The notes beneath the pieces were generated by a model. It saw only the letters and a list, made by a program, of their open reading frames with translations. It was not told where the DNA came from and did no database searches. Made by a program: the position numbers and the translations under genes. From an uncultured Pelagibacteraceae bacterium (GTDB lineage: Bacteria; Pseudomonadota; Alphaproteobacteria; Pelagibacterales; Pelagibacteraceae), in the NCBI GenBank assembly GCA_902595105.1, contig CACJPA010000003.1, positions 1-64,000 of the forward strand: 64,000 nucleotides of DNA, read 5' to 3'. Shown here piece by piece: positions 1 through 64,000 of this stretch (positions within the stretch are counted from its first letter, which is position 1; each line of letters begins with the position of its first letter).

Positions 1-927
1 GTGGTTTTAGAACATCCGGAGGTAGTAACTCAACTACATAGAGAGTTTATCCGTGCAGGATCTGATGTTGTTCAAGCATTTACTTATTATGGGCATAGAG
101 AAAAACTGAGAATTATAGGTAAAGAAGACATGTTAGAGCCACTTCAAAAAAATGCACTTAAAATTGCAAAAGATGCTGCAGCTGAATTTAAAGATTTAGA
201 CTTAATGGTTTGTGGAGATGTAGCCAATACAAATATTTTTGATCCAGGTGATACTAGTACTCATAAAGAGTGTCAAAAAATGTATGAAGAGCAAATTGGT
301 TGGGCAAAAGAAGCAGGAGTTGATTTTGTAATAGCTGAAACAATAAATTGGACGGAAGAAATGAAGATAGCTCTAAAAGCTATTAAAGATGCTGGTCTTA
401 TTGCTGTTTGTAATTTCGCAATCCCAAGAGGTGACAAAACTAGAGAAGGACATACAGCTGAAGATGCATGTAAGATGATGGAAGATCTAGGTGCAGATGT
501 AGTTGGTTTAAATTGTTATCGAGGACCTGAAATGACAATGAAATTATTAAAAAAAGTTAGAAAAAAAGTTTCATGTCATGTTGCTGGACTTCCAGTACCT
601 TATAGAACAACAGAGGAAGAGCCTGGTTTTTTAAATATAACTGATCATGGTTGTAGTTGTATTCCTGGGGGGAACGCATTCCCTGTAGCTTTAGATAATT
701 TGTTCTGTAACAGATTTGAAATGGCAGAGTTTGCAAAAGAGTGTGTTCAAAATAAAATAAATTTTGTTGGCATATGTTGTGGTGCAGAAGCTCATCATGT
801 CAGAGAAATGTCCGTTGCAATTGGTAAAAAACCAATTTCAATGAAATACATGCCAGATATGAGCAAACATTTCCATCATGGCACAGATAAATCTCTTAAA
901 AAAGTAAATAAGGAAATTAAATATTAA
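1..927 (+). CDS. bhmt: Betaine-homocysteine S-methyltransferase family protein (5' end likely truncated by window edge)
   Basis: ORF open from base 1 with GTG; homocysteine S-methyltransferase family features (HREFIRAGSDVVQAFTYY, C-terminal GICCGAEAHHVREM zinc Cys-Cys motif). N-terminal part of the family domain appears missing. Confidence 0.8.
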   Translation: MVLEHPEVVTQLHREFIRAGSDVVQAFTYYGHREKLRIIGKEDMLEPLQKNALKIAKDAAAEFKDLDLMVCGDVANTNIFDPGDTSTHKECQKMYEEQIGWAKEAGVDFVIAETINWTEEMKIALKAIKDAGLIAVCNFAIPRGDKTREGHTAEDACKMMEDLGADVVGLNCYRGPEMTMKLLKKVRKKVSCHVAGLPVPYRTTEEEPGFLNITDHGCSCIPGGNAFPVALDNLFCNRFEMAEFAKECVQNKINFVGICCGAEAHHVREMSVAIGKKPISMKYMPDMSKHFHHGTDKSLKKVNKEIKY

Positions 928-3332
928 TGAAAAAGCATGCCAAAGTAGTAATAATAGGTGGTGGTGTAGTTGGATGTTCTATTCTTTACCATTTATCTAA
1001 ATTTGGATTAAAGGATTGTATTTTACTTGAGAGAAATGAACTTACATCAGGTTCTTCTTGGCATGCTGCTGGAAATGTTCATGTAATTTCTTCTGATCCA
1101 AACATCTCTCGTATGATGGCTTACACAATAGGATTATATAAAGAGATTGAAAAAGAGTCTGGTCACTCAACTGGATTTAAACCTAGTGGAGGTTTTTATT
1201 TAGCCTCAAATGAAGTATGGGCCGATTACTTAAAGAGAGAAAGATCAAAAGCAAGATACATGGGGCTTGATCAAGAATTTATTTCTTTAGAGGAAGTAAA
1301 AAAGAAACATCCTTTAATTGATCCATCTAGATATTTGCTTGCATTGTGGGATCCTATTGATGGTGAAGTTGACCCATCAGGAGTTACTTATGCTTTTGCA
1401 AAAGCTGCAAAAGTTCATGGAGGAAAATATTACACTCACACAGTTGTTAAGGATACGAAACAAAAAAAAGATGGGTCATGGGAAGTATTTACCGACAAAG
1501 GAAATATAAATGCCGAAATAGTAATTAATGCCGGTGGTTTGTGGGCAAGAGAAGTTGGGCAATTAGCTGGATTAAATCTTCCTGTTCAGCCAATGGAGCA
1601 TCATTATTTGATCACCGAACCTATTCCAGAAATTGAAGAAATGGGTGATCAAAGACTACCTATAGGAACAGATTTTGAGGGAAATATTTACTTTAGACAA
1701 GAAGGAAAAGGAATGTTGCTTGGTACTTATGAGCCAAAATCAACTCCTTGGAAAGTTGAAGGTACACCAATGAATTTTGGACATGAGTTACTTGAGCCAA
1801 AGTTAGATAACATTGAAGATAGATTAGCAATTGGTTTTGAAAGAATGCCAGCATTAGAGCGTGCAGGAATAAAAAATATAGTTAATGGACCTTTTACTTT
1901 TGGTCCAGACGGTAGTCCTTTGATTGGTCCAGTACCAGGAATGAAAAATTATTGGGTTGCGGTTGGTGTGATGGCTGGATTTTGCCAAGGGGGTGGTGTT
2001 GGAAAATGTATTGCTGAATGGATTATTGATGGTGAACCTTCAATAGATGTTTGGGCAATGGATGTTGCAAGATTTGGAGATTATGCATCACCTCAATATG
2101 GAACGATCAAATCTTCAGAAAATTATGAGCGAAGATTTATTATGACTTTTCCTAATGAAACTTTACCAAAAGGAAGAAAACAAAAAACCACTGCTCTTTA
2201 TGATCGTTTTGTAAATCAAGGAGCTGTAATGGGGGATAGTTTTGGTTTAGAAAATGTTTTGTGGTTTGCGAATAATAAAGATGATGCTCATGAAGAACCT
2301 ACAATTAAAAGATCAAGATCACATGATTACGTTTCTAAAGAAGTTATTAACGTAAGAGAGAATGTTGGGTTGATTGAAGTTGCAAATTTTTCAAAACATG
2401 AATTTAAAGGTCCAGATGCTAGAAAATTTTTAGATCACATAATGGCTGGAAGACTTCCTAAACCTGGAAGGATATCTTTATCACCAATGTTATCATACAG
2501 AGGAAAATTATGTGGAGATTTAACAGTTGCATGTTTGGATGAAAATGAATTTATGGTATTTGGATCTGGAGCTGCTCAAGAAATGCACAGACGTTGGTTT
2601 GAAAGTCACTTAGATAAATTTAATTTAAATTATAAAAATAGATCTGACGAGTTCCATGGCTTATCTATTGCAGGACCTAATTCAAGAAAGGTTTTAGAAA
2701 AAATAGTTAGAGATGATGTTTCAAATGAAAAATTTAAATTTAGAGACTCAAAGAGAATGTTTGTTGGCGGAGTTCCTGCGCTAGTAAATAGAATTTCATT
2801 TACTGGAGAGCTTGGTTACGAAATTTATGTAGCACCTCATTATCAATTAAAATTATATGAAGAATTAATTGAAGCTGGAAAAGAATTTAATATCAAACCC
2901 TTTGGTGGAAGAGCGTTAATGTCGATGAGGCTTGAGAAAAATTGGGGAGCCTGGACATTAGATTATAGGCCGGATTTTACAGCTAAAGAAACTGGATTAG
3001 ATGTTTTTATAAATTGGGATAAAGAATTTATTGGTAAAGAGAGCGCGCAAAAGGAAAACTCTTCAAACAAACTTATACCTTTAATTGTTGAAACCAATGA
3101 TATTGATGTAACAAATAATGAGGCAGTTATGAATGGAGACCAAAGCATAGGTTACGTTACTTCAGGCGGTTTTGCACATTTTATTAACAAGAGTGTTGCT
3201 TTTACTTTTGTTGATCAGGATAAAATTAAATCTGAAAATAAAGTTCAAGTAGAGATAAATGGAGATTTATTTAATTGCTCAATAATTAAAGAACCACTTT
3301 ATGATCCAAGTGGTCAAAAAATGAGAAGCTAA
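927..3332 (+). CDS. Dimethylglycine/sarcosine dehydrogenase-like protein (FAD-dependent DAO domain + GcvT-like C-terminal folate-binding domain)
   Basis: N-terminal VVIIGGGVVGCSILYHLSKFG Rossmann motif, SSWHAAGN; C-terminal aminomethyltransferase-like region (SFTGELGYEIYVA, GGRALMSMRLEK). Overlaps upstream stop. Confidence 0.85.
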   Translation: MKKHAKVVIIGGGVVGCSILYHLSKFGLKDCILLERNELTSGSSWHAAGNVHVISSDPNISRMMAYTIGLYKEIEKESGHSTGFKPSGGFYLASNEVWADYLKRERSKARYMGLDQEFISLEEVKKKHPLIDPSRYLLALWDPIDGEVDPSGVTYAFAKAAKVHGGKYYTHTVVKDTKQKKDGSWEVFTDKGNINAEIVINAGGLWAREVGQLAGLNLPVQPMEHHYLITEPIPEIEEMGDQRLPIGTDFEGNIYFRQEGKGMLLGTYEPKSTPWKVEGTPMNFGHELLEPKLDNIEDRLAIGFERMPALERAGIKNIVNGPFTFGPDGSPLIGPVPGMKNYWVAVGVMAGFCQGGGVGKCIAEWIIDGEPSIDVWAMDVARFGDYASPQYGTIKSSENYERRFIMTFPNETLPKGRKQKTTALYDRFVNQGAVMGDSFGLENVLWFANNKDDAHEEPTIKRSRSHDYVSKEVINVRENVGLIEVANFSKHEFKGPDARKFLDHIMAGRLPKPGRISLSPMLSYRGKLCGDLTVACLDENEFMVFGSGAAQEMHRRWFESHLDKFNLNYKNRSDEFHGLSIAGPNSRKVLEKIVRDDVSNEKFKFRDSKRMFVGGVPALVNRISFTGELGYEIYVAPHYQLKLYEELIEAGKEFNIKPFGGRALMSMRLEKNWGAWTLDYRPDFTAKETGLDVFINWDKEFIGKESAQKENSSNKLIPLIVETNDIDVTNNEAVMNGDQSIGYVTSGGFAHFINKSVAFTFVDQDKIKSENKVQVEINGDLFNCSIIKEPLYDPSGQKMRS

Positions 3333-3958
3333 TGGCACAAAAAGACGTAGGAAACAAAATTCCAATTTATAAACTCAAAACCACTGATGAAGTGATGAAG
3401 TACTACGATGAGTGGGGAGACAAAGATAAGTATAATAAAGATATGGTTGATTGGAATTATACTGGACCTAAAGAAACCGTAGCAACTTTCAATAAGCACG
3501 AAAATAATAAAGATACACTAATCTTTGACGCAGGCTGTGGAACAGGTCTAGTTGGAGTTGAGTTAAAAAAATATGGTTTTAAAAATTTTCATGGAGCTGA
3601 TTTGTCTCAAACTTTATTAGACACTGTTCCAAAAAATCTATATCAAAAGCTAGTTAAAGTAGATTTAAACCAACCAATTGAAGCTGAAGATGATTTTTAT
3701 GGTGGATTGATGTGTGTAGGAACATTCACTTTTGGTCATGTAAAACCAAATGCTTTAGATGAATTTGTAAGAATTACTAAACCTGGAGGTTTAATTTGCT
3801 TTACAATAAACGAAGGAATACATGAAGAGTACGGTTTTGATAAAAAAATTGATATACTAAAGTCGAATAATAAATGGGAAGAAATTGAATTTTTTAAATC
3901 CGATTATATTGCAAGCAAGGATGTAAACGCATGGTTAGGCTTATATAGAGTAAAATGA
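3332..3958 (+). CDS. Class I SAM-dependent methyltransferase
   Basis: Motif I LIFDAGCGTGLVGVEL; ITKPGGLICFTINEG. Confidence 0.8.
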   Translation: MAQKDVGNKIPIYKLKTTDEVMKYYDEWGDKDKYNKDMVDWNYTGPKETVATFNKHENNKDTLIFDAGCGTGLVGVELKKYGFKNFHGADLSQTLLDTVPKNLYQKLVKVDLNQPIEAEDDFYGGLMCVGTFTFGHVKPNALDEFVRITKPGGLICFTINEGIHEEYGFDKKIDILKSNNKWEEIEFFKSDYIASKDVNAWLGLYRVK

Positions 3959-5190
3959 AATTTAGTAGAAAAATAGCTCCCAACACAAAACCTAAACAAA
4001 ACTTTATTATAAAAAAAAGACTAAGAGAAGATGAAATAAATTTTGATAAATTAAGATCATATCGTTTAGATCGAGTTAAGAAAGAATTAGAAAAAAATAA
4101 TTTAGAAGCCTGTATTTTATTTGATCCAGTTAATGTTCGTTATGCTTTAGATACGGTTAACATGAGTGTCTATAATATGCATAATTTAACAAGATATTGT
4201 TTTGTACCGGTCAATGGGCCAACTATTCTTTATGAGTATTTTAATTGTGAAATATTATCAAAGCATTTAAATCTAATTGATGAAATAAGACCAGCAATCA
4301 CATGGGATTATTTTAGTAATGGAGACCAAGCAAATCTGCAATTATCAAAATGGATAAATGAAGTTAAAGATTTATCAAAAAGTTATTTTAAATCAAAAAA
4401 AATTGCAATCGATGTTCTAAATGGTCCTGCGGTTGCAGCTTTAAATAAAGAAGGTATTGAAGTTGTAGATGCAAAATTGATTTTAGAACAAGCAAGGGTA
4501 ATAAAATCACCTGATGAATTAATATGTATGAAAGCAGCAATAGAAGTTGCAGAAAAAGGTGTATCTAAAATGAGATCAGATCTTAAACCAGGAATGACTG
4601 AAGATGAATTGTGGTCAATTCTACATAAAACAAATATTGAAAATGGAGGTGAATGGATTGAGTGTAGGATTTTATCTTCTGGTCAAAGAACAAATCCATG
4701 GATGCAAGAAAGTAGCAATAAAGTTATCCAACAAGGTGAAATAGTAGCTTTTGATACCGATATGGTTGGTCCGTATGGATATTGCGCAGATATCTCTAGA
4801 GCTTATGTTGTAGGTAATAAATTTAATGATGAACAAAAAAAATTATATTCAATGGCTATGGAGCAAATAGATTTTAATTCTAGATTAATAAAAGATGGAG
4901 TGACTTTTCAGGAATTTACAGAAAAATCCTGGGTATTACCCGAGGAATATTATCCAAACCGATATTCAGTAATGGTTCATGGAATTGGTTTATGTGATGA
5001 ATGGCCTGCGATTAGATATCCTACAGATGGTGGTGAGCGTGGTGGAACTTTTCAAAAGAATATGACTATTACTGTTGAAAGCTATATCGGTAAAGTTGGT
5101 GGCAAAGAGGGTGTAAAACTTGAACAACAGTATTTAATTGGTGAAAATGGACTTGAATTAATGTCCCATCATCCGTTAGAAGATATTTAA
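3955..5190 (+). CDS. M24-family (creatinase/Xaa-Pro dipeptidase fold) protein, DddP-like (candidate DMSP lyase)
   Basis: Pita-bread metal motif FDTD..CADISRA..H..E..E; RYSVMVHGIGLCDEW and TVESY/KLEQQY match the DddP active-site pattern as I remember it. Overlaps upstream gene by 4 bp. Confidence 0.7.
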   Translation: MKFSRKIAPNTKPKQNFIIKKRLREDEINFDKLRSYRLDRVKKELEKNNLEACILFDPVNVRYALDTVNMSVYNMHNLTRYCFVPVNGPTILYEYFNCEILSKHLNLIDEIRPAITWDYFSNGDQANLQLSKWINEVKDLSKSYFKSKKIAIDVLNGPAVAALNKEGIEVVDAKLILEQARVIKSPDELICMKAAIEVAEKGVSKMRSDLKPGMTEDELWSILHKTNIENGGEWIECRILSSGQRTNPWMQESSNKVIQQGEIVAFDTDMVGPYGYCADISRAYVVGNKFNDEQKKLYSMAMEQIDFNSRLIKDGVTFQEFTEKSWVLPEEYYPNRYSVMVHGIGLCDEWPAIRYPTDGGERGGTFQKNMTITVESYIGKVGGKEGVKLEQQYLIGENGLELMSHHPLEDI

Positions 5191-5600
5191 TGAAAATTAT
5201 TTTAGTAATGGGTTTACCTGGAGCTGGTAAAACAACTTTAGCAAATGAAATGGCACCACTATTAAACGCAAAAAGACTTAATGCAGACGAAGTAAGAAAA
5301 GCAGCTGATGATTGGGATTTTTCAGAGGAAGGAAGAGTAAGACAAGCAAAAAGAATGGCTGAATTTGCTCTTAAATTAAAGTCAGAAGGTCATTATGTAA
5401 TTGCTGACTTTGTTGCCCCAACACCAGAAGCGAGAAGTTTATTTCCTGCAAATTTTATAGTTTGGGTAGATACGATTAAGAAAGGTAGATTTGAAGATAC
5501 TAATCAAATGTTTGTTAGTCCAAAAAACTTTGACTATCATGTAACAACTCAGGATGCTAAAAAATGGGCACCTTTAATTATTGAGGAGATTAAAAAATGA
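5190..5600 (+). CDS. P-loop kinase, adenylylsulfate-kinase-like
   Basis: Walker A GLPGAGKTT at N-terminus; small APS-kinase-like layout (LNADEVRKAADDWDFSEEGRVRQAKRM, DFVAPTPEAR). Confidence 0.7.
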   Translation: MKIILVMGLPGAGKTTLANEMAPLLNAKRLNADEVRKAADDWDFSEEGRVRQAKRMAEFALKLKSEGHYVIADFVAPTPEARSLFPANFIVWVDTIKKGRFEDTNQMFVSPKNFDYHVTTQDAKKWAPLIIEEIKK

Positions 5601-5971
5601 CATATCAATGGGATAATAAAAAACCAACAGCTCAAATGTTAGGAAGATGGCAACCTTTTCACGATGGACATTATACTTTGTTTAAAGAGATAATTAAAAA
5701 AACAGGACAAGTTTGTATCCAAATAAGAGATGTACAAGGTGTTGATGACAATCCATTTGATTTTGAAACTGTAAAAAAAAATATTGAAGAAAGATTAAAT
5801 CCTGAGTTTGAAGGTAGATTTAAAATCATGGTAGTACCCAATATTACGAACATTTGTTATGGAAGAGGTGTTGGATACAAAATTGAGGAAATAGTTTTAG
5901 ATGAGGAAACTCAAAAAATCTCAGCAACTAAAATTAGAGCTCAAATGAGAGAAGAGGGTAAACTAAAATAA
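5597..5971 (+). CDS. Nucleotidyltransferase of the HxGH (cytidylyl/adenylyltransferase) superfamily
   Basis: GRWQPFHDGH (HxGH) and C-terminal ISATKIR (ISxTxxR-like) motifs; 124 aa. Confidence 0.75.
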   Translation: MTYQWDNKKPTAQMLGRWQPFHDGHYTLFKEIIKKTGQVCIQIRDVQGVDDNPFDFETVKKNIEERLNPEFEGRFKIMVVPNITNICYGRGVGYKIEEIVLDEETQKISATKIRAQMREEGKLK

Positions 5972-5977
5972 CCTTTA

Positions 5978-6829
5978 ATGAACGACAGATTAAACACTAT
6001 TGTCGATTTAAAAAGATATCCTATTCAAGATTTAAATTCTCCAATCATTAAAAATTTAGTAACAAAATGTAAGCAAGAATTAGACCTATATAGTTGTTCA
6101 ACTATTCCAAATTTTATTTTACCGAAATCTTTAGAGGTAATGAATTCAGAATTAGAAAAACAACTTGATGATGTTTATATGTCTAAAGAAAGCATCAATG
6201 CATATCTTTATGCTAAAGATGATCCAAGTTTACCTGAAAAACATCCAAAGAGAAATTTTATGGAAAGATATAATGGATATTTAAATTCAGATTGCTTTCC
6301 AAAAAATTCAGAAATGAAATATCTTTATGAAACTAAAGAACTTTTAAAATTTGTTTCTGCTTGTTTAGGAATTTCTCCTATATATAGATGGGCAGACCCT
6401 TTAGCTTGTCATGCTTACAATGTTATGAAGCCTGATGGAATTTTACCTTGGCATTTTGATAGTTGTGAATTCACTCTAAGCTTGATGATACAGAAACCAG
6501 AAAAAGGAGGTATTTTTGAATATTGCCCAAATATAAGAGCACCAGGAAATGAAAATTTTGATGAGGTTAAAAAAGTTTTAGAGGGAGATAGATCAAGAGT
6601 TAGACAGCTCAAATTAGAACCTGGAGATCTTCAAATTTTTAAAGGAAGATTTACTTTGCATAGAGTGACAAAAGTAGAAGGTCAAAAATCAAGATATATG
6701 TGTATTCCCGCTTATGTATTAGATCCTTATAGAGTAAATACCCCAGAACACTCAAAAGCAATTTATGGTAAAGTTTTACCAATTCATATAGAAAGAAATC
6801 AGGCTAGATCCGACGGACTAACTGATTAA
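5978..6829 (+). CDS. Putative Fe(II)/2-oxoglutarate-dependent oxygenase
   Basis: HFDSCEF (HxD), distal H in GRFTLHRV and R in KSRYMCIPAY consistent with the 2OG oxygenase facial triad and 2OG-binding Arg. Confidence 0.65.
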   Translation: MNDRLNTIVDLKRYPIQDLNSPIIKNLVTKCKQELDLYSCSTIPNFILPKSLEVMNSELEKQLDDVYMSKESINAYLYAKDDPSLPEKHPKRNFMERYNGYLNSDCFPKNSEMKYLYETKELLKFVSACLGISPIYRWADPLACHAYNVMKPDGILPWHFDSCEFTLSLMIQKPEKGGIFEYCPNIRAPGNENFDEVKKVLEGDRSRVRQLKLEPGDLQIFKGRFTLHRVTKVEGQKSRYMCIPAYVLDPYRVNTPEHSKAIYGKVLPIHIERNQARSDGLTD

Positions 6830-7609
6830 ATGACTAGTAATATTAAAATAAAGAGAATTAATTCTCAGATTTCGTCAATTATAATTGATGAACCAAAAAC
6901 ATATAATTCTCTTTCATTTAAAAATCTTTCCGATTTATTAAAATCATTAAAAAAATTAGATGCTGATAAAAAAATAAAAGTAATAATTATAGAGGGTGCA
7001 GGAAAAGGATTTAGTGCTGGTCACAATCTAAAAGAAGTTAGAAGTCTTAAAAAAAAAGATAAATATCAAAAGTTATTTAATCTTTGCTCTCAAGTTATGT
7101 TGCAAATTGTTGAGGGAAAAAAACCAGTTATCGCAAAAGTTCATGGTGCAGCTTTTGCAGCAGGCTGTCAATTAGTTGCAAGTTGTGATCTAGCATATAG
7201 CGCTAAAGACTCTTTATTTGCAACACCAGGTGTAAACATTGGATTGTTTTGCAGCACTCCAATGGTAGCGGTTAGTAGAAAAATTAACCGTAAACCGATG
7301 ATGCACATGCTGTTAACAGGAGAACCTATTAAAGCAAATTATGCAAAAGAAATTGGTTTAATAAATGATCATTTTTCTAAATCAAAATTAAATGATGAAG
7401 TTTTAAAAGTCGCAAAAAAAATTGCATCCAAATCAAACTTGACCATTAAAATTGGTAAGCAAGCTTTTTATAAACAATTAGAAATGCCTTTAAGAAAAGC
7501 TTATGCGTATACTAGCAAAATGATGACTATAAATATGATGGCAATGGATGCAGAAGAGGGTATTTCAGCTTTTTTAGAAAAAAGAAAACCAAATTGGAAA
7601 CATAAGTAA
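6830..7609 (+). CDS. Enoyl-CoA hydratase/isomerase family protein
   Basis: Crotonase motifs IIEGAGKGFSAGHNL, KVHGAAFAAGCQLVASCDLAYS. Confidence 0.85.
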   Translation: MTSNIKIKRINSQISSIIIDEPKTYNSLSFKNLSDLLKSLKKLDADKKIKVIIIEGAGKGFSAGHNLKEVRSLKKKDKYQKLFNLCSQVMLQIVEGKKPVIAKVHGAAFAAGCQLVASCDLAYSAKDSLFATPGVNIGLFCSTPMVAVSRKINRKPMMHMLLTGEPIKANYAKEIGLINDHFSKSKLNDEVLKVAKKIASKSNLTIKIGKQAFYKQLEMPLRKAYAYTSKMMTINMMAMDAEEGISAFLEKRKPNWKHK

Positions 7610-7611
7610 TA

Positions 7612-7809
7612 ATGAAGAATAAAAAAAATATACTCATTATTTTATTTATTATTTTTGGAATGTACTTTGTATTAAATTTTAAAGATCACAATTTTAAAAG
7701 AGCAGTAGATGCTTGTATTGCAGGAAGTCAAAAATTATCTGAGACTAAAATTACTGATTTGAATGAAGCAAGAAAATTCTGTGAAGAACAAATTAAAAAA
7801 GAAAAATAA
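7612..7809 (+). CDS. Small hypothetical protein with N-terminal membrane/signal segment
   Basis: 65 aa ORF, hydrophobic N-terminus, tightly packed between neighbours. Confidence 0.5.
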   Translation: MKNKKNILIILFIIFGMYFVLNFKDHNFKRAVDACIAGSQKLSETKITDLNEARKFCEEQIKKEK

Positions 7810-7816
7810 TAATTAA

Positions 7817-8251
7817 ATGAGTGTCATAAAGAGAATTTTAGAAAATTCTAAATCTATTGCAATGATTGGTGTTAGTAGTGATTTAAAAAAAACTTCAACT
7901 ATTGTCATGAAATATATGCAAGAGTATGGTTACAAAGTTTATCCAGTTAATCCCTCAGCCAAAGGTAAAAAAATTTTAGGTGAGGAAGTTTATGCTTCGA
8001 TAACAGAGATCAAAGATCCTATAGACATTGTAGATGTTTTTAGACCTTCTAATGAAGCTTTTGGCATAGCAGAGGATACAGTAAAAATTGGCGCTAAAGT
8101 ATTATGGTTGCAACTTGGAATAAGAGACGAAAATGCCAAGCAACTAGTAGAAAAAAATAATATAGAATATGTAGAAAACAAATGTACCAAAATGGAATAT
8201 CAAAAATTTATTTTAAAAATAAGACAGGCTTTCCCTGTTTTGATTAATTAA
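7817..8251 (+). CDS. CoA-binding domain protein (YccU-like)
   Basis: AMIGVSSDLKKTSTIVMKYMQEYGYKVYPVNPSAKGKKILGEEVYASI typical of the CoA-binding family. Confidence 0.8.
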   Translation: MSVIKRILENSKSIAMIGVSSDLKKTSTIVMKYMQEYGYKVYPVNPSAKGKKILGEEVYASITEIKDPIDIVDVFRPSNEAFGIAEDTVKIGAKVLWLQLGIRDENAKQLVEKNNIEYVENKCTKMEYQKFILKIRQAFPVLIN

Positions 8252-8262
8252 TTTTATGAATT

Positions 8263-9873
8263 ATGAATAAAGTTTTAAAATTTTTAGACAGTACTTTTTT
8301 AGATTTAGGTCGACAATTTAAATGGACTTATTTACCTCCTTTGATGGTTTATGTTGCAGCCGGTATTTCTGGGTTAACTGGAATAGTTGGGACTTTTTTT
8401 GTTAAAGACTACTTAAATTTATCTGCAGCCTTTTTAGCTGGACTTGGGTTTTGGGCTGGAATTCCATGGGCATTAAAAATGCCTCTAGGACATTTAGTTG
8501 ATCTTATATGGGATAGAAAAAATTATATGGTTTACTTTGGCGCTTCTTTAATCGCTTTAAGTTTAGTCATTATGTATGGGCTTATAATTCATACAGAAGA
8601 CATGTCGGAAATTTTCACTGTCGAGACATGGTTCGTAATTAGTGTAATTTTAGCTCCTGTTGGTTACGTAATTCAAGATGTCGTTGCTGATGCTATGACT
8701 GTAGAAGCTGTGCCACTGACTGATGAGAGTGGAATTGATTACAGCAAAGATCAAGTTAAGATCATGCATACAACAATGCAAACCCTTGGTCGATTTGCAA
8801 TTATTGGTGGTACAGTTTTAGTAGCTTTAGTAAATGTAATTTTATTCAGAGATGTAGATAGCCTAGAACAAACTGCTAAAATTGCTCTATACGGTAAAAT
8901 TTATTTATACGCATTAGTTATTCCAGTTGTTTCAATCTTGGGAGTATTTTTAGCAAAATATTTAAGGAATAAAAAAATTAAAAATTTAAAATCTAAAGGA
9001 CTTGAACTTAAAGAGGAAAGAGGATCTGAGAAAACTAAAATTAATTGGTGGATACTCGGAGGAAGTTTAATATTTGTTATTTTCACTTTGTCTATTGGAT
9101 CTTTCAAAGTTCCTTTTGCTCAAGAGATTGTTTTTATTGGTTCGGTTATCATAATTTTATTTTTGATGTTTAAACTCATCAAAGAGTTACCAGAGAATTT
9201 GAGGTTAACAATTGTTGGTACTGCAGTAATTATCTTTATATTTAGAGCAATGCCAGGACCTGGGCCTGGTCTAACCTGGTTTGAAATTGATGAACTTGGT
9301 TTTAACGAGCAATTTTTTTCAATTTTATCTTTACTAGCATCAATTTTAACGTTGGCTGGAATAGTTTTATTAAGACCATTTATGGCTAATAACTCAATTG
9401 CAAAAATTATTGTTGTATTAAGTATAGCTGGAGCGGTTTTATTTTTACCAAGTGTTGGGATGTATTATGGATTTCATAACTGGACTGCCTCATTAACAGG
9501 AGGTGTAGTTGATGCTAAATTTATAGCGATACTTAATACAGCGCTAGAGTCTCCATTGGGACAAGTATCAATGATCCCATTATTAGCTTGGATTGCTAAA
9601 AATGCTCCTTCACATCTTAAAGCAACTTTTTTTGCAGTCTTTGCCTCTTTTACAAATTTAGCTCTTTCAGCAAGCTCTTTAGGAACTAAATATTTAAATC
9701 AAATTTTTACAGTCACTAGAGAAGTAAAAGATAAAGTATCAGGTGAAATCCAAACTACTGCAGATTATTCAGAACTTGGGATATTATTAATTGTAGTAAC
9801 TTTACTAACGCTTATTTTACCAATTCTATTTGTCTATATAATTAACAATAGTAAGTACAAAACTTCGGAATAA
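8263..9873 (+). CDS. MFS-type transporter, folate/biopterin transporter (BT1)-like
   Basis: Multi-TM; W..P.G...D, GPGPGLTWFEIDELGFNEQFFS and SPLGQVSMIPLLAWIAKNAP are BT1-like. Confidence 0.6.
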   Translation: MNKVLKFLDSTFLDLGRQFKWTYLPPLMVYVAAGISGLTGIVGTFFVKDYLNLSAAFLAGLGFWAGIPWALKMPLGHLVDLIWDRKNYMVYFGASLIALSLVIMYGLIIHTEDMSEIFTVETWFVISVILAPVGYVIQDVVADAMTVEAVPLTDESGIDYSKDQVKIMHTTMQTLGRFAIIGGTVLVALVNVILFRDVDSLEQTAKIALYGKIYLYALVIPVVSILGVFLAKYLRNKKIKNLKSKGLELKEERGSEKTKINWWILGGSLIFVIFTLSIGSFKVPFAQEIVFIGSVIIILFLMFKLIKELPENLRLTIVGTAVIIFIFRAMPGPGPGLTWFEIDELGFNEQFFSILSLLASILTLAGIVLLRPFMANNSIAKIIVVLSIAGAVLFLPSVGMYYGFHNWTASLTGGVVDAKFIAILNTALESPLGQVSMIPLLAWIAKNAPSHLKATFFAVFASFTNLALSASSLGTKYLNQIFTVTREVKDKVSGEIQTTADYSELGILLIVVTLLTLILPILFVYIINNSKYKTSE

Positions 9874-9919
9874 TCAATAATTTTATAGTTTTTTTGTTTT
9901 TTTTTGTTAATTAAAAATT

Positions 9920-10489
9920 ATGAAAAAAATTTTCTTAGTTTATGGTCATTATAATGAAAATTCGTTTAACGCAGCAATTAAAAATGAATTTATAAAACAC
10001 TCCGAATTAAAAGGTAACAAAGTAGACGTTGTAGACTTATATAAAGAAAAGTTTGACCCTGTATTTGCTGGAGAAGAGCCAAGTGCTGAAGTTTTAGATC
10101 ATCGTAAGAGAATAGAGGAGTGTGATACAATTGTATTAGTTGCACCAATATGGAATTTTAGAATGCCAGCAATAGTTGAAGGATGGATTGATAAAGTATT
10201 AGCACCACCTTGGGCATTTAGATTTAAACAACTTGTTGGAAATTATGGTTATCCAATTGGTAATTTAAGAAAAAAGAAAGCAGTAATTTTTTGCACTTAT
10301 GGCTCACCAAGACTTGCAATCACTACGTTTTTTTTAAATTTACCCATTAGAAGATTGAAAAGAGGGGTATTTCACATGTGTGGCATATATAACATTACCT
10401 ATCGAAGATATTTTGCAGTACCTTTTGTAAGTGACTCAAAAAGACAAAAGTTCTTAGAAGATGTTAAAAAAACTGCACATAATATTTAG
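9920..10489 (+). CDS. NAD(P)H dehydrogenase (quinone)/flavodoxin-like fold protein
   Basis: KIFLVYGHYNENSFNAAIK..., VLVAPIWNFRMPAIVEGWIDKVLAPPWAF. Confidence 0.8.
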   Translation: MKKIFLVYGHYNENSFNAAIKNEFIKHSELKGNKVDVVDLYKEKFDPVFAGEEPSAEVLDHRKRIEECDTIVLVAPIWNFRMPAIVEGWIDKVLAPPWAFRFKQLVGNYGYPIGNLRKKKAVIFCTYGSPRLAITTFFLNLPIRRLKRGVFHMCGIYNITYRRYFAVPFVSDSKRQKFLEDVKKTAHNI

Positions 10490-10934
10490 TACTTTATTTA
10501 TACTTTTATTAACTACTGTTTACTCATATTCAGAGCTGATAAATCCAAACAAGAATATTTCTCCAAAAGAAGTTGTTGAAATTCAACTTAATGGTCTGAA
10601 ACAAAATGATACAGAATATAAAGACAGAGGAATAGAGCAAACTTGGACCTTTGCTCACCCCAACAATAAAAGAGTGACAGGTCCTCTAAGTAATTTTAAG
10701 TTAATGATTAAAGGAGCATCCTACAAAATGATGATTAACCACCTAAGTCATACAATCACAGAGGTTGGCAGTAGTGATAAATGGGCTCAATTTGAGGTCA
10801 TCATATTAGATAAGGATAAGATTTATCATAAGTTCAATTGGCAGGTTGAAAAATATACAAACGAAGGAGTTTTAAAAGATTGCTGGATGACCACAATGGT
10901 CTCAAGTCCAATTCCTCTTGGTAGCTCAATTTGA
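10461..10934 (+). CDS. DUF4864-like exported protein
   Basis: Signal-peptide-like MLKKLHIIFSTLFILLLTTVYSYS; core SPKEVVEIQLNGLKQND...GIEQTWTFAHP. Overlaps previous ORF by 29 bp. Confidence 0.6.
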   Translation: MLKKLHIIFSTLFILLLTTVYSYSELINPNKNISPKEVVEIQLNGLKQNDTEYKDRGIEQTWTFAHPNNKRVTGPLSNFKLMIKGASYKMMINHLSHTITEVGSSDKWAQFEVIILDKDKIYHKFNWQVEKYTNEGVLKDCWMTTMVSSPIPLGSSI

Positions 10935-10991
10935 TTATTATCAGATACATTTTTGTTTCGTTACTAATAAAAATTTAGTAGGAATCACGAA

Positions 10992-13424
10992 ATGAAAACA
11001 AAAACTAAAGTCGTAGTTGTTGGTGGCGGAGTAGTAGGTGTAAGTGCTCTTTACCATTTAGCAAAAAAGGGTTGGTCCGATGTAGTGCTCGTTGAGAGAA
11101 AAGAGTTAACTTCTGGTTCTACGTGGCATGCTGCAGGTTTATTGCCTTTATTTAATATGAGTTACTCTGTAGGACAGCTTCATAAGTATGCAGTAAATCT
11201 ATATAAAACTTTAGAAGAAGAAACTGGAAAAAATGTTGGCTTTAGTGTTGTTTCAAATATTCGTTTAGCAAGCACAAAAGATAGAATGGATGAGTACCAT
11301 CAGTATGCAGGTGTTGCTCGAACAATTGGTGTAGATGTTAAATTTTTGAAACCAGAACAAGTAAAAGAAATTTGGCCTCTGTGTCATACAGATGATTTAG
11401 TTGGAGCAATTCAACACCCAGAAGATGGATACATCCAACCAGCAGATTTAACACAAGCTTTAGCTACTGGTGCAAGAAATAGAGGAGCTGAGATTTATAG
11501 GAACACAACTGTTCTATCTATGAGACAAATAAAAGATGGATGGATTGTTGAAACAGACAAAGGATCAATTGAGTGTGAACATGTAATTTCTTGTTCTGGA
11601 AATTTTGCAAGACAAACTGGTGAAATGGTTGGATTAGATATTCCAGTCATTCCTGTTGAACATCAATACATCGTAACTGAACCACACCCTGCAATTCAAC
11701 AAAGAAAAAAAGATGGTTTACCAGAAATGGGAGTTTTAAGAGATAGTGATAGCAGATGGTATATGAGAGAAGAAGCAGGTGGATTAATTTTAGGACCTTA
11801 TGAAGATGGTGCGCCAGCTTGTTATGTTGAAGGACCATCAAAGAATTCTGAATACGAATTATTTCAGGAAGATTTAGATAGATTAGCTCCACACATTGAA
11901 GGAGCAATACATAGAGTTCCTGCTTTTGGAGAAGTTGGAGTTAAGAAAGTTTATAACGGAGCAATTTGCTATACACCTGATGGAAATCCAATTGTAGGAC
12001 CTGCTTGGGGACTTAAAAACTTTTGGATTAACGAAGGTCATAGTTTTGGAATAACTGCAGCAGGTGGTGCCGGTTGGCAACTTGCTGAATGGATTGTAGA
12101 TGGAGAACCAACAATCGATATGTTGGGAGTTGAGCCAAGAAGATATGGAAACTATGCAACCAAATCTTATTTGAAGGCTAAAAATGAAGAGGCGTACAGT
12201 CATGTATTTATAGTGCACTATCCAGATGAAGAAAGACCGGCAGCTAGACCTTTAAGAACAGCTCCATGTTATGAAAGAATGAAAAATTTAGGTGCAGTTT
12301 TTGGTCAAAAATTTGGATGGGAAAGACCTAACTTTTTTGCAACAGATGGAATGGAGCAAAAAGACGATTGGTCATTTAGAAGATCAAAATGGTTTGATGC
12401 AATCAAAAAGGAATGTCAAAATGTAAAAGAAAATGTTGGTCTTTTAGATATGACTGCTTTTGCAAAATGCAGAATAAGAGGACCTAAAGCAGAAGAGTTT
12501 TTAGACTATTTAGTTGCTAACAAACTTCCAAAAAAAATTGGAAGAATAAACTTATGTCATGCATTAAATACCAAAGGTGGTGTGCATTCAGAATTTACAA
12601 TTATGAAAGAGGCCGAGAATAGTTATTATTTAGTATCAGCTGGAGCAAATTTAAGATTAGACCATGATTGGATACAAAAATGGATGCCAGATGATGGGTC
12701 TGTAATTTTTGAAGATTTAACTAATAGTACAGGTGTATTGGTGGTAGCTGGTCCTAAAGCTAGACAGCTAATGCAAAAAGTTTCAACTGATGACTTTTCA
12801 AATGAAAATTTTAAGTGGCTTACTGCAAAAAACGTGAATGTAGGGTATGCACCAGTTAATGCAATGAGAGTAAATTTTGTTGGTGAACTTGGCTGGGAAC
12901 TCCATCATCCAATCGAATATCAAAATCATATTTTCGATAAATTAATGGAAGCTGGTAAAGATTTAGGAATTAAACCATTTGGTATCAGAGCAATGAATAG
13001 TTTAAGAGTAGAAAAATCTTACAAGCTAGTTGGAACAGAATTATCGATTGAATATTCTCCATATGAATCAGGACTAGATAGATTTATTCATCCAAATAAA
13101 GGAAACTTTATTGGTTTAGAGGCGCTTAATAAATGGAGAGAAAAAGGTTTTGACAACAAGTTGGTAACTTTAGAAGTTCACAACACTAAAGATGCAGATG
13201 TTTTGGGAAACAACCCTATATTTAAAGACGGTAAAGTGGTTGGAAGAGCAACAGGCGGTGAGTTTGGATTTAGATTAGATAAATCAATTGCTCTTGCAAT
13301 GGTAAAACCTGATTGTTCTAATGTGGGCGACAAATTACAAGTTGATATATTAGGTGAAATGTATGAAGCTACGGTCTTAGATGAAAGTCCATACGATTCA
13401 GAAAATAATTTATTGAGAGCTTAA
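10992..13424 (+). CDS. Dimethylglycine/sarcosine dehydrogenase-like protein (second paralog)
   Basis: [34 protein letters not shown]; GcvT-like C-terminus ([12 protein letters not shown]). Followed directly by etfBA. Confidence 0.85.
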
Positions 13425-14173
13425 TGAAAATCCTAGTAGCAGTAAAAAGAGTTATTGATTATAATGTTCAAATTAGAGTTAAAGAAGATGGTACTGGTGT
13501 TGTTACAGACAACGTAAAAATGTCAACTAATCCACCAGATGATAATGCAATTGAAGAAGCGGTGAAAATTAAGGAAGCAGGAAAAGCAACAGAGGTGGTT
13601 GCAATTACTGTTGGTGAAGAAAAAGCTCAAGAAACTGTCAGAAAGGCTTTAGCAGTTGGTGCAGATAGAGGAATTCATGTCAAAGCAGATGGAATACTAG
13701 AACCATTAGCTGTTTCAAAAATTTTACAAAAGATTGTTGAAAAAGAAAAACCAGATTTAGTTTTTATGGGAAAACAAGCAATTGATGATGATTGCAATCA
13801 AACAGGTCAAATGTTGAGCGCGTTATTAAATTGGCCACAAGCAACTTTTGCATCAAAGATTGACGTAAAAGATAAAAAACTAGAAGTTACTAGAGAAATT
13901 GATGAGGGACTTGAAACGATTGAAATAAATGTTCCTGCAATTGTTACTTGTGATCTAAGATTAAACGAACCACGATACGCTTCTCTTCCAAATATTATGA
14001 AGGCGAAGAAAAAACCAATTGAAGAAATTTCTGCATCAGATCTAAGTATTGATACTTCTCCAAGAGTAGAACAAATTAAAGTAGAAGAGCCACCAAAAAG
14101 AAAAGCAGGTATTAAAGTTGCTAATGTAGCAGAATTAGTTCAAAAATTAAAAAATGAAGCAAAGGTAATATAA
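13424..14173 (+). CDS. etfB: Electron transfer flavoprotein beta subunit
   Basis: [19 protein letters not shown]...[37 protein letters not shown]. Confidence 0.95.
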
Positions 14174-15126
14174 TGGCAGTTTTACTTATAGCAGAACATA
14201 ATAATAAAGAGTTAAGACCATTTACATTAAATGCGGCTACAGCAGCTTCGCAAATTGATAGCGAAGTTCATGCAGTATTAATTGGAAATAATAGTGCGGA
14301 GGCATCTAAACAATTATCAGAACTTCCAGTAATTAAAAAAGTGCTAAGTATTGAAGCACCACATTATGAAAATTTTACAGCAGAAAATTTTGCTCCAGTT
14401 GTAGTAAAACTAGCAGAAAATTATTCTCATATTATTTGTTCAGCTAATACATTTGGTAAAAATTTAATGCCAAGAATTGCAGCTCATCTTGATACATCAC
14501 AAGTTAGTGACATTATCAAAGTAATATCATCTGATACTTTTGTTAGACCAATTTATGCTGGAAATGCTTTTGCAACAGTTAAAAGTAATGATGCTAAAAA
14601 ATGTGTAACAATTAGACCTACTTCATTTGACCCTTGTGAAAGTTCAGGAGGTTCAGCACCAATTGAGAAAATTGATGCTGCCGAAGAATTTTCAAATACA
14701 AAATTTGTAAAAAGAGAAGAAATTAAATCTGACAGACCTGAACTTGGTACAGCTAGAATTGTTGTATCAGGTGGAAGAGGAATGCAAAGTGGAGATAACT
14801 TTAAATTAATTACAGAAGTTGCTGATAAGCTAGGGGCAGCTATTGGGGCATCAAGAGCAGCAGTTGATGCAGGTTATATAAGCAATGATCACCAAGTTGG
14901 ACAAACAGGAAAAGTTGTTGTGCCAGATTTATATATAGCTGTTGGAATATCAGGAGCAATTCAGCATTTAGCAGGTATGAAAGAAAGTAAAGTTATAGTT
15001 GCAATAAATAAAGATGGCGAAGCCCCAATTTTTAGTGTCGCTGATTATGGTCTTGAAGCAGATCTTTTTGAAGCTTTGCCTCAGTTCATGGAAGAGCTGA
15101 ACAAATTAAACACTATACAAAAATAA
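14173..15126 (+). CDS. etfA: Electron transfer flavoprotein alpha subunit
   Basis: RIVVSGGRGMQSGDNF...GQTGKVVVPDLYIAVGISGAIQHLAGMKESKVIVAINKDGEAPIF. Confidence 0.95.
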   Translation: MAVLLIAEHNNKELRPFTLNAATAASQIDSEVHAVLIGNNSAEASKQLSELPVIKKVLSIEAPHYENFTAENFAPVVVKLAENYSHIICSANTFGKNLMPRIAAHLDTSQVSDIIKVISSDTFVRPIYAGNAFATVKSNDAKKCVTIRPTSFDPCESSGGSAPIEKIDAAEEFSNTKFVKREEIKSDRPELGTARIVVSGGRGMQSGDNFKLITEVADKLGAAIGASRAAVDAGYISNDHQVGQTGKVVVPDLYIAVGISGAIQHLAGMKESKVIVAINKDGEAPIFSVADYGLEADLFEALPQFMEELNKLNTIQK

Positions 15127-15149
15127 TCCTTACAGTTAAAAACTAGGTA

Positions 15150-16769
15150 ATGTCTAGAGAATCAATGGAATATGATGTTGTAATCATTGGTGGTGGCCCA
15201 TCAGGATTAGCAACTGCAATTAAATTAAAACAATTAGATTCAAATTTAAATGTTTGCTTGCTTGAAAAAGCTTCAGAGATAGGAGCGCATATTTTAAGTG
15301 GGAATGTTTTTGAGACAAGAGCACTAGATGAATTGTTACCTAACTGGAGAGAACTGAACTCACCAATTAAAACAAAAGTTACAAAAGAAAAATTTTTATT
15401 CTTAGGAAAAACTAAATCTTTAAGTTGGCCAACTTGGCTATTACCAGCAGTTCAACAAAATCATAAAAATTATATTATTAGTTTAGCTAACTTATGCAGA
15501 TGGTTAGCTGAACAAGCAGAAGGTTTAGGTGTAGAGATTTTTCCAGGTTTCCCGGCAAGTGAAATTTTATATAACGATGATGGCTCTGTTAAAGGAGTAG
15601 CTACTCAAGATATGGGTATAGATAAAGAGGGAAACAAAAAAGATAGTTTTGAACCAGGGATTGAGCTTTTAGGCAAAGTAACTGTTTTTGCAGAAGGTTG
15701 CAGAGGTCATTTAGGAAAACAATTAATTCAAAAATTTGAATTGAATAAAGGTAAAGATCCTCAACAATATGGAATTGGTTTTAAAGAAATTTGGGAAATA
15801 GAGGATAAAAATCATGAGGAAGGCTTAGTTATGCATACAGCTGGATGGCCATTAGATAACAATACTTATGGTGGTAGTTTTATGTATCATGCAGAAAATA
15901 AACAAGTTTTTCTAGGTTATGTAATCGGTTTGGATTACAAAAATCCTCACCTTTCTCCTTATGACGAATTTCAGAGATTTAAAACGCATCCTGCAATAAA
16001 AAAAATAATAGAAGGTGGTAAAAGGATTTCTTATGGCGCAAGAGCTTTAATTGAAGGGGGATTTCAAAGTTTGCCGAAAATGTTTATGCCCGGCGCTCTA
16101 CTAGTTGGTTGTGATGCTGGAACTTTGAATATGCCAAAAATTAAAGGCTCACATACAGCGATGAAAAGTGGGATGATTGCGGCTGAAACTATTAATGAAC
16201 ATTTAAAAGAAAACAAAGATTTATCTCTTTATGAAAATAAATTTAAAGATAGCTGGTTGTATAAAGAATTATTTGAAGCTCGAAATGTAAAACCTAGTTT
16301 TAGTTGGGGATTAATTTTGGGGATTATATTTACAGGTATTGATCAAATTTTGTTTAGAGGAAAACTTCCTTTCACACTTAAACATAAACATGCTGATCAT
16401 GAAACATTAAAACCTGCAAATCAAATGCCAAAAATAGATTATCCAAAATATGACAATTTAATAACTTTTGATAAAACAAGTTCAGTTTATCTAACAGGAA
16501 CCAATCATGCAGACAATCAACCAGTTCATCTAAAACTTAAAGATCCTGATTTACCAATAAATTATACATTAGAAAAATTTGATGAACCTGCTCAAAGATA
16601 TTGTCCTGCAGGTGTGTATGAAGTTCAAAAAGAAAATGATATAAACAAATTTGTAATTAATTCTCAAAATTGTATTCATTGTAAAACTTGTGATATTAAA
16701 GAACCATCTCAAAATATTACTTGGGTTACTCCAGAGGGTAGTGGTGGTCCAAGATATGGAAATATGTAA
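15150..16769 (+). CDS. Electron transfer flavoprotein-ubiquinone oxidoreductase
   Basis: DVVIIGGGPSGLATAIKL, LEKASEIGAHILSGNVFE; C-terminal CPAGVYE...NCIHCKTCDIKEPSQNITWVTPEGSGGPRYGNM 4Fe-4S motif. Confidence 0.95.
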   Translation: MSRESMEYDVVIIGGGPSGLATAIKLKQLDSNLNVCLLEKASEIGAHILSGNVFETRALDELLPNWRELNSPIKTKVTKEKFLFLGKTKSLSWPTWLLPAVQQNHKNYIISLANLCRWLAEQAEGLGVEIFPGFPASEILYNDDGSVKGVATQDMGIDKEGNKKDSFEPGIELLGKVTVFAEGCRGHLGKQLIQKFELNKGKDPQQYGIGFKEIWEIEDKNHEEGLVMHTAGWPLDNNTYGGSFMYHAENKQVFLGYVIGLDYKNPHLSPYDEFQRFKTHPAIKKIIEGGKRISYGARALIEGGFQSLPKMFMPGALLVGCDAGTLNMPKIKGSHTAMKSGMIAAETINEHLKENKDLSLYENKFKDSWLYKELFEARNVKPSFSWGLILGIIFTGIDQILFRGKLPFTLKHKHADHETLKPANQMPKIDYPKYDNLITFDKTSSVYLTGTNHADNQPVHLKLKDPDLPINYTLEKFDEPAQRYCPAGVYEVQKENDINKFVINSQNCIHCKTCDIKEPSQNITWVTPEGSGGPRYGNM

Positions 16770-16770
16770 A

Positions 16771-17145
16771 TTAGGACAAATCTATTGCAAACTTTTTTAA
16801 AGTTTCAATAGGTAAATATTTAAGAGTGTTTTCGTGAGTTCTTTTCAAAAATATTGGACATCCTTTACCGGCCTCAACTGCTCTTGCATACCAACTAGCA
16901 CACAAACACCATCCATCTCCATCTTTTAAACCTGGAAACCCAAATTCAGGATGTGGAGTAATTAAATCGTTACCTGCTTCTTTCATCCACTCTAAGCATT
17001 CGGTAGTAACTTTTGCGCAAACTGTATGAAGTCCATGATCATTCTCGTCAGTATTACAACAACCATCCCGAAACCATCCTGTTAAAGGATCCTTTGAACA
17101 TTCCTCCAGGTCTTCACCTAGAACATTTTTTTGTTTTTCACTCAT
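16771..17145 (-). CDS. DUF2237 family protein
   Basis: NVLGEDLEECSKDPLTGWFRDGCCNTDENDHGLHTVCAKVTTEFL-like family signature. Confidence 0.75.
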   Translation of the reverse strand: MSEKQKNVLGEDLEECSKDPLTGWFRDGCCNTDENDHGLHTVCAKVTTECLEWMKEAGNDLITPHPEFGFPGLKDGDGWCLCASWYARAVEAGKGCPIFLKRTHENTLKYLPIETLKKFAIDLS

Positions 17146-17613
17146 TTAAATTTTAGTTGGATTAGGTTGACCTTTATAAACTTCTTCAGGATCAAATTTT
17201 TTTTCTTTTTCAAGAAATTCCATTTCTACTTTTCGTCCATTATCAATTGGTCCCATAGGAATAGATCTGTAAAAGCAAGATCTGTATCCAACATGACAAC
17301 TGGCTCCATCACCGATATCAACCGTTAACCATATAGAATCTTGATCATCATCAATTCTTATTTCAGTAACCTTTTGCGTAAAACCACTTGTTTTACCTTT
17401 GTGCCAGATAGCTTTTCTTGATCTACTAAAATAGTGTGCTTCTTTAGTTTCAATTGTCTTTTTAAGAGCTTCTACATTCATATACCCGTGCATTAAAATG
17501 TCCTTAGTTTTTGAACACATAGTAATGACTGGAATTAACCCATCATTATCAAATTTTGGTGATAGAAGATTTCCTTCTTCAATATCATAGATATTTTCTC
17601 TTTTTTTGAACAT
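17146..17613 (-). CDS. hisI: Phosphoribosyl-AMP cyclohydrolase
   Basis: GYMNVEALKKTIETKEAHYFSRSRKAIWHKG...CHVGYRSCFYR. Confidence 0.9.
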   Translation of the reverse strand: MFKKRENIYDIEEGNLLSPKFDNDGLIPVITMCSKTKDILMHGYMNVEALKKTIETKEAHYFSRSRKAIWHKGKTSGFTQKVTEIRIDDDQDSIWLTVDIGDGASCHVGYRSCFYRSIPMGPIDNGRKVEMEFLEKEKKFDPEEVYKGQPNPTKI

Positions 17614-17690
17614 ACGGGGTGATTATGTAGCACATATCTAAATATATTAAATATTTTTAAATTAAGGTAATTACTGTATAAAAAGGCGCT

Positions 17691-18311
17691 ATGAAATTAG
17701 TAAAAGACACAGACGACAAAAATTTAGATTCAAAAAAGGTCTCAGATAAAGAAGCTGAAGAAGCTATTAGAACCATTTTATCTTGGATGGGGGAAGACCC
17801 TAAGAGAGAGGGGTTACTAGAAACTCCAAAAAGAGTTGTAAAAGCATTCAAAGAATACTTTCAAGGTTACAATGAGGATGCAAAAAAAGTATTAGATAAA
17901 ACTTTTGGTGATGTCGAAGGTTACAGTGACATGGTTGTTCAAAAAAACATCTCAGTACAAAGTCACTGCGAACATCATATGGCTCCAATAATAGGAAAAG
18001 CTCATGTTGCCTATATACCCAATGAAAGAGTTGTGGGATTAAGTAAAATTGCAAGAGTAGTTGAAATATTTTCAAAAAGATTACAAACACAAGAAAGATT
18101 AACAGTTCAGATAGCAAATACTTTGATGGAAGCTTTGGATGCGAAAGGTGTAGCTGTTACAATAGATTCAACTCATCAGTGTATGACTATGAGAGGTATT
18201 AAAAAAGAACAAGCAACAACAGTGACCAATTTTTACTTAGGTCAATTCAAAGAAGATTTAAGTTATCAAAATAGATATTTACGATTTATCAGCACTACGT
18301 TAAAAGATTAG
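17691..18311 (+). CDS. folE: GTP cyclohydrolase I
   Basis: SHCEHHMAPIIGKAHVAYIPNERVVGLSKIARVVEIFSKRLQTQERLTVQIA. Confidence 0.95.
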   Translation: MKLVKDTDDKNLDSKKVSDKEAEEAIRTILSWMGEDPKREGLLETPKRVVKAFKEYFQGYNEDAKKVLDKTFGDVEGYSDMVVQKNISVQSHCEHHMAPIIGKAHVAYIPNERVVGLSKIARVVEIFSKRLQTQERLTVQIANTLMEALDAKGVAVTIDSTHQCMTMRGIKKEQATTVTNFYLGQFKEDLSYQNRYLRFISTTLKD

Positions 18312-18312
18312 T

Positions 18313-19314
18313 GTGTCAGATCAATTCAAAGCAATAGTCCTTAACCAAGAAGGCGAAAATTTTTCTCGTGAAGTAAAATCTTTAGACAAAAGTTTCTTAA
18401 AGCATGGAGATGTAACTGTAAAAGTAGATTATTCTGATCTTAATTTTAAAGATGGAATGATTTTAAAAAATGGTGGACGTTTAGTTAAAGATTTTCCACA
18501 TATTCCAGGAATAGATTTTTCAGGAAAAGTTATTGAAAGCGAAAATTCAAAATTTAAAGAAGGAGATGAGGTAATTTTAACTGGATTTAGAGTTGGAGAA
18601 ATTTTTTTTGGTGGATATTCACAAATTGCAAAAGTAAGTGGAGATTTTTTGGTTAAAAAACCAGATAGTTTAACAAGTAAGCAGACAATGATTTTAGGAA
18701 CAGCAGGTTTTACTTCATTAATGAGTGCTTTTGCTATTCAAGCAAGAGAAAGTATTTTGTTAGGAGAAAAAGTTAATGATGTTTTAGTCACTGGTGCAAC
18801 AGGCGGCGTTGGAAGTGTAGCTGTGATGGCTCTAACTAAATTAGGATACAATGTAAGCGCAGTAACTGGAAAAGATTCTAAATCAGATTACTTAAAATCA
18901 CTAGGAGCCAAAAACATTATAAATAGGGCTGAATTTGATAAAGATCCAAGACCAATAGACAAAGGTCTGTGGGACGGAGTAGTTGATACGGTCGGTGGAA
19001 AAATTTTAGCAAACGCAATATCTCAAACAAAGTCAAATGGAATTATAGCAGTTTGTGGAAATGCAAACAGCAATGAGCTTAATACAAATTTACTTCCTTT
19101 TATGTTAAGAGGTATTAAAGTTTGGGGCATGGACTCTGCTAATTGTAGTATAAGAAGAAGAGGATTCATTTGGGGGGAAGCTTCAAAATTAATTGACTTC
19201 GATATATTAGAAAAATCTGTCTCAACTGTTAGTTTGGAGGAATTAATTGACACTTATCCAAAAATTTTAAAAGGCGAAATTTCTGGAAGGGTATTAGTTG
19301 ATTTAAATAAATAA
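18313..19314 (+). CDS. acuI: Acrylyl-CoA reductase (AcuI/YhdH-type MDR oxidoreductase)
   Basis: DFPHIPGIDFSGKVIES, VLVTGATGGVGSVAVMALTKLGYNVSAVTGK, AVCGNANSNEL typical of YhdH/AcuI; GTG start. Confidence 0.8.
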   Translation: MSDQFKAIVLNQEGENFSREVKSLDKSFLKHGDVTVKVDYSDLNFKDGMILKNGGRLVKDFPHIPGIDFSGKVIESENSKFKEGDEVILTGFRVGEIFFGGYSQIAKVSGDFLVKKPDSLTSKQTMILGTAGFTSLMSAFAIQARESILLGEKVNDVLVTGATGGVGSVAVMALTKLGYNVSAVTGKDSKSDYLKSLGAKNIINRAEFDKDPRPIDKGLWDGVVDTVGGKILANAISQTKSNGIIAVCGNANSNELNTNLLPFMLRGIKVWGMDSANCSIRRRGFIWGEASKLIDFDILEKSVSTVSLEELIDTYPKILKGEISGRVLVDLNK

Positions 19315-20201
19315 TGGATTGGGACAAGTTAAAAATTTTTCATGCTGTGGCTGAAGCTGGAAGTTTTACGAATGCTACTGTTAATTTAAACCTTAGCCAA
19401 TCTGCAATTAGTAGACAGATACAATCTTTAGAGCAAGATTTAAAAGTACAATTGTTTGAGAGACATGCGCGAGGATTAACTCTTACAGAAAATGGTGAAT
19501 ATGTTTTTAAAACTGCGCATGAAGTAATAAGCAAGTTAAAAGAAGTCGAAACATCTTTGGGTGATCAGAAAAATAAACCAACAGGAAAATTAACCATAAC
19601 AACAGTTAGAAGTTTTGGTACTCACTGGTTAACACCTAGAATTCAAGAATTTATGAGATTAAATCCTGAAATCGAAATCGAGTTAGTTTTTGATGATAAA
19701 GAATTAGACTTAAGTACAAGGCAGGCCGATATTGGAATTTTCATGAGAAGGCCAAAACAGCTTAATTATATTCAGAAGAAATTAGTTGATATTAAGTACT
19801 ATATTTATGGATCAAATAAATACTTAGAAAAAAATGGAATGCCAAAGACAATAAATGATTTAAATAAACATAAATTCATTTCTTTTGGAAAAGGTGCTCC
19901 TTCACCAGTTTATAATCCTGATTGGGCATTAAAAATTGGAATGCATGACGGAAAGAAAAGAAAAACAATAATGAAAGTAAATAGTGTAATGGGATTATTG
20001 TTGGCGGTTGAGTCTGGAGTTGGATTAGCAGCACTTCCAGAATATTTAGTATCAAATTCTAATAATGTCATTAAAGTGCTTCCAAAAATAGAAGGACCAA
20101 TAACAGAAGCTCATTTTGTTTACCCTCAATCCTTGAAAAATACAGCTCGAGTTCAGGCTTTCAGAAATTTCCTATTTAGTAAAATAGGTGACTGGAAATA
20201 G
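19314..20201 (+). CDS. LysR-family transcriptional regulator
   Basis: N-terminal HTH: MDWDKLKIFHAVAEAGSFTNATVNLNLSQSAISRQIQSLEQDLKVQLFER. Confidence 0.9.
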   Translation: MDWDKLKIFHAVAEAGSFTNATVNLNLSQSAISRQIQSLEQDLKVQLFERHARGLTLTENGEYVFKTAHEVISKLKEVETSLGDQKNKPTGKLTITTVRSFGTHWLTPRIQEFMRLNPEIEIELVFDDKELDLSTRQADIGIFMRRPKQLNYIQKKLVDIKYYIYGSNKYLEKNGMPKTINDLNKHKFISFGKGAPSPVYNPDWALKIGMHDGKKRKTIMKVNSVMGLLLAVESGVGLAALPEYLVSNSNNVIKVLPKIEGPITEAHFVYPQSLKNTARVQAFRNFLFSKIGDWK

Positions 20202-20252
20202 ATATTTCTAAAAACACATAAAATACTTAAGAAATTTGCAATATGCGACACT

Positions 20253-20296
20253 ATTGCGATTGATAATCATTATCATTGCGAATAGTTATCATTCTC
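20253..20296. promoter_or_regulatory. Tandem Fur-box-like operator upstream of the iron ABC transporter
   Basis: ATTGCGATTGATAATCATTATC immediately followed by ATTGCGAATAGTTATCATTCTC; first unit holds the near-palindrome GATAATCATTATC. Confidence 0.75.
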
Positions 20297-20324
20297 AAAT
20301 AAAACTATATAATTAAGGAGTTTA

Positions 20325-21356
20325 ATGAGAAAATTATCAATTTTAGCATTAATTTTATCTATGCTTTCATCTGGTTTAGCTATTGCTGCTGGTGAAGTAA
20401 ATATTTTTAATGCAAGACATTATAAGGCTGATGCTGAAATGTATGGAAAATTTACAGCAGCTACAGGAATTAAAGTAAATTTAATTAATGGTAAATCAGG
20501 AGCCTTAGAAAAAAGAATAGCCGAAGAAGGAGTAGATTCTTCAGCTGATCTTTATATTACTGCAGATGCAGGAAGATGTGGTGCTATGGACTCTAAAGGT
20601 TTGCTTCAAAGCGGCCTAACATCTGCAACAATAAAAGCATCTGTTCCAAAAAACTTTAGAACAACTAAGTGGGTCGGTGTAGCAAAAAGAGCAAGAATAA
20701 TCTACTACTCGCCTGAAAGAGTAAGTGGTGCTGAATTATCAGGTTTAACTTATGAAGGTTTAGCTGATCCAAAATGGAAAGGTAGATTGGTAATAAGAAA
20801 GTCAAGCAACATTTATAACAAGTCTCTTGTAGCATCATTAATTGAAAATAATGGAAAAGTAGCTACTAAAAAGTGGGCCGAAGGTGTTGTTGCAAACATG
20901 GCTAGAGAACCTAAAGGTAATGATAGAGCTCAAATTATGGCAGTTGCAGCTGGTGAAGCTGATATTGCTGTAGCAAATACTTATTATTTAGCTTTAATGT
21001 TGTCCGGTAACAAAGGTGCAGAACAACAAGCAGCTGCTAAAAAAGTTAAAGCGTTTTTCCCCAATCAACAAGGCAGAGGAACACATATGAATATTAGTTG
21101 TGCTGCTTTAGTTAAGGGAGCGCCTAATAAAGCAAATGCTATTGCACTTGTTGACTTTTTATTATCACCAGAATCACAAGAACACTTTACAAATAATACG
21201 TTTGAGTTTCCAATGATTGGTGGTGTTTCTCCAAGTCCATTAGTAGTAAATAATTTAGGTTTAGATTTTAAACAAGATCTAGCAACTAAAGTTTCTAGTT
21301 ATGGAAAAAATCAAGCTGCTGCGTTAGAAGTAATGACAGCTGCTGGTTGGAAGTAA
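20325..21356 (+). CDS. fbpA: Iron(III) ABC transporter periplasmic binding protein
   Basis: Signal peptide, EVNIFNARHYKADAEMYGKFTAATGIKVNLINGKSGALEKRI; conserved AVANTYYLALM; Fur-like site upstream. Confidence 0.9.
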   Translation: MRKLSILALILSMLSSGLAIAAGEVNIFNARHYKADAEMYGKFTAATGIKVNLINGKSGALEKRIAEEGVDSSADLYITADAGRCGAMDSKGLLQSGLTSATIKASVPKNFRTTKWVGVAKRARIIYYSPERVSGAELSGLTYEGLADPKWKGRLVIRKSSNIYNKSLVASLIENNGKVATKKWAEGVVANMAREPKGNDRAQIMAVAAGEADIAVANTYYLALMLSGNKGAEQQAAAKKVKAFFPNQQGRGTHMNISCAALVKGAPNKANAIALVDFLLSPESQEHFTNNTFEFPMIGGVSPSPLVVNNLGLDFKQDLATKVSSYGKNQAAALEVMTAAGWK

Positions 21357-21363
21357 ACACAAA

Positions 21364-21549
21364 GTGAAAAAGAATTTATTTAATTTTAATTTAAATAATT
21401 CTTCTGATGAGGACGGCTCACACGCGGGTCAGATAACATGTGAGCCATGCTCGTCAGAGTGTGAAAAAATTAAAAGAAAAATAAATAATAGAAAATTATC
21501 AGAACTTAATAAAGACGAGGCCCTAGACATCCTCACTCCTTTTAAATGA
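21364..21549 (+). CDS. Doubtful 61-aa ORF (GTG start), Cys-containing; region may instead be structured RNA
   Basis: Open frame, but codons in the hairpin and near the 3' end (ggc cac gcg ggt; gac gag gcc cta gac atc ctc) are atypical for this genome. Confidence 0.3.
   Translation: MKKNLFNFNLNNSSDEDGSHAGQITCEPCSSECEKIKRKINNRKLSELNKDEALDILTPFK
21402..21459 (+). ncRNA. Candidate structured RNA element: long compound hairpin downstream of fbpA
   Basis: TTCTGATGAG(21402-21411)/CTCGTCAGAG(21450-21459) outer stem with wobbles, 3x3 internal loop, then perfect GGCTCACA(21415-21422)/TGTGAGCC(21439-21446) with 16-nt loop. Confidence 0.45.
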
Positions 21550-21571
21550 TGATATATATTTTTCTAGATAT

Positions 21572-21629
21572 GTGCTCACGTCACTCTCCTCTAGGATATT
21601 TACCCTTTCCTAGAAATTGTCGTGGGCAC
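21572..21629 (+). ncRNA. Candidate structured leader hairpin upstream of peroxiredoxin gene
   Basis: GTGCTCACG(21572-21580)/CGTGGGCAC(21621-21629) 9 bp with one G-U, inner TCTAGGA(21590-21596)/TCCTAGA(21608-21614) 7 bp; ends 9 nt before ATG 21639. Confidence 0.45.
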
Positions 21630-21638
21630 TAAAAAATT

Positions 21639-22184
21639 ATGATTGAAGGTTTCAAAATACCAAACGTAACTTTTAGAATTAGAGAAGGTGATAGCTCAGA
21701 AAATGAAGCTACATGTGCAATTGGTGGAAAGTGGACAAACAAGTCTACTGATGATTTTTTTAAAAACAAAAGAGTAATTTTATTTAGTTTACCAGGTGCT
21801 TTTACTCCAACTTGTTCATCTCAACAATTACCTGGATTTGAGAAAAATGCTGTCGAATTAAAAAAATTAGGTATAGATGAAATTTATTGTTGTTCAGTAA
21901 ATGACTCATACGTAATGAACGCATGGGCTAAAAAGATGAATATTTCTAAGGTTAAAGTCATACCAGATGGATCAGGACTTTTTACAAAATACATGGGAAT
22001 GTTAATTTCTAAAGATCATGACGGATTTGGACAAAGAAGTTGGAGATATATGGCCATTGTAAAAGATGGAGTCATTGAAAAATGGTGGCAGGAACCAGGA
22101 ATTAATAATTCAGGTTCAGATGACGATCCGTATACAGAAACAACACCAGAAAATACAATTAAATATCTTTCTGCATCAAAGTAA
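21639..22184 (+). CDS. Peroxiredoxin (Prx5/redoxin-type)
   Basis: RVILFSLPGAFTPTCSSQQLPGFEKN...CCSVNDSYVMNAWAK...DPYTETTPENTIKYL. Confidence 0.85.
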   Translation: MIEGFKIPNVTFRIREGDSSENEATCAIGGKWTNKSTDDFFKNKRVILFSLPGAFTPTCSSQQLPGFEKNAVELKKLGIDEIYCCSVNDSYVMNAWAKKMNISKVKVIPDGSGLFTKYMGMLISKDHDGFGQRSWRYMAIVKDGVIEKWWQEPGINNSGSDDDPYTETTPENTIKYLSASK

Positions 22185-22224
22185 AACTATATTAAAAAGT
22201 TTTTTTTCTATTATAAGGCCCTTA

Positions 22225-23844
22225 ATGTTAAAAAATTTAAACATATGGGTTCTATCTTCTTTATTAGTTTCAATAGGTGTATTGATACCAATATTTACAG
22301 TTTTTTTTAGTTTTTTTGAAGAAACTTCAAATTATTATCAAATATTAAAAGACACTTTTTTATTTGAATATATTTTTAACTCCTTCATTTTATTAATATG
22401 CGTTTTGGCCCTGACCTTCATAATAGGAACAACATGTGCGTATTTAGTTTCTTTTTATAAATTTCCTTTTAGCAATTTTTTTAAATGGTCACTTATACTT
22501 GGTTTTGCTGTGCCTCCATATATTTATGCATATTCTTTAACAGCCTTTTTTGAAAATTATGGTACAGCTTTTACAATATTGATAAATTTGTTTGGAGAAG
22601 GGGAATATAATAAATATATACCAAAGTTTGATGGTCTTCTTGGGGCTGTACTTTCACTTTCATTCTCATTATTTGCCTATGTGTATATTCTTTCTCGAGC
22701 ATCATTTTTATATCAATCTCAAAACCTCATTGATTTAGGGAGAAGTTTGGGTTTTTCTAAATTTAAATCTTTATATTCTTTGATATTACCAGCTGCTAGA
22801 CCTGCAATTATTGCTGGATTGTCACTTGTTGCAATGGAAACATTAGCTGAATTTGGTGCAGTTGATTTTTTCTCAATCAATACTCTAACCACAGGTATTT
22901 ATAATTCTTGGATTACATTTGATGATTTAGCATTTTCAAATAGATTATCTTTTTTCTTACTAATATTTATTTTTGCATGTTTTATAATAGAAAATTTTTC
23001 AAGAAAAAATGCTAAATATCATTTTAATTCAAGAGGTGGGTTTAAACATAAAGAAAAAATTACTTTAACTGGAAAAAAATCTTTTTTTGCATTTTTGTTT
23101 TGTTTTATTATTTTCTTTTTAAGTTTCTTATTTCCATTAAGTCAAATGTTATATTGGACAATTAAATTTCCAGAAAATCTTTTTGATATTGATATAATTT
23201 CACTTACTTTAAATACGATTTATCTAGTAATTTTATCTAGCATAGTGTTGATTTTATTTTCTTTAATTTCAAATTATGGAAATAGAGTTTCTAGAAATAA
23301 GATTTTAAACTTTTTATCAACTATATCTATCTCAGGTTATGCTATTCCAGGTGTTATTTTAGCTGTAGCCTTTATAACTTTTATCGCTTGGTTTGACGAT
23401 AATGTTGTTAAAACTCTAGGATTTTTGTCTATTAAAAAAATCTTTATTGGTTCTGTTCTTGGTTTGGTTTTAGTTTATTTTGTAAGATTTTACTCTTTAG
23501 CATTTAATGGAATAAAATCTGGTTATGAAAAAATAAATATTTCAGTTGATGAAAGTTCATATTTACTTGGTTATTCCAAAAAGAAAACTTTTTTAAATAT
23601 TCATATACCTTTTTTAAGAAATTCGCTTTTATTTGTGGCTATATTGATTTCTTTAGAAATTATAAGAGAGCTACCAATCACTTTGATATTAAGACCCTTT
23701 AATTTTGAAACTTTTGCAACTACAGCTTATATATCCGCTTCAGAGGACTTATTAGAAGCTGCAGCTGTTCCTTCATTATTTTTAATTTTAATTGCAACTA
23801 TATTTATTATGCTTACATCTAAGTATATTTTGAGAGAAGAATGA
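22225..23844 (+). CDS. fbpB: Iron(III) ABC transporter permease (fused two-domain)
   Basis: Multi-TM binding-protein-dependent permease. ORF track opens at 22066 inside the prior gene; ATG 22225 (MLKNLNIWVLSSLLVSIG) is a more plausible start. Confidence 0.85.
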   Translation: MLKNLNIWVLSSLLVSIGVLIPIFTVFFSFFEETSNYYQILKDTFLFEYIFNSFILLICVLALTFIIGTTCAYLVSFYKFPFSNFFKWSLILGFAVPPYIYAYSLTAFFENYGTAFTILINLFGEGEYNKYIPKFDGLLGAVLSLSFSLFAYVYILSRASFLYQSQNLIDLGRSLGFSKFKSLYSLILPAARPAIIAGLSLVAMETLAEFGAVDFFSINTLTTGIYNSWITFDDLAFSNRLSFFLLIFIFACFIIENFSRKNAKYHFNSRGGFKHKEKITLTGKKSFFAFLFCFIIFFLSFLFPLSQMLYWTIKFPENLFDIDIISLTLNTIYLVILSSIVLILFSLISNYGNRVSRNKILNFLSTISISGYAIPGVILAVAFITFIAWFDDNVVKTLGFLSIKKIFIGSVLGLVLVYFVRFYSLAFNGIKSGYEKINISVDESSYLLGYSKKKTFLNIHIPFLRNSLLFVAILISLEIIRELPITLILRPFNFETFATTAYISASEDLLEAAAVPSLFLILIATIFIMLTSKYILREE

Positions 23845-24902
23845 AAAATAAATTTTTAGAAATTAAAAATGTTGATTTTATAATTGGTGGAAAAACTAAG
23901 GTTAAAAATGCTTCATTTGATATTGAAAATGAAGGAGACACTTTATGTATTTTAGGTCCATCAGGAATTGGAAAAACAACAATTCTAAGAACAATAGCAG
24001 GTCTAGAAGAAGTTGAAAAAGGCTCAATTAAATTAAATGGTAATTTAATGTCATCTAAAGATAAACATGTTGAACCTGAAGATAGAAATATATCTTTATC
24101 TTTTCAAGATAACAGCTTGTTTCCACATTATACAGTAGAAAAGAATATTAAATTAGGTGCCGAAAAAAATGCAACAAAAAAAAACAAGAAACTTACATTT
24201 AAGGAAATTATAGATTTTCTTGATATTTCAAAAATACTTAAAAAATATCCCCACGAAATAAGTGCTGGTGAAGCTCAAAGAGCTTCTCTTGCAAGATCTC
24301 TTTTAACAAAACCTGATCTTTTATTGTTAGACGAACCTTTGTCAAATGTTGATCAAAGTTTTAAGGAAGAAATTCAGGTAAAATTAAAAAAAATTTTAAG
24401 TAAACTAAAAATCACAACAATTATTGTAACACATGATTCTTATGAGGCTTTTTATTTAGGAAATAAATGTGCAATTGTTTTAGATGGCCAAATAAAACAG
24501 TTTGATGATCCTTATAACGTTTATCACTTTCCAAACTCAATCGAAGTAGTAAATTTTTTAAATCGTGGAATTTTAATTCCAGCAAAAGTAACAGGCGAAA
24601 ATTCACTTGAAAACAAAGATCTTGGAACAATAAAAGGAAATTTCATTAAGCACTATCCCAAAGGTTCAAATGTAAAATTATTATTACAGCCAGAGGACCT
24701 AGAGCATGATGATAAAAGCAATCTAAAACTAGAAGTAGTTGATAGAAAATTTAGAGGAACAAACTTTATTTATACTTTGAAAACTAATAGCAATTTATTA
24801 ATACCAGTTTTTGTTCATTCTCATCATGAACACCAACATGAAGCCGATGAAAAGTTTGGAATTAAAAGACCGATTAATATTGATCACATAGTTTGTTTTT
24901 AA
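23841..24902 (+). CDS. fbpC: Iron(III) ABC transporter ATP-binding protein
   Basis: Walker A GPSGIGKTT, signature SAGEAQRASLARSL, Walker B LLLLDEPLSN. Confidence 0.9.
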   Translation: MKNKFLEIKNVDFIIGGKTKVKNASFDIENEGDTLCILGPSGIGKTTILRTIAGLEEVEKGSIKLNGNLMSSKDKHVEPEDRNISLSFQDNSLFPHYTVEKNIKLGAEKNATKKNKKLTFKEIIDFLDISKILKKYPHEISAGEAQRASLARSLLTKPDLLLLDEPLSNVDQSFKEEIQVKLKKILSKLKITTIIVTHDSYEAFYLGNKCAIVLDGQIKQFDDPYNVYHFPNSIEVVNFLNRGILIPAKVTGENSLENKDLGTIKGNFIKHYPKGSNVKLLLQPEDLEHDDKSNLKLEVVDRKFRGTNFIYTLKTNSNLLIPVFVHSHHEHQHEADEKFGIKRPINIDHIVCF

Positions 24903-24914
24903 TAAAACAAGCAA

Positions 24915-25601
24915 ATGCTTACAAAAAAACAATTATTTACTCGTGGCATGTTAGATATTTCTCCACATATGCTTTCAGTAATTCCATTTGGAATAATTTG
25001 TGGAGCAATTGGGGTAGAACTTGGATTTGATCCATATTTGGTTTATGCAATGTCGTTCATAATTTTTGGAGGAGCTTCTCAAATAGTTTTTTTACAGTTG
25101 TTGTCAGGTGGTGCATCTAGTCTAGTAGCAGTTGCCTCTGTTGGAATTATAAATTCTCGACATTTACTATATGGAGCAGTGTTATCTGAATATTTAGAAA
25201 AATTATCTTTCATTAAAAAATTATTAATTTCTTATGTTGTTGTGGATCAAGGATTTGCTGAATCTAATAAATTTTTCAAAAAAAATAGAAATGAAGAATT
25301 TCTACATTATCATTTAATTGGTACAGGATGCACAATGTGGGTTTGTTGGCAGATAGCAACTTTATCAGGAATTGTTTTAGGATCATTTGTTCCAGAAGAA
25401 CTTGGATTAAAATTTGCTATTCCCCTAACGTTTATAGCAATTGTTGTTCAGGATTTAAAAAAAATAGATCATGTAATTGTTATGATTACTTGTGGTTTAA
25501 GCTCATTATTATTTTTTGATGCTCCATTTAAATCTTACATAATTATTTCACCAATAATTGCTTTATTTGTAGCTGCACTTTTATTGAGGTTAAAAAAATG
25601 A
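24915..25601 (+). CDS. azlC: AzlC-family branched-chain amino acid exporter subunit
   Basis: SVIPFGIICGAIGVELGF...GGASQIVFLQLLSGGA..INSRHLLYGA. Confidence 0.9.
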   Translation: MLTKKQLFTRGMLDISPHMLSVIPFGIICGAIGVELGFDPYLVYAMSFIIFGGASQIVFLQLLSGGASSLVAVASVGIINSRHLLYGAVLSEYLEKLSFIKKLLISYVVVDQGFAESNKFFKKNRNEEFLHYHLIGTGCTMWVCWQIATLSGIVLGSFVPEELGLKFAIPLTFIAIVVQDLKKIDHVIVMITCGLSSLLFFDAPFKSYIIISPIIALFVAALLLRLKK

Positions 25602-25915
25602 CACTTACTGCAATTATTTTTGCTGGAATATTAACCTACTTTACTAGAATGACTATGATCGCTTTAATAAGTAGAGATATGTTGGGAGATAAAATCAAAG
25701 CTGTGTTGGAATATGTTCCTTCGGCAGTGTTTCCAGCAATAATATTTCCAGGAATATTTATAAATGATTTTGGAACTTTTATAGAAATAAATGATCCTAA
25801 AATTTTTGGAGCATTAGTTGCTGTAATTGTAGGTTATTTATCAAAAAATATTATTGCAACAATTTCAGCTGGATTAGTTTCTTATTGGTTTTTAATATTT
25901 GTAGTATTTAATTAG
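25598..25915 (+). CDS. azlD: AzlD-family protein
   Basis: Small TM protein coupled to azlC: ILTYFTRMTMIAL...YVPSAVFPAIIFPGI. Confidence 0.85.
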   Translation: MTLTAIIFAGILTYFTRMTMIALISRDMLGDKIKAVLEYVPSAVFPAIIFPGIFINDFGTFIEINDPKIFGALVAVIVGYLSKNIIATISAGLVSYWFLIFVVFN

Positions 25916-26591
25916 CACCTAATTTTATATTTCTACTCACATTAATATCTATTAATTTTGGTTTTGCTAAATTTAGGTTTGACATAAGTTCTACATACTC
26001 ATCAACATTTTTAACCTGTAATCTTGGGTTAAATTTTTTTTCATTACCAATTGTGCTAGATTCTTTGCCGTTATAATCATGACCAGGATATAAAATTGTA
26101 TCCTCAGGCAATTTTAACAATCTATTAAATAATGAATTATAAGCATCTTTTGAACTACCATTTTGAAAATCAGTTCTACCTGTCCCATTAATTAAAAGCG
26201 TGTCTCCTGAAAATAAATATCTATCCATTAAGAAACTATAACTGTCTGAAGTATGACCAGGCGTATATATGGCTTTGATTTCTATTTGGTCAATTTTTAT
26301 TATTTCATCATCTTTTACTTTAATTTCTACTGTATCAGCGGGAGTATGTTCTCCCATAAGTGTAGAGCAATTTGTTGCTTGCTTAAGTTTAGTCGCACCA
26401 GTTACATGGTCAGCATGTATATGTGTATCTATTACTTTAACTAGTTTTAAATCTAATTCTTGAAGTAACTTAATATAGCTTTCAACATTTTCAATTACTG
26501 GATCAATTATGACTGCCTCGCGACCTTTTGCCGACGCAATTAAATAAGTATAAGTTGATGATTTATTATCGAAAACTTGTCTAAAAATCAT
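25908..26591 (-). CDS. MBL-fold hydrolase, persulfide dioxygenase (ETHE1)-like
   Basis: DTHIHADHVTGATKL, IYTPGHTSDSYSFL, FSGDTLLINGTGRTDFQNGSS, YPGHDYNG. Confidence 0.85.
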   Translation of the reverse strand: MIFRQVFDNKSSTYTYLIASAKGREAVIIDPVIENVESYIKLLQELDLKLVKVIDTHIHADHVTGATKLKQATNCSTLMGEHTPADTVEIKVKDDEIIKIDQIEIKAIYTPGHTSDSYSFLMDRYLFSGDTLLINGTGRTDFQNGSSKDAYNSLFNRLLKLPEDTILYPGHDYNGKESSTIGNEKKFNPRLQVKNVDEYVELMSNLNLAKPKLIDINVSRNIKLGAN

Positions 26592-26613
26592 TTATCATTA
26601 ATATCAAATTATA

Positions 26614-27051
26614 ATGAATACCTCTACATTTCATTGGTCTTGTAGACATACCTGGAAAAGAAGTGCAAAAAATACAGCTTGGTGTGTACTAGGTTGTGCG
26701 ATTGGAGACTTTGGAACGATATTATTTTTTCAATTAACTCAAATCCCTTTTCCGGTTTTAGGAATAATGATCTTAGCAATAATCAACGGATTGATCACAA
26801 GTATTATTTTAGAAACAATAATTTTAATGACACAAAATTTTAATTTTGTTAACGCATTCAAAACAGCTTGTGGTATGAGTTTAATTTCAATGATTAGCAT
26901 GGAAATCATGATGAATTTAACTGACTACGTTTTAACTGGAGGTGCTATTTTAACATGGTGGGTGATACCAATTATGTTGGTTGTAGGTTTTTTAACTCCT
27001 TGGCCTTATAATTACTGGAGATTAAAAAAGTTTGGAATTGCTTGTCATTAA
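26614..27051 (+). CDS. DUF4396-like membrane protein
   Basis: HWSCRHTWKRSAKNTAWCVLGCAIGDF; four-TM-like; conserved MNLTDYVLTGG. Confidence 0.7.
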   Translation: MNTSTFHWSCRHTWKRSAKNTAWCVLGCAIGDFGTILFFQLTQIPFPVLGIMILAIINGLITSIILETIILMTQNFNFVNAFKTACGMSLISMISMEIMMNLTDYVLTGGAILTWWVIPIMLVVGFLTPWPYNYWRLKKFGIACH

Positions 27052-27053
27052 AA

Positions 27054-27581
27054 TTAAAGAATTCTTTTTAGTAAATTGTCCCCAAAAAATAGTTTATGAA
27101 TAATAACAGCAGTTATATGAAGCGCTATTAAACCGATAAGGGTATAATTTGAAAAGATATGAATTTCATAAAACTGATCTGCTAAATCAAAATTTTCATT
27201 AATCTGAATTTCTCTAAATAATATTGTTAACGTTTCCCCATTAAATAATTTTTTTAATATTCCTGAAATTGTTATTGATAAAATAGCTATATATAAAAGT
27301 ACATGGTTCATTTTTGCTAGAAACCTTTGTCCTTTAAAAATACTAGGATCTAATTTTGGGGTAGGATTAAGTATATTATTTATTAATCTTATTATTATTA
27401 TATAAAAAAGAATTAAACCTAACGTAACATGAATATCTTCAATAGTTATTCTTTGTTCACCAAAATCTAAATCAACTAGATAAAAACCCAAAGGTATTTG
27501 TATAAAAAGAATAATTGCACTGAGCCAATGTAACGCTTTTGATATAATTCCATACTCTGTTAGGGTATTTGTTACATGCAT
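27054..27581 (-). CDS. Cytochrome b561 family protein
   Basis: SKALHWLSAIILFIQIPLGFYL, multiple TM His residues, HIFSNYTLIGLIALHITAVIIHKLFFGD. Confidence 0.85.
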   Translation of the reverse strand: MHVTNTLTEYGIISKALHWLSAIILFIQIPLGFYLVDLDFGEQRITIEDIHVTLGLILFYIIIIRLINNILNPTPKLDPSIFKGQRFLAKMNHVLLYIAILSITISGILKKLFNGETLTILFREIQINENFDLADQFYEIHIFSNYTLIGLIALHITAVIIHKLFFGDNLLKRIL

Positions 27582-28043
27582 GATTTATTTAATCATATAA
27601 AAAAATATATTAAAATAATTTTATTCTCAATTTTAAGCCTATTTTTCGTCTCATCTAGTCAAGCTGAGCTAACAGTTGAAGAGATTGTTAAAAGTAGACA
27701 AGCGTTGTTTAGTAAAAATTATAGTACAGCAAAAAGGGTACAAGCTTTTTCATCAAAAGGTGATTTTGAAAAAGCAAAAAAACTAATGATTGAAATGAGT
27801 GAAAATTATAAAGTTTTAATAGATCTATTTCCCGAAAATACTGAAGATGAATTTGACACCGAGGCTTTACCAACTGTTTGGGAGGAAAAAGATGCTTTTA
27901 ATGCATTAATGACAAAAGCATCTGATGATATGATAAAACTTGTATCCGTAATAGAGGATTCGGATGATATTCGGGGCACACTAACTAAATTTATGTGGAG
28001 TAACTGTAAGGCTTGTCATAACAGGTATCGAGAAGAACATTAG
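27576..28043 (+). CDS. Cytochrome c'-like exported c-type cytochrome
   Basis: Signal peptide; C-terminal CKACHNRYR (CxxCH). Confidence 0.8.
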   Translation: MHDLFNHIKKYIKIILFSILSLFFVSSSQAELTVEEIVKSRQALFSKNYSTAKRVQAFSSKGDFEKAKKLMIEMSENYKVLIDLFPENTEDEFDTEALPTVWEEKDAFNALMTKASDDMIKLVSVIEDSDDIRGTLTKFMWSNCKACHNRYREEH

Positions 28044-28056
28044 TTACTAAGTTAGA

Positions 28057-28584
28057 ATGATACCTCAAAAAGTTAAAGATCATATTGAAGAATATATTAG
28101 CCAAGAAGTTTATGTTCAAATAGCTATAATTAAAGGTAAAGAAAAAGTTTCAACAGAAACAGCTATTGATAAGTATTTTAACACAAACCATTTTAGAGAT
28201 TTTTCAGAGGGTAAACCCTATTTTCACTTCATTGATGGATTAAGAGATAAATGCCTTGGAAAACTTAAGAACTCTCCTATGAGAGATAAAGAAACTGAGG
28301 ATGAAACAATTAAATTATTACAAAAAAAATTAAATGATTTAACTGAAGATGAGCTTGAAGACACATATTGGGAAATAGAAACTGGAGAATTTTTTTCAGG
28401 AGAGCAAATAAAAGAATTAGAAAAAAATTGTAGTAAATTAATTAAAGAGCTTAATTTTTCAAATAAAAATAAAAAAGAAGTTCAAAAAACAGTCATGAGT
28501 TTTTGTGAAAACTATGAAAAGTTGTGTCAAAAAAAATACCCAGAAGCTCCACTGCCACTAGAAATATTAAAGTCTAATAATTAA
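28057..28584 (+). CDS. Hypothetical protein (restriction-endonuclease-like or unknown fold)
   Basis: 175-aa ORF with genome-typical codons; no family recognised. Confidence 0.5.
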   Translation: MIPQKVKDHIEEYISQEVYVQIAIIKGKEKVSTETAIDKYFNTNHFRDFSEGKPYFHFIDGLRDKCLGKLKNSPMRDKETEDETIKLLQKKLNDLTEDELEDTYWEIETGEFFSGEQIKELEKNCSKLIKELNFSNKNKKEVQKTVMSFCENYEKLCQKKYPEAPLPLEILKSNN

Positions 28585-28590
28585 TTTTTA

Positions 28591-28631
28591 AGGGTTCGCT
28601 CTTTAGTTGATACCTAAAGAGCTCCCTTTTT
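28591..28631 (+). terminator. Rho-independent terminator
   Basis: GCTCTTTAG(28598-28606)-TTGATAC-CTAAAGAGC(28614-28622), 9-bp perfect stem, flanked by AGGG/CCCT, then TTTTT. Confidence 0.8.
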
Positions 28632-28866
28632 ATCGCCTCTTTGGCATTTAATCCTAACGGATTTTATTATTTTAAGTTTTTTTATATCTAAAGATCTTCA
28701 GCTAAGTATCAGGTGGTAGTAATTTTAACATAAACCTCCTTAATGTAAAAAGGTAATTATATAAAAATTATTTTCAATAAATTTATCTATATTTAATAAA
28801 AATATATTTGTTGAATACAACCTACTGCTTTAGTAGATTCCCGGTAACTTAAATTATTTCCTAAAA

Positions 28867-29724
28867 TTATTTTTTATTTATTAATTCACTAATAAAATTT
28901 TCACCATAACCGTCATCAACAGCTTTTTGGAAATAGTTTTTATTTACTTCAGCAACTCTTTCAGCCTCAGGAAAATCTTTTAAAAGATCTTGAATGTAAG
29001 TTAAATCTTTAACTGAATTACTTGCAGTAAATTTAAAGCCTGTAAAATCTCCTTTTAACAGATTATCAAAAATTCTATTTAGAGCTGCAGAATTTCCAGA
29101 ACCAAGTTTTGCAACATCAAATACTTTTTTTAAATCTAAACCCATCTCCGTAGCACTTTTAGCTAAATGATTAACTAATGCAGCATTTCCAAGAGATAAA
29201 AAATTATTTAAAAGCTTAGATTTTGCTCCCATTCCAACAGGTCCAAAGTGAAAATATTCTTTACAGAAAAAATTAAAGTATGGCTCAGCAATTTTAAAGT
29301 TTTCATCTGAAGCGCCAACAATTCCTCCTAAAATACCTTCTTCTGCTTGAACGGGACCTCCCATTACAGGACACTCAACATAATTTATTTTTTTTGCATC
29401 GAATATTGCTTCTGTCTCCATTGAGCCAGTTTTATTGTGAGTAGTGATATCAATAATTAGAGTATTGCTATCTAAAATCGCAGAAATTTTTTCTGATATT
29501 GATTTTGCTATAGGAGTATTGGTAACACACATAAACATTGCATCTAAATTTTTATTAGAAAAATCCTCAAAAGATTTTACCTCTTCAGCTCCCTCGCTAA
29601 CAATTTTCTCAATTGGTTTTCTATTTTTATTAGCAATGACAAAAAGTTTATTTTTATTTTTTAAAATATTTTTTGCTATCCCATAGCCCATATACCCCAC
29701 ACCAATAAAACCTATATTTTTCAT
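28867..29724 (-). CDS. 3-hydroxyisobutyrate dehydrogenase-family oxidoreductase
   Basis: IGFIGVGYMGYGIAKNILK; CPVMGGPVQAEEGILGGIVG; GAKSKLLNNFLSLGN. Confidence 0.85.
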   Translation of the reverse strand: MKNIGFIGVGYMGYGIAKNILKNKNKLFVIANKNRKPIEKIVSEGAEEVKSFEDFSNKNLDAMFMCVTNTPIAKSISEKISAILDSNTLIIDITTHNKTGSMETEAIFDAKKINYVECPVMGGPVQAEEGILGGIVGASDENFKIAEPYFNFFCKEYFHFGPVGMGAKSKLLNNFLSLGNAALVNHLAKSATEMGLDLKKVFDVAKLGSGNSAALNRIFDNLLKGDFTGFKFTASNSVKDLTYIQDLLKDFPEAERVAEVNKNYFQKAVDDGYGENFISELINKK

Positions 29725-29734
29725 TCAATCCTCT

Positions 29735-30601
29735 TTATTTACTTTTTTTACCTTCTGTTCTTATGAACATTATACCAAAAACAATAATTCCTATCACACC
29801 AACTATTTTATTATAGTCAAAGGGTACCCCAAAAATTAAGAAATTAATAATTGTAGACCAAACTAATTGAGAATATTGAAAATTTGTAACAAAAGATAAA
29901 TTAGACAGCTGAATTGCATAGATAATCAAAGAATGACTCACAAAACCTGCCGCACCAAGTAATATTAAATACAGCCAGAAGATATTTTTTTCTAATGGGA
30001 CCCAATTAAAAAATATAAATATACTAAAAATAATTGCGCCCAGAATCGAAGTATAAAAAATTGCAGCAAAAGGATCGTTATCACCTGATACTAGTTTAGT
30101 AAAAAATTGATATAGAGCCCAGCAAATTGGTGGAACAATTGGAAAAATTAAATCAACACTAAATATTCTCATACTTGGCCCTAATGAATAAATGATCGAT
30201 CCAAAGCTAAGCAACATCAAAATAATACCCTTGGATGTCAATATATCTTTTAAAAAGTATGCCGAAAGTAATGAGACGATTAAAGGAGCTGTAAAGAAAA
30301 CAACATAAATATCTACCAAGTCAAATTTCTGTAAAGAATAAAACATAAATGAAGTAGCAGTAACCATTAAAGTTGATCTTATAATTTGAACTTTAAAATT
30401 TTTTTTTAAATTTACTTTTGGTTTAAAAATTAAAAAAAATACAATTAAAGAAATTAAGTGGAAAAAAAATCTTCCCCAAATTGCTTGAGTAATTGGCATA
30501 ACAGTCCCAAGGTATTTTGCCATTGAGTCCATACACACAAACATAAAAAAACCACCGGCAGCTAATAAAATTACGTTAATCAAGGATGTTTGTTGAGGCA
30601 C
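29735..30601 (-). CDS. EamA/DMT-family transporter
   Basis: Ten-TM-like; WGRFFFHLISLIVF, LILLGAAGFVSHSLIIYAIQLSNLSFV..FQYSQLVWSTI. Confidence 0.8.
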   Translation of the reverse strand: MPQQTSLINVILLAAGGFFMFVCMDSMAKYLGTVMPITQAIWGRFFFHLISLIVFFLIFKPKVNLKKNFKVQIIRSTLMVTATSFMFYSLQKFDLVDIYVVFFTAPLIVSLLSAYFLKDILTSKGIILMLLSFGSIIYSLGPSMRIFSVDLIFPIVPPICWALYQFFTKLVSGDNDPFAAIFYTSILGAIIFSIFIFFNWVPLEKNIFWLYLILLGAAGFVSHSLIIYAIQLSNLSFVTNFQYSQLVWSTIINFLIFGVPFDYNKIVGVIGIIVFGIMFIRTEGKKSK

Positions 30602-30613
30602 AGCAAAAATTAA

Positions 30614-32119
30614 TTACATTACAACGCCAACTTGCCAAGGATTAAATTCCTCGTCACCGTAGCCATTAATTTCACTCTTAGATTTATTTCCTGATGCAGT
30701 ATTTACAACTAATTCAAATATTTTTTGACCAACTTCCTCAACTTTCTCTTTTCCTTCAGCTATTGTTCCACAGTTTATATCCATATCTTCTGACATATTT
30801 TTAAACATTGCTGAATTAGTTGAGAGTTTTAAACTTGGTACAGGTTTACATCCAAAACAAGATCCTCTTCCAGTTGTAAAACAAATTACATTCGCACCTG
30901 ATGCAACTTGTCCAGTAACAGATACTGGATCATATCCAGGTGAGTCCATAAAATTGAAACCTTTATTTTTTAAAGGTTCAGCATAATACAATACATCTTG
31001 AAGGATAGAATTTCCTCCTTTTGCAACAGCACCTAAAGATTTCTCTAATATAGTTGTCAGACCACCTTTTTTATTTCCTGGCGCAGGGTTATTGTCCATA
31101 GAACTATTGTTAATTGTTGTATAGTGTCTCCACCATTCAATTCTTTTTAGAAGTTTGTCAGCAGTTTTTTGTGAATTAGCTCTATTAATTAATAAATGTT
31201 CTGCTCCATAAATTTCTGGTGTTTCAGATAAAATTGAACTCCCACCTTTTTTAACTAAGAGATCTGCCGCAACTCCTAATGCAGGATTTGCAGTTATTCC
31301 TGAATATCCATCAGAACCACCACATTGAAGAGCTAAAGTTAGATGACTTACTGGTTGCGAAGTTCTTTGAACATGATTAGCTTCTGAAAGTAAATTTTTA
31401 ATTTGAGACAATACTTTCTCTACTATTTTTTTAGTCCCACCTTCATCTTGGATAGTTAGAAAATGAATTCGGTTATGTTTCTTTAATGATTCATCAAACA
31501 AACTGACTTGTGCACATTCACATCCTAAACCTATAACAAAAACGTGAGAAAAATTTGGGTGATTTTTAAATCCATCAATAGTTCTTTGAAAAATTTGCAT
31601 TCCTTCACTTTCAGTATTCATTCCACATCCTGTCGAGTGAGTAATTGGTACTATGCCATCAATGTTTGGGTAATCTTTTAAAATGTCAGAATATTTAATC
31701 CTCTCAACGATCATCTTAGTGACAGTTGCTGAGCAATTAACAGTACTTACAATTCCAATGTAATTTCTAGTAGCAACCTGTCCATTATCTCTTAAAATTC
31801 CATTAAAGAATGTGTCTGCTTTTTCATCAATAATATGTTTTTTATCTGTGACTTTAAAATTTCTTTTGAACTCTCTAAATTCTAAATTATGTGAATGAAC
31901 ATGCTGACCAGGCTTAATATCATCTAATGCAAAACCAATAATTTGATCATATTTGATAATAGGATCACCTTTTTTAATCTCTTTTAAACATACTTTATGA
32001 CCAAAAGGGATTGGATCCAATGTACTTATATCATGACCTTCAATTTTTGTTTTTTCTGGTATGATAAATTGACTTACGCCAACATTGTCATTGCTATTTA
32101 AAACTATTAGATTATTCAT
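30614..32119 (-). CDS. UxaA-family altronate/galactarate dehydratase-like protein
   Basis: SAF-like N-terminus plus UxaA core (GYVRNGQVATRNYIGI-like, THSTGCGMN, QCGGSDGYSGITANPALG, FTTGRGSCFGCKPVPSLK). Preferred start ATG at 32119. Confidence 0.85.
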   Translation of the reverse strand: MNNLIVLNSNDNVGVSQFIIPEKTKIEGHDISTLDPIPFGHKVCLKEIKKGDPIIKYDQIIGFALDDIKPGQHVHSHNLEFREFKRNFKVTDKKHIIDEKADTFFNGILRDNGQVATRNYIGIVSTVNCSATVTKMIVERIKYSDILKDYPNIDGIVPITHSTGCGMNTESEGMQIFQRTIDGFKNHPNFSHVFVIGLGCECAQVSLFDESLKKHNRIHFLTIQDEGGTKKIVEKVLSQIKNLLSEANHVQRTSQPVSHLTLALQCGGSDGYSGITANPALGVAADLLVKKGGSSILSETPEIYGAEHLLINRANSQKTADKLLKRIEWWRHYTTINNSSMDNNPAPGNKKGGLTTILEKSLGAVAKGGNSILQDVLYYAEPLKNKGFNFMDSPGYDPVSVTGQVASGANVICFTTGRGSCFGCKPVPSLKLSTNSAMFKNMSEDMDINCGTIAEGKEKVEEVGQKIFELVVNTASGNKSKSEINGYGDEEFNPWQVGVVM

Positions 32120-32165
32120 AAATTTATTATATAACCAATAACTTAAACAGACCATTATATTAATT

Positions 32166-33950
32166 ATGCCTAAAAAAAGAAAAAAGAGTTTCCGAAGTCA
32201 ACAGTGGTTTAATAATCCAAAAAACCCTGACATGACGGCTTTATATCTAGAAAGGTATTTAAATTATGGTCTTACAAGAAAAGAATTACAATCTGGAAAT
32301 CCAATTATTGGAATAGCACAATCTGGCAGTGATCTTTCTCCATGCAACAGGCATTTCATGTCTTTGAGTAAAAGAATAAAAGATGGAATTAGAAGAGCTG
32401 GTGGGATTCCAATGGAATTTCCTACCCACCCAATTCAAGAAACCGGAAAAAGACCAACGGCAATGTTGGATAGAAATCTTTCTTATTTGTCACTAGTTGA
32501 AGTTTTGTATGGATATCCAATTGATGGAGTTATCCTAACAACAGGATGTGATAAAACTACTCCAGCTGCTTTGATGGCAGCTGCAACGGTAAATATTCCT
32601 GCAATAGTTTTATCAGGTGGTCCAATGTTAGATGGAGTTTACAAAGGAAAATTAGCTGGTTCAGGAATGGTAGTTTGGGAAGCAAGAAAAATGTTAGCCA
32701 AAGGAGAAATTAAATACGAGGAATTTATGGATATGGTTGCATCTTCTGCACCAAGTGCTGGACATTGTAATACTATGGGAACAGCTTCTTCAATGAACTC
32801 TGTTGCTGAAGCATTGGGTATGTCTTTACCTGGAGGGGCTGTAATTCCTGCACCTTACAGAGAAAGAGAACAAATTTCTTATGAAACAGGAAAAAGAATT
32901 GTTGGAATGGTTCATGAAGATTTAACTCCTTCAAAAATTATGACACGTAAAGCTTTTGAAAACGCAGTAGTAGTTGCAAGTGCTATAGGTGGATCAAGTA
33001 ACTGCACAGCTCATCTAAGTGCTATTGCAAAACATATGGGAATTAAATTTGATCTTTCTGATTGGCAAAAACTTGGGCACAACATTCCTTTACTCGTGAA
33101 TTGCCAACCTGCAGGAGAATACTTAATGGAAAGTTTTCATAGAGCTGGAGCAATACCAGCTGTAATGAAAGAATTAATTAAAAACAAAAAAATTCATACA
33201 AAAATAAAGACAGTTACAGGAAAAACTGTAGGAGAAAATTTAAGAAAGAAAGTTGATGTAGACAATACAGTAATCAAAACATTTAAGAATGCATTAACTG
33301 AAAAAGCTGGATTTTTAGTTATGAAAAGCAACTTTTTCTCATCCGCTATCATGAAAACATCAGTAATCAGCAAAGAATTTAGAGATCAGTATTTATCAAA
33401 TCCTAAGCACCCAAATGTTTTTGAATGTAAAGCTATAGTTTTTGAAGGTCCTGAGGATTATCATAAAAGACTTAATGATAAGAAGTTAAAAATAGATGAA
33501 AACTCTTTATTAATTATTAGAGGTTGTGGACCTGTTGGTTATCCTGGATCAGCAGAAGTAGTTAACATGCAACCACCAGACAGATTATTAAAAAAAGGAA
33601 TTAGACATTTACCAACACTTGGAGATGGAAGACAGAGTGGAACATCAGAAAGCCCATCAATACTTCATGTTTCACCAGAGTCAGCAGTAGGTGGAGATCT
33701 GGGCATTGTAAAAACTTACGATAAAATAAAAATAGACTTAAATAAAAGAAGAGTTGATTTGTTGATTTCTCAAGCTGAATTTAAAAAACGAAGAAAAAAC
33801 AAAAAATTATTTAAACCAAATAACCAAACGCCTTGGCAAGAAATATTTAGGAATACTGTAGGTCAACTGGATGATGGTGCATGTATTAATTCTAGAGGAA
33901 AATACTTAGATGTATCTCATACAAAAGGTTTACCTAGAGATTCACATTAA
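32166..33950 (+). CDS. IlvD/Edd-family dehydratase, aldonate (arabonate/xylonate)-dehydratase-like
   Basis: GIAQSGSDLSPCNRHF, TTGCDKTTPAALMAAATVNIPAIVLSGGPM, SAGHCNTMGTASSMNSVAEALGMSLPG. Confidence 0.85.
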   Translation: MPKKRKKSFRSQQWFNNPKNPDMTALYLERYLNYGLTRKELQSGNPIIGIAQSGSDLSPCNRHFMSLSKRIKDGIRRAGGIPMEFPTHPIQETGKRPTAMLDRNLSYLSLVEVLYGYPIDGVILTTGCDKTTPAALMAAATVNIPAIVLSGGPMLDGVYKGKLAGSGMVVWEARKMLAKGEIKYEEFMDMVASSAPSAGHCNTMGTASSMNSVAEALGMSLPGGAVIPAPYREREQISYETGKRIVGMVHEDLTPSKIMTRKAFENAVVVASAIGGSSNCTAHLSAIAKHMGIKFDLSDWQKLGHNIPLLVNCQPAGEYLMESFHRAGAIPAVMKELIKNKKIHTKIKTVTGKTVGENLRKKVDVDNTVIKTFKNALTEKAGFLVMKSNFFSSAIMKTSVISKEFRDQYLSNPKHPNVFECKAIVFEGPEDYHKRLNDKKLKIDENSLLIIRGCGPVGYPGSAEVVNMQPPDRLLKKGIRHLPTLGDGRQSGTSESPSILHVSPESAVGGDLGIVKTYDKIKIDLNKRRVDLLISQAEFKKRRKNKKLFKPNNQTPWQEIFRNTVGQLDDGACINSRGKYLDVSHTKGLPRDSH

Positions 33951-34919
33951 ATGAAACCAAAGATATTAGTTTCTAGAAAAATTTCAGATTTAGCAGAAGA
34001 AAAATTAAGTAAAGAGTTTGACGTAACATTAAATCTAAAAGATGAACCAATTCCTGAAAGTGAGTTGATTAAAATTATTAACAAATATGATGGGATGATT
34101 TCTACTGGTTTTGATAAAATTGGAGAGAATTTTTTCAATAATCTTAATGGTAAATTAAAAATAATAGCTCAGGTAGGTGTGGGGTACGATAATATATCTA
34201 TTAACTTAGCTTTAGAAAAAAATATAAAAGTTACTAATACACCTAATGTATTAAATGAAGCTGTTGCAGAGCTTACTATTCTTTTAATTTTAGCTGCATC
34301 AAGAAGAATTGGTGAAGCTTATAATTTAGTAAGAACAGATAATTGGAAAAATCAAAAACCTGATTTAACTAAATTTATGATTGGTAATTCAGTCACTGGC
34401 AAAACTCTAGGTATCATTGGCATGGGTCGAATAGGAAGAATGGCAGCTAAATGTGCAAAAGCATTTGGGATGAAAATAATTTATTACAATAGGAATAAAC
34501 TTTCTGATGATTTAGAAGATGGTGCAAAATATTATTCAGATTTAAATTCAATGTTACCAAACTGTGATTTCGTAAGCATACACACTCCAGCAACTGCAGA
34601 AACAAAATATATTCTAAACAAAGATACAATTAGTTTATTACCCAAACATGCTGTCGTGATAAATACTTCAAGAGGATCAACAATTGATGATGATGCATTG
34701 ATAGATGCATTGGAAAATAAAAAAATTTATGCTGCAGGCTTAGATGTATTTAACAATGAACCAAATTTAGATAAGAGATATTTAAATTTAGACAACTGTT
34801 TTGTTCTTCCACACGTTGGCAGTGCGACACACGAAACACGTCTTGCTATGAGTATGATGGCTGTCGATAATATCTTCTGTTTTTTCAACAAAAATCCACT
34901 CATTTCAGAAGTAGTTTAG
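33951..34919 (+). CDS. D-2-hydroxyacid dehydrogenase (glyoxylate/hydroxypyruvate reductase type)
   Basis: GKTLGIIGMGRIGRMAAKCAKAFGMKIIYYNR; VVINTSRGSTIDDDALIDALE; GLDVFNNEP; LPHVGSATHET. Confidence 0.9.
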   Translation: MKPKILVSRKISDLAEEKLSKEFDVTLNLKDEPIPESELIKIINKYDGMISTGFDKIGENFFNNLNGKLKIIAQVGVGYDNISINLALEKNIKVTNTPNVLNEAVAELTILLILAASRRIGEAYNLVRTDNWKNQKPDLTKFMIGNSVTGKTLGIIGMGRIGRMAAKCAKAFGMKIIYYNRNKLSDDLEDGAKYYSDLNSMLPNCDFVSIHTPATAETKYILNKDTISLLPKHAVVINTSRGSTIDDDALIDALENKKIYAAGLDVFNNEPNLDKRYLNLDNCFVLPHVGSATHETRLAMSMMAVDNIFCFFNKNPLISEVV

Positions 34920-35040
34920 AACAACTATAAGTTGTTTAGTTAATATATATAATTTCTATATATAATAATTAAACCGATTTAATTGAAATAGAAAATCATT
35001 TATGATTAACTTCCGAAAAAACATAAACGAGAGGAAGATA

Positions 35041-36057
35041 ATGTTTAAATTAATATCTAAAACTTTAGCAGCAGTGGCTATGGTTTCAGTTGCTTTATTT
35101 GGCTCTGCAAACGCAAAGACTTTAAAGATTGAAACTCACTTTACTGCTAGTTCACCAAATGGTGAAGTTGCGGCTCAGTTCGCAAAAAATGTAGAAATGT
35201 TTTCTGGTGGAAGCTTGAAAATTGAAATGTTCTACTCATCTTCAGTAACAGGTAAATCTGCTGAGGTATTTAACTCTGCACAAACTGGAATTATCGATTG
35301 TGATATGACTGGTGCTGGTTACCAAACTGGTAAAAATGCAGCGTTCCAATTTGCAGGTGATGTAATGGGTGGATACGATAACCCATACCAACAATATGAA
35401 TTCTTGAATTTCCCAGGAGCTCAAGAAGCTGTTGATGCACTTTACAACAAATATGGAATGACTTTAATTGGTTGGTGGATACCAGGACATGAGTCTCTAA
35501 TTTCTAGCAAACCAATTCCAGATGTTGCATCTATCAAAGACTTTAAATTTAGATCACCTCCAGGAATGGAAAGTATGATCTTTACAGCACTAGGTGCTAA
35601 GCCAATCGTAATGGACTTTGGTGAAGTTCCAACTGCTTTACAAACTGGTCTAATTGATGGCGCTGACTATTCATCTCTAGCTACTAACTATGCAGGTGGA
35701 CACTATGAGCAAAATAAATATGCTACATATCCAGGTTTTCACTCTATGCCAGCTGACCATTTAGCTTGTAACACAAAAGTTTGGAACAAGTTAAAGCCTC
35801 ATGAAAGAGGAGCGATGAAAGCAGGTATCGAGATTGCTGGTAGAACAATCACTAGCTTGGTAGAGAGAAAAAACGCAGAAGCAGTTAAAGCTTTAAAAGA
35901 AATGGGTGTTACACTTCATGACTGGTCTAGAGAAGATAGACTTAAGTTCAGAAATGCTGCACTTAATGCTTGGCAGGAATGGAAAAAGAAATCTCCTGAA
36001 GCTGCTGCTCTTATAGACATACATACAGCTTACATGAAAGCTAACGGTATTATGTAA
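35041..36057 (+). CDS. dctP: TRAP transporter substrate-binding protein
   Basis: Signal peptide MFKLISKTLAAVAMVSVALFGSANA; FRSPPGMESMIFTALGAKPIVMDFGEVPTALQTGLIDGAD. Start set to ATG 35041 behind GAGGAAG. Confidence 0.9.
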   Translation: MFKLISKTLAAVAMVSVALFGSANAKTLKIETHFTASSPNGEVAAQFAKNVEMFSGGSLKIEMFYSSSVTGKSAEVFNSAQTGIIDCDMTGAGYQTGKNAAFQFAGDVMGGYDNPYQQYEFLNFPGAQEAVDALYNKYGMTLIGWWIPGHESLISSKPIPDVASIKDFKFRSPPGMESMIFTALGAKPIVMDFGEVPTALQTGLIDGADYSSLATNYAGGHYEQNKYATYPGFHSMPADHLACNTKVWNKLKPHERGAMKAGIEIAGRTITSLVERKNAEAVKALKEMGVTLHDWSREDRLKFRNAALNAWQEWKKKSPEAAALIDIHTAYMKANGIM

Positions 36058-36070
36058 TAAAAGGAATCTT

Positions 36071-36092
36071 GAGGGGCCTGAAAAGGCCCTTC
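36071..36092 (+). terminator. Strong intercistronic hairpin (attenuator/processing stem) between dctP and dctQ
   Basis: GAGGGGCCT-GAAA-AGGCCCTTC, 9-bp stem with one G-U and a GNRA tetraloop; T-rich tract follows about 15 nt later. Confidence 0.7.
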
Positions 36093-36119
36093 TAGCTAAA
36101 TTTAAAATTTTTTTATTTA

Positions 36120-36689
36120 ATGATAGATAAAGAATTACAAGAACAGAATGAAAAAGTTGCAAGTAAAGATGATTTTCCAATAAATTGGATTGATAGAATT
36201 TCCTTATTTTTAAGCCACACAATCAAATATTTAATCCCAATAATAGTACTTGTAATGATGTACGAAATTTTTATGAGGTACGTTGTATTTAAACCAACTT
36301 TGTGGGCTAACGAATTATGCTTGTGGTTGGCTGGTGTTTGTTATTTGGTTGGTGGAATATATGCAACAAGGTTAAGAAGCCATATTAGAATAGTATTGTT
36401 ATATGATTGGGTAAGTAGACCAACACAGAGAATTTTTGATCTAATAAGTACAATTATTATTGTTCTTTTTGCTGCAGCTGTAATTTATGGGGGCATGGAA
36501 GATGCATACAGATCGTTTATAAATTGGGAGAGATTTGCTACTTATTGGGATCCACCAATTCCTGCTACTATGAAGCCGCTTACGCTAATATGTGTATTTC
36601 TTATTGCCGTTCAATCAGTAAATAACTTAATAATTGATTGGAAAAATCCTAAAGAAAAACAATACGACCCTTCTAAAGAATTAAAATAA
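36120..36689 (+). CDS. dctQ: TRAP transporter small permease
   Basis: Four-TM; FMRYVVFKPTLWANELCLWLAGVCYLVGGIYATRLRSHIRI. Confidence 0.9.
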   Translation: MIDKELQEQNEKVASKDDFPINWIDRISLFLSHTIKYLIPIIVLVMMYEIFMRYVVFKPTLWANELCLWLAGVCYLVGGIYATRLRSHIRIVLLYDWVSRPTQRIFDLISTIIIVLFAAAVIYGGMEDAYRSFINWERFATYWDPPIPATMKPLTLICVFLIAVQSVNNLIIDWKNPKEKQYDPSKELK

Positions 36690-36690
36690 A

Positions 36691-38007
36691 ATGGAAATAG
36701 GATCACTTTCGATAATACTTATAGTTGGATTATTATTGCTTATATCTATTGGTGTTCCAATGGGTTTTGCCTCAGGTTTTATGGGGGCGGTACTTGTATT
36801 TTTATATATAGGTGAACATGCTTTAGGGATCTTACTTTCAAGATATTATTCTCTAGTTGTTACTTATTCTTTTTTATCGGTGCCATTATTTATATTTATG
36901 GCCTCCTTACTTGAACGCTCGAACATAGCTAGAGATTTATATGATGCCTTGAATGCGTGGCTAAGAAAAACTCGAGGTGGAGTAGGAGTGGTGACTGCCA
37001 TCATGGCAACAATTATGGCTGCTATGAGTGGAATTATTGGAGGAGAAATAGTTTTATTAGGATTGATCGCACTGCCTCAAATGTTGAGATTAAAATATGA
37101 TCAAGATATGTCGATTGGTATTATCTGTGCATCAGGTTCATTAGGAACCATGATACCTCCTTCTATTGTTTTAATTATCTATGGATTGACAACAGAAACT
37201 TCAATTACAATGTTATTTCAAGAAGCAATAGTTCCAGGTTTGATGATTTCAGGTTTGATAATCACTTACATTTTAATTAGAACAAGATTGCAACCACATC
37301 TTGCACCATTAAGTGATGAGCCACCATTAACTTTAAAAGAAAAAATTTCCTATCTACCAGGTCTTTTGCCACCAATTGGAATAGTGATAATTGTTTTAGG
37401 TTCAATCTATTCAGGAATAACAGGTATTACAGAAGCTGCTGGTATGGGTGTTGTTGCTACATTAATTATTATTTTTGCAAGAAAAGAACTGACATGGTTT
37501 TTATTTAAAGATGCATTAACAAGAACTTTCAAAGCATCTGGAACTATTTTGACAATTACTTTTGGTGCAACAGTTTTAGCAGGAGCTTATTCTCTTGCTG
37601 GTGGTCCAAAATATGTAGCAGAAACAATTTTGGCTTATGACTTAAAACCAATGTATTTAATTTTCATGATGCAGATTATGTTCTTAATCATGGGAGCATT
37701 TATGGACTGGGTTGGAATTGTATTATTAGCAATGCCAGTATTTTTACCTATAGTGATTGCACTTGGTTTTGATCCGATTTGGTTTGGAATATTATTCTGT
37801 GTAAATATGCAGGTTTCATTTTTAAGTCCACCATTTGGGCCCGCCGCCTTTTATTTGAAATCGGTCGCTCCTCCGCATATATCTTTAACAGATATCTTTA
37901 GAGGTTTTGCACCGTTTATAGTAATTCAATTAATTGTATTAGCATGTGTTATGTTCTTCCCTGAAGCAATGACACAAAATTTCCACGAATTTAAACCTAA
38001 ACCATGA
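36691..38007 (+). CDS. dctM: TRAP transporter large permease
   Basis: GVPMGFASGFMGAVLVF; SGIIGGEIVLLGLIALPQMLRLKYDQDMSIGIICASGSLGTMIPPSI. Confidence 0.95.
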   Translation: MEIGSLSIILIVGLLLLISIGVPMGFASGFMGAVLVFLYIGEHALGILLSRYYSLVVTYSFLSVPLFIFMASLLERSNIARDLYDALNAWLRKTRGGVGVVTAIMATIMAAMSGIIGGEIVLLGLIALPQMLRLKYDQDMSIGIICASGSLGTMIPPSIVLIIYGLTTETSITMLFQEAIVPGLMISGLIITYILIRTRLQPHLAPLSDEPPLTLKEKISYLPGLLPPIGIVIIVLGSIYSGITGITEAAGMGVVATLIIIFARKELTWFLFKDALTRTFKASGTILTITFGATVLAGAYSLAGGPKYVAETILAYDLKPMYLIFMMQIMFLIMGAFMDWVGIVLLAMPVFLPIVIALGFDPIWFGILFCVNMQVSFLSPPFGPAAFYLKSVAPPHISLTDIFRGFAPFIVIQLIVLACVMFFPEAMTQNFHEFKPKP

Positions 38008-38873
38008 TAACAATTGGATTTATTGGAACAGGCTTGATGGGCCTTCCAATGGCTAAAAATATATTAAAATCTGGATTTAAATTAAAAGCTTTTAATCGAT
38101 CAATAGAAAAAGCAGAACCACTAAAAGAGTTCGGTGCAGAAATTTCAAAATCAATAAATGATGTAGTTAAGGACAGTGATTTTATTATTACCATGTTAAC
38201 TGATGATAGTGCAGTTGATGCAATAACTTCTAGTACAGATTTTTTAGACAACTTAAAATCAGGCTCAACAGTTGTTGATATGAGTTCTGTTAAACCTACA
38301 ACAGCAACAAAACATGGAACTAATTTAAAATCAAAAAATGTAAATTATTTAGATGCACCAGTTTCTGGAGGAACTATCGGTGCAGAAGAAGCTTCACTAG
38401 CTATCATGGTAGGTGGTGAACAAAGTGTTTTTGATAATTCTGAAAAAATTTTAAAGGCAATGGGAAACCCAACATTAGTTGGACCAATTGGAAGTGGACA
38501 AGTATCAAAACTAGCAAATCAAATTGTTGTTGGGGTTACAATAGGTGCTGTTGCTGAAGCCATAACATTATGTGAAAAGGCTGGAGCCGACCCTAATAAA
38601 TTAATTAAAGCTCTTTCTGGTGGATGGGCAGATAGCAAAATACTTCAAACACATGGAAAAAGAATGATTGATAAAGATTTCAGCCCTAAGGGTAAAACTT
38701 ATACTCATTTGAAAGACATGAATAATATTTTAGAATGCGCAAATTCCTATAATACTCATTTACCTATTTCAAATTTAGTTAAAGAAATGTATAAGACTTT
38801 AGTTGATAATGGTCATGGTAACACTGATCACAGTTCACTTTATAACGAGATTGAAAGGATAAATAAAAAATGA
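38004..38873 (+). CDS. 3-hydroxyisobutyrate dehydrogenase/tartronate-semialdehyde reductase family protein
   Basis: IGFIGTGLMGLPMAKNILKSGF; LDAPVSGGTIGAEEASLAIMVGG; GQVSKLANQIVVG. Confidence 0.85.
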   Translation: MITIGFIGTGLMGLPMAKNILKSGFKLKAFNRSIEKAEPLKEFGAEISKSINDVVKDSDFIITMLTDDSAVDAITSSTDFLDNLKSGSTVVDMSSVKPTTATKHGTNLKSKNVNYLDAPVSGGTIGAEEASLAIMVGGEQSVFDNSEKILKAMGNPTLVGPIGSGQVSKLANQIVVGVTIGAVAEAITLCEKAGADPNKLIKALSGGWADSKILQTHGKRMIDKDFSPKGKTYTHLKDMNNILECANSYNTHLPISNLVKEMYKTLVDNGHGNTDHSSLYNEIERINKK

Positions 38874-39613
38874 GCGGAAGACTTAATGGGAAACAAATTG
38901 TTGTAACAGCAGCAGGACAAGGAATTGGAAAAGCAACAGCGATTGCATTTCATAAAGAAGGAGCTCACGTAACAGCTACAGACTTAAATGATAAGACATT
39001 AGCAGACTTAAACAAAGAATATCCAGATATTAAAGTTACCAAATTAGATTCAACTGATAACAATGCAATATTAGAGTTTATCAAAACTCTTGATAAAGTA
39101 GATGTGTTATTCAATGCAGTTGGATTTGTTCACCATGGAACAATTCTTGAATGTGACGAAAAAGATTGGGATTTCTCATCAAATGTAAATGTGAAATCAA
39201 TGTATTTTATGTGTAAGTCTATATTACCACTAATGGTAAAACAAAATGGTGGTAGCATAATTAATGTGTCTTCATGCGCTTCAAGCTTAAAAGGTTTTCC
39301 TAACAGATTTATTTATGGAACAACAAAAGGTGCTGTTATAGGTTTAACAAAATCTATAGCAATAGATTTTGTTAAACAAAATATTAGATGCAATTCCATA
39401 GCTCCTGGAACAGTTTTCTCACCATCTTGGCAAGACAGAGTTAACCAGAGCTCAGATCCAGTTCAGGCAAAAAAAGATTTTATAGCAAGACAACCAATGG
39501 GAAGATTAGGGACTGCAGAGGAAATAGCAGATTTTGCAGTTTATCTAGCAAGTGACGAATCAACATTTACTACAGGACAAACATTCTCAGTTGATGGTGG
39601 AATTTCAATATAA
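38870..39613 (+). CDS. SDR dehydrogenase, BDH2/2-keto-3-deoxy-L-fuconate-dehydrogenase-like
   Basis: GRLNGKQIVVTAAGQGIGKATAIAF; DVLFNAVGFVHHGTILECDEKDWDFS; IYGTTKGAVIGLTKSIAIDF closely resembles BDH2-type SDRs. Confidence 0.8.
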   Translation: MSGRLNGKQIVVTAAGQGIGKATAIAFHKEGAHVTATDLNDKTLADLNKEYPDIKVTKLDSTDNNAILEFIKTLDKVDVLFNAVGFVHHGTILECDEKDWDFSSNVNVKSMYFMCKSILPLMVKQNGGSIINVSSCASSLKGFPNRFIYGTTKGAVIGLTKSIAIDFVKQNIRCNSIAPGTVFSPSWQDRVNQSSDPVQAKKDFIARQPMGRLGTAEEIADFAVYLASDESTFTTGQTFSVDGGISI

Positions 39614-39635
39614 TTAAATAACAAAAAGGACAATT

Positions 39636-40478
39636 ATGAAATTATTAAGAGTAGGTCAAAAAGGAATAGAAAAACCAGCAGCTTTAGATAAAGATGGTAA
39701 AATCAGAGATATCAGTTCACATATTTCAGATTTAAATCCTGATTTTTTAAATTTTGAAACTATTTCAAAATTACAAAATGCTGATTTATCATCTCTTCCA
39801 GAATTATCTTCAAGTGAAAGAATAGGCTCATGTATTACAAAACCTGGTAAATTTGTTGCAATAGGTTTAAACTTTTCAGATCATGCTGCTGAAACAGGGG
39901 CAGAGGTTCCATCTGAACCCATTACTTTTATGAAAGCAACAAGTTGTATCAATGGTCCTAACGATGATATCGAAATTGTTTCTGGTTCAAAAAAATTAGA
40001 TTGGGAAGTAGAATTAGGAATTGTAATTGGAAAACATACAAAACATATTTCAGAAGCTCAGTCACAAGATCACATCTTAGGATATTGTTTAGTCAATGAT
40101 ATTAGCGAAAGAGAATGGCAAATAGAAAAGATGGGTCAATGGGTTAAAGGAAAATCTCATGATACTTATGGACCGATTGGACCTTACTTAGTAACCAAAG
40201 ATGAAATTGCTGATATTAATAATCTTAAAATGAGTTTAGATGTTAATGGTCAAAGAATGCAGAATGGAAATACTAACACTATGATCTTTAATGTTAACGT
40301 TATTGTTTCTTATTTAAGTAAATTCATGTCATTACAACCGGGTGATATTATTACAACTGGTACACCTCCTGGAGTTGGTATGGGAATGAAACCTCAACAA
40401 TTCTTGAAAGCTGGTGATACAATGAAATTATCAATTGAAAACCTAGGAGAGCAAAACTCTAAAGTAGTTGCTTTATAA
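39636..40478 (+). CDS. Fumarylacetoacetate hydrolase family protein (acylpyruvate/diketo-deoxy-acid hydrolase-like)
   Basis: GLNFSDHAAETG, FMKATSCINGPNDDIEI, LDWEVELGIVIG, GDIITTGTPPGVG. Confidence 0.85.
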   Translation: MKLLRVGQKGIEKPAALDKDGKIRDISSHISDLNPDFLNFETISKLQNADLSSLPELSSSERIGSCITKPGKFVAIGLNFSDHAAETGAEVPSEPITFMKATSCINGPNDDIEIVSGSKKLDWEVELGIVIGKHTKHISEAQSQDHILGYCLVNDISEREWQIEKMGQWVKGKSHDTYGPIGPYLVTKDEIADINNLKMSLDVNGQRMQNGNTNTMIFNVNVIVSYLSKFMSLQPGDIITTGTPPGVGMGMKPQQFLKAGDTMKLSIENLGEQNSKVVAL

Positions 40479-40484
40479 TTATTT

Positions 40485-41657
40485 GTGAAAATAACTTCTA
40501 TTAAAAGTCATGTACTTAGATATGAGTTAGAGAAGGAATTAGGTTATTCACAACAATATTATAAGCACCGTACAGCTCATTTGGTTGAAGTACAAACCGA
40601 CGAAGGTATTACTGGATGGGGAGAGTGTTTCGGTCCAGGTAATATTGCTTTAGCTAATAAATATATAGTTGAAAAGGTAATTCAGCCTTTAGTAATTGGT
40701 GAAGATCCATTGAATAAAGAACATATCTGGCAAAAAGTTTACAATCTTTTAAGGGATAGTGGTCAAAAAGGAATGCCAATACAAGCTTTATCAGGAGTGG
40801 ATATAGCTCTATGGGATATCTTAGGAAAAAAAACAAACTCTCCTCTTTATCAACTTGTTGGTGGAAAATGTAATAATGAAGTTCCTGTGTATGGATATGG
40901 AATGATGTTACAAAAAAAATCAGTTGATGAATTAATTCCATTATTTCAAGAAGAAGCAAAACAGATTAAATCAAAAAACTTTAAAGCTATGAAAATGAAA
41001 GTTGGATTAGGTCCAAAAGAAGATTTAAAGTTAGTTCAAGCAGTTAGGAATTCTATAGGTAAAGATTTTAAATTAATGGTGGATGCTAATCATGCTTATA
41101 ATTTGAAAGATGCTCTTTATGTTGGAAAAGGACTTGATGAACTAGATATTTATTGGTTTGAAGAACCCGTTGCTCCCGAAGATTACAATGGTTATCGAGA
41201 ATTGAAAAAAAATATATCAACTAGTGTTGCTGGAGGTGAAGCAGAATTTACAAAGTATGGATGGAATAAATTAATTACTAATGATTGCATTGATATAGCT
41301 CAACCAGAAGTATGTGGATTAGGTGGAATTACAGAATATTTGAAAGTTGCAGCCTTGGCCCAGGCTAACTTTGTTCCTGTTATTAATCATGTTTGGGGAT
41401 CTGCTGTAAGTATAGCAGTAAATCTTCATTTATTGACCGCAAAACCTGACATGCCAGGTGGATTATTCCCAACAAAATCTATGTTAGAATTTGATACAAC
41501 AGAGAAAAATATCTTTATTACAGATTTACCAAAAGAAAATTTTTCAATTTTAGATCAAGTTAAAAACAATAATGGATTTGCATCAGTGACAGACAATGTA
41601 GGTATTGGTATAAACCCAAATGAGGACTTTATTAAGGAGTTTGAAGTAAATGAATAA
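40485..41657 (+). CDS. Mandelate racemase/muconate lactonizing (enolase superfamily) sugar-acid dehydratase
   Basis: ALSGVDIALWDILGKKTNSPLYQLVGG; KMKVG (KxK); MVDANHAY; WFEEPVAPED; HVWGSA; GTG start. Confidence 0.85.
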   Translation: MKITSIKSHVLRYELEKELGYSQQYYKHRTAHLVEVQTDEGITGWGECFGPGNIALANKYIVEKVIQPLVIGEDPLNKEHIWQKVYNLLRDSGQKGMPIQALSGVDIALWDILGKKTNSPLYQLVGGKCNNEVPVYGYGMMLQKKSVDELIPLFQEEAKQIKSKNFKAMKMKVGLGPKEDLKLVQAVRNSIGKDFKLMVDANHAYNLKDALYVGKGLDELDIYWFEEPVAPEDYNGYRELKKNISTSVAGGEAEFTKYGWNKLITNDCIDIAQPEVCGLGGITEYLKVAALAQANFVPVINHVWGSAVSIAVNLHLLTAKPDMPGGLFPTKSMLEFDTTEKNIFITDLPKENFSILDQVKNNNGFASVTDNVGIGINPNEDFIKEFEVNE

Positions 41658-42561
41658 AATTAAAACTACAGAGCCTAAACCAATTTGGAAAATAAGATGT
41701 ACATTAGGTGAAGGAACACTTTGGGTTAAAGAGCATAACTCTATTTATTTTGTAGATATAAAGAAAAAAAAAATTTGTTCATTAAATATCAAAAATAAAA
41801 ATAAGAAAATCTTTAAAGTTAATAAAGAAGTAGGTTTCATTGCTCATATAAAAGATCATATATTTATTTTAGGATTACAAGGTGAATTAAGAATTCAAAA
41901 TTTAAAATCAAAAAAAGTTTTAAAATCAATACCTATAGAGCCAAAAATAAAGTTAAATAGAATAAACGATGGTAAAACCGATCCTGCTGGAAATCTTTGG
42001 TTTGGTACCATGGATAATTTAGAAAGAAAAATTGAAAAAGGATCTTTGTATAAATTAGATAAAAATCTTAAATTAACTAGAGTTGATAAAAATTATAGAA
42101 TTACAAATGGTCCAGCATTTATTGATGAACATAACTTTTACCACACTGATAGTCCTAAAAAAACTATCTATAAAATTAAGATAAATAAAAATAACAAAAT
42201 AATTAGTAAAAAAATATTTAAAAAGTTGACACCTGAGGAAGGAGTTCCAGATGGAATGACTTTAGATAAAAATAAAAATTTATGGGTTGCACATTTTCGT
42301 GGGGCATGTGTCTCAGTATTTAATAGTAGAGCAAAATTAATTCATAGAATTCATTTTCAAGCAAAAAATATCACTAATTGTGCGTTTGGTGGCAAGAATA
42401 ATCAAGAACTCTACGTTTCAACTGCAACAAAAGGAATGGACAAGGCTGATTTGCGAAAATTTAGATATTCAGGATTCTTTTTTAGTGTAAAAACAAATGC
42501 AAAAGGAGTTTTACAAAAAAAATTTATATTAAGTAATGAAGAAAAGAGATCTTTACTATGA
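41650..42561 (+). CDS. SMP-30/gluconolactonase-like lactonase
   Basis: LGEGTLWVKEHNSIYFVDI; RINDGKTDPAGNLWFGTMD; NGPAFIDEHNFYHTDS; PDGMTLDKNKNLWVAHF. Confidence 0.85.
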   Translation: MNKIKTTEPKPIWKIRCTLGEGTLWVKEHNSIYFVDIKKKKICSLNIKNKNKKIFKVNKEVGFIAHIKDHIFILGLQGELRIQNLKSKKVLKSIPIEPKIKLNRINDGKTDPAGNLWFGTMDNLERKIEKGSLYKLDKNLKLTRVDKNYRITNGPAFIDEHNFYHTDSPKKTIYKIKINKNNKIISKKIFKKLTPEEGVPDGMTLDKNKNLWVAHFRGACVSVFNSRAKLIHRIHFQAKNITNCAFGGKNNQELYVSTATKGMDKADLRKFRYSGFFFSVKTNAKGVLQKKFILSNEEKRSLL

Positions 42562-45226
42562 GCGAATACCTACAAAGCTTTTAAGAGAAGACATTAGATT
42601 ATTAGGAACATTCTTAGGAAGAGTAATTAAAGATCAAGAAGGTTCAGTTTTTTTTGAAATTGTTGAAAAATTTAGATTATTATCAAAAAGCACTTTATCA
42701 GACAAAAATAAAAGTAAAGTTTTTTCAAAAATATCAAAGGAAGTAAAAAAACTTTCACCAGAAAAAACTTTTAAAATCACAAGGGCTTTTTCACACATCC
42801 TTAATTTAATGAATTTAGCTGAGTCATTGGATGCTTCTAGAAAATTAAATGAGTATGAAAATCCATATTTTAAAAGCAAAAATCAAAACTTATTTATCGA
42901 AGATATTATTGAGGGACTTTTTAAAAATAAAAATATTACAAATAATAAAATTTATAATTTAGCAACAAAACTAGATATTGGAATAGTTCTTACTGCGCAT
43001 CCAACAGAAGTTAAAAGAAGAACCTTAATTCAAAAATATGCAAATTTAATTGAAATTATGGAGCAAAGACATCTCTACAAAAAATACCCCTCAAAAATCA
43101 TCGAATTAGATAGAAAACTATATTCAGAAATAGCAATAATTTGGAAAACAGATGAACTTAAAAGAACAAAGCCTTCTCCATTAGACGAAGCAAGATGGGG
43201 ATTAGCCGTAATAGAAGATAGTTTGTGGGATACCATTCCTAAAGTTTACAAAAGACTTAACGACATTTTTAGAAAAAATTTAAAGAAAGATTTGCCTCGT
43301 GATTTTAATCCTATTCAATTTGGTTCATGGATGGGCGGAGACAGAGATGGAAATCCAAATGTAACTGCAGAAGTAACCAAGAAAGTAATTTTATTTTCTA
43401 GATGGCAAGCTGCAAAATTATATGAGAAAGAACTTACTAAATTGATACAAGATTTATCAATGGAAGAATGCTCTACAAAAATTAAAAGAGCAACAGGAAA
43501 CAGTTATGAACCTTATAGAGTTTATTTGAGACCAATTAGAGACAAGGTAAGACTAACCCATCAATTAATTGAAAATCATTTAAATAAAAATGTACCTTTA
43601 GATGAAAAAAAATTAATTCAAAATAAAAACGAAATAACTCTTCCATTAAGAGAAGTGAGAAACTCATTAAAAGTAAATAGAGGAGAGCATATTGCAAACG
43701 CAGACTTATTAGATTTAATGAGAAGAGTGAGGTGTTTTGGGATTAATTTAGCAAGATTAGATATAAGACAAGAGGCAGATAGACATGAAAAACTTTTAAA
43801 CGAAATTTTTAAAAAGAAAAAAAATATAAAATATTCTTCTTTAACTGAAATAGAAAAAATAAAATTATTAAATAAATCTATAAAAGAAAAAAAATCTTTT
43901 GTAGATAAAATAAAATTAAAAGATAAAGAAAATAAAGAAGTTTGGAATACTTTCAAACAGATTGCAAAAACACCAATTGAATGCCTAGGTGCATATGTAA
44001 TATCAATGACTTCAACAGCATCTGATATCTTATCTGTTTATTTTTTACAAATGCAGGCACAAAACAAAAATTTATTAAGAGTTGTGCCACTTTTTGAAAC
44101 TTTGGATGATCTAAAAAATGCTAACAGCGTTATGAAAAATTTATTCAAACTTCCATGGTACAGAAAAATGATTAAGTCAAAACAGGAAGTGATGATTGGG
44201 TACTCGGACTCGAGTAAAGATGCTGGAAAACTATCTGCAAGTTGGCATCAATACAAACTTCAAGAGGAGCTTAGAAATTTAGCAAAAAAATATAAGATAG
44301 ATCTTGTTTTCTTCCACGGTAGAGGTGGATCTCCAGGAAGAGGAGGTGGTCCAATTCAGGCTACTTTAAAATCACAACCTTCAGGAACAGTTAATGGAAA
44401 AATTAGAATTACTGATCAAGGTGAAGTAATTCAACAAAAGTACGGTTACAAACCTTTAGCCGAGTATAATTTGTGTAGTTATATAGGTTCTGTAATGGAT
44501 GCTTCTTTAAATCCTCCACCAAGATCAAAAACTAATTGGCGTGAATTAATTCAAAAAATGTCAGAAATTTCTACATCTTCATATAGAAAATATCTAAATC
44601 AAAGTCAGGATTTTATTCGTTACTTTAAAACGGTTACGCCACATAAATCACTTGGAAAGCTTGCTATTGGATCAAGACCAACCAAAAGGAAGAATGTTGA
44701 TAATATTCAGAGTTTAAGAGCTATTCCTTGGGTATTTGCTTGGACACAAATTAGACTAATTTTACCAGCTTGGCTAGGTACCACTGAAGCGCTTAGATAT
44801 GGTTCTATTAAAAAGTTTAGAAGAACAATGACCGATATGGAAAGAAATTGGCCATACTTTGTATCAACTATGGATATTTTGGATATGGTAATTTCTAAGG
44901 TGGATCCAGAAATATCAGTTATTTATGAAAATAATTTAGCTGATCCTTCATTAAAGAGAATTGGTAAGAAATTAAGATTTCAATTTGATGCACTGGTCAA
45001 ATTGCATAATAAAATTACTCCTAAGGAAGTGGTAAAAGAGAGAAAAGAATTTAGAAAAGCTTTATTTATAAGAAACAATTATACAGAGATGTTAAATATA
45101 CTACAGGCAAATGTCATGAATAAATTAACAAATAAAAAATATAAAAATTTAGATAAAAAATTTCTTGAAGATGCTTTAATGACATCGATTGCAGGTATCT
45201 CTGCAGCAATGAAAAATACTGGATAA
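42536..45226 (+). CDS. ppc: Phosphoenolpyruvate carboxylase
   Basis: VLTAHPTEVKRRT; FGSWMGGDRDGNPNVTAEVT; MIGYSDSSKDAGKLSASW; FFHGRGGSPGRGGGP. Confidence 0.95.
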   Translation: MKKRDLYYERIPTKLLREDIRLLGTFLGRVIKDQEGSVFFEIVEKFRLLSKSTLSDKNKSKVFSKISKEVKKLSPEKTFKITRAFSHILNLMNLAESLDASRKLNEYENPYFKSKNQNLFIEDIIEGLFKNKNITNNKIYNLATKLDIGIVLTAHPTEVKRRTLIQKYANLIEIMEQRHLYKKYPSKIIELDRKLYSEIAIIWKTDELKRTKPSPLDEARWGLAVIEDSLWDTIPKVYKRLNDIFRKNLKKDLPRDFNPIQFGSWMGGDRDGNPNVTAEVTKKVILFSRWQAAKLYEKELTKLIQDLSMEECSTKIKRATGNSYEPYRVYLRPIRDKVRLTHQLIENHLNKNVPLDEKKLIQNKNEITLPLREVRNSLKVNRGEHIANADLLDLMRRVRCFGINLARLDIRQEADRHEKLLNEIFKKKKNIKYSSLTEIEKIKLLNKSIKEKKSFVDKIKLKDKENKEVWNTFKQIAKTPIECLGAYVISMTSTASDILSVYFLQMQAQNKNLLRVVPLFETLDDLKNANSVMKNLFKLPWYRKMIKSKQEVMIGYSDSSKDAGKLSASWHQYKLQEELRNLAKKYKIDLVFFHGRGGSPGRGGGPIQATLKSQPSGTVNGKIRITDQGEVIQQKYGYKPLAEYNLCSYIGSVMDASLNPPPRSKTNWRELIQKMSEISTSSYRKYLNQSQDFIRYFKTVTPHKSLGKLAIGSRPTKRKNVDNIQSLRAIPWVFAWTQIRLILPAWLGTTEALRYGSIKKFRRTMTDMERNWPYFVSTMDILDMVISKVDPEISVIYENNLADPSLKRIGKKLRFQFDALVKLHNKITPKEVVKERKEFRKALFIRNNYTEMLNILQANVMNKLTNKKYKNLDKKFLEDALMTSIAGISAAMKNTG

Positions 45227-45934
45227 ATGTTTGAATACTTAATTGCTTTTGGAGCAGGACTTATAAGTTTTTTGTCTCCATGTGTTCTACCTTTGATACC
45301 TGGATATATTTCTTATATTTCCGGTCAATCATTACAAGAAATTTTAAATCAACGAAAAATAAATATTTTTCCACTAATTTTATTTTGTTTAGGCTTCTCG
45401 ACTGTTTTTGTTATTTTAGGTGCATCAGCATCATTTTTAGGACAGGCACTATTACAAAATTCAGAAGTGCTAAGAATTTTAGCTGGAATAGTTATCATAA
45501 TTTTTTCTCTTCAATTAATTGGAATAATCAATATTCCATATTTAAATTTTGAAAAAAGATTTGATGCAAAAGAATCAAGAAATATTCTATTTCCATATGT
45601 AATTGGTGTTGCTTTTGGTTTTGGGTGGACACCATGCATAGGTCCAATTTTGGGTTCAATTTTAGCTTTAGCATCTATTGAAGAAACTTTATCAAGAGCC
45701 GTAATTTTGTTAATTTCTTATTCATTAGGTCTTGCTATTCCTTTTGTCTTGTCTGGATACTTAATTCAAAGATTTTTATTATTTTCTAAAAACTTCAAAA
45801 AGAATATTAATTTAATATCAAAAATAGGCGGTATAACTCTGCTTATAACTGGAATTTTGATTTTAACTAATCAATTACAAGTAATTGGTTTTTACATAAT
45901 TAAGATCTTTCCTTTTATGCAAAATTTTGGTTAG
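45227..45934 (+). CDS. ccdA: Cytochrome c biogenesis protein CcdA
   Basis: GLISFLSPCVLPLIPGYISYISG; FGWTPCIGPILGSIL. Confidence 0.95.
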   Translation: MFEYLIAFGAGLISFLSPCVLPLIPGYISYISGQSLQEILNQRKINIFPLILFCLGFSTVFVILGASASFLGQALLQNSEVLRILAGIVIIIFSLQLIGIINIPYLNFEKRFDAKESRNILFPYVIGVAFGFGWTPCIGPILGSILALASIEETLSRAVILLISYSLGLAIPFVLSGYLIQRFLLFSKNFKKNINLISKIGGITLLITGILILTNQLQVIGFYIIKIFPFMQNFG

Positions 45935-45942
45935 TGTATTGA

Positions 45943-46530
45943 ATGAAAATTTATCAAATAGATTCCAGCGCTAGAAAAAAAGGTTCTACTTCTAGAGCTT
46001 TAGCAAAAAAACTTTTAGATAAAATAAAAAAACCAGGAGATGATGTAATTTATAGAGATTTAGATGATGAGATGCTTTTTGTAAGTGGTTTAACAGAGTC
46101 CGGAATGAAAATTGACGAGAAAGATCAAACAGAAGAACACAAAAAAATGTTTGAACTTTCCGACAAGCTTGTAAAAGAATTAAAAGAAAGTGACATTATT
46201 ATTATTTCAGCCCCAATTTATAATTATGGTCCTCCAGCAACACTTAAAGCTTGGTCAGATTTAGCTGCTAGAATAGGGGAAACTTTTAAATTTAAACCTA
46301 ATGGCAGAAGAGAAGGGCTATTAAAAAACAAAAAAGCATATCTGGTCATTACTTCAGGTGGAACTAAACTAAATAGCTCTGAGGATTTTTTAACGCCTTG
46401 GTTAAAATTTATTTTAAACTTTTTTGGAATAGAAAAAGTTGAAGTAATTAGTGCTGATCAAATGGCTTTAGACTATGAAAAATCAATTAGAGATGCAGAA
46501 GCTCAAATAGAAAATATTTCTATAGATTAA
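45943..46530 (+). CDS. azoR: FMN-dependent NADH-azoreductase
   Basis: IDSSARKKGSTSRALAKKLL; DIIIISAPIYNYGPPATLKAWSDLAARIGETFKF. Confidence 0.85.
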   Translation: MKIYQIDSSARKKGSTSRALAKKLLDKIKKPGDDVIYRDLDDEMLFVSGLTESGMKIDEKDQTEEHKKMFELSDKLVKELKESDIIIISAPIYNYGPPATLKAWSDLAARIGETFKFKPNGRREGLLKNKKAYLVITSGGTKLNSSEDFLTPWLKFILNFFGIEKVEVISADQMALDYEKSIRDAEAQIENISID

Positions 46531-47623
46531 ACTTTCTTTTTAAGTGTCTCAATTTTCCTTCAGTACTATCGTAGTCGATATAACAACCTTGTAAAAATCT
46601 TTCTCCTTCATTTGCATCATAGACTGTTCGTCCATGAAGTAATCTATGATTATCCATCATCATTAAGTCTTTTGGCTCGAGTTTAAATTCAATTCTATAT
46701 TTATCTGAATTATACATTTCAGATATTTTTTTTCTCGCACTATAGTAAAGATCTAATTTTTCTTTTTCTAAAATAGGAACATAGTCTAATCTAGGACTAA
46801 ATCTTACCTGTTTAAAACTTTTATCATCATTTAATTCAATTAAAGGAGAAATTGTTTCTAAAATAACTTCTTTATCAATAAATCTAAATCTTACTTTTAC
46901 CTCTGTTAATATTTTGTAAAATTCTGGATATTCATTTTTTAAATCTTCAGTAACTGTATAACCATCTACTAATGTAGATAACCCTCCTGTAACTTTACTT
47001 TCAATACAATGTAAAAGCTGAATACAAGGAACAGGATTTCTATAGGGATTATCTGTATGTGGTGCTAAAGCTAATGATGTATAAGCAAGATCGTTAGGAT
47101 CAGGTTTAGATTTTACATCAAAATATTCACCAAAATTTGTTCTTCGAACACTTCCTATAGAATTAGCAAATTCCACGATGTAATTTTTTGATGTTGGAAT
47201 ATTTTTTACCACTACAAATCCATATTTGTAAAATGAAACAAGCAAATCATGCATTTCTTTACTCTCATAAAAATTTTCTTGGTATTCGAAATTTTTAATA
47301 TTTTTTAGAGTGGAGTCCCATTTAGTCTTTTCTATAGATCTAATTACAGTATCTTCTTTAAAAAACTCAGAAGCAATTTTATCTATTTCTAATTTTGAAT
47401 TAACACCATCATTAAAATCAACTTCTAAATATTTTTCATTAATATTGGCTCTATTTATTGAAATATCATTACTTAGAAAGGTAGGATCAAAAAGTCTTTG
47501 CTGAGTTCCTTTATCTAAATATTCTTCACCATTTGCCCTTTCACGCAACCAGAATGGATGAATTTCTTTTTTTTCAGATCCATTATTAAAATAAACTTTA
47601 TTTTCAATTAGCTCAATTTTCAT
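46520..47623 (-). CDS. Gamma-butyrobetaine dioxygenase-like (TauD/TfdA family with DUF971-like N-terminus)
   Basis: HPFWLRERANGEEYLDKGTQQRLFDP; LAPHTDNPYRNPVPCIQLLHC; MMDNHRLLHGRTVYDANEGERFLQGCYIDYD. Confidence 0.85.
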   Translation of the reverse strand: MKIELIENKVYFNNGSEKKEIHPFWLRERANGEEYLDKGTQQRLFDPTFLSNDISINRANINEKYLEVDFNDGVNSKLEIDKIASEFFKEDTVIRSIEKTKWDSTLKNIKNFEYQENFYESKEMHDLLVSFYKYGFVVVKNIPTSKNYIVEFANSIGSVRRTNFGEYFDVKSKPDPNDLAYTSLALAPHTDNPYRNPVPCIQLLHCIESKVTGGLSTLVDGYTVTEDLKNEYPEFYKILTEVKVRFRFIDKEVILETISPLIELNDDKSFKQVRFSPRLDYVPILEKEKLDLYYSARKKISEMYNSDKYRIEFKLEPKDLMMMDNHRLLHGRTVYDANEGERFLQGCYIDYDSTEGKLRHLKRKFNL

Positions 47624-47690
47624 ACTACTAGGGCAAGGATTATTTAAAATTTAACTTTAATCAACATAAATTAAATAGTAAGAGTCCACT

Positions 47691-48497
47691 GTGAAAAAAT
47701 TTAATTCAAAAAAATATCCAATATATGCAAGCTTTTTAAATCAACTTGCTAAAGATTTAACAAGATTTTACTACGCGAAATTAGATAAACCATTCAAGAT
47801 AACTAATAAGATGAAAGGTAAAGGGTATGATCCAGTAACGACATCTGACAAAGCATTTGAAAAATTTATAAGGTCTAAAATTTCAAAAAAATTTCCAAAC
47901 CACCAAATCATTGGTGAGGAGTATGGTCATAAACTTACTAAAAGTGAGTTTTCATGGGTAATCGACCCAATTGATGGAACCAGATCATATGTTGTAGGCA
48001 ATCCTAGTTGGAGTAATTTGATTTCATTAAATTATAATGGGGAACCAATTTTAGGATTAGCAAATTTTCCTAAAATGAAAAAATATTATTTAAATGTAAA
48101 TAAAAACACTGCATACGTTTTTGAAAATAATAAAAAAAGAAAACTAAAGGTTAATTCTAAATTAAATTTTACTAATGCAAAATTAGCTGCAGCATTTCAC
48201 AATCAATTAACTCTAAAACAACAATCTAAAATTCAAAAATTTATAAATCGAATGCAATTTCCATGTTTTGATGCTTTAACATATTGTCAACTAGCTGAAG
48301 GTAGACTTGAAATGGTTTCGCAATGTGCAAACAAAATTTGGGATATTCATCCGATTATGCCAATAGTGAGAGCAAGTGGGGCTATAGTAACTACATGGGG
48401 AAATAAAAATCCTGTAGTAGGAGGAAATATTATTGTCTCAAACAATAAAGCAAATCATAAAAAAATATTAAAATTATTAAAGCCTTTAGCTGAATGA
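47691..48497 (+). CDS. Inositol-monophosphatase family (histidinol-phosphatase-like)
   Basis: PVTTSDKAFEKFIR; IIGEEYG; WVIDPIDGTRSYVVGNPSWSNLIS. Confidence 0.85.
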   Translation: MKKFNSKKYPIYASFLNQLAKDLTRFYYAKLDKPFKITNKMKGKGYDPVTTSDKAFEKFIRSKISKKFPNHQIIGEEYGHKLTKSEFSWVIDPIDGTRSYVVGNPSWSNLISLNYNGEPILGLANFPKMKKYYLNVNKNTAYVFENNKKRKLKVNSKLNFTNAKLAAAFHNQLTLKQQSKIQKFINRMQFPCFDALTYCQLAEGRLEMVSQCANKIWDIHPIMPIVRASGAIVTTWGNKNPVVGGNIIVSNNKANHKKILKLLKPLAE

Positions 48498-49057
48498 TAT
48501 CAGAAAGAGCGCAAACAATTCTAGATTTCTGGTTTAAAGAAACTCCCTCTGAAATGCGTTTCAAAAAAGATGAAAAGTTTGATCAAAAAATTAAAGATAA
48601 TTTTTTAAATGATTATGAACTTGCTTGTCAAAATGAATATGATGATTGGCAGGATAATCCTATGAGTTGTCTAGCACTAGTTATTTTATTTGATCAGTTT
48701 TCTAGAAATATGTTTAGAAATGATAAAAAGGCTTTTGCACAAGATCAAAAAACCAGATTGATTGTAAACGATGCAGTTTATTCAGGTTATTTAGAAGCCA
48801 TGAATGTAAATCAAAGATTTTTTATGTTGTTACCTTTAATTCATAGTGAAGAAATAAGTGATCATGAGATGGCATATTATTTATTAAATAAATATTTAAG
48901 AGAACACGAAGGTTACAACGAAATAAAAAAATTTTGGCAAGATCATACAAAAGTAATTAGACAGTTTCATAGATATCCACATAGAAATGAAATTTTAGGA
49001 AGAGAGTCTACTGAAGAAGAACTAGAATTTTTAAGAGGACCTAACTCTTCCTGGTAA
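48494..49057 (+). CDS. DUF924 family protein
   Basis: ILDFWFKETP; ALVILFDQFSRNMFRNDKKAFAQD; FHRYPHRNEILGRESTEEE. Confidence 0.85.
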   Translation: MISERAQTILDFWFKETPSEMRFKKDEKFDQKIKDNFLNDYELACQNEYDDWQDNPMSCLALVILFDQFSRNMFRNDKKAFAQDQKTRLIVNDAVYSGYLEAMNVNQRFFMLLPLIHSEEISDHEMAYYLLNKYLREHEGYNEIKKFWQDHTKVIRQFHRYPHRNEILGRESTEEELEFLRGPNSSW

Positions 49058-49058
49058 A

Positions 49059-49400
49059 ATGAATTTAGAATTTATTTTTAAAGTAATAGATAAAGAAGAA
49101 TGGCAAAAAGCTAAGCAATCAGGAACTTATGGTGGATCTGAAAAAGATATTAAAGATGGCTATATTCATTTTTCTGAAGAAGATCAGGTTGAGGAAACCT
49201 TAAAAAAACATTTTCCAAATAAAGAAAACCTAGTTTTATTGAGAGTAAATGCTTTCAAGCTTGAACACTTGCTTTGGGAACAAGCTTCAAATGGTGATAT
49301 GTACCCACATTTATATTCTCCATTAGATACAAGCACAGTTGTTGATGAGTTTGAATTAACTTTGGATGAAAAAGGTCATCATAAAATTCCAAAATTTTAA
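49059..49400 (+). CDS. DUF952 family protein
   Basis: IFKVIDKEEWQKAKQSGTYGGSEKDIKDGYIHFS; LYSPLDTSTVVDEFELTLDEKGHHKIP. Confidence 0.85.
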   Translation: MNLEFIFKVIDKEEWQKAKQSGTYGGSEKDIKDGYIHFSEEDQVEETLKKHFPNKENLVLLRVNAFKLEHLLWEQASNGDMYPHLYSPLDTSTVVDEFELTLDEKGHHKIPKF

Positions 49401-49460
49401 ATTAACAAAAATTTAAAATAATAACATTACATATTTGAAGAATATGTTTATAATCAACTA

Positions 49461-51932
49461 GTGTTTAAATTTTTAATCATTTTTTTTATATTTTTATTTA
49501 ATTTCACAAATTCAATAGCATCTGAAGTGATTTATGCAGATGAAGCAAAAGAGATGATGGATGATCATGTAAAATCTAGCGAGCTTTTAAAGGTTCCACT
49601 TCCCAAAATAAATAGAATTATAAAAGATTATCAAAGATACAAAGATTATCGAATAAATGTAATGGCCAATAACTGGCATTACACTTCTTATGTTTGGAAA
49701 GAAGAATTAGATGGAAAAAAATTAACTAAAGACTTTTGCACAAGCATTATTATTGAATTCAAAGTACCAACCACCCCCACAATTAAAGAAGAGATATTTA
49801 AAAGATGCGTATATGCTTTAATGGATTATGCACTTATAGATTTCGAAGGTGGAATAAAGTTATATGAGAAAATAATTTTTAATATAGCAACTGCAGACAA
49901 AGATAAATGGGTTTATAAAAAATCAGGCAAAGATAATTTTAATCCAAGAGATTATAATTTATGGGGTAATCTATCTCCAATTATAACATTTTATGCAGTT
50001 AATTATGATCAGTTTAATTATACAGTAGACCAGCATAAAACCATCCAAAACTATTTTAAAAATAAAGCAATGGTTGAACGTTTTGTTAGAGACGGCAATC
50101 GAAGCAGAACAAAACTTTGTCCAATTGATAATCCAATGAAATTGAGTGGAAAAAAACACAAAGTTAATAATTGTGGAAGTGTTAGATTTAGATTTGCTTC
50201 TGCAGAACTTGCCTTAGCAATTTTAATGCAAGACAAAGAACTTTGGGCAAAAGGTTTGTGGGATTTAGATTATAATCTTAGCATGATTAGTAAAGAAGGG
50301 CATTATGTTAACCATGTTGGCAAAGGGTGTATGGCCCTCGGTTATTCATATGATACAAGTAAATTAATATCGACTAATGTCGAGTTGCTAAACTTAGCAA
50401 ATTTTAATTTACTTGATTACAAAACAAGACATGGAAAAACCATAGCAGAAGCTTACGAGCAGCTTTTTAAGATATACGAAGATATTACTTTAGTTAAACA
50501 TATTGCCAAAAAAGGGATAGGTGCAGCAGCTTGTGGAAGAAAACCATTCAAGACTCATAAAGAGCATATTATTTGGGAACATGGTGGTAAAAAGGGATAC
50601 GAAGAAGCCATAAAAGAAAATTGGATAAGAAATAAAGATGATTATATAAACTGGTCTATAAGATTTGTTTCAGAAAAACATCCAGAATGGTTAAAAGATA
50701 AATTTACACCTCATGAAATTAAAGTATATCCATGGTTGAGCGCATATTACCACATTCAAGCTTTTGAAATATTTAACGCAAATATAATGTCAGAAGGAGA
50801 GAACCTTTGGACAAAAAAATTATCTGAAAAACCAAAGGATTATGAAAAAAAATATAGATTTTCTGAATTTAAAATTTTTAATAAAAATGCAAGTGGAAGA
50901 TATGAACTTAAATCAAATAATGTAAAATTTGCATCGATCACAAATCCTATTAAGCCAAATAAACAAAATGATCATGAATTATACAAAGCTTTTATTAAGG
51001 GAAATTTGATAACTGAGGAAAATAAAAATATTAAATTTAATGAAGCATTGGTTTACCAGGATTCATTTGAAGAGATGAACCATCAGATTTTATCTATTTA
51101 TATAGGAGAGAGTTCAAATGAAGATGCTATTTTACCTCTATTTAGACACAGTCAAAGTATTAAAGAAAAATGTAACACATTATTCAATGGGTTCAATTTT
51201 ATTGAATATGGTTGGATGAATTTTGTAAGTGAGACTAGCAATTTAAATTTTGCAAAAATCCAACAATGTATTCACGACTATTTTGCAGAAATAGATGACG
51301 TTGAGTCCTTGGAATTGTTTGAGACTATTTTGGCTGGTACAAATTCTATTTTAGATTATTTGAAAAATCCTGAAAAGCAAATAGCTAAATTAGAATTGAA
51401 TGAATCAATTTTAGACTCGAAAGAAGAAAATTTTTCAATCTTCAATTTTGAAAATGGAACATTTAAGCTTAAATTAAATAATGTAAATTTCACATCAAAT
51501 TCAAAACCAATTAAACCAAAGCGACAAAAAGAGGATCAATTATACAAATCATTTATAAATGGAAATTTGACCAATACAGAAAATAAAAAAATTATATTGG
51601 ATGAGGCATTGGTTTATAAAAGAAAGTTTGAGACAGATGATCAAATGCTGGTGATTTATATAGGAAATGAGTCAGGAAAAGGGGAGGATGGTATTATGCC
51701 TTTATTTCGACATAGTGAAAATATTCAAAGTAAATGTGGTACCAGACTACTAAATCAATGGGGTTGGATGAGTTTCATAATTGAAACTAAAAATGAGAAA
51801 TTTGCAAATAACCAACAATGTATTCACGACTATTTTGCAGAAATTGATGACGTAGAGTCTTATGAAGTATTTGAGGCAGTGCTAAGTGGAAGTAATTCAA
51901 TATTGAGTTACTTAAAAACAAACGTGAATTAA
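49461..51932 (+). CDS. Secreted 823-aa protein; N-terminal alpha-helical, possibly alginate-lyase-like domain, plus two C-terminal repeat domains
   Basis: Signal peptide; helical region (ELWAKGLWDLDYNLSMISKEGHYVNHVGKGCMALGYSYDTSKLI) faintly like alginate-lyase fold proteins; two paralogous ~170-aa C-terminal units each ending QQCIHDYFAEIDDVES. GTG start. Confidence 0.55.
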   Translation: MFKFLIIFFIFLFNFTNSIASEVIYADEAKEMMDDHVKSSELLKVPLPKINRIIKDYQRYKDYRINVMANNWHYTSYVWKEELDGKKLTKDFCTSIIIEFKVPTTPTIKEEIFKRCVYALMDYALIDFEGGIKLYEKIIFNIATADKDKWVYKKSGKDNFNPRDYNLWGNLSPIITFYAVNYDQFNYTVDQHKTIQNYFKNKAMVERFVRDGNRSRTKLCPIDNPMKLSGKKHKVNNCGSVRFRFASAELALAILMQDKELWAKGLWDLDYNLSMISKEGHYVNHVGKGCMALGYSYDTSKLISTNVELLNLANFNLLDYKTRHGKTIAEAYEQLFKIYEDITLVKHIAKKGIGAAACGRKPFKTHKEHIIWEHGGKKGYEEAIKENWIRNKDDYINWSIRFVSEKHPEWLKDKFTPHEIKVYPWLSAYYHIQAFEIFNANIMSEGENLWTKKLSEKPKDYEKKYRFSEFKIFNKNASGRYELKSNNVKFASITNPIKPNKQNDHELYKAFIKGNLITEENKNIKFNEALVYQDSFEEMNHQILSIYIGESSNEDAILPLFRHSQSIKEKCNTLFNGFNFIEYGWMNFVSETSNLNFAKIQQCIHDYFAEIDDVESLELFETILAGTNSILDYLKNPEKQIAKLELNESILDSKEENFSIFNFENGTFKLKLNNVNFTSNSKPIKPKRQKEDQLYKSFINGNLTNTENKKIILDEALVYKRKFETDDQMLVIYIGNESGKGEDGIMPLFRHSENIQSKCGTRLLNQWGWMSFIIETKNEKFANNQQCIHDYFAEIDDVESYEVFEAVLSGSNSILSYLKTNVN
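50859..51369 (+). repeat. Intragenic repeat domain unit 1
   Basis: FSEFKIF...FASITNPIKPNKQNDHELYKAFIKGNL...NEALVY...LPLFRHSQSI...QQCIHDYFAEIDDVES. Confidence 0.85.
51432..51920 (+). repeat. Intragenic repeat domain unit 2
   Basis: FSIFNFE...FTSNSKPIKPKRQKEDQLYKSFINGNL...DEALVY...MPLFRHSENI...QQCIHDYFAEIDDVES; 33-bp exact DNA match to unit 1. Confidence 0.85.
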
Positions 51933-51947
51933 AAAAATTAAGTTATT

Positions 51948-52283
51948 TTAATTTAATTTTCCAAGGTAATTAACCATTATTACACCAATAATAATTAAAA
52001 TAATTCCTATAGTTCCATAAATATTAGGTACTTGATTAAATTTTAAGACTGCAAAAAGAACAACTCCTGTTACTGTTAAGCCACTATAAGTTGAGTAGGC
52101 AAATCCAACTGGAAGTGCAGACATAGCTTTTGCAATTGAAAACATTGTAATACACATAAATAAAATACATAAAACAGATGGAGTTAGTTTCGTAAATCCT
52201 TCAGAAATTTTAGCAAAACTATTTGATGCAATACCAAATAAAATTCCATTAGCTAAAAATAAGTATCCCAAAAGAGGTTTCAT
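51948..52283 (-). CDS. SMR-like small transporter (paralog A), atypical
   Basis: Four-TM 111 aa; ...FAKISEGFTKLTPSV... aligns with EmrE KFSEGFTRLWPSV; NYLGKLN C-terminus. Confidence 0.75.
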   Translation of the reverse strand: MKPLLGYLFLANGILFGIASNSFAKISEGFTKLTPSVLCILFMCITMFSIAKAMSALPVGFAYSTYSGLTVTGVVLFAVLKFNQVPNIYGTIGIILIIIGVIMVNYLGKLN

Positions 52284-52284
52284 A

Positions 52285-52617
52285 TTATTTACTCCCTAAC
52301 AAATTAACCATTAAAACTCCAATAATTATAAATGCTAGTCCGATCATAGAATAAAGGTTGGGAACTTGGTTATATCTAATTACACCAACTATAACTGTAG
52401 CAATAATTGTTAATCCTGCAAATGAAGCATAGGTAATTCCCATTGGAATATTTTTCATTACTAATGAAAGCGCGTACATACACAATACAATTGTAATTGC
52501 TGTAATTATACTTGGAACAAGAAGTGTAAATCCTTCAGCACTTTTTGCAAAACTGTTTGAAGTAACCCCTAAAAATACTGCAACAGCTAAAAATAGATAT
52601 GAACTAGCAAGACTCAT
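52285..52617 (-). CDS. SMR-like small transporter (paralog B), atypical
   Basis: Four-TM 110 aa; FAKSAEGFTLLVPS; IPMGITYASFAGL; adjacent to paralog A by 1 bp. Confidence 0.75.
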   Translation of the reverse strand: MSLASSYLFLAVAVFLGVTSNSFAKSAEGFTLLVPSIITAITIVLCMYALSLVMKNIPMGITYASFAGLTIIATVIVGVIRYNQVPNLYSMIGLAFIIIGVLMVNLLGSK

Positions 52618-52655
52618 ATAGTGACTTTAAATGAATTTAATTAGAATATATATAA

Positions 52656-53246
52656 TTATTTAAGAGACCATTTAATGGCATCTTCCATTCGATCATCTCC
52701 CCAGAAGACTTCATTGTTTACTATAAAAGACGGACTGCCAAAAATTTTATTTTCACGAGCTGAATTTGTGTTTTCATTATATTGTGCCTCTATAATTTCT
52801 GACTTTGCCTTAGATATTATGTCATCTTTATTTAAATTTAATTCAGTACAAACTTCAGAAATGCTAGGATCAATTGCAGGCTCTTTACCCTCCTGAAACC
52901 ATTTTTTATAAGTCAACATTACAAATTTTTCTCCCCAGCCTTCTTTAAATCCAAGAATTGCAATTTGATTTGCTAAATCAAATTCTGATAACGGATAAGG
53001 AACTGGTGTTTTAGCAAAAAAACCGTAACCCTCAGCTCTTCTTTCAATATCTCTCCACATATAATTAACTTTATTCATCTTATCCTTTGGAAATGGGATA
53101 TTGTTCATTTCTTTCATGATTGCTCTAACTGAAAAAGGTTTCCAATTAAATTTTACTTGATGTTGTTTTTCAACATCAAGTATTCTAGTTACGGAAAGAT
53201 AGGTATAAGTACTTCCTATCGAAAAATAAAAATCAATATTACTCAC
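52656..53246 (-). CDS. DsbA-family/2-hydroxychromene-2-carboxylate isomerase-like protein
   Basis: DFYFSIGSTYTYLSVTRI; FKEGWGEKFVML; IFGSPSFIVNNEVFWGDDRMEDAIKW. Confidence 0.85.
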   Translation of the reverse strand: MSNIDFYFSIGSTYTYLSVTRILDVEKQHQVKFNWKPFSVRAIMKEMNNIPFPKDKMNKVNYMWRDIERRAEGYGFFAKTPVPYPLSEFDLANQIAILGFKEGWGEKFVMLTYKKWFQEGKEPAIDPSISEVCTELNLNKDDIISKAKSEIIEAQYNENTNSARENKIFGSPSFIVNNEVFWGDDRMEDAIKWSLK

Positions 53247-53567
53247 TTATTTTGGCATAGGTGTAGCACCAGTTTCTAAACTAACAATTTTTCCATTGTC
53301 ATATTTATAAACTGCCATTACCGCTTCAACATTTCCATCGTTAAATGTAACAAAAGCATGATGAATACCAATTTCGTCATTTTCATAGACAATTCTTACT
53401 TTATCTTGATTAATATCACCACTCATTGCCCATTTGATAACATCACTTTTAGTTAAAACATTTCCTGACTTATGCATTGTAAATTTAAAGTCATCATGCA
53501 AAAGATCATTCATTGCTGCTTCATCTTTGTTTTTTAGAGCAGCACTATATTTTTCTAGTATCGACAT
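53247..53567 (-). CDS. SnoaL/NTF2-like protein
   Basis: ILEKYSAALKNKDEAAMNDLLHDDFKFTMHKSGNVLTKSDVIKWAMSGD. Confidence 0.7.
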   Translation of the reverse strand: MSILEKYSAALKNKDEAAMNDLLHDDFKFTMHKSGNVLTKSDVIKWAMSGDINQDKVRIVYENDEIGIHHAFVTFNDGNVEAVMAVYKYDNGKIVSLETGATPMPK

Positions 53568-53605
53568 TTTTTTCCTTTCTTTTATCTAGTTATTTGTTTT
53601 TTATA

Positions 53606-54892
53606 TTAATTCCAATATGTTCCATTATTGTAATCAAATTCTTTAATTGAACTATCTTTAATCTTAACAGAATATCCTGGATATGTGGGTGTTACATATC
53701 CACCATTATTTATTATTGCTGGATTTTCAAAGTGTTCAGAGCAACTTTCGGCATATTCACTTAGACTTAAACTATTTTTTGTAATAATGAATTTGTTAAT
53801 TAAATTTAAATGTTGAACGTATTCGCACAGTCCAACTCCACCAGCATGTGGAATTACTGGAGTATCAAACTTACTAGCTATTAATAGAACTGGTAAAATT
53901 TCATTTATACTTGCTATTCTACAGCTATCTATTTGACAATAATCTAAAGATTTATTTTCAATAAATTGTTTAAACATAACCGCATTTTGCATCATCTCTC
54001 CAGTTGCTAGTTTTACGTCTGGATGCGCATCTTTTATTTTTTTGAATCCCAAGATATCGTCTGGGTTTGTAGGTTCTTCATAAAACATAATATTAAATTC
54101 TTTTAATCTACCTATATACTCAATTGTTTCATTAACACTCCAGATTTGATTTGAATCGACCATCAGTTTTTTTTCATTGCCAATAATACTTCGAATTAAT
54201 TTACATCTATGAATATCTCTTTCTATATCTTGACCAACTTTCATTTTAAAATGTGTCCAACCTTTATCGAGGTTCTCTTTTGCTAATTTTGACATTTTAT
54301 CATCTGAATATCCCAGCCACCCAACAGCTGTTGTATAAGCTGGAAAAATTGTTGAATTTAATTTAGATGTATCCTTTGGAAGTTTTTCTTTATTACTATT
54401 AATGATCTTTTTTGCCTCTTCTTTTGTAATAACATCATCTAAATAATTAAAAGACAATTTATTAATCAATGTCTCTGTATCTAAATCTATAATATATTGC
54501 CATAATGGCTTGTTATAAAACTTAGCAATTAAATCCCATATTGCATTGAATAAGGCCGCAGCAGCGAGATGCGTTACTCCTTTATTGGGACCAACCCAAC
54601 GGAGTTGACTATGATTTGTTACCTTTTCCCAAATTTCAAGAATATTTTTTTCTATATCTTTTATCTCTTTATTAATTATATACTCTTTAAAATATTCTAC
54701 GGCTTTACAACATAGATCATTGCCTTTACCAATTGTAAAAGTTAGCCCTATACCTGTAAGATTTTTATTATCAGTTGTTATAGTTACATAGGTTGCAGAA
54801 TAATCGCAGTCAACATGAACAGCATCTGTACCAAGGTTGTCTTTAGATGTTGGAAAGCGAATGTCTTGAGCTTTAATATCTGTTACTTTCAC
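53606..54892 (-). CDS. L-fuconate dehydratase (enolase superfamily, FucD/ENOSF1-like)
   Basis: IRFPTSKDNLGTDAVHVDCDYSATYVTI; QLRWVGPNKGVTHLAAAALFNAIWDL; YTTAVGWLGYSDDKM; QIDSCRIASINE; PHAGGVGLCEYVQHL closely match ENOSF1/FucD. Confidence 0.9.
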   Translation of the reverse strand: MKVTDIKAQDIRFPTSKDNLGTDAVHVDCDYSATYVTITTDNKNLTGIGLTFTIGKGNDLCCKAVEYFKEYIINKEIKDIEKNILEIWEKVTNHSQLRWVGPNKGVTHLAAAALFNAIWDLIAKFYNKPLWQYIIDLDTETLINKLSFNYLDDVITKEEAKKIINSNKEKLPKDTSKLNSTIFPAYTTAVGWLGYSDDKMSKLAKENLDKGWTHFKMKVGQDIERDIHRCKLIRSIIGNEKKLMVDSNQIWSVNETIEYIGRLKEFNIMFYEEPTNPDDILGFKKIKDAHPDVKLATGEMMQNAVMFKQFIENKSLDYCQIDSCRIASINEILPVLLIASKFDTPVIPHAGGVGLCEYVQHLNLINKFIITKNSLSLSEYAESCSEHFENPAIINNGGYVTPTYPGYSVKIKDSSIKEFDYNNGTYWN

Positions 54893-54900
54893 AAGTGATA

Positions 54901-55224
54901 TTATTCACCAGGCTTTTTAAAATTTTTTCCTGCACTGGCTGCTTTATTGAAAGTTTTATTATAATCAAACACTTCATGAATCATAATATCTTCCATTAAA
55001 CCTGCATTCATAATAGCCACTTTCATTCCAAGAACACTTTCGTAATCTCCTTCAATTACATTGATTACATCAAATCTTCCTCTAACCCATTCGTAACTAT
55101 GAAATTTAACTCCAACAGTTTCACAAATAGCTTTTATAGCTGCACCTCTATCTGCGTCAGGGTCGCTTTGCATTCTTTTTGCTAAGTCACGACTAATTTT
55201 GCCAATAATATAAAACTTAGACAT
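54901..55224 (-). CDS. GYD-domain-like small protein
   Basis: FYIIGKISRDLAKRMQSDPDADRGAAIKAICETVGVKFHSYEWVRGRFDVINVIEGD. Confidence 0.6.
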   Translation of the reverse strand: MSKFYIIGKISRDLAKRMQSDPDADRGAAIKAICETVGVKFHSYEWVRGRFDVINVIEGDYESVLGMKVAIMNAGLMEDIMIHEVFDYNKTFNKAASAGKNFKKPGE

Positions 55225-55574
55225 TATTCACCCCACATTCCATGAAACTCATATGCAACTACCGGCTCATCCCCAACAACCCATCCGTCATGTCCTGGTT
55301 GAATTGAATATGCATCTCCAGCTTTATAAGTTTTTTCAGTTCCATCATTATGTTTTGCGCAAACTGCACCAGAAACAATTATGCCAAGATGTGTTGCCTG
55401 ACAACTATCACCACCAACTGTAGGCTTTATATCTTTTGACCATTGCCAACCAGGTTGTAAGGTGAGTCTCATCACCCGTTGATTTCCAACTTTCACTGCC
55501 TCAATTTTAGCGTTTTGAAAGTTATTATTTACCTCATCTGCATTATTAAAGCTTTTTACTTCTACTCCAGCCAC
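55224..55574 (-). CDS. Cupin-domain protein
   Basis: RLTLQPGWQWSKDIKPTVGGDSCQATHLGIIVSGAVCAKHNDGTEKTYKAGDAYSIQPGHDGWVVGDEPVVAYEF. Confidence 0.8.
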   Translation of the reverse strand: MAGVEVKSFNNADEVNNNFQNAKIEAVKVGNQRVMRLTLQPGWQWSKDIKPTVGGDSCQATHLGIIVSGAVCAKHNDGTEKTYKAGDAYSIQPGHDGWVVGDEPVVAYEFHGMWGE

Positions 55575-55642
55575 TATTACCTCCTGTTTATAATTTATCC
55601 TTAGAAGTTAATCATACAATTTTCGCTTATTACAGTTGTTTT

Positions 55643-55924
55643 TTAAGCTTTTGATAATTCAAAAATTTCATAACCTTCCATAACTTCATCCCATATAGGT
55701 TTTGAAACAGGGTTTGATCCATCCATGAAGGAGTGTAGTGCGTTCATGTCATGCACAACAATTTTAAACATTACTGTACTTTTATCAGGTGATACGCTTG
55801 CTATTGTTTTAGTAACATCTGCTACTTTTTTTCTTTCAGCCATTCCTTCATCTGATTGCATGAAACCCATAAATTTTTCAAAGGCTCCTTCTTTTAACTT
55901 TCCTACTACCAATATATCTTTCAT
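55643..55924 (-). CDS. Small dimeric alpha/beta-barrel-like hypothetical protein
   Basis: MKDILVVGKLKEGAFEKFMGFMQSDEG...; ATG at 55924 preceded by AGGAG on the minus strand, preferred over the longer ORF call. Confidence 0.6.
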   Translation of the reverse strand: MKDILVVGKLKEGAFEKFMGFMQSDEGMAERKKVADVTKTIASVSPDKSTVMFKIVVHDMNALHSFMDGSNPVSKPIWDEVMEGYEIFELSKA

Positions 55925-55958
55925 TTTTAACTCCTTTTTTTTTATTTTATTGTCCTTT

Positions 55959-56435
55959 TTAATAAGTGTACTCTCCACTCATTTGATTCATTGAGTGAGC
56001 CATACCAGCTTTACCTCTTATATTTTGCCTACTTGAGAAACCACTTCCAGAAATATTTTCATATTTTCCTGTCCCACCAATAATAACAAAAGTACCACTA
56101 CCTCCTTGGCCACCAGTTCCTTTACCTTTGTAATTCATATAAACTTTTTCTCCATCCATTAAATAGAAGGTGCACATTCCCGTTTCATCATCAAATTTTC
56201 CAGCTACTAATGTTAGTCCACCAATGCAATGCATAGTAGATTTATCAAAAATACTTCCAGATACTTTATCCATTAGTCCAGCATTACCGTCGTACGTAAT
56301 ACTCATGTTTCCATTTCCAGCATCCATCGTATTTAATGACCATGATCCTGCTCCAGCAGCATTAAATTTTCCTGTTTCTGCAAATGTTGTTGAAGACATT
56401 AATGTAAAAATTAATGCTAATATTATTTTTTTCAT
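55959..56435 (-). CDS. Secreted hypothetical protein
   Basis: Signal peptide MKKIILALIFTLMSSTTFAETG; Gly-rich beta region, Cys pair. Confidence 0.65.
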   Translation of the reverse strand: MKKIILALIFTLMSSTTFAETGKFNAAGAGSWSLNTMDAGNGNMSITYDGNAGLMDKVSGSIFDKSTMHCIGGLTLVAGKFDDETGMCTFYLMDGEKVYMNYKGKGTGGQGGSGTFVIIGGTGKYENISGSGFSSRQNIRGKAGMAHSMNQMSGEYTY

Positions 56436-56598
56436 ACTACTCCTATTGTTATTTATTTTTTTAACGATAGGGTCAGATTTTTATATATTAAGTATACTTA
56501 TTCTTGTGTTTAAATCACTAAACAGTTATGCATATTTTGAGTAATAAAAACGTTGATTTAAGCTATTAATTTTTTTTAAATTTTGGTAAATTGAACCT

Positions 56599-57015
56599 AT
56601 GATTGAAAAGTTTAATGGAATATTTTATTTAGTAGTTTTTCTTGCACATTTCATTGGAATAGCTGTTTATTGTTTTCAAACAATTGTTGGAACAAAAACA
56701 TTCATGGATAAGTTTAATATAGATCATAGTGCTGCAATTATTGTTAGATTTGCCGGGGCGTTAATGATTGGTTGGGTAATAATGGCAATTTATATAATGT
56801 TCATAAGACCTAACGGTGCAGAAGGAACTTGGGCTTTCTTTACTTTATTAGTAATTATTCATGCTTGTGTTTTTCTGACAAATTTTTATTCAATTAAAAT
56901 TGATAAAACTGGAATAAATGAAAAAACTAGCAACGAAGGAATAATTGCACCTTTTATCTTTTTTATTTTAAGCGCTATTCTTTGTTATGGATTAGCAGAT
57001 AAAATTTACGCTTAA
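56599..57015 (+). CDS. Hypothetical four-TM membrane protein
   Basis: Hydrophobic 138-aa ORF with typical codons. Confidence 0.6.
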   Translation: MIEKFNGIFYLVVFLAHFIGIAVYCFQTIVGTKTFMDKFNIDHSAAIIVRFAGALMIGWVIMAIYIMFIRPNGAEGTWAFFTLLVIIHACVFLTNFYSIKIDKTGINEKTSNEGIIAPFIFFILSAILCYGLADKIYA

Positions 57016-58013
57016 AACCAATTAGGTACTGGAAGACCTTTTTCTTCTAAGAATTTTTTATTGAACATTTTAGTTGCGTACTTATCACTTCTATCACAAA
57101 GAATGGTTACGATAGTTTTTCCAGGGCCTAATTCTTTACCCATCCTAATTGCTCCTGCTATATTTATTCCACAACTAGTACCTAGACTTAAACCTTCATT
57201 TTTAATTAAATCATAAAGTATTGGTAAGGCTTCATGATCATCAATTGAATAAGCATCATCAATTTTAGCTTCACCAAAGTTTGCTGTTACTCTGCTTGAG
57301 CCAATTCCCTCAGTAATTGATCCACCTTCTGACTTAAGTTCACCATTCTTTATATAGTTATAGAGAGCCGATCCTTTTGGATCTGATAAATAAATTTTTA
57401 TATCTTTATTTTTTTCTTTAAGAGCATTACTAACTCCAGAAATAGTTCCTCCTGTTCCTGAAGAACATACAAAACCATCAACTTTACCTTCGGTTTGATC
57501 CCAAATCTCTTGACCAGTACCCTCATAATGACCCTTGGCGTTTGCAGTATTATCAAACTGGTTAGCCCATATGACACCATTATTATTTGATGGTCTTAAT
57601 TCATCCGCAAGTCTGGCGGCTACTTTAACAAAATTATTATCATCTTTATAAGGTTTAGGTGGGACTAATCTTAATTCAGCTCCAAGATTTCTAAGCAAAT
57701 CTTTTTTCTCCTGGGTTTGATTATCATTCATTACAATGATTGTTTTATAACCTAAAGAATTTCCTAAAAGACCTAAACCAATACCAGTATTACCAGCTGT
57801 CCCTTCAACAACAGTTCCACCTTTAGCTATTAATTTTTTTTCTTGAGCATCTTTAATTAAAGCAAGTGCAGCTCTATCTTTAACTGACCCTCCTGGATTT
57901 AAAAATTCTGCTTTTCCATAAATATTGCATCCAGTAATTTCTGATGCTGCTTTTAATTTAATTAATGGGGTGTTTCCTATTCCTGAAATAAAATCGTTTT
58001 GTGTGTTATTCAT
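57012..58013 (-). CDS. cysK: Cysteine synthase
   Basis: [71 protein letters not shown]. Start ATG 58013 preferred. Confidence 0.9.
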
Positions 58014-58590
58014 TATCTGATTTTTTATCGCTGTCAGGTGTAATTCCATAAGGTTTAAATTCACTATCAGCAACTCCAACACTTCTTGCTGGAATTCCAA
58101 CCATTACAGAATTTTCTAAAACGTCTTTAGTTATTACTGCATTAGCTCCAATTCTTGCACCTCTGCCAACTATAACTGGGCCCAATACTTGTGCACCTGA
58201 GCCAATTACGACATCTTCTTTTATAGTAGGATGTCTTTTCAGATTACGTTGATCATTTGAATTTATACTAGGTGCAATTCCACCCAATGTTACCATATGA
58301 TAAATTGTAACATTATCTCCAATCTCAGATGTTTCTCCAATCACTACACCCATTCCATGATCGATAAACAAATTTTTTCCAATTTTTGCATTTGGATGAA
58401 TTTCAATTCCCGTCAGGAATCTTGAAAACTGAGAAATGATTCTTGCAATCAAATGAAATTTAGCAGTACTAAAAAAGTTAGCTACTCTGTGAAAGAAAAC
58501 TGCTTTCACACCTGGGTAAGTTAATATTAAACTTAGTTTAGATTTTGCCGCAGGATCTCTATCAATTATTGATTGTAAAAAATCGCTCAT
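58006..58590 (-). CDS. cysE: Serine O-acetyltransferase
   Basis: Left-handed beta-helix hexapeptides; [44 protein letters not shown]. Confidence 0.95.
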
Positions 58591-58664
58591 TATTATTTTT
58601 TTTTGATTTTGTGTTAAAAACAGGCTTTATATAGAGATTAATTTATTATATTAAAGGTCTTATT

Positions 58665-59075
58665 ATGTACAAAAATACTAATTGTTTTCATTTAGCAATA
58701 CCTTGTGGAGATTTAGAAGTAGCAAAGAAATTTTATAGCGAAACTTTAGGATGTAGATTAGATAATTCTGCACAAGAATGGGCTGACGTTGATTTTTGGG
58801 GGAATGAACTAACACTCCATAAAAGTGAACATAAATTAGATAGTGAAAGACACGATGTAGATATGGGAAATGTTTCAGTTCCACATTTTGGAGTTCACTT
58901 GTCTAGAAAAGATTTTGATGCCCTTAAACAAAGATTAAAAGATAGTGGTACTAAATATTATGATGATCCTTATCTAAGATTTAAAGGAACCAAGTATGAG
59001 CAGGAGACTTTTTTTGTAAAAGACCCTAATGAAAATATTTTAGAAATAAAAACTCTTACTTCAAATCCAGATTAA
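58665..59075 (+). CDS. VOC/glyoxalase family protein
   Basis: FHLAIPCGDLEVAKKFYSETLGCRLDNSAQEWADVDFWGNELTLH; ETFFVKDPNENILEIK. Confidence 0.85.
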   Translation: MYKNTNCFHLAIPCGDLEVAKKFYSETLGCRLDNSAQEWADVDFWGNELTLHKSEHKLDSERHDVDMGNVSVPHFGVHLSRKDFDALKQRLKDSGTKYYDDPYLRFKGTKYEQETFFVKDPNENILEIKTLTSNPD

Positions 59076-59182
59076 TTCTTTATAATAATTCTAATATATA
59101 CCACAATATATAGACATCAATTTTCTTTGACTCATTATCTCAATTCGCGTTAAGCTTAATTTTTAAATTTAAAGGAGATAAT

Positions 59183-60145
59183 ATGCGAATAATAAAAACT
59201 ACACTTGTAGCTGGATTAATCTCAATTTTAGCAATGTTTTCTGCACAAGCAGAAAAAGTTAAAATTGGAGATCCAGGATGGACAGGTGCAACAGCTATTG
59301 CAAACTTATTAGCTGCAGTTGTTACAGACAAAATGGGTGGAGAAGCTGAGCTTGTTCCAGGAAACAATACTGCAATTTATGCAGCGATTGATAGAGGAAA
59401 AGGTGAAATTGATGTTCACCCTGATATATGGTTACCAAACCAAGAAGCTTACACTAATGATTTAGTTCCAAAAGGAACTTTAAAATTAAGCAGCAAACCA
59501 TATGAAGGAAACCAAGGTTATTGTGTTTCACAACAGTTTGCAAAAAAAATGAACATTACAGCTATTGAAGACTTAGCTAGACCAGAAGTTGTTAAAGCAA
59601 TGGACAGCGATGGAAATGGTAAAGGTGAGTTTTGGATTGGTGCTGATGGTTGGGCTTCTGCAAATGTAAACCAAGTTAAATTAAGAGACTATGGTTTATA
59701 TGATGCTGGTATCGAAGCAGTTAGAGCTGCTGAAGCAGTTAAAAATGCAAGAGTACTTGACTCAATCAAAAAAGGTGAAGGTTATGCATTCTATTGTTAC
59801 AAACCTCATGCAATTTGGGGAATGGCTGACGTAGTGATGTTAACTGAACCAAAATATGATCCTGCAAAATATAAAATGATTCAACCTAAAGCAGATGCTG
59901 ACTGGTACAAGAAATCTTATGTTGCATCAAAAGATGCTCTTAAGCAAATCCAAATCGGTTGGGCTACTTCTTTAGAGAGTCAATCACCAGCAATTGTAGA
60001 ATTCTTCAAGAATTTTCAATTAACAGCTGATGATGTTTCTGCAATGGCTTACGCAGTTTCAGTTGAGAAAAAAGATCCAGCTGATGTAGCAAGAGCTTGG
60101 ATGGAAGCAAATAAATCAACTGTTGACGGTTGGTTAGGACTATAA
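59183..60145 (+). CDS. proX: Glycine betaine/proline ABC transporter substrate-binding protein
   Basis: Signal peptide; VKIGDPGWTGATAIANLLAAVV; DVHPDIWLPN; WMEANKSTVDGWL. Confidence 0.85.
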   Translation: MRIIKTTLVAGLISILAMFSAQAEKVKIGDPGWTGATAIANLLAAVVTDKMGGEAELVPGNNTAIYAAIDRGKGEIDVHPDIWLPNQEAYTNDLVPKGTLKLSSKPYEGNQGYCVSQQFAKKMNITAIEDLARPEVVKAMDSDGNGKGEFWIGADGWASANVNQVKLRDYGLYDAGIEAVRAAEAVKNARVLDSIKKGEGYAFYCYKPHAIWGMADVVMLTEPKYDPAKYKMIQPKADADWYKKSYVASKDALKQIQIGWATSLESQSPAIVEFFKNFQLTADDVSAMAYAVSVEKKDPADVARAWMEANKSTVDGWLGL

Positions 60146-60159
60146 TCTAAATCAAAATC

Positions 60160-60190
60160 TATACTCGGCAATTTAAGATTGCCGAGTATA
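60160..60190 (+). terminator. Strong intercistronic hairpin between proX and proV
   Basis: TATACTCGGCAAT-TTAAG-ATTGCCGAGTATA, 13-bp perfect stem, followed by TTTT. Confidence 0.85.
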
Positions 60191-60213
60191 TTTTCCTATA
60201 ATAAAAGACAAAA

Positions 60214-61275
60214 ATGGATTCATCGAGTTCAGCAATACAAATTCAAAATGTTTGGAAAGTGTTTGGCAATACTTCTAAAGAAGCATTAGATGCAATCCAA
60301 AATAAAAAAATTTCAAAAACAGAAGCCTTAGAAAATTACAACTCGGTTATTGGAGTTTCAGATGTTTCATTTGATGTTAAACAAGGTGAAATATTCTGTG
60401 TTATGGGGCTTTCAGGAAGTGGAAAGTCTACATTAGTAAGGCATATTAATAGACTTTTAGAACCAACATCAGGAAAAATTTTAATTAATGGTCAGGATGT
60501 AATGGCCTTAGATAGAGAAAACCTTCAAGAATTAAGAAATAAAAAAATAGGGATGGTTTTCCAAAACTTTGCGCTTATGCCTCATAGATCAGTTGTAGAT
60601 AATATTGCAATGCCACTTGAAATAAGAGGTGTGAGTAAAAATGATAGATTAGATGCTGCAAATAAAATTTTAGAAATTGTAGAATTACAAGGTTGGGGTA
60701 ATAAGTTTGCTCACGAACTATCTGGAGGAATGCAACAAAGAGTAGGTCTTGCAAGAGCACTAGCAGCTGATCCAGAGTTTCTGTTAATGGATGAGCCATT
60801 TAGTGCTCTAGATCCGCTTATCAGAAGACAGCTTCAGGCTGAGTTCATTAAACTTTCAAAACAAATGAAAAAAACTACAGTGTTTATCACTCATGATTTA
60901 GATGAAGCAGTAAGAGTAGGTCACAGAATTGCAATCATGAGAGATGGAAAAGTAATCCAGATAGGTACACCAGAAGAAATAGTTGTAAGTCCTGCAGATG
61001 AATATGTTGCTGACTTTGTAAAAGGAATTTCAAGACTTAAAGTTGTTCAAGCTAAAACAATTATGCAATCTATAGAAAATTACGAAAGCACAAATGGAAA
61101 ACTAGATGAAAACAGTAAAAGCGTTGGAGAAAATGAATTATTAAGCAAGCTCATCGAGTTATCAAAATCTAGCGAAGGAACATTGTTAGTTAAAGACAGT
61201 AATCAAAATAATGTTGGTGTATTAACACAATCAGATCTTTTAAAAGCAGTTATTGAGGGTGGGGATGGAGAATAA
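60214..61275 (+). CDS. proV: Glycine betaine/proline ABC transporter ATP-binding protein with CBS-like C-terminus
   Basis: GLSGSGKSTLVRHINRLLEPTSG; LSGGMQQRVGLARALA; LLMDEPFSALDPLIR. Confidence 0.95.
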   Translation: MDSSSSAIQIQNVWKVFGNTSKEALDAIQNKKISKTEALENYNSVIGVSDVSFDVKQGEIFCVMGLSGSGKSTLVRHINRLLEPTSGKILINGQDVMALDRENLQELRNKKIGMVFQNFALMPHRSVVDNIAMPLEIRGVSKNDRLDAANKILEIVELQGWGNKFAHELSGGMQQRVGLARALAADPEFLLMDEPFSALDPLIRRQLQAEFIKLSKQMKKTTVFITHDLDEAVRVGHRIAIMRDGKVIQIGTPEEIVVSPADEYVADFVKGISRLKVVQAKTIMQSIENYESTNGKLDENSKSVGENELLSKLIELSKSSEGTLLVKDSNQNNVGVLTQSDLLKAVIEGGDGE

Positions 61276-62770
61276 ACAAATACACAATCCAACTAGATCA
61301 GAATTAATTACAGATTTTGTAAAGTCTAATCCTGAATATTATATTAAAGAATTTCAAAAAATTGGAAGCAAACCTTCTTTTTCATTTTCTTTTAATTTAT
61401 ACGCTGGAATTCTTGGACCAATTTGGTTTGGAATGAGAAATATTTGGAATTGGGCTTTAGCTTTTTTAATTATTGAGACTTTTTCTGTAGTTCAAATTAT
61501 TAGAGGTTTATTTGGTAATATTACTAAAGAAGCTGTAGAAAAAATAAAACAGGTTGAATCGACAATAGCTTTTAGAAATAAACAGTTAGAGGCAGCCATA
61601 ACAAATAATCCAGACAAAGTTGACGTTTATAAAAGAAATATCAAATCGTTAGAGGATGCAATGCAAGGTTACATAGATGAAGTAGCAAGAATTGAAGCAT
61701 CAGCTATTTGGATTACGATTTTTGGTATTGGATTGTTAATTGCCATTAAAATTGTTCAAGGAATACTGGCTAACTCAATATTAGAAAAAAGATATTCAGA
61801 ATGGTTATCAGACAAAACTTTAAAACCTGGAATGCAAATTAAGAACTTTGTTTCTAGCACAATGTTTGCTGCAGTTATTATGTTTTTCTCAGTGGTGCAT
61901 TATAGCTTTCCAGGTGTAATTACATTAATGGATGACTTCCCAACTCATCCAGATATCAGGTTAACGTCAATAAAATGGGTGGAAACGATTTTCGATTATG
62001 CAGTATTAAAAGGAGATGCGTTATTTACAGCAATCACTATTGGTATTAGATCAGTACTAGATTTCTTAGAGTTATTATTTGTTAAAACTCCATGGATAGT
62101 AATTATTACAACCATTGTAACCTTAACTGGACTAGCAGCAGGACCTAGAGCTGCAATTTATTCAGCAGGATTTTTGTGTTACATGGGATTTTTAGGTTTC
62201 TGGGTTAAAGCCATGACAACATTAGCTCTTTTAGGAACAGCAGCAGTCTTAAGCATTGTAATTGGTATTCCACTTGGTATTTTTTGTGCAAGGCGTCAAA
62301 GATTTTATTCAATGATTAGACCGATTATGGATTTCATGCAAACAATGCCAGCTTTTGTATTCATGATTCCTGTTATAGCATTTTTTGGAACTGGAAAAGT
62401 TGCAGCAGTAATTATTACAATGATATTTGGTGGAACACCTGTAGTTAGATTAACTGTTCTTGGTTTAAGAGGAGTGCCTGAAACAATTAGAGAAGCTGCA
62501 ATAGCTTATGGTGCATCCAAATGGTATTTACTTAGAAAAGTAGATTTACCATTAGCAACCCCATCTATATTAGCAGGTGTAAACCAAACAGTAATGTTAA
62601 GTTTAGCAATGGTAGTTGTTGCATCTCTAATAGGTGCAAAAGGTCTTGGACAAGATGTTTTAGAAGCGCTTCAGTATGCTAATGTTGGACAAGGAATTTT
62701 AGCAGGTGTGGCTATATTATTTGTAGCTCTTATTCTTGATAGGGTAGTTCAAGGTAGAAAAAGAGTTTAA
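61265..62770 (+). CDS. proW: Glycine betaine/proline ABC transporter permease with N-terminal extension
   Basis: C-terminal permease (GIPLGIFCARR, MDFMQTMPAFVFMIPVIAFFGTGKV, GVNQTVMLSLAMVVVASLIGAKGLGQDVLEAL); ATG 61265 preferred over TTG 61253. Confidence 0.9.
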   Translation: MENKQIHNPTRSELITDFVKSNPEYYIKEFQKIGSKPSFSFSFNLYAGILGPIWFGMRNIWNWALAFLIIETFSVVQIIRGLFGNITKEAVEKIKQVESTIAFRNKQLEAAITNNPDKVDVYKRNIKSLEDAMQGYIDEVARIEASAIWITIFGIGLLIAIKIVQGILANSILEKRYSEWLSDKTLKPGMQIKNFVSSTMFAAVIMFFSVVHYSFPGVITLMDDFPTHPDIRLTSIKWVETIFDYAVLKGDALFTAITIGIRSVLDFLELLFVKTPWIVIITTIVTLTGLAAGPRAAIYSAGFLCYMGFLGFWVKAMTTLALLGTAAVLSIVIGIPLGIFCARRQRFYSMIRPIMDFMQTMPAFVFMIPVIAFFGTGKVAAVIITMIFGGTPVVRLTVLGLRGVPETIREAAIAYGASKWYLLRKVDLPLATPSILAGVNQTVMLSLAMVVVASLIGAKGLGQDVLEALQYANVGQGILAGVAILFVALILDRVVQGRKRV

Positions 62771-62779
62771 TTTAAATCA

Positions 62780-63394
62780 ATGGAATACGCACTTTTAGGT
62801 TTTTTTACAGGCCTAAGTTTAATTTTAGCAATTGGTGCTCAAAATATTTTTGTAATTGAACAAGGTTTAAAAAATCAACATGTGTTTCTTGTCTGCGTAG
62901 TTTGCTCAATATCAGATTGTTTATTAATTTTTACAGGGATATTTTTGTTTCACTATTTTAGTCAATACTTTAACTCATTAATTGAATTAATTTTTAATAT
63001 TTTATTATTATTATTTTTAATTCATTTTATTTATTCAAAAATTAAATCAAGAAAAGAAAACATAAATTTAAATGAACAAACTAATAGCATTTCTGCTTTA
63101 AAAATATTTTTGAAAACTCTTGGTTTTACTTATTTAAACCCTCATGTTTATTCAGATACAGTCTTCTTTTTAGGAAATTTTTCAAAAAATTTTATTTTAT
63201 CTCAAAAAATTATGTTTGGTATTGGAGCTTCCCTAGCATCTTTATTATTCTTTTTTTCAATTGGATATGCTTCAAATTATTTTTCTAAATATTTAAATGA
63301 TCAGAAAATTTGGAAAATAATAAATTGGATAATTATTACAATTATGACAGTCATAAGTTTATATGTTCTTAAAGAAGTTATAAATGCAATTTAA
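62780..63394 (+). CDS. LysE/ArgO-family amino acid exporter
   Basis: GFFTGLSLILAIGAQNIFVIEQGLKNQH; TLGFTYLNPHVYSDTVFFLG. Confidence 0.9.
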   Translation: MEYALLGFFTGLSLILAIGAQNIFVIEQGLKNQHVFLVCVVCSISDCLLIFTGIFLFHYFSQYFNSLIELIFNILLLLFLIHFIYSKIKSRKENINLNEQTNSISALKIFLKTLGFTYLNPHVYSDTVFFLGNFSKNFILSQKIMFGIGASLASLLFFFSIGYASNYFSKYLNDQKIWKIINWIIITIMTVISLYVLKEVINAI

Positions 63395-64000
63395 TTAGAC
63401 AAAAATTTATCAATTATTTGATTAATTTTATCTGGCTCTTCTAAATGAGCATTATGACTACATCCATTAATAATTTTAAGTTCGCTGTTAGGAATGTTTT
63501 TATTCAATGTTTCTACTTGCTCAAGATTATATGCAGTATCTTTATCTCCCCAAACAATTAATGTTTGATTTTTAATATTTTTAAGATTTTCAAATCCATT
63601 CCATTGTTTCATTGCATGAAGAGCATTTGATGCTGTTTCTTCTGAAATATTTGTTACAGCGTTTTCACAAAAGAAATAATTTTTATCTTTATTACCTTTA
63701 ACAAACCACTTTGGAGGAATTCTAGATTTTAATTCATCGATACCTTCTTCTTTTAATCTTCTGATTGACTCGTCCATTGTTTCAAATCTACCTGGTATTT
63801 CCCCAATAGAGCTTGTTGCAAAACAAATAAGTTTTTCAATTTTATCTCCTGCAAGTTTTGCTATTTCTTGAACAATCATCCCACCCATGGAATGTCCAAT
63901 TAAATGAAATTTGTCTAATTTTTTTTCTTCAATTACTCCCAGAACAAAGTTGGCCATATCACTAATTGAATTTAATGACGAAGCTTTATGACTTTCGCCA
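63391..64000 (-). CDS. Alpha/beta hydrolase (N-terminus beyond window edge)
   Basis: HLIGHSMGGMIVQEIAKL nucleophile elbow; INGCSHNAHLEEPDKINQII; ORF appears to continue off the right edge. Confidence 0.8.
   Translation of the reverse strand, partial: GESHKASSLNSISDMANFVLGVIEEKKLDKFHLIGHSMGGMIVQEIAKLAGDKIEKLICFATSSIGEIPGRFETMDESIRRLKEEGIDELKSRIPPKWFVKGNKDKNYFFCENAVTNISEETASNALHAMKQWNGFENLKNIKNQTLIVWGDKDTAYNLEQVETLNKNIPNSELKIINGCSHNAHLEEPDKINQIIDKFLSN

Follow-up and report, generated by a model that had tools for sequence, protein, structure and literature searches.

In ABC-transporter operons such as malE-malF, an intercistronic stabilising hairpin follows the gene of the binding protein, of which the cell requires more than of the permease. 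Small ORFs with cysteine motifs are described for two other bacteria: CruR, a DUF2946 upstream ORF of Bordetella pertussis, uses a CXXC motif (PMC9426467), and CutF, a copper-sensing leader of Rhodobacter capsulatus, has a stem-loop that covers the ribosome-binding site of the next gene (PMC9973294). A third relevant element is the potC RNA, a probable cis-regulatory motif from marine sequences only (Weinberg et al. 2010, PMC2864571).

The window analysed here is a 64,000-nucleotide stretch from a 71%-complete Pelagibacteraceae assembly. It holds an iron-transport operon with the order fbpA, small ORF, potC RNA, peroxiredoxin (variably present), fbpB, fbpC, made up of the following elements:

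20261 to 20275, no strand assigned: Fur-box-like palindrome TGATAATCATTATCA upstream of fbpA, putative, by sequence match
20325 to 21356, + strand: fbpA/sfuC, periplasmic iron(III)-binding protein (Pfam SBP_bac_6/8/1, gene context)
21364 to 21549, + strand: gene of a 61-residue protein with GTG start and the motif CxPCxxEC, dual-coding for protein and RNA fold (homologs, synteny, dN/dS)
21566 to 21635, + strand: P5, the potC RNA (Rfam RF01751; 84.8 bits, E 7.6e-17)
21639 to 22184, + strand: peroxiredoxin (Redoxin/AhpC-TSA, domain match), located here in some relatives only
22225 to 23844, + strand: fbpB/sfuB, iron(III) ABC permease (BPD_transp_1)
23841 to 24902, + strand: fbpC/sfuA, iron(III) ABC ATPase (ABC_tran)

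The Fur-box control that the original prediction had ascribed to the iron-binding protein gene has a putative counterpart at 20261. Whether a peroxiredoxin gene stands here varies between loci, 42 of 145 distinct ones having it (L006, L007 and L053 among the relevant ones); L053 combines a divergent peroxiredoxin with two potC-like hairpins.

Within the small gene, the following RNA elements were delineated:

21402 to 21459, + strand: P3, the hairpin reported originally (shuffle z −5.1, covariation, codon-aware null)
21402-21411/21450-21459, + strand: outer stem of P3, 8 Watson-Crick and 2 G-U pairs
21415-21422/21439-21446, + strand: inner stem of P3, 8 of 8 positions paired
21423 to 21438, + strand: loop of P3, 16 nt
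21427 to 21435, + strand: loop motif GGUCAGAUA, no synonymous variation
21374 to 21381 with 21479 to 21486, + strand: P1 (folding, covariation, tree), its 3′ strand formed by the codons of I-N-N
21384 to 21392 with 21467 to 21475, + strand: P2 (folding, covariation, tree)
21517 to 21534, + strand: P4, a small C-terminal hairpin GAGG/CCTC with weaker support

Sequence, position, stems and loop of the hairpin are exactly as originally described. Its 58 nucleotides fold with −27.8 kcal/mol, compared to a mean of −14.3 in dinucleotide shuffles (z −5.1, 0/200). P3 is the top of a nested fold, P1-P2-P3 (21374-21486), in which P1 and P2 are AU-rich helices; the 117-nt stretch from 21372 to 21488 that contains it reaches −35.4 kcal/mol (z −5.8, 0/200 shuffles). 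Neither this larger fold nor the potC RNA was part of the original prediction. The compositional contrast it had noted was reproduced, with a GC content of 45% at the hairpin vs 22-28% in neighboring 60-base windows and a GC3 of 0.53 vs 0.16 in genes. The codons of the hairpin are rare among the adjacent genes, as had been said of the ORF (mean relative use 0.32, vs 0.58 for the remainder of the ORF, with the operon genes as reference).

Rfam searches returned no family for the hairpin itself, nor a potC match at E-values up to 5. The two are separate elements: potC lies downstream, whereas the hairpin is upstream, inside a coding sequence, and not in Rfam. We rejected an intrinsic terminator (a G+C stem with a U run) as a reading of either, since no terminator was called at 21402-21459 or 21566-21635. 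A pairing between the 3′ arm of P3 and the 5′ arm of potC, possible in the window (GTGAGC/GCTCAC), is not retained in relatives.

The surrounding ORF had been considered doubtful, and the RNA possibly mis-annotated as a protein. The RNA part of that suggestion holds, as detailed below; the annotation error was rejected on the spread of homologs and on dN/dS. Protein searches found the ORF in 66 of 101 same-genus genomes and profile searches in 157 of 297 family genomes (89 of the 127 with at least 90% completeness). Outside the family, no convincing match came up in 289 genomes of the class, and no phage relatives were found. All named relatives with the ORF are assigned to Pelagibacteraceae, Pelagibacterales or Candidatus Pelagibacter; as far as these searches extend, the protein is found only in SAR11. 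The cultured Pelagibacter HTCC9565 (L181) is one of its carriers. At every examined locus with both neighbors visible, in five genera, the ORF sits between fbpA and fbpB. Its frame, CxPC motif and C-terminal half are conserved in five SAR11 genera, and the invariant residues in an alignment of 20 sequences include C26, C29, N41, R43 and F60. The third cysteine of the CxPCxxE(C) motif is missing in some members. Upon inspection of the alignment, the conserved end reads ILTPFK/HILKVFNF and is neither RAPP nor proline-rich. The NG86 dN/dS ratio (median 0.35) indicates purifying selection. Judged by these comparisons, the small ORF is a real conserved gene.

Searches of Pfam, NCBIfam and PDB with the small protein yielded no family or solved relative; a weak match to NqrM (E 0.034, 2 of 20 members) was not taken as evidence of kinship. 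AlphaFold2 predicts two helices, the first beginning at the second cysteine, but the model (pLDDT 75, pTM 0.54) was too uncertain for a fold search. The small protein probably binds metal or responds to redox state, as part of one circuit with the RNA. In the open literature we found no paper describing the gene or the fold.

Relatives vary considerably at this locus. The ORF is absent from about 30% of near-complete family genomes and in one relative (L204) the whole intergenic region is lost, with fbpB starting about 14 nt after the fbpA stop; the ORF is therefore dispensable. Three further loci without the ORF have the hairpin only (L206, L207, L209), and L205 carries a truncated ORF joined to the remains of a peroxiredoxin; some of the truncated homologs L114-L116 may be assembly errors. 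Genus g3 (L108, L109, L117, L118, L122) has no intergenic hairpin, and its ORF runs up to or into the start of fbpB, which suggests translational coupling. In the sister genus g4 (L104-L107, L119-L121, L123), the ORF mRNA folds into a different and very stable hairpin, in which the start codon (ATGAGGCGAACA) is base-paired to the codons for CxPC (TGTTCGCCTTGTAT), at z-scores of about −4 to −6.

Sixty homologous coding sequences fold better than their synonymous recodings, with a mean z of −2.86 under operon codon usage and of −2.28 when codons are exchanged within each gene; 196 control windows in fbpA and fbpB average −0.4. The homologs come in a long form, the window's type, and a short form without a 9-residue insert. 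An in-frame insertion of 27-30 nt supplies the 5′ half of the inner stem in the long form; P1, P2 and a shorter version of P3 are present in the short form too. In 44 short-form sequences, P1 and P2 are 97.9% paired, compared to 33-54% when the partners are slid by 1-3 columns, and contain 39 double-change cells vs 10.4 in shuffles. In 13 long-form sequences, all four helices together are 87% paired (45-55% slid).

In order to separate RNA constraint from protein constraint, we used a codon-aware null, which permutes codons only among sequences sharing the amino acid in a column and ignores relatedness. Against this null, the pairing of P2 and of the outer and inner stems of P3 in 95 long-form genes lies above all permutations (0/300); for the inner stem it is 0.857 vs 0.827 permuted, with 24 double-change cells vs 6.9. 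P1 barely varies in the long form and therefore says little there, but in 38 short-form genes P1, P2 and P3 all exceed every permutation (0/500). Mapped onto an independent fbpA tree, P1 and P2 underwent 43 pairing-preserving changes, nine of them two-sided, vs 12 that break pairing, whereas the slid controls have far more changes that disrupt it or leave it unrestored. In one clade, for example, CGT replaces the arginine codon AGA and the codon opposite has become ACG, which preserves P1. The P1 sequence AATTTATTT is even retained where the frame over it differs (KNLF vs KFIS).

The covariation goes beyond protein constraint and supports a conserved RNA structure within the coding sequence. 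Of the two parts of the refutation proposed in the original prediction, one holds, as the frame is kept under purifying selection, but the other does not, as compensatory stem changes occur as well; both layers are therefore functional. On the comparative evidence, natural selection has preserved protein and RNA fold alike, which makes this short sequence a clear example of double selection.

The loop of P3 is constrained in its own right. No synonymous change was seen in its codons throughout the long-form clade (GGT 84/84, CAG 86/86, ATA 81/81), even though CAG makes up only 11% of the glutamine codons of the operon. The motif GGUCAGAUA is confined to this clade, where its invariant codons form, by this measure, an RNA-level motif. 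A second stretch with nearly invariant nucleotides (21490-21500, codons AAT AGA AAA TTA TC) is complementary to the P3 loop. A pseudoknot between the loop UCAGAUAA and downstream UUAUCUGA was nevertheless unconvincing: the 8-nt match occurs in 49% of the sequences vs 21% of synonymous recodings, and its position varies.

Downstream of the ORF, the potC RNA scores above the gathering cut-off of 44 bits and starts 16 nt after the stop. All ten potC matches among the 101 same-genus genomes lie directly behind the small ORF, which ties potC to iron uptake; across relatives, the hairpin follows the ORF stop codon at a median of 9 nt. By its position, the gene behind potC is here the Fe3+ permease fbpB, or the peroxiredoxin set before it, so that this orphan motif gains a host lineage and likely target genes. 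In several clades, the loop at the potC position is complementary over 7-9 nt to the ribosome-binding/start region of fbpB, with correlated changes: loops of UUUACCC, UAUUACCC or CUUACCC are matched by GGGUAAA, GGGUAAUA or GGGUAAG (L009-L012, L015, L017, L019, L033, L031/L044, L112, L116, L168, L173, L178, L206). The window's own clade has no complement of the potC loop at the fbpB start, and as a general rule this pairing was rejected (4.60 for own pairs, 4.35 for swapped pairs, sd 0.12, maximum 4.66); it applies to certain clades only. L206, without the ORF, has a hairpin with the loop AUUACCC ahead of AUGGGUAAUAAG, and its sfuC coordinates equal those of sfuC of Pelagibacter ubique HTCC1062 in a published table.

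Our tentative reading is that the fold P1-P2-P3, of which the reported hairpin is the P3 part, and the potC hairpin together act in cis and post-transcriptionally at the junction of fbpA with the later genes; we rate it at somewhat less than an even chance. The RNA fold of the dual-coding mini-gene would probably help to set the amount of each iron-transport protein: a Fur-controlled transcript would give rise to plenty of FbpA but to smaller amounts of permease, ATPase and peroxiredoxin, which could be adjusted separately, with the structured region shielding the end of the fbpA messenger and limiting translation of the downstream genes. We place the separation between FbpA and the downstream products on two grounds, the need for an excess of FbpA and expression data from P. 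ubique under iron limitation, where the mRNAs of sfuC, sfuB and sfuA rise 16-, 10- and 5-fold, and SfuC is the only protein clearly rising (PMC2864753). This pattern is consistent with post-transcriptional separation. As the strain in question appears to have the downstream hairpin without the small ORF, the data support a role of the intergenic RNA generally, rather than of the ORF. Several points speak against a cis-acting element: a translating ribosome would melt P1-P3, the ORF is dispensable, and the potC loop finds no fbpB complement in the window's clade. Moreover, since the g4 fold ties up the start codon together with the codons for CxPC, what is affected may be how the small protein is translated.

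The strongest alternative is a metal-responsive nascent-peptide switch, in which a ribosome on the CxPC peptide would sense iron or redox state via the cysteines, and pausing while it translates the structured ORF, or on reaching the end, would alter blocking of the genes behind by the potC hairpin, or Rho, in the manner of CruR and CutF with copper. The fixed location of a small conserved CxPC ORF directly upstream of a transporter permease at the examined loci agrees with such a switch, as do its conserved C-terminal end with the hairpin a few nucleotides behind the stop, the overlapping or abutting fbpB start in genus g3, and the precedents of CruR and CutF. Yet several features that define these two are lacking, since Pfam and NCBIfam gave no DUF2946/CruR match and in the alignment the C-terminus is neither of the RAPP kind nor rich in prolines, and a signal peptide is not evident. 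The loss of the third cysteine in some members and the existence of some complete relatives that retain the hairpin without the ORF also count against it, and we consider it unlikely.

Equally unlikely, in our estimate, is that the small protein is the functional product, a metal-binding accessory of the Fe3+ transporter, and that the fold only tunes its own translation, for instance by pausing at the CxPC codons or by limiting initiation. Purifying selection with invariant CxPC and N-x-R, the g4 hairpin over start and CxPC codons, and the two helices predicted with moderate confidence from the second cysteine onwards would fit this. It leaves unaccounted for why the location is fixed ahead of fbpB, why many relatives that retain the transporter lack or have lost the gene, and why P1 is kept while the protein sequence over it changes. 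A further reading is a dual-coding iron switch, in which the nascent CxPC peptide and the fold of its own codons would work together as a sensor of iron or redox state that controls the potC hairpin. We regard this as rather improbable; if true, it would provide SAR11 with iron-responsive post-transcriptional control of the Fe3+ permease and of peroxiredoxin.

A trans-acting small RNA or a ligand-binding riboswitch from this region is very unlikely. The compact, stable fold and the invariant loop motif speak for it, but the hairpin matches no Rfam family, the fold lies inside a translated ORF, neither a promoter nor a terminator was convincingly found nearby, and the loop motif is limited to the long-form clade. 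Least probable is a chance structure or a dispersed palindromic insert like the Rickettsia palindromic elements, without a role as RNA: the insertion that builds the 5′ half of the inner stem in the long form speaks in favour, but there is a single copy in the genome, the short form has P1, P2 and a shorter P3 without it, and the z-score of −5, the compensatory synonymous changes, the codon-aware null and the counts on the fbpA tree contradict both.

SAR11 are among the most abundant bacterial groups of the ocean, and iron is limiting across much of it. The locus connects a covarying RNA fold, a protein without known family and the orphan potC motif to an iron-uptake operon, and it offers concrete parts for the post-transcriptional iron response suggested by Pelagibacter proteomics (PMC2864753).

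Compared to the systems described at the outset, the locus shares with both CruR and CutF a small CxxC-type ORF directly upstream of a metal-homeostasis gene. With CruR, it has in common a small CXXC protein encoded ahead of a gene for metal transport (PMC9426467), but the SAR11 ORF has no DUF2946 match or RAPP end and comes second in its operon, after fbpA. The likeness to CutF extends to the small cysteine-motif ORF, the metal-homeostasis gene and the stem-loop between them (PMC9973294); in SAR11, however, neither an export signal nor an arrest end rich in prolines is evident, the fold lies also within the ORF, and the operon is one for iron. As in the operons of the malE-malF type, a stable hairpin stands right after the binding-protein gene, but unlike theirs, the SAR11 hairpin is built from the codons of a conserved protein.
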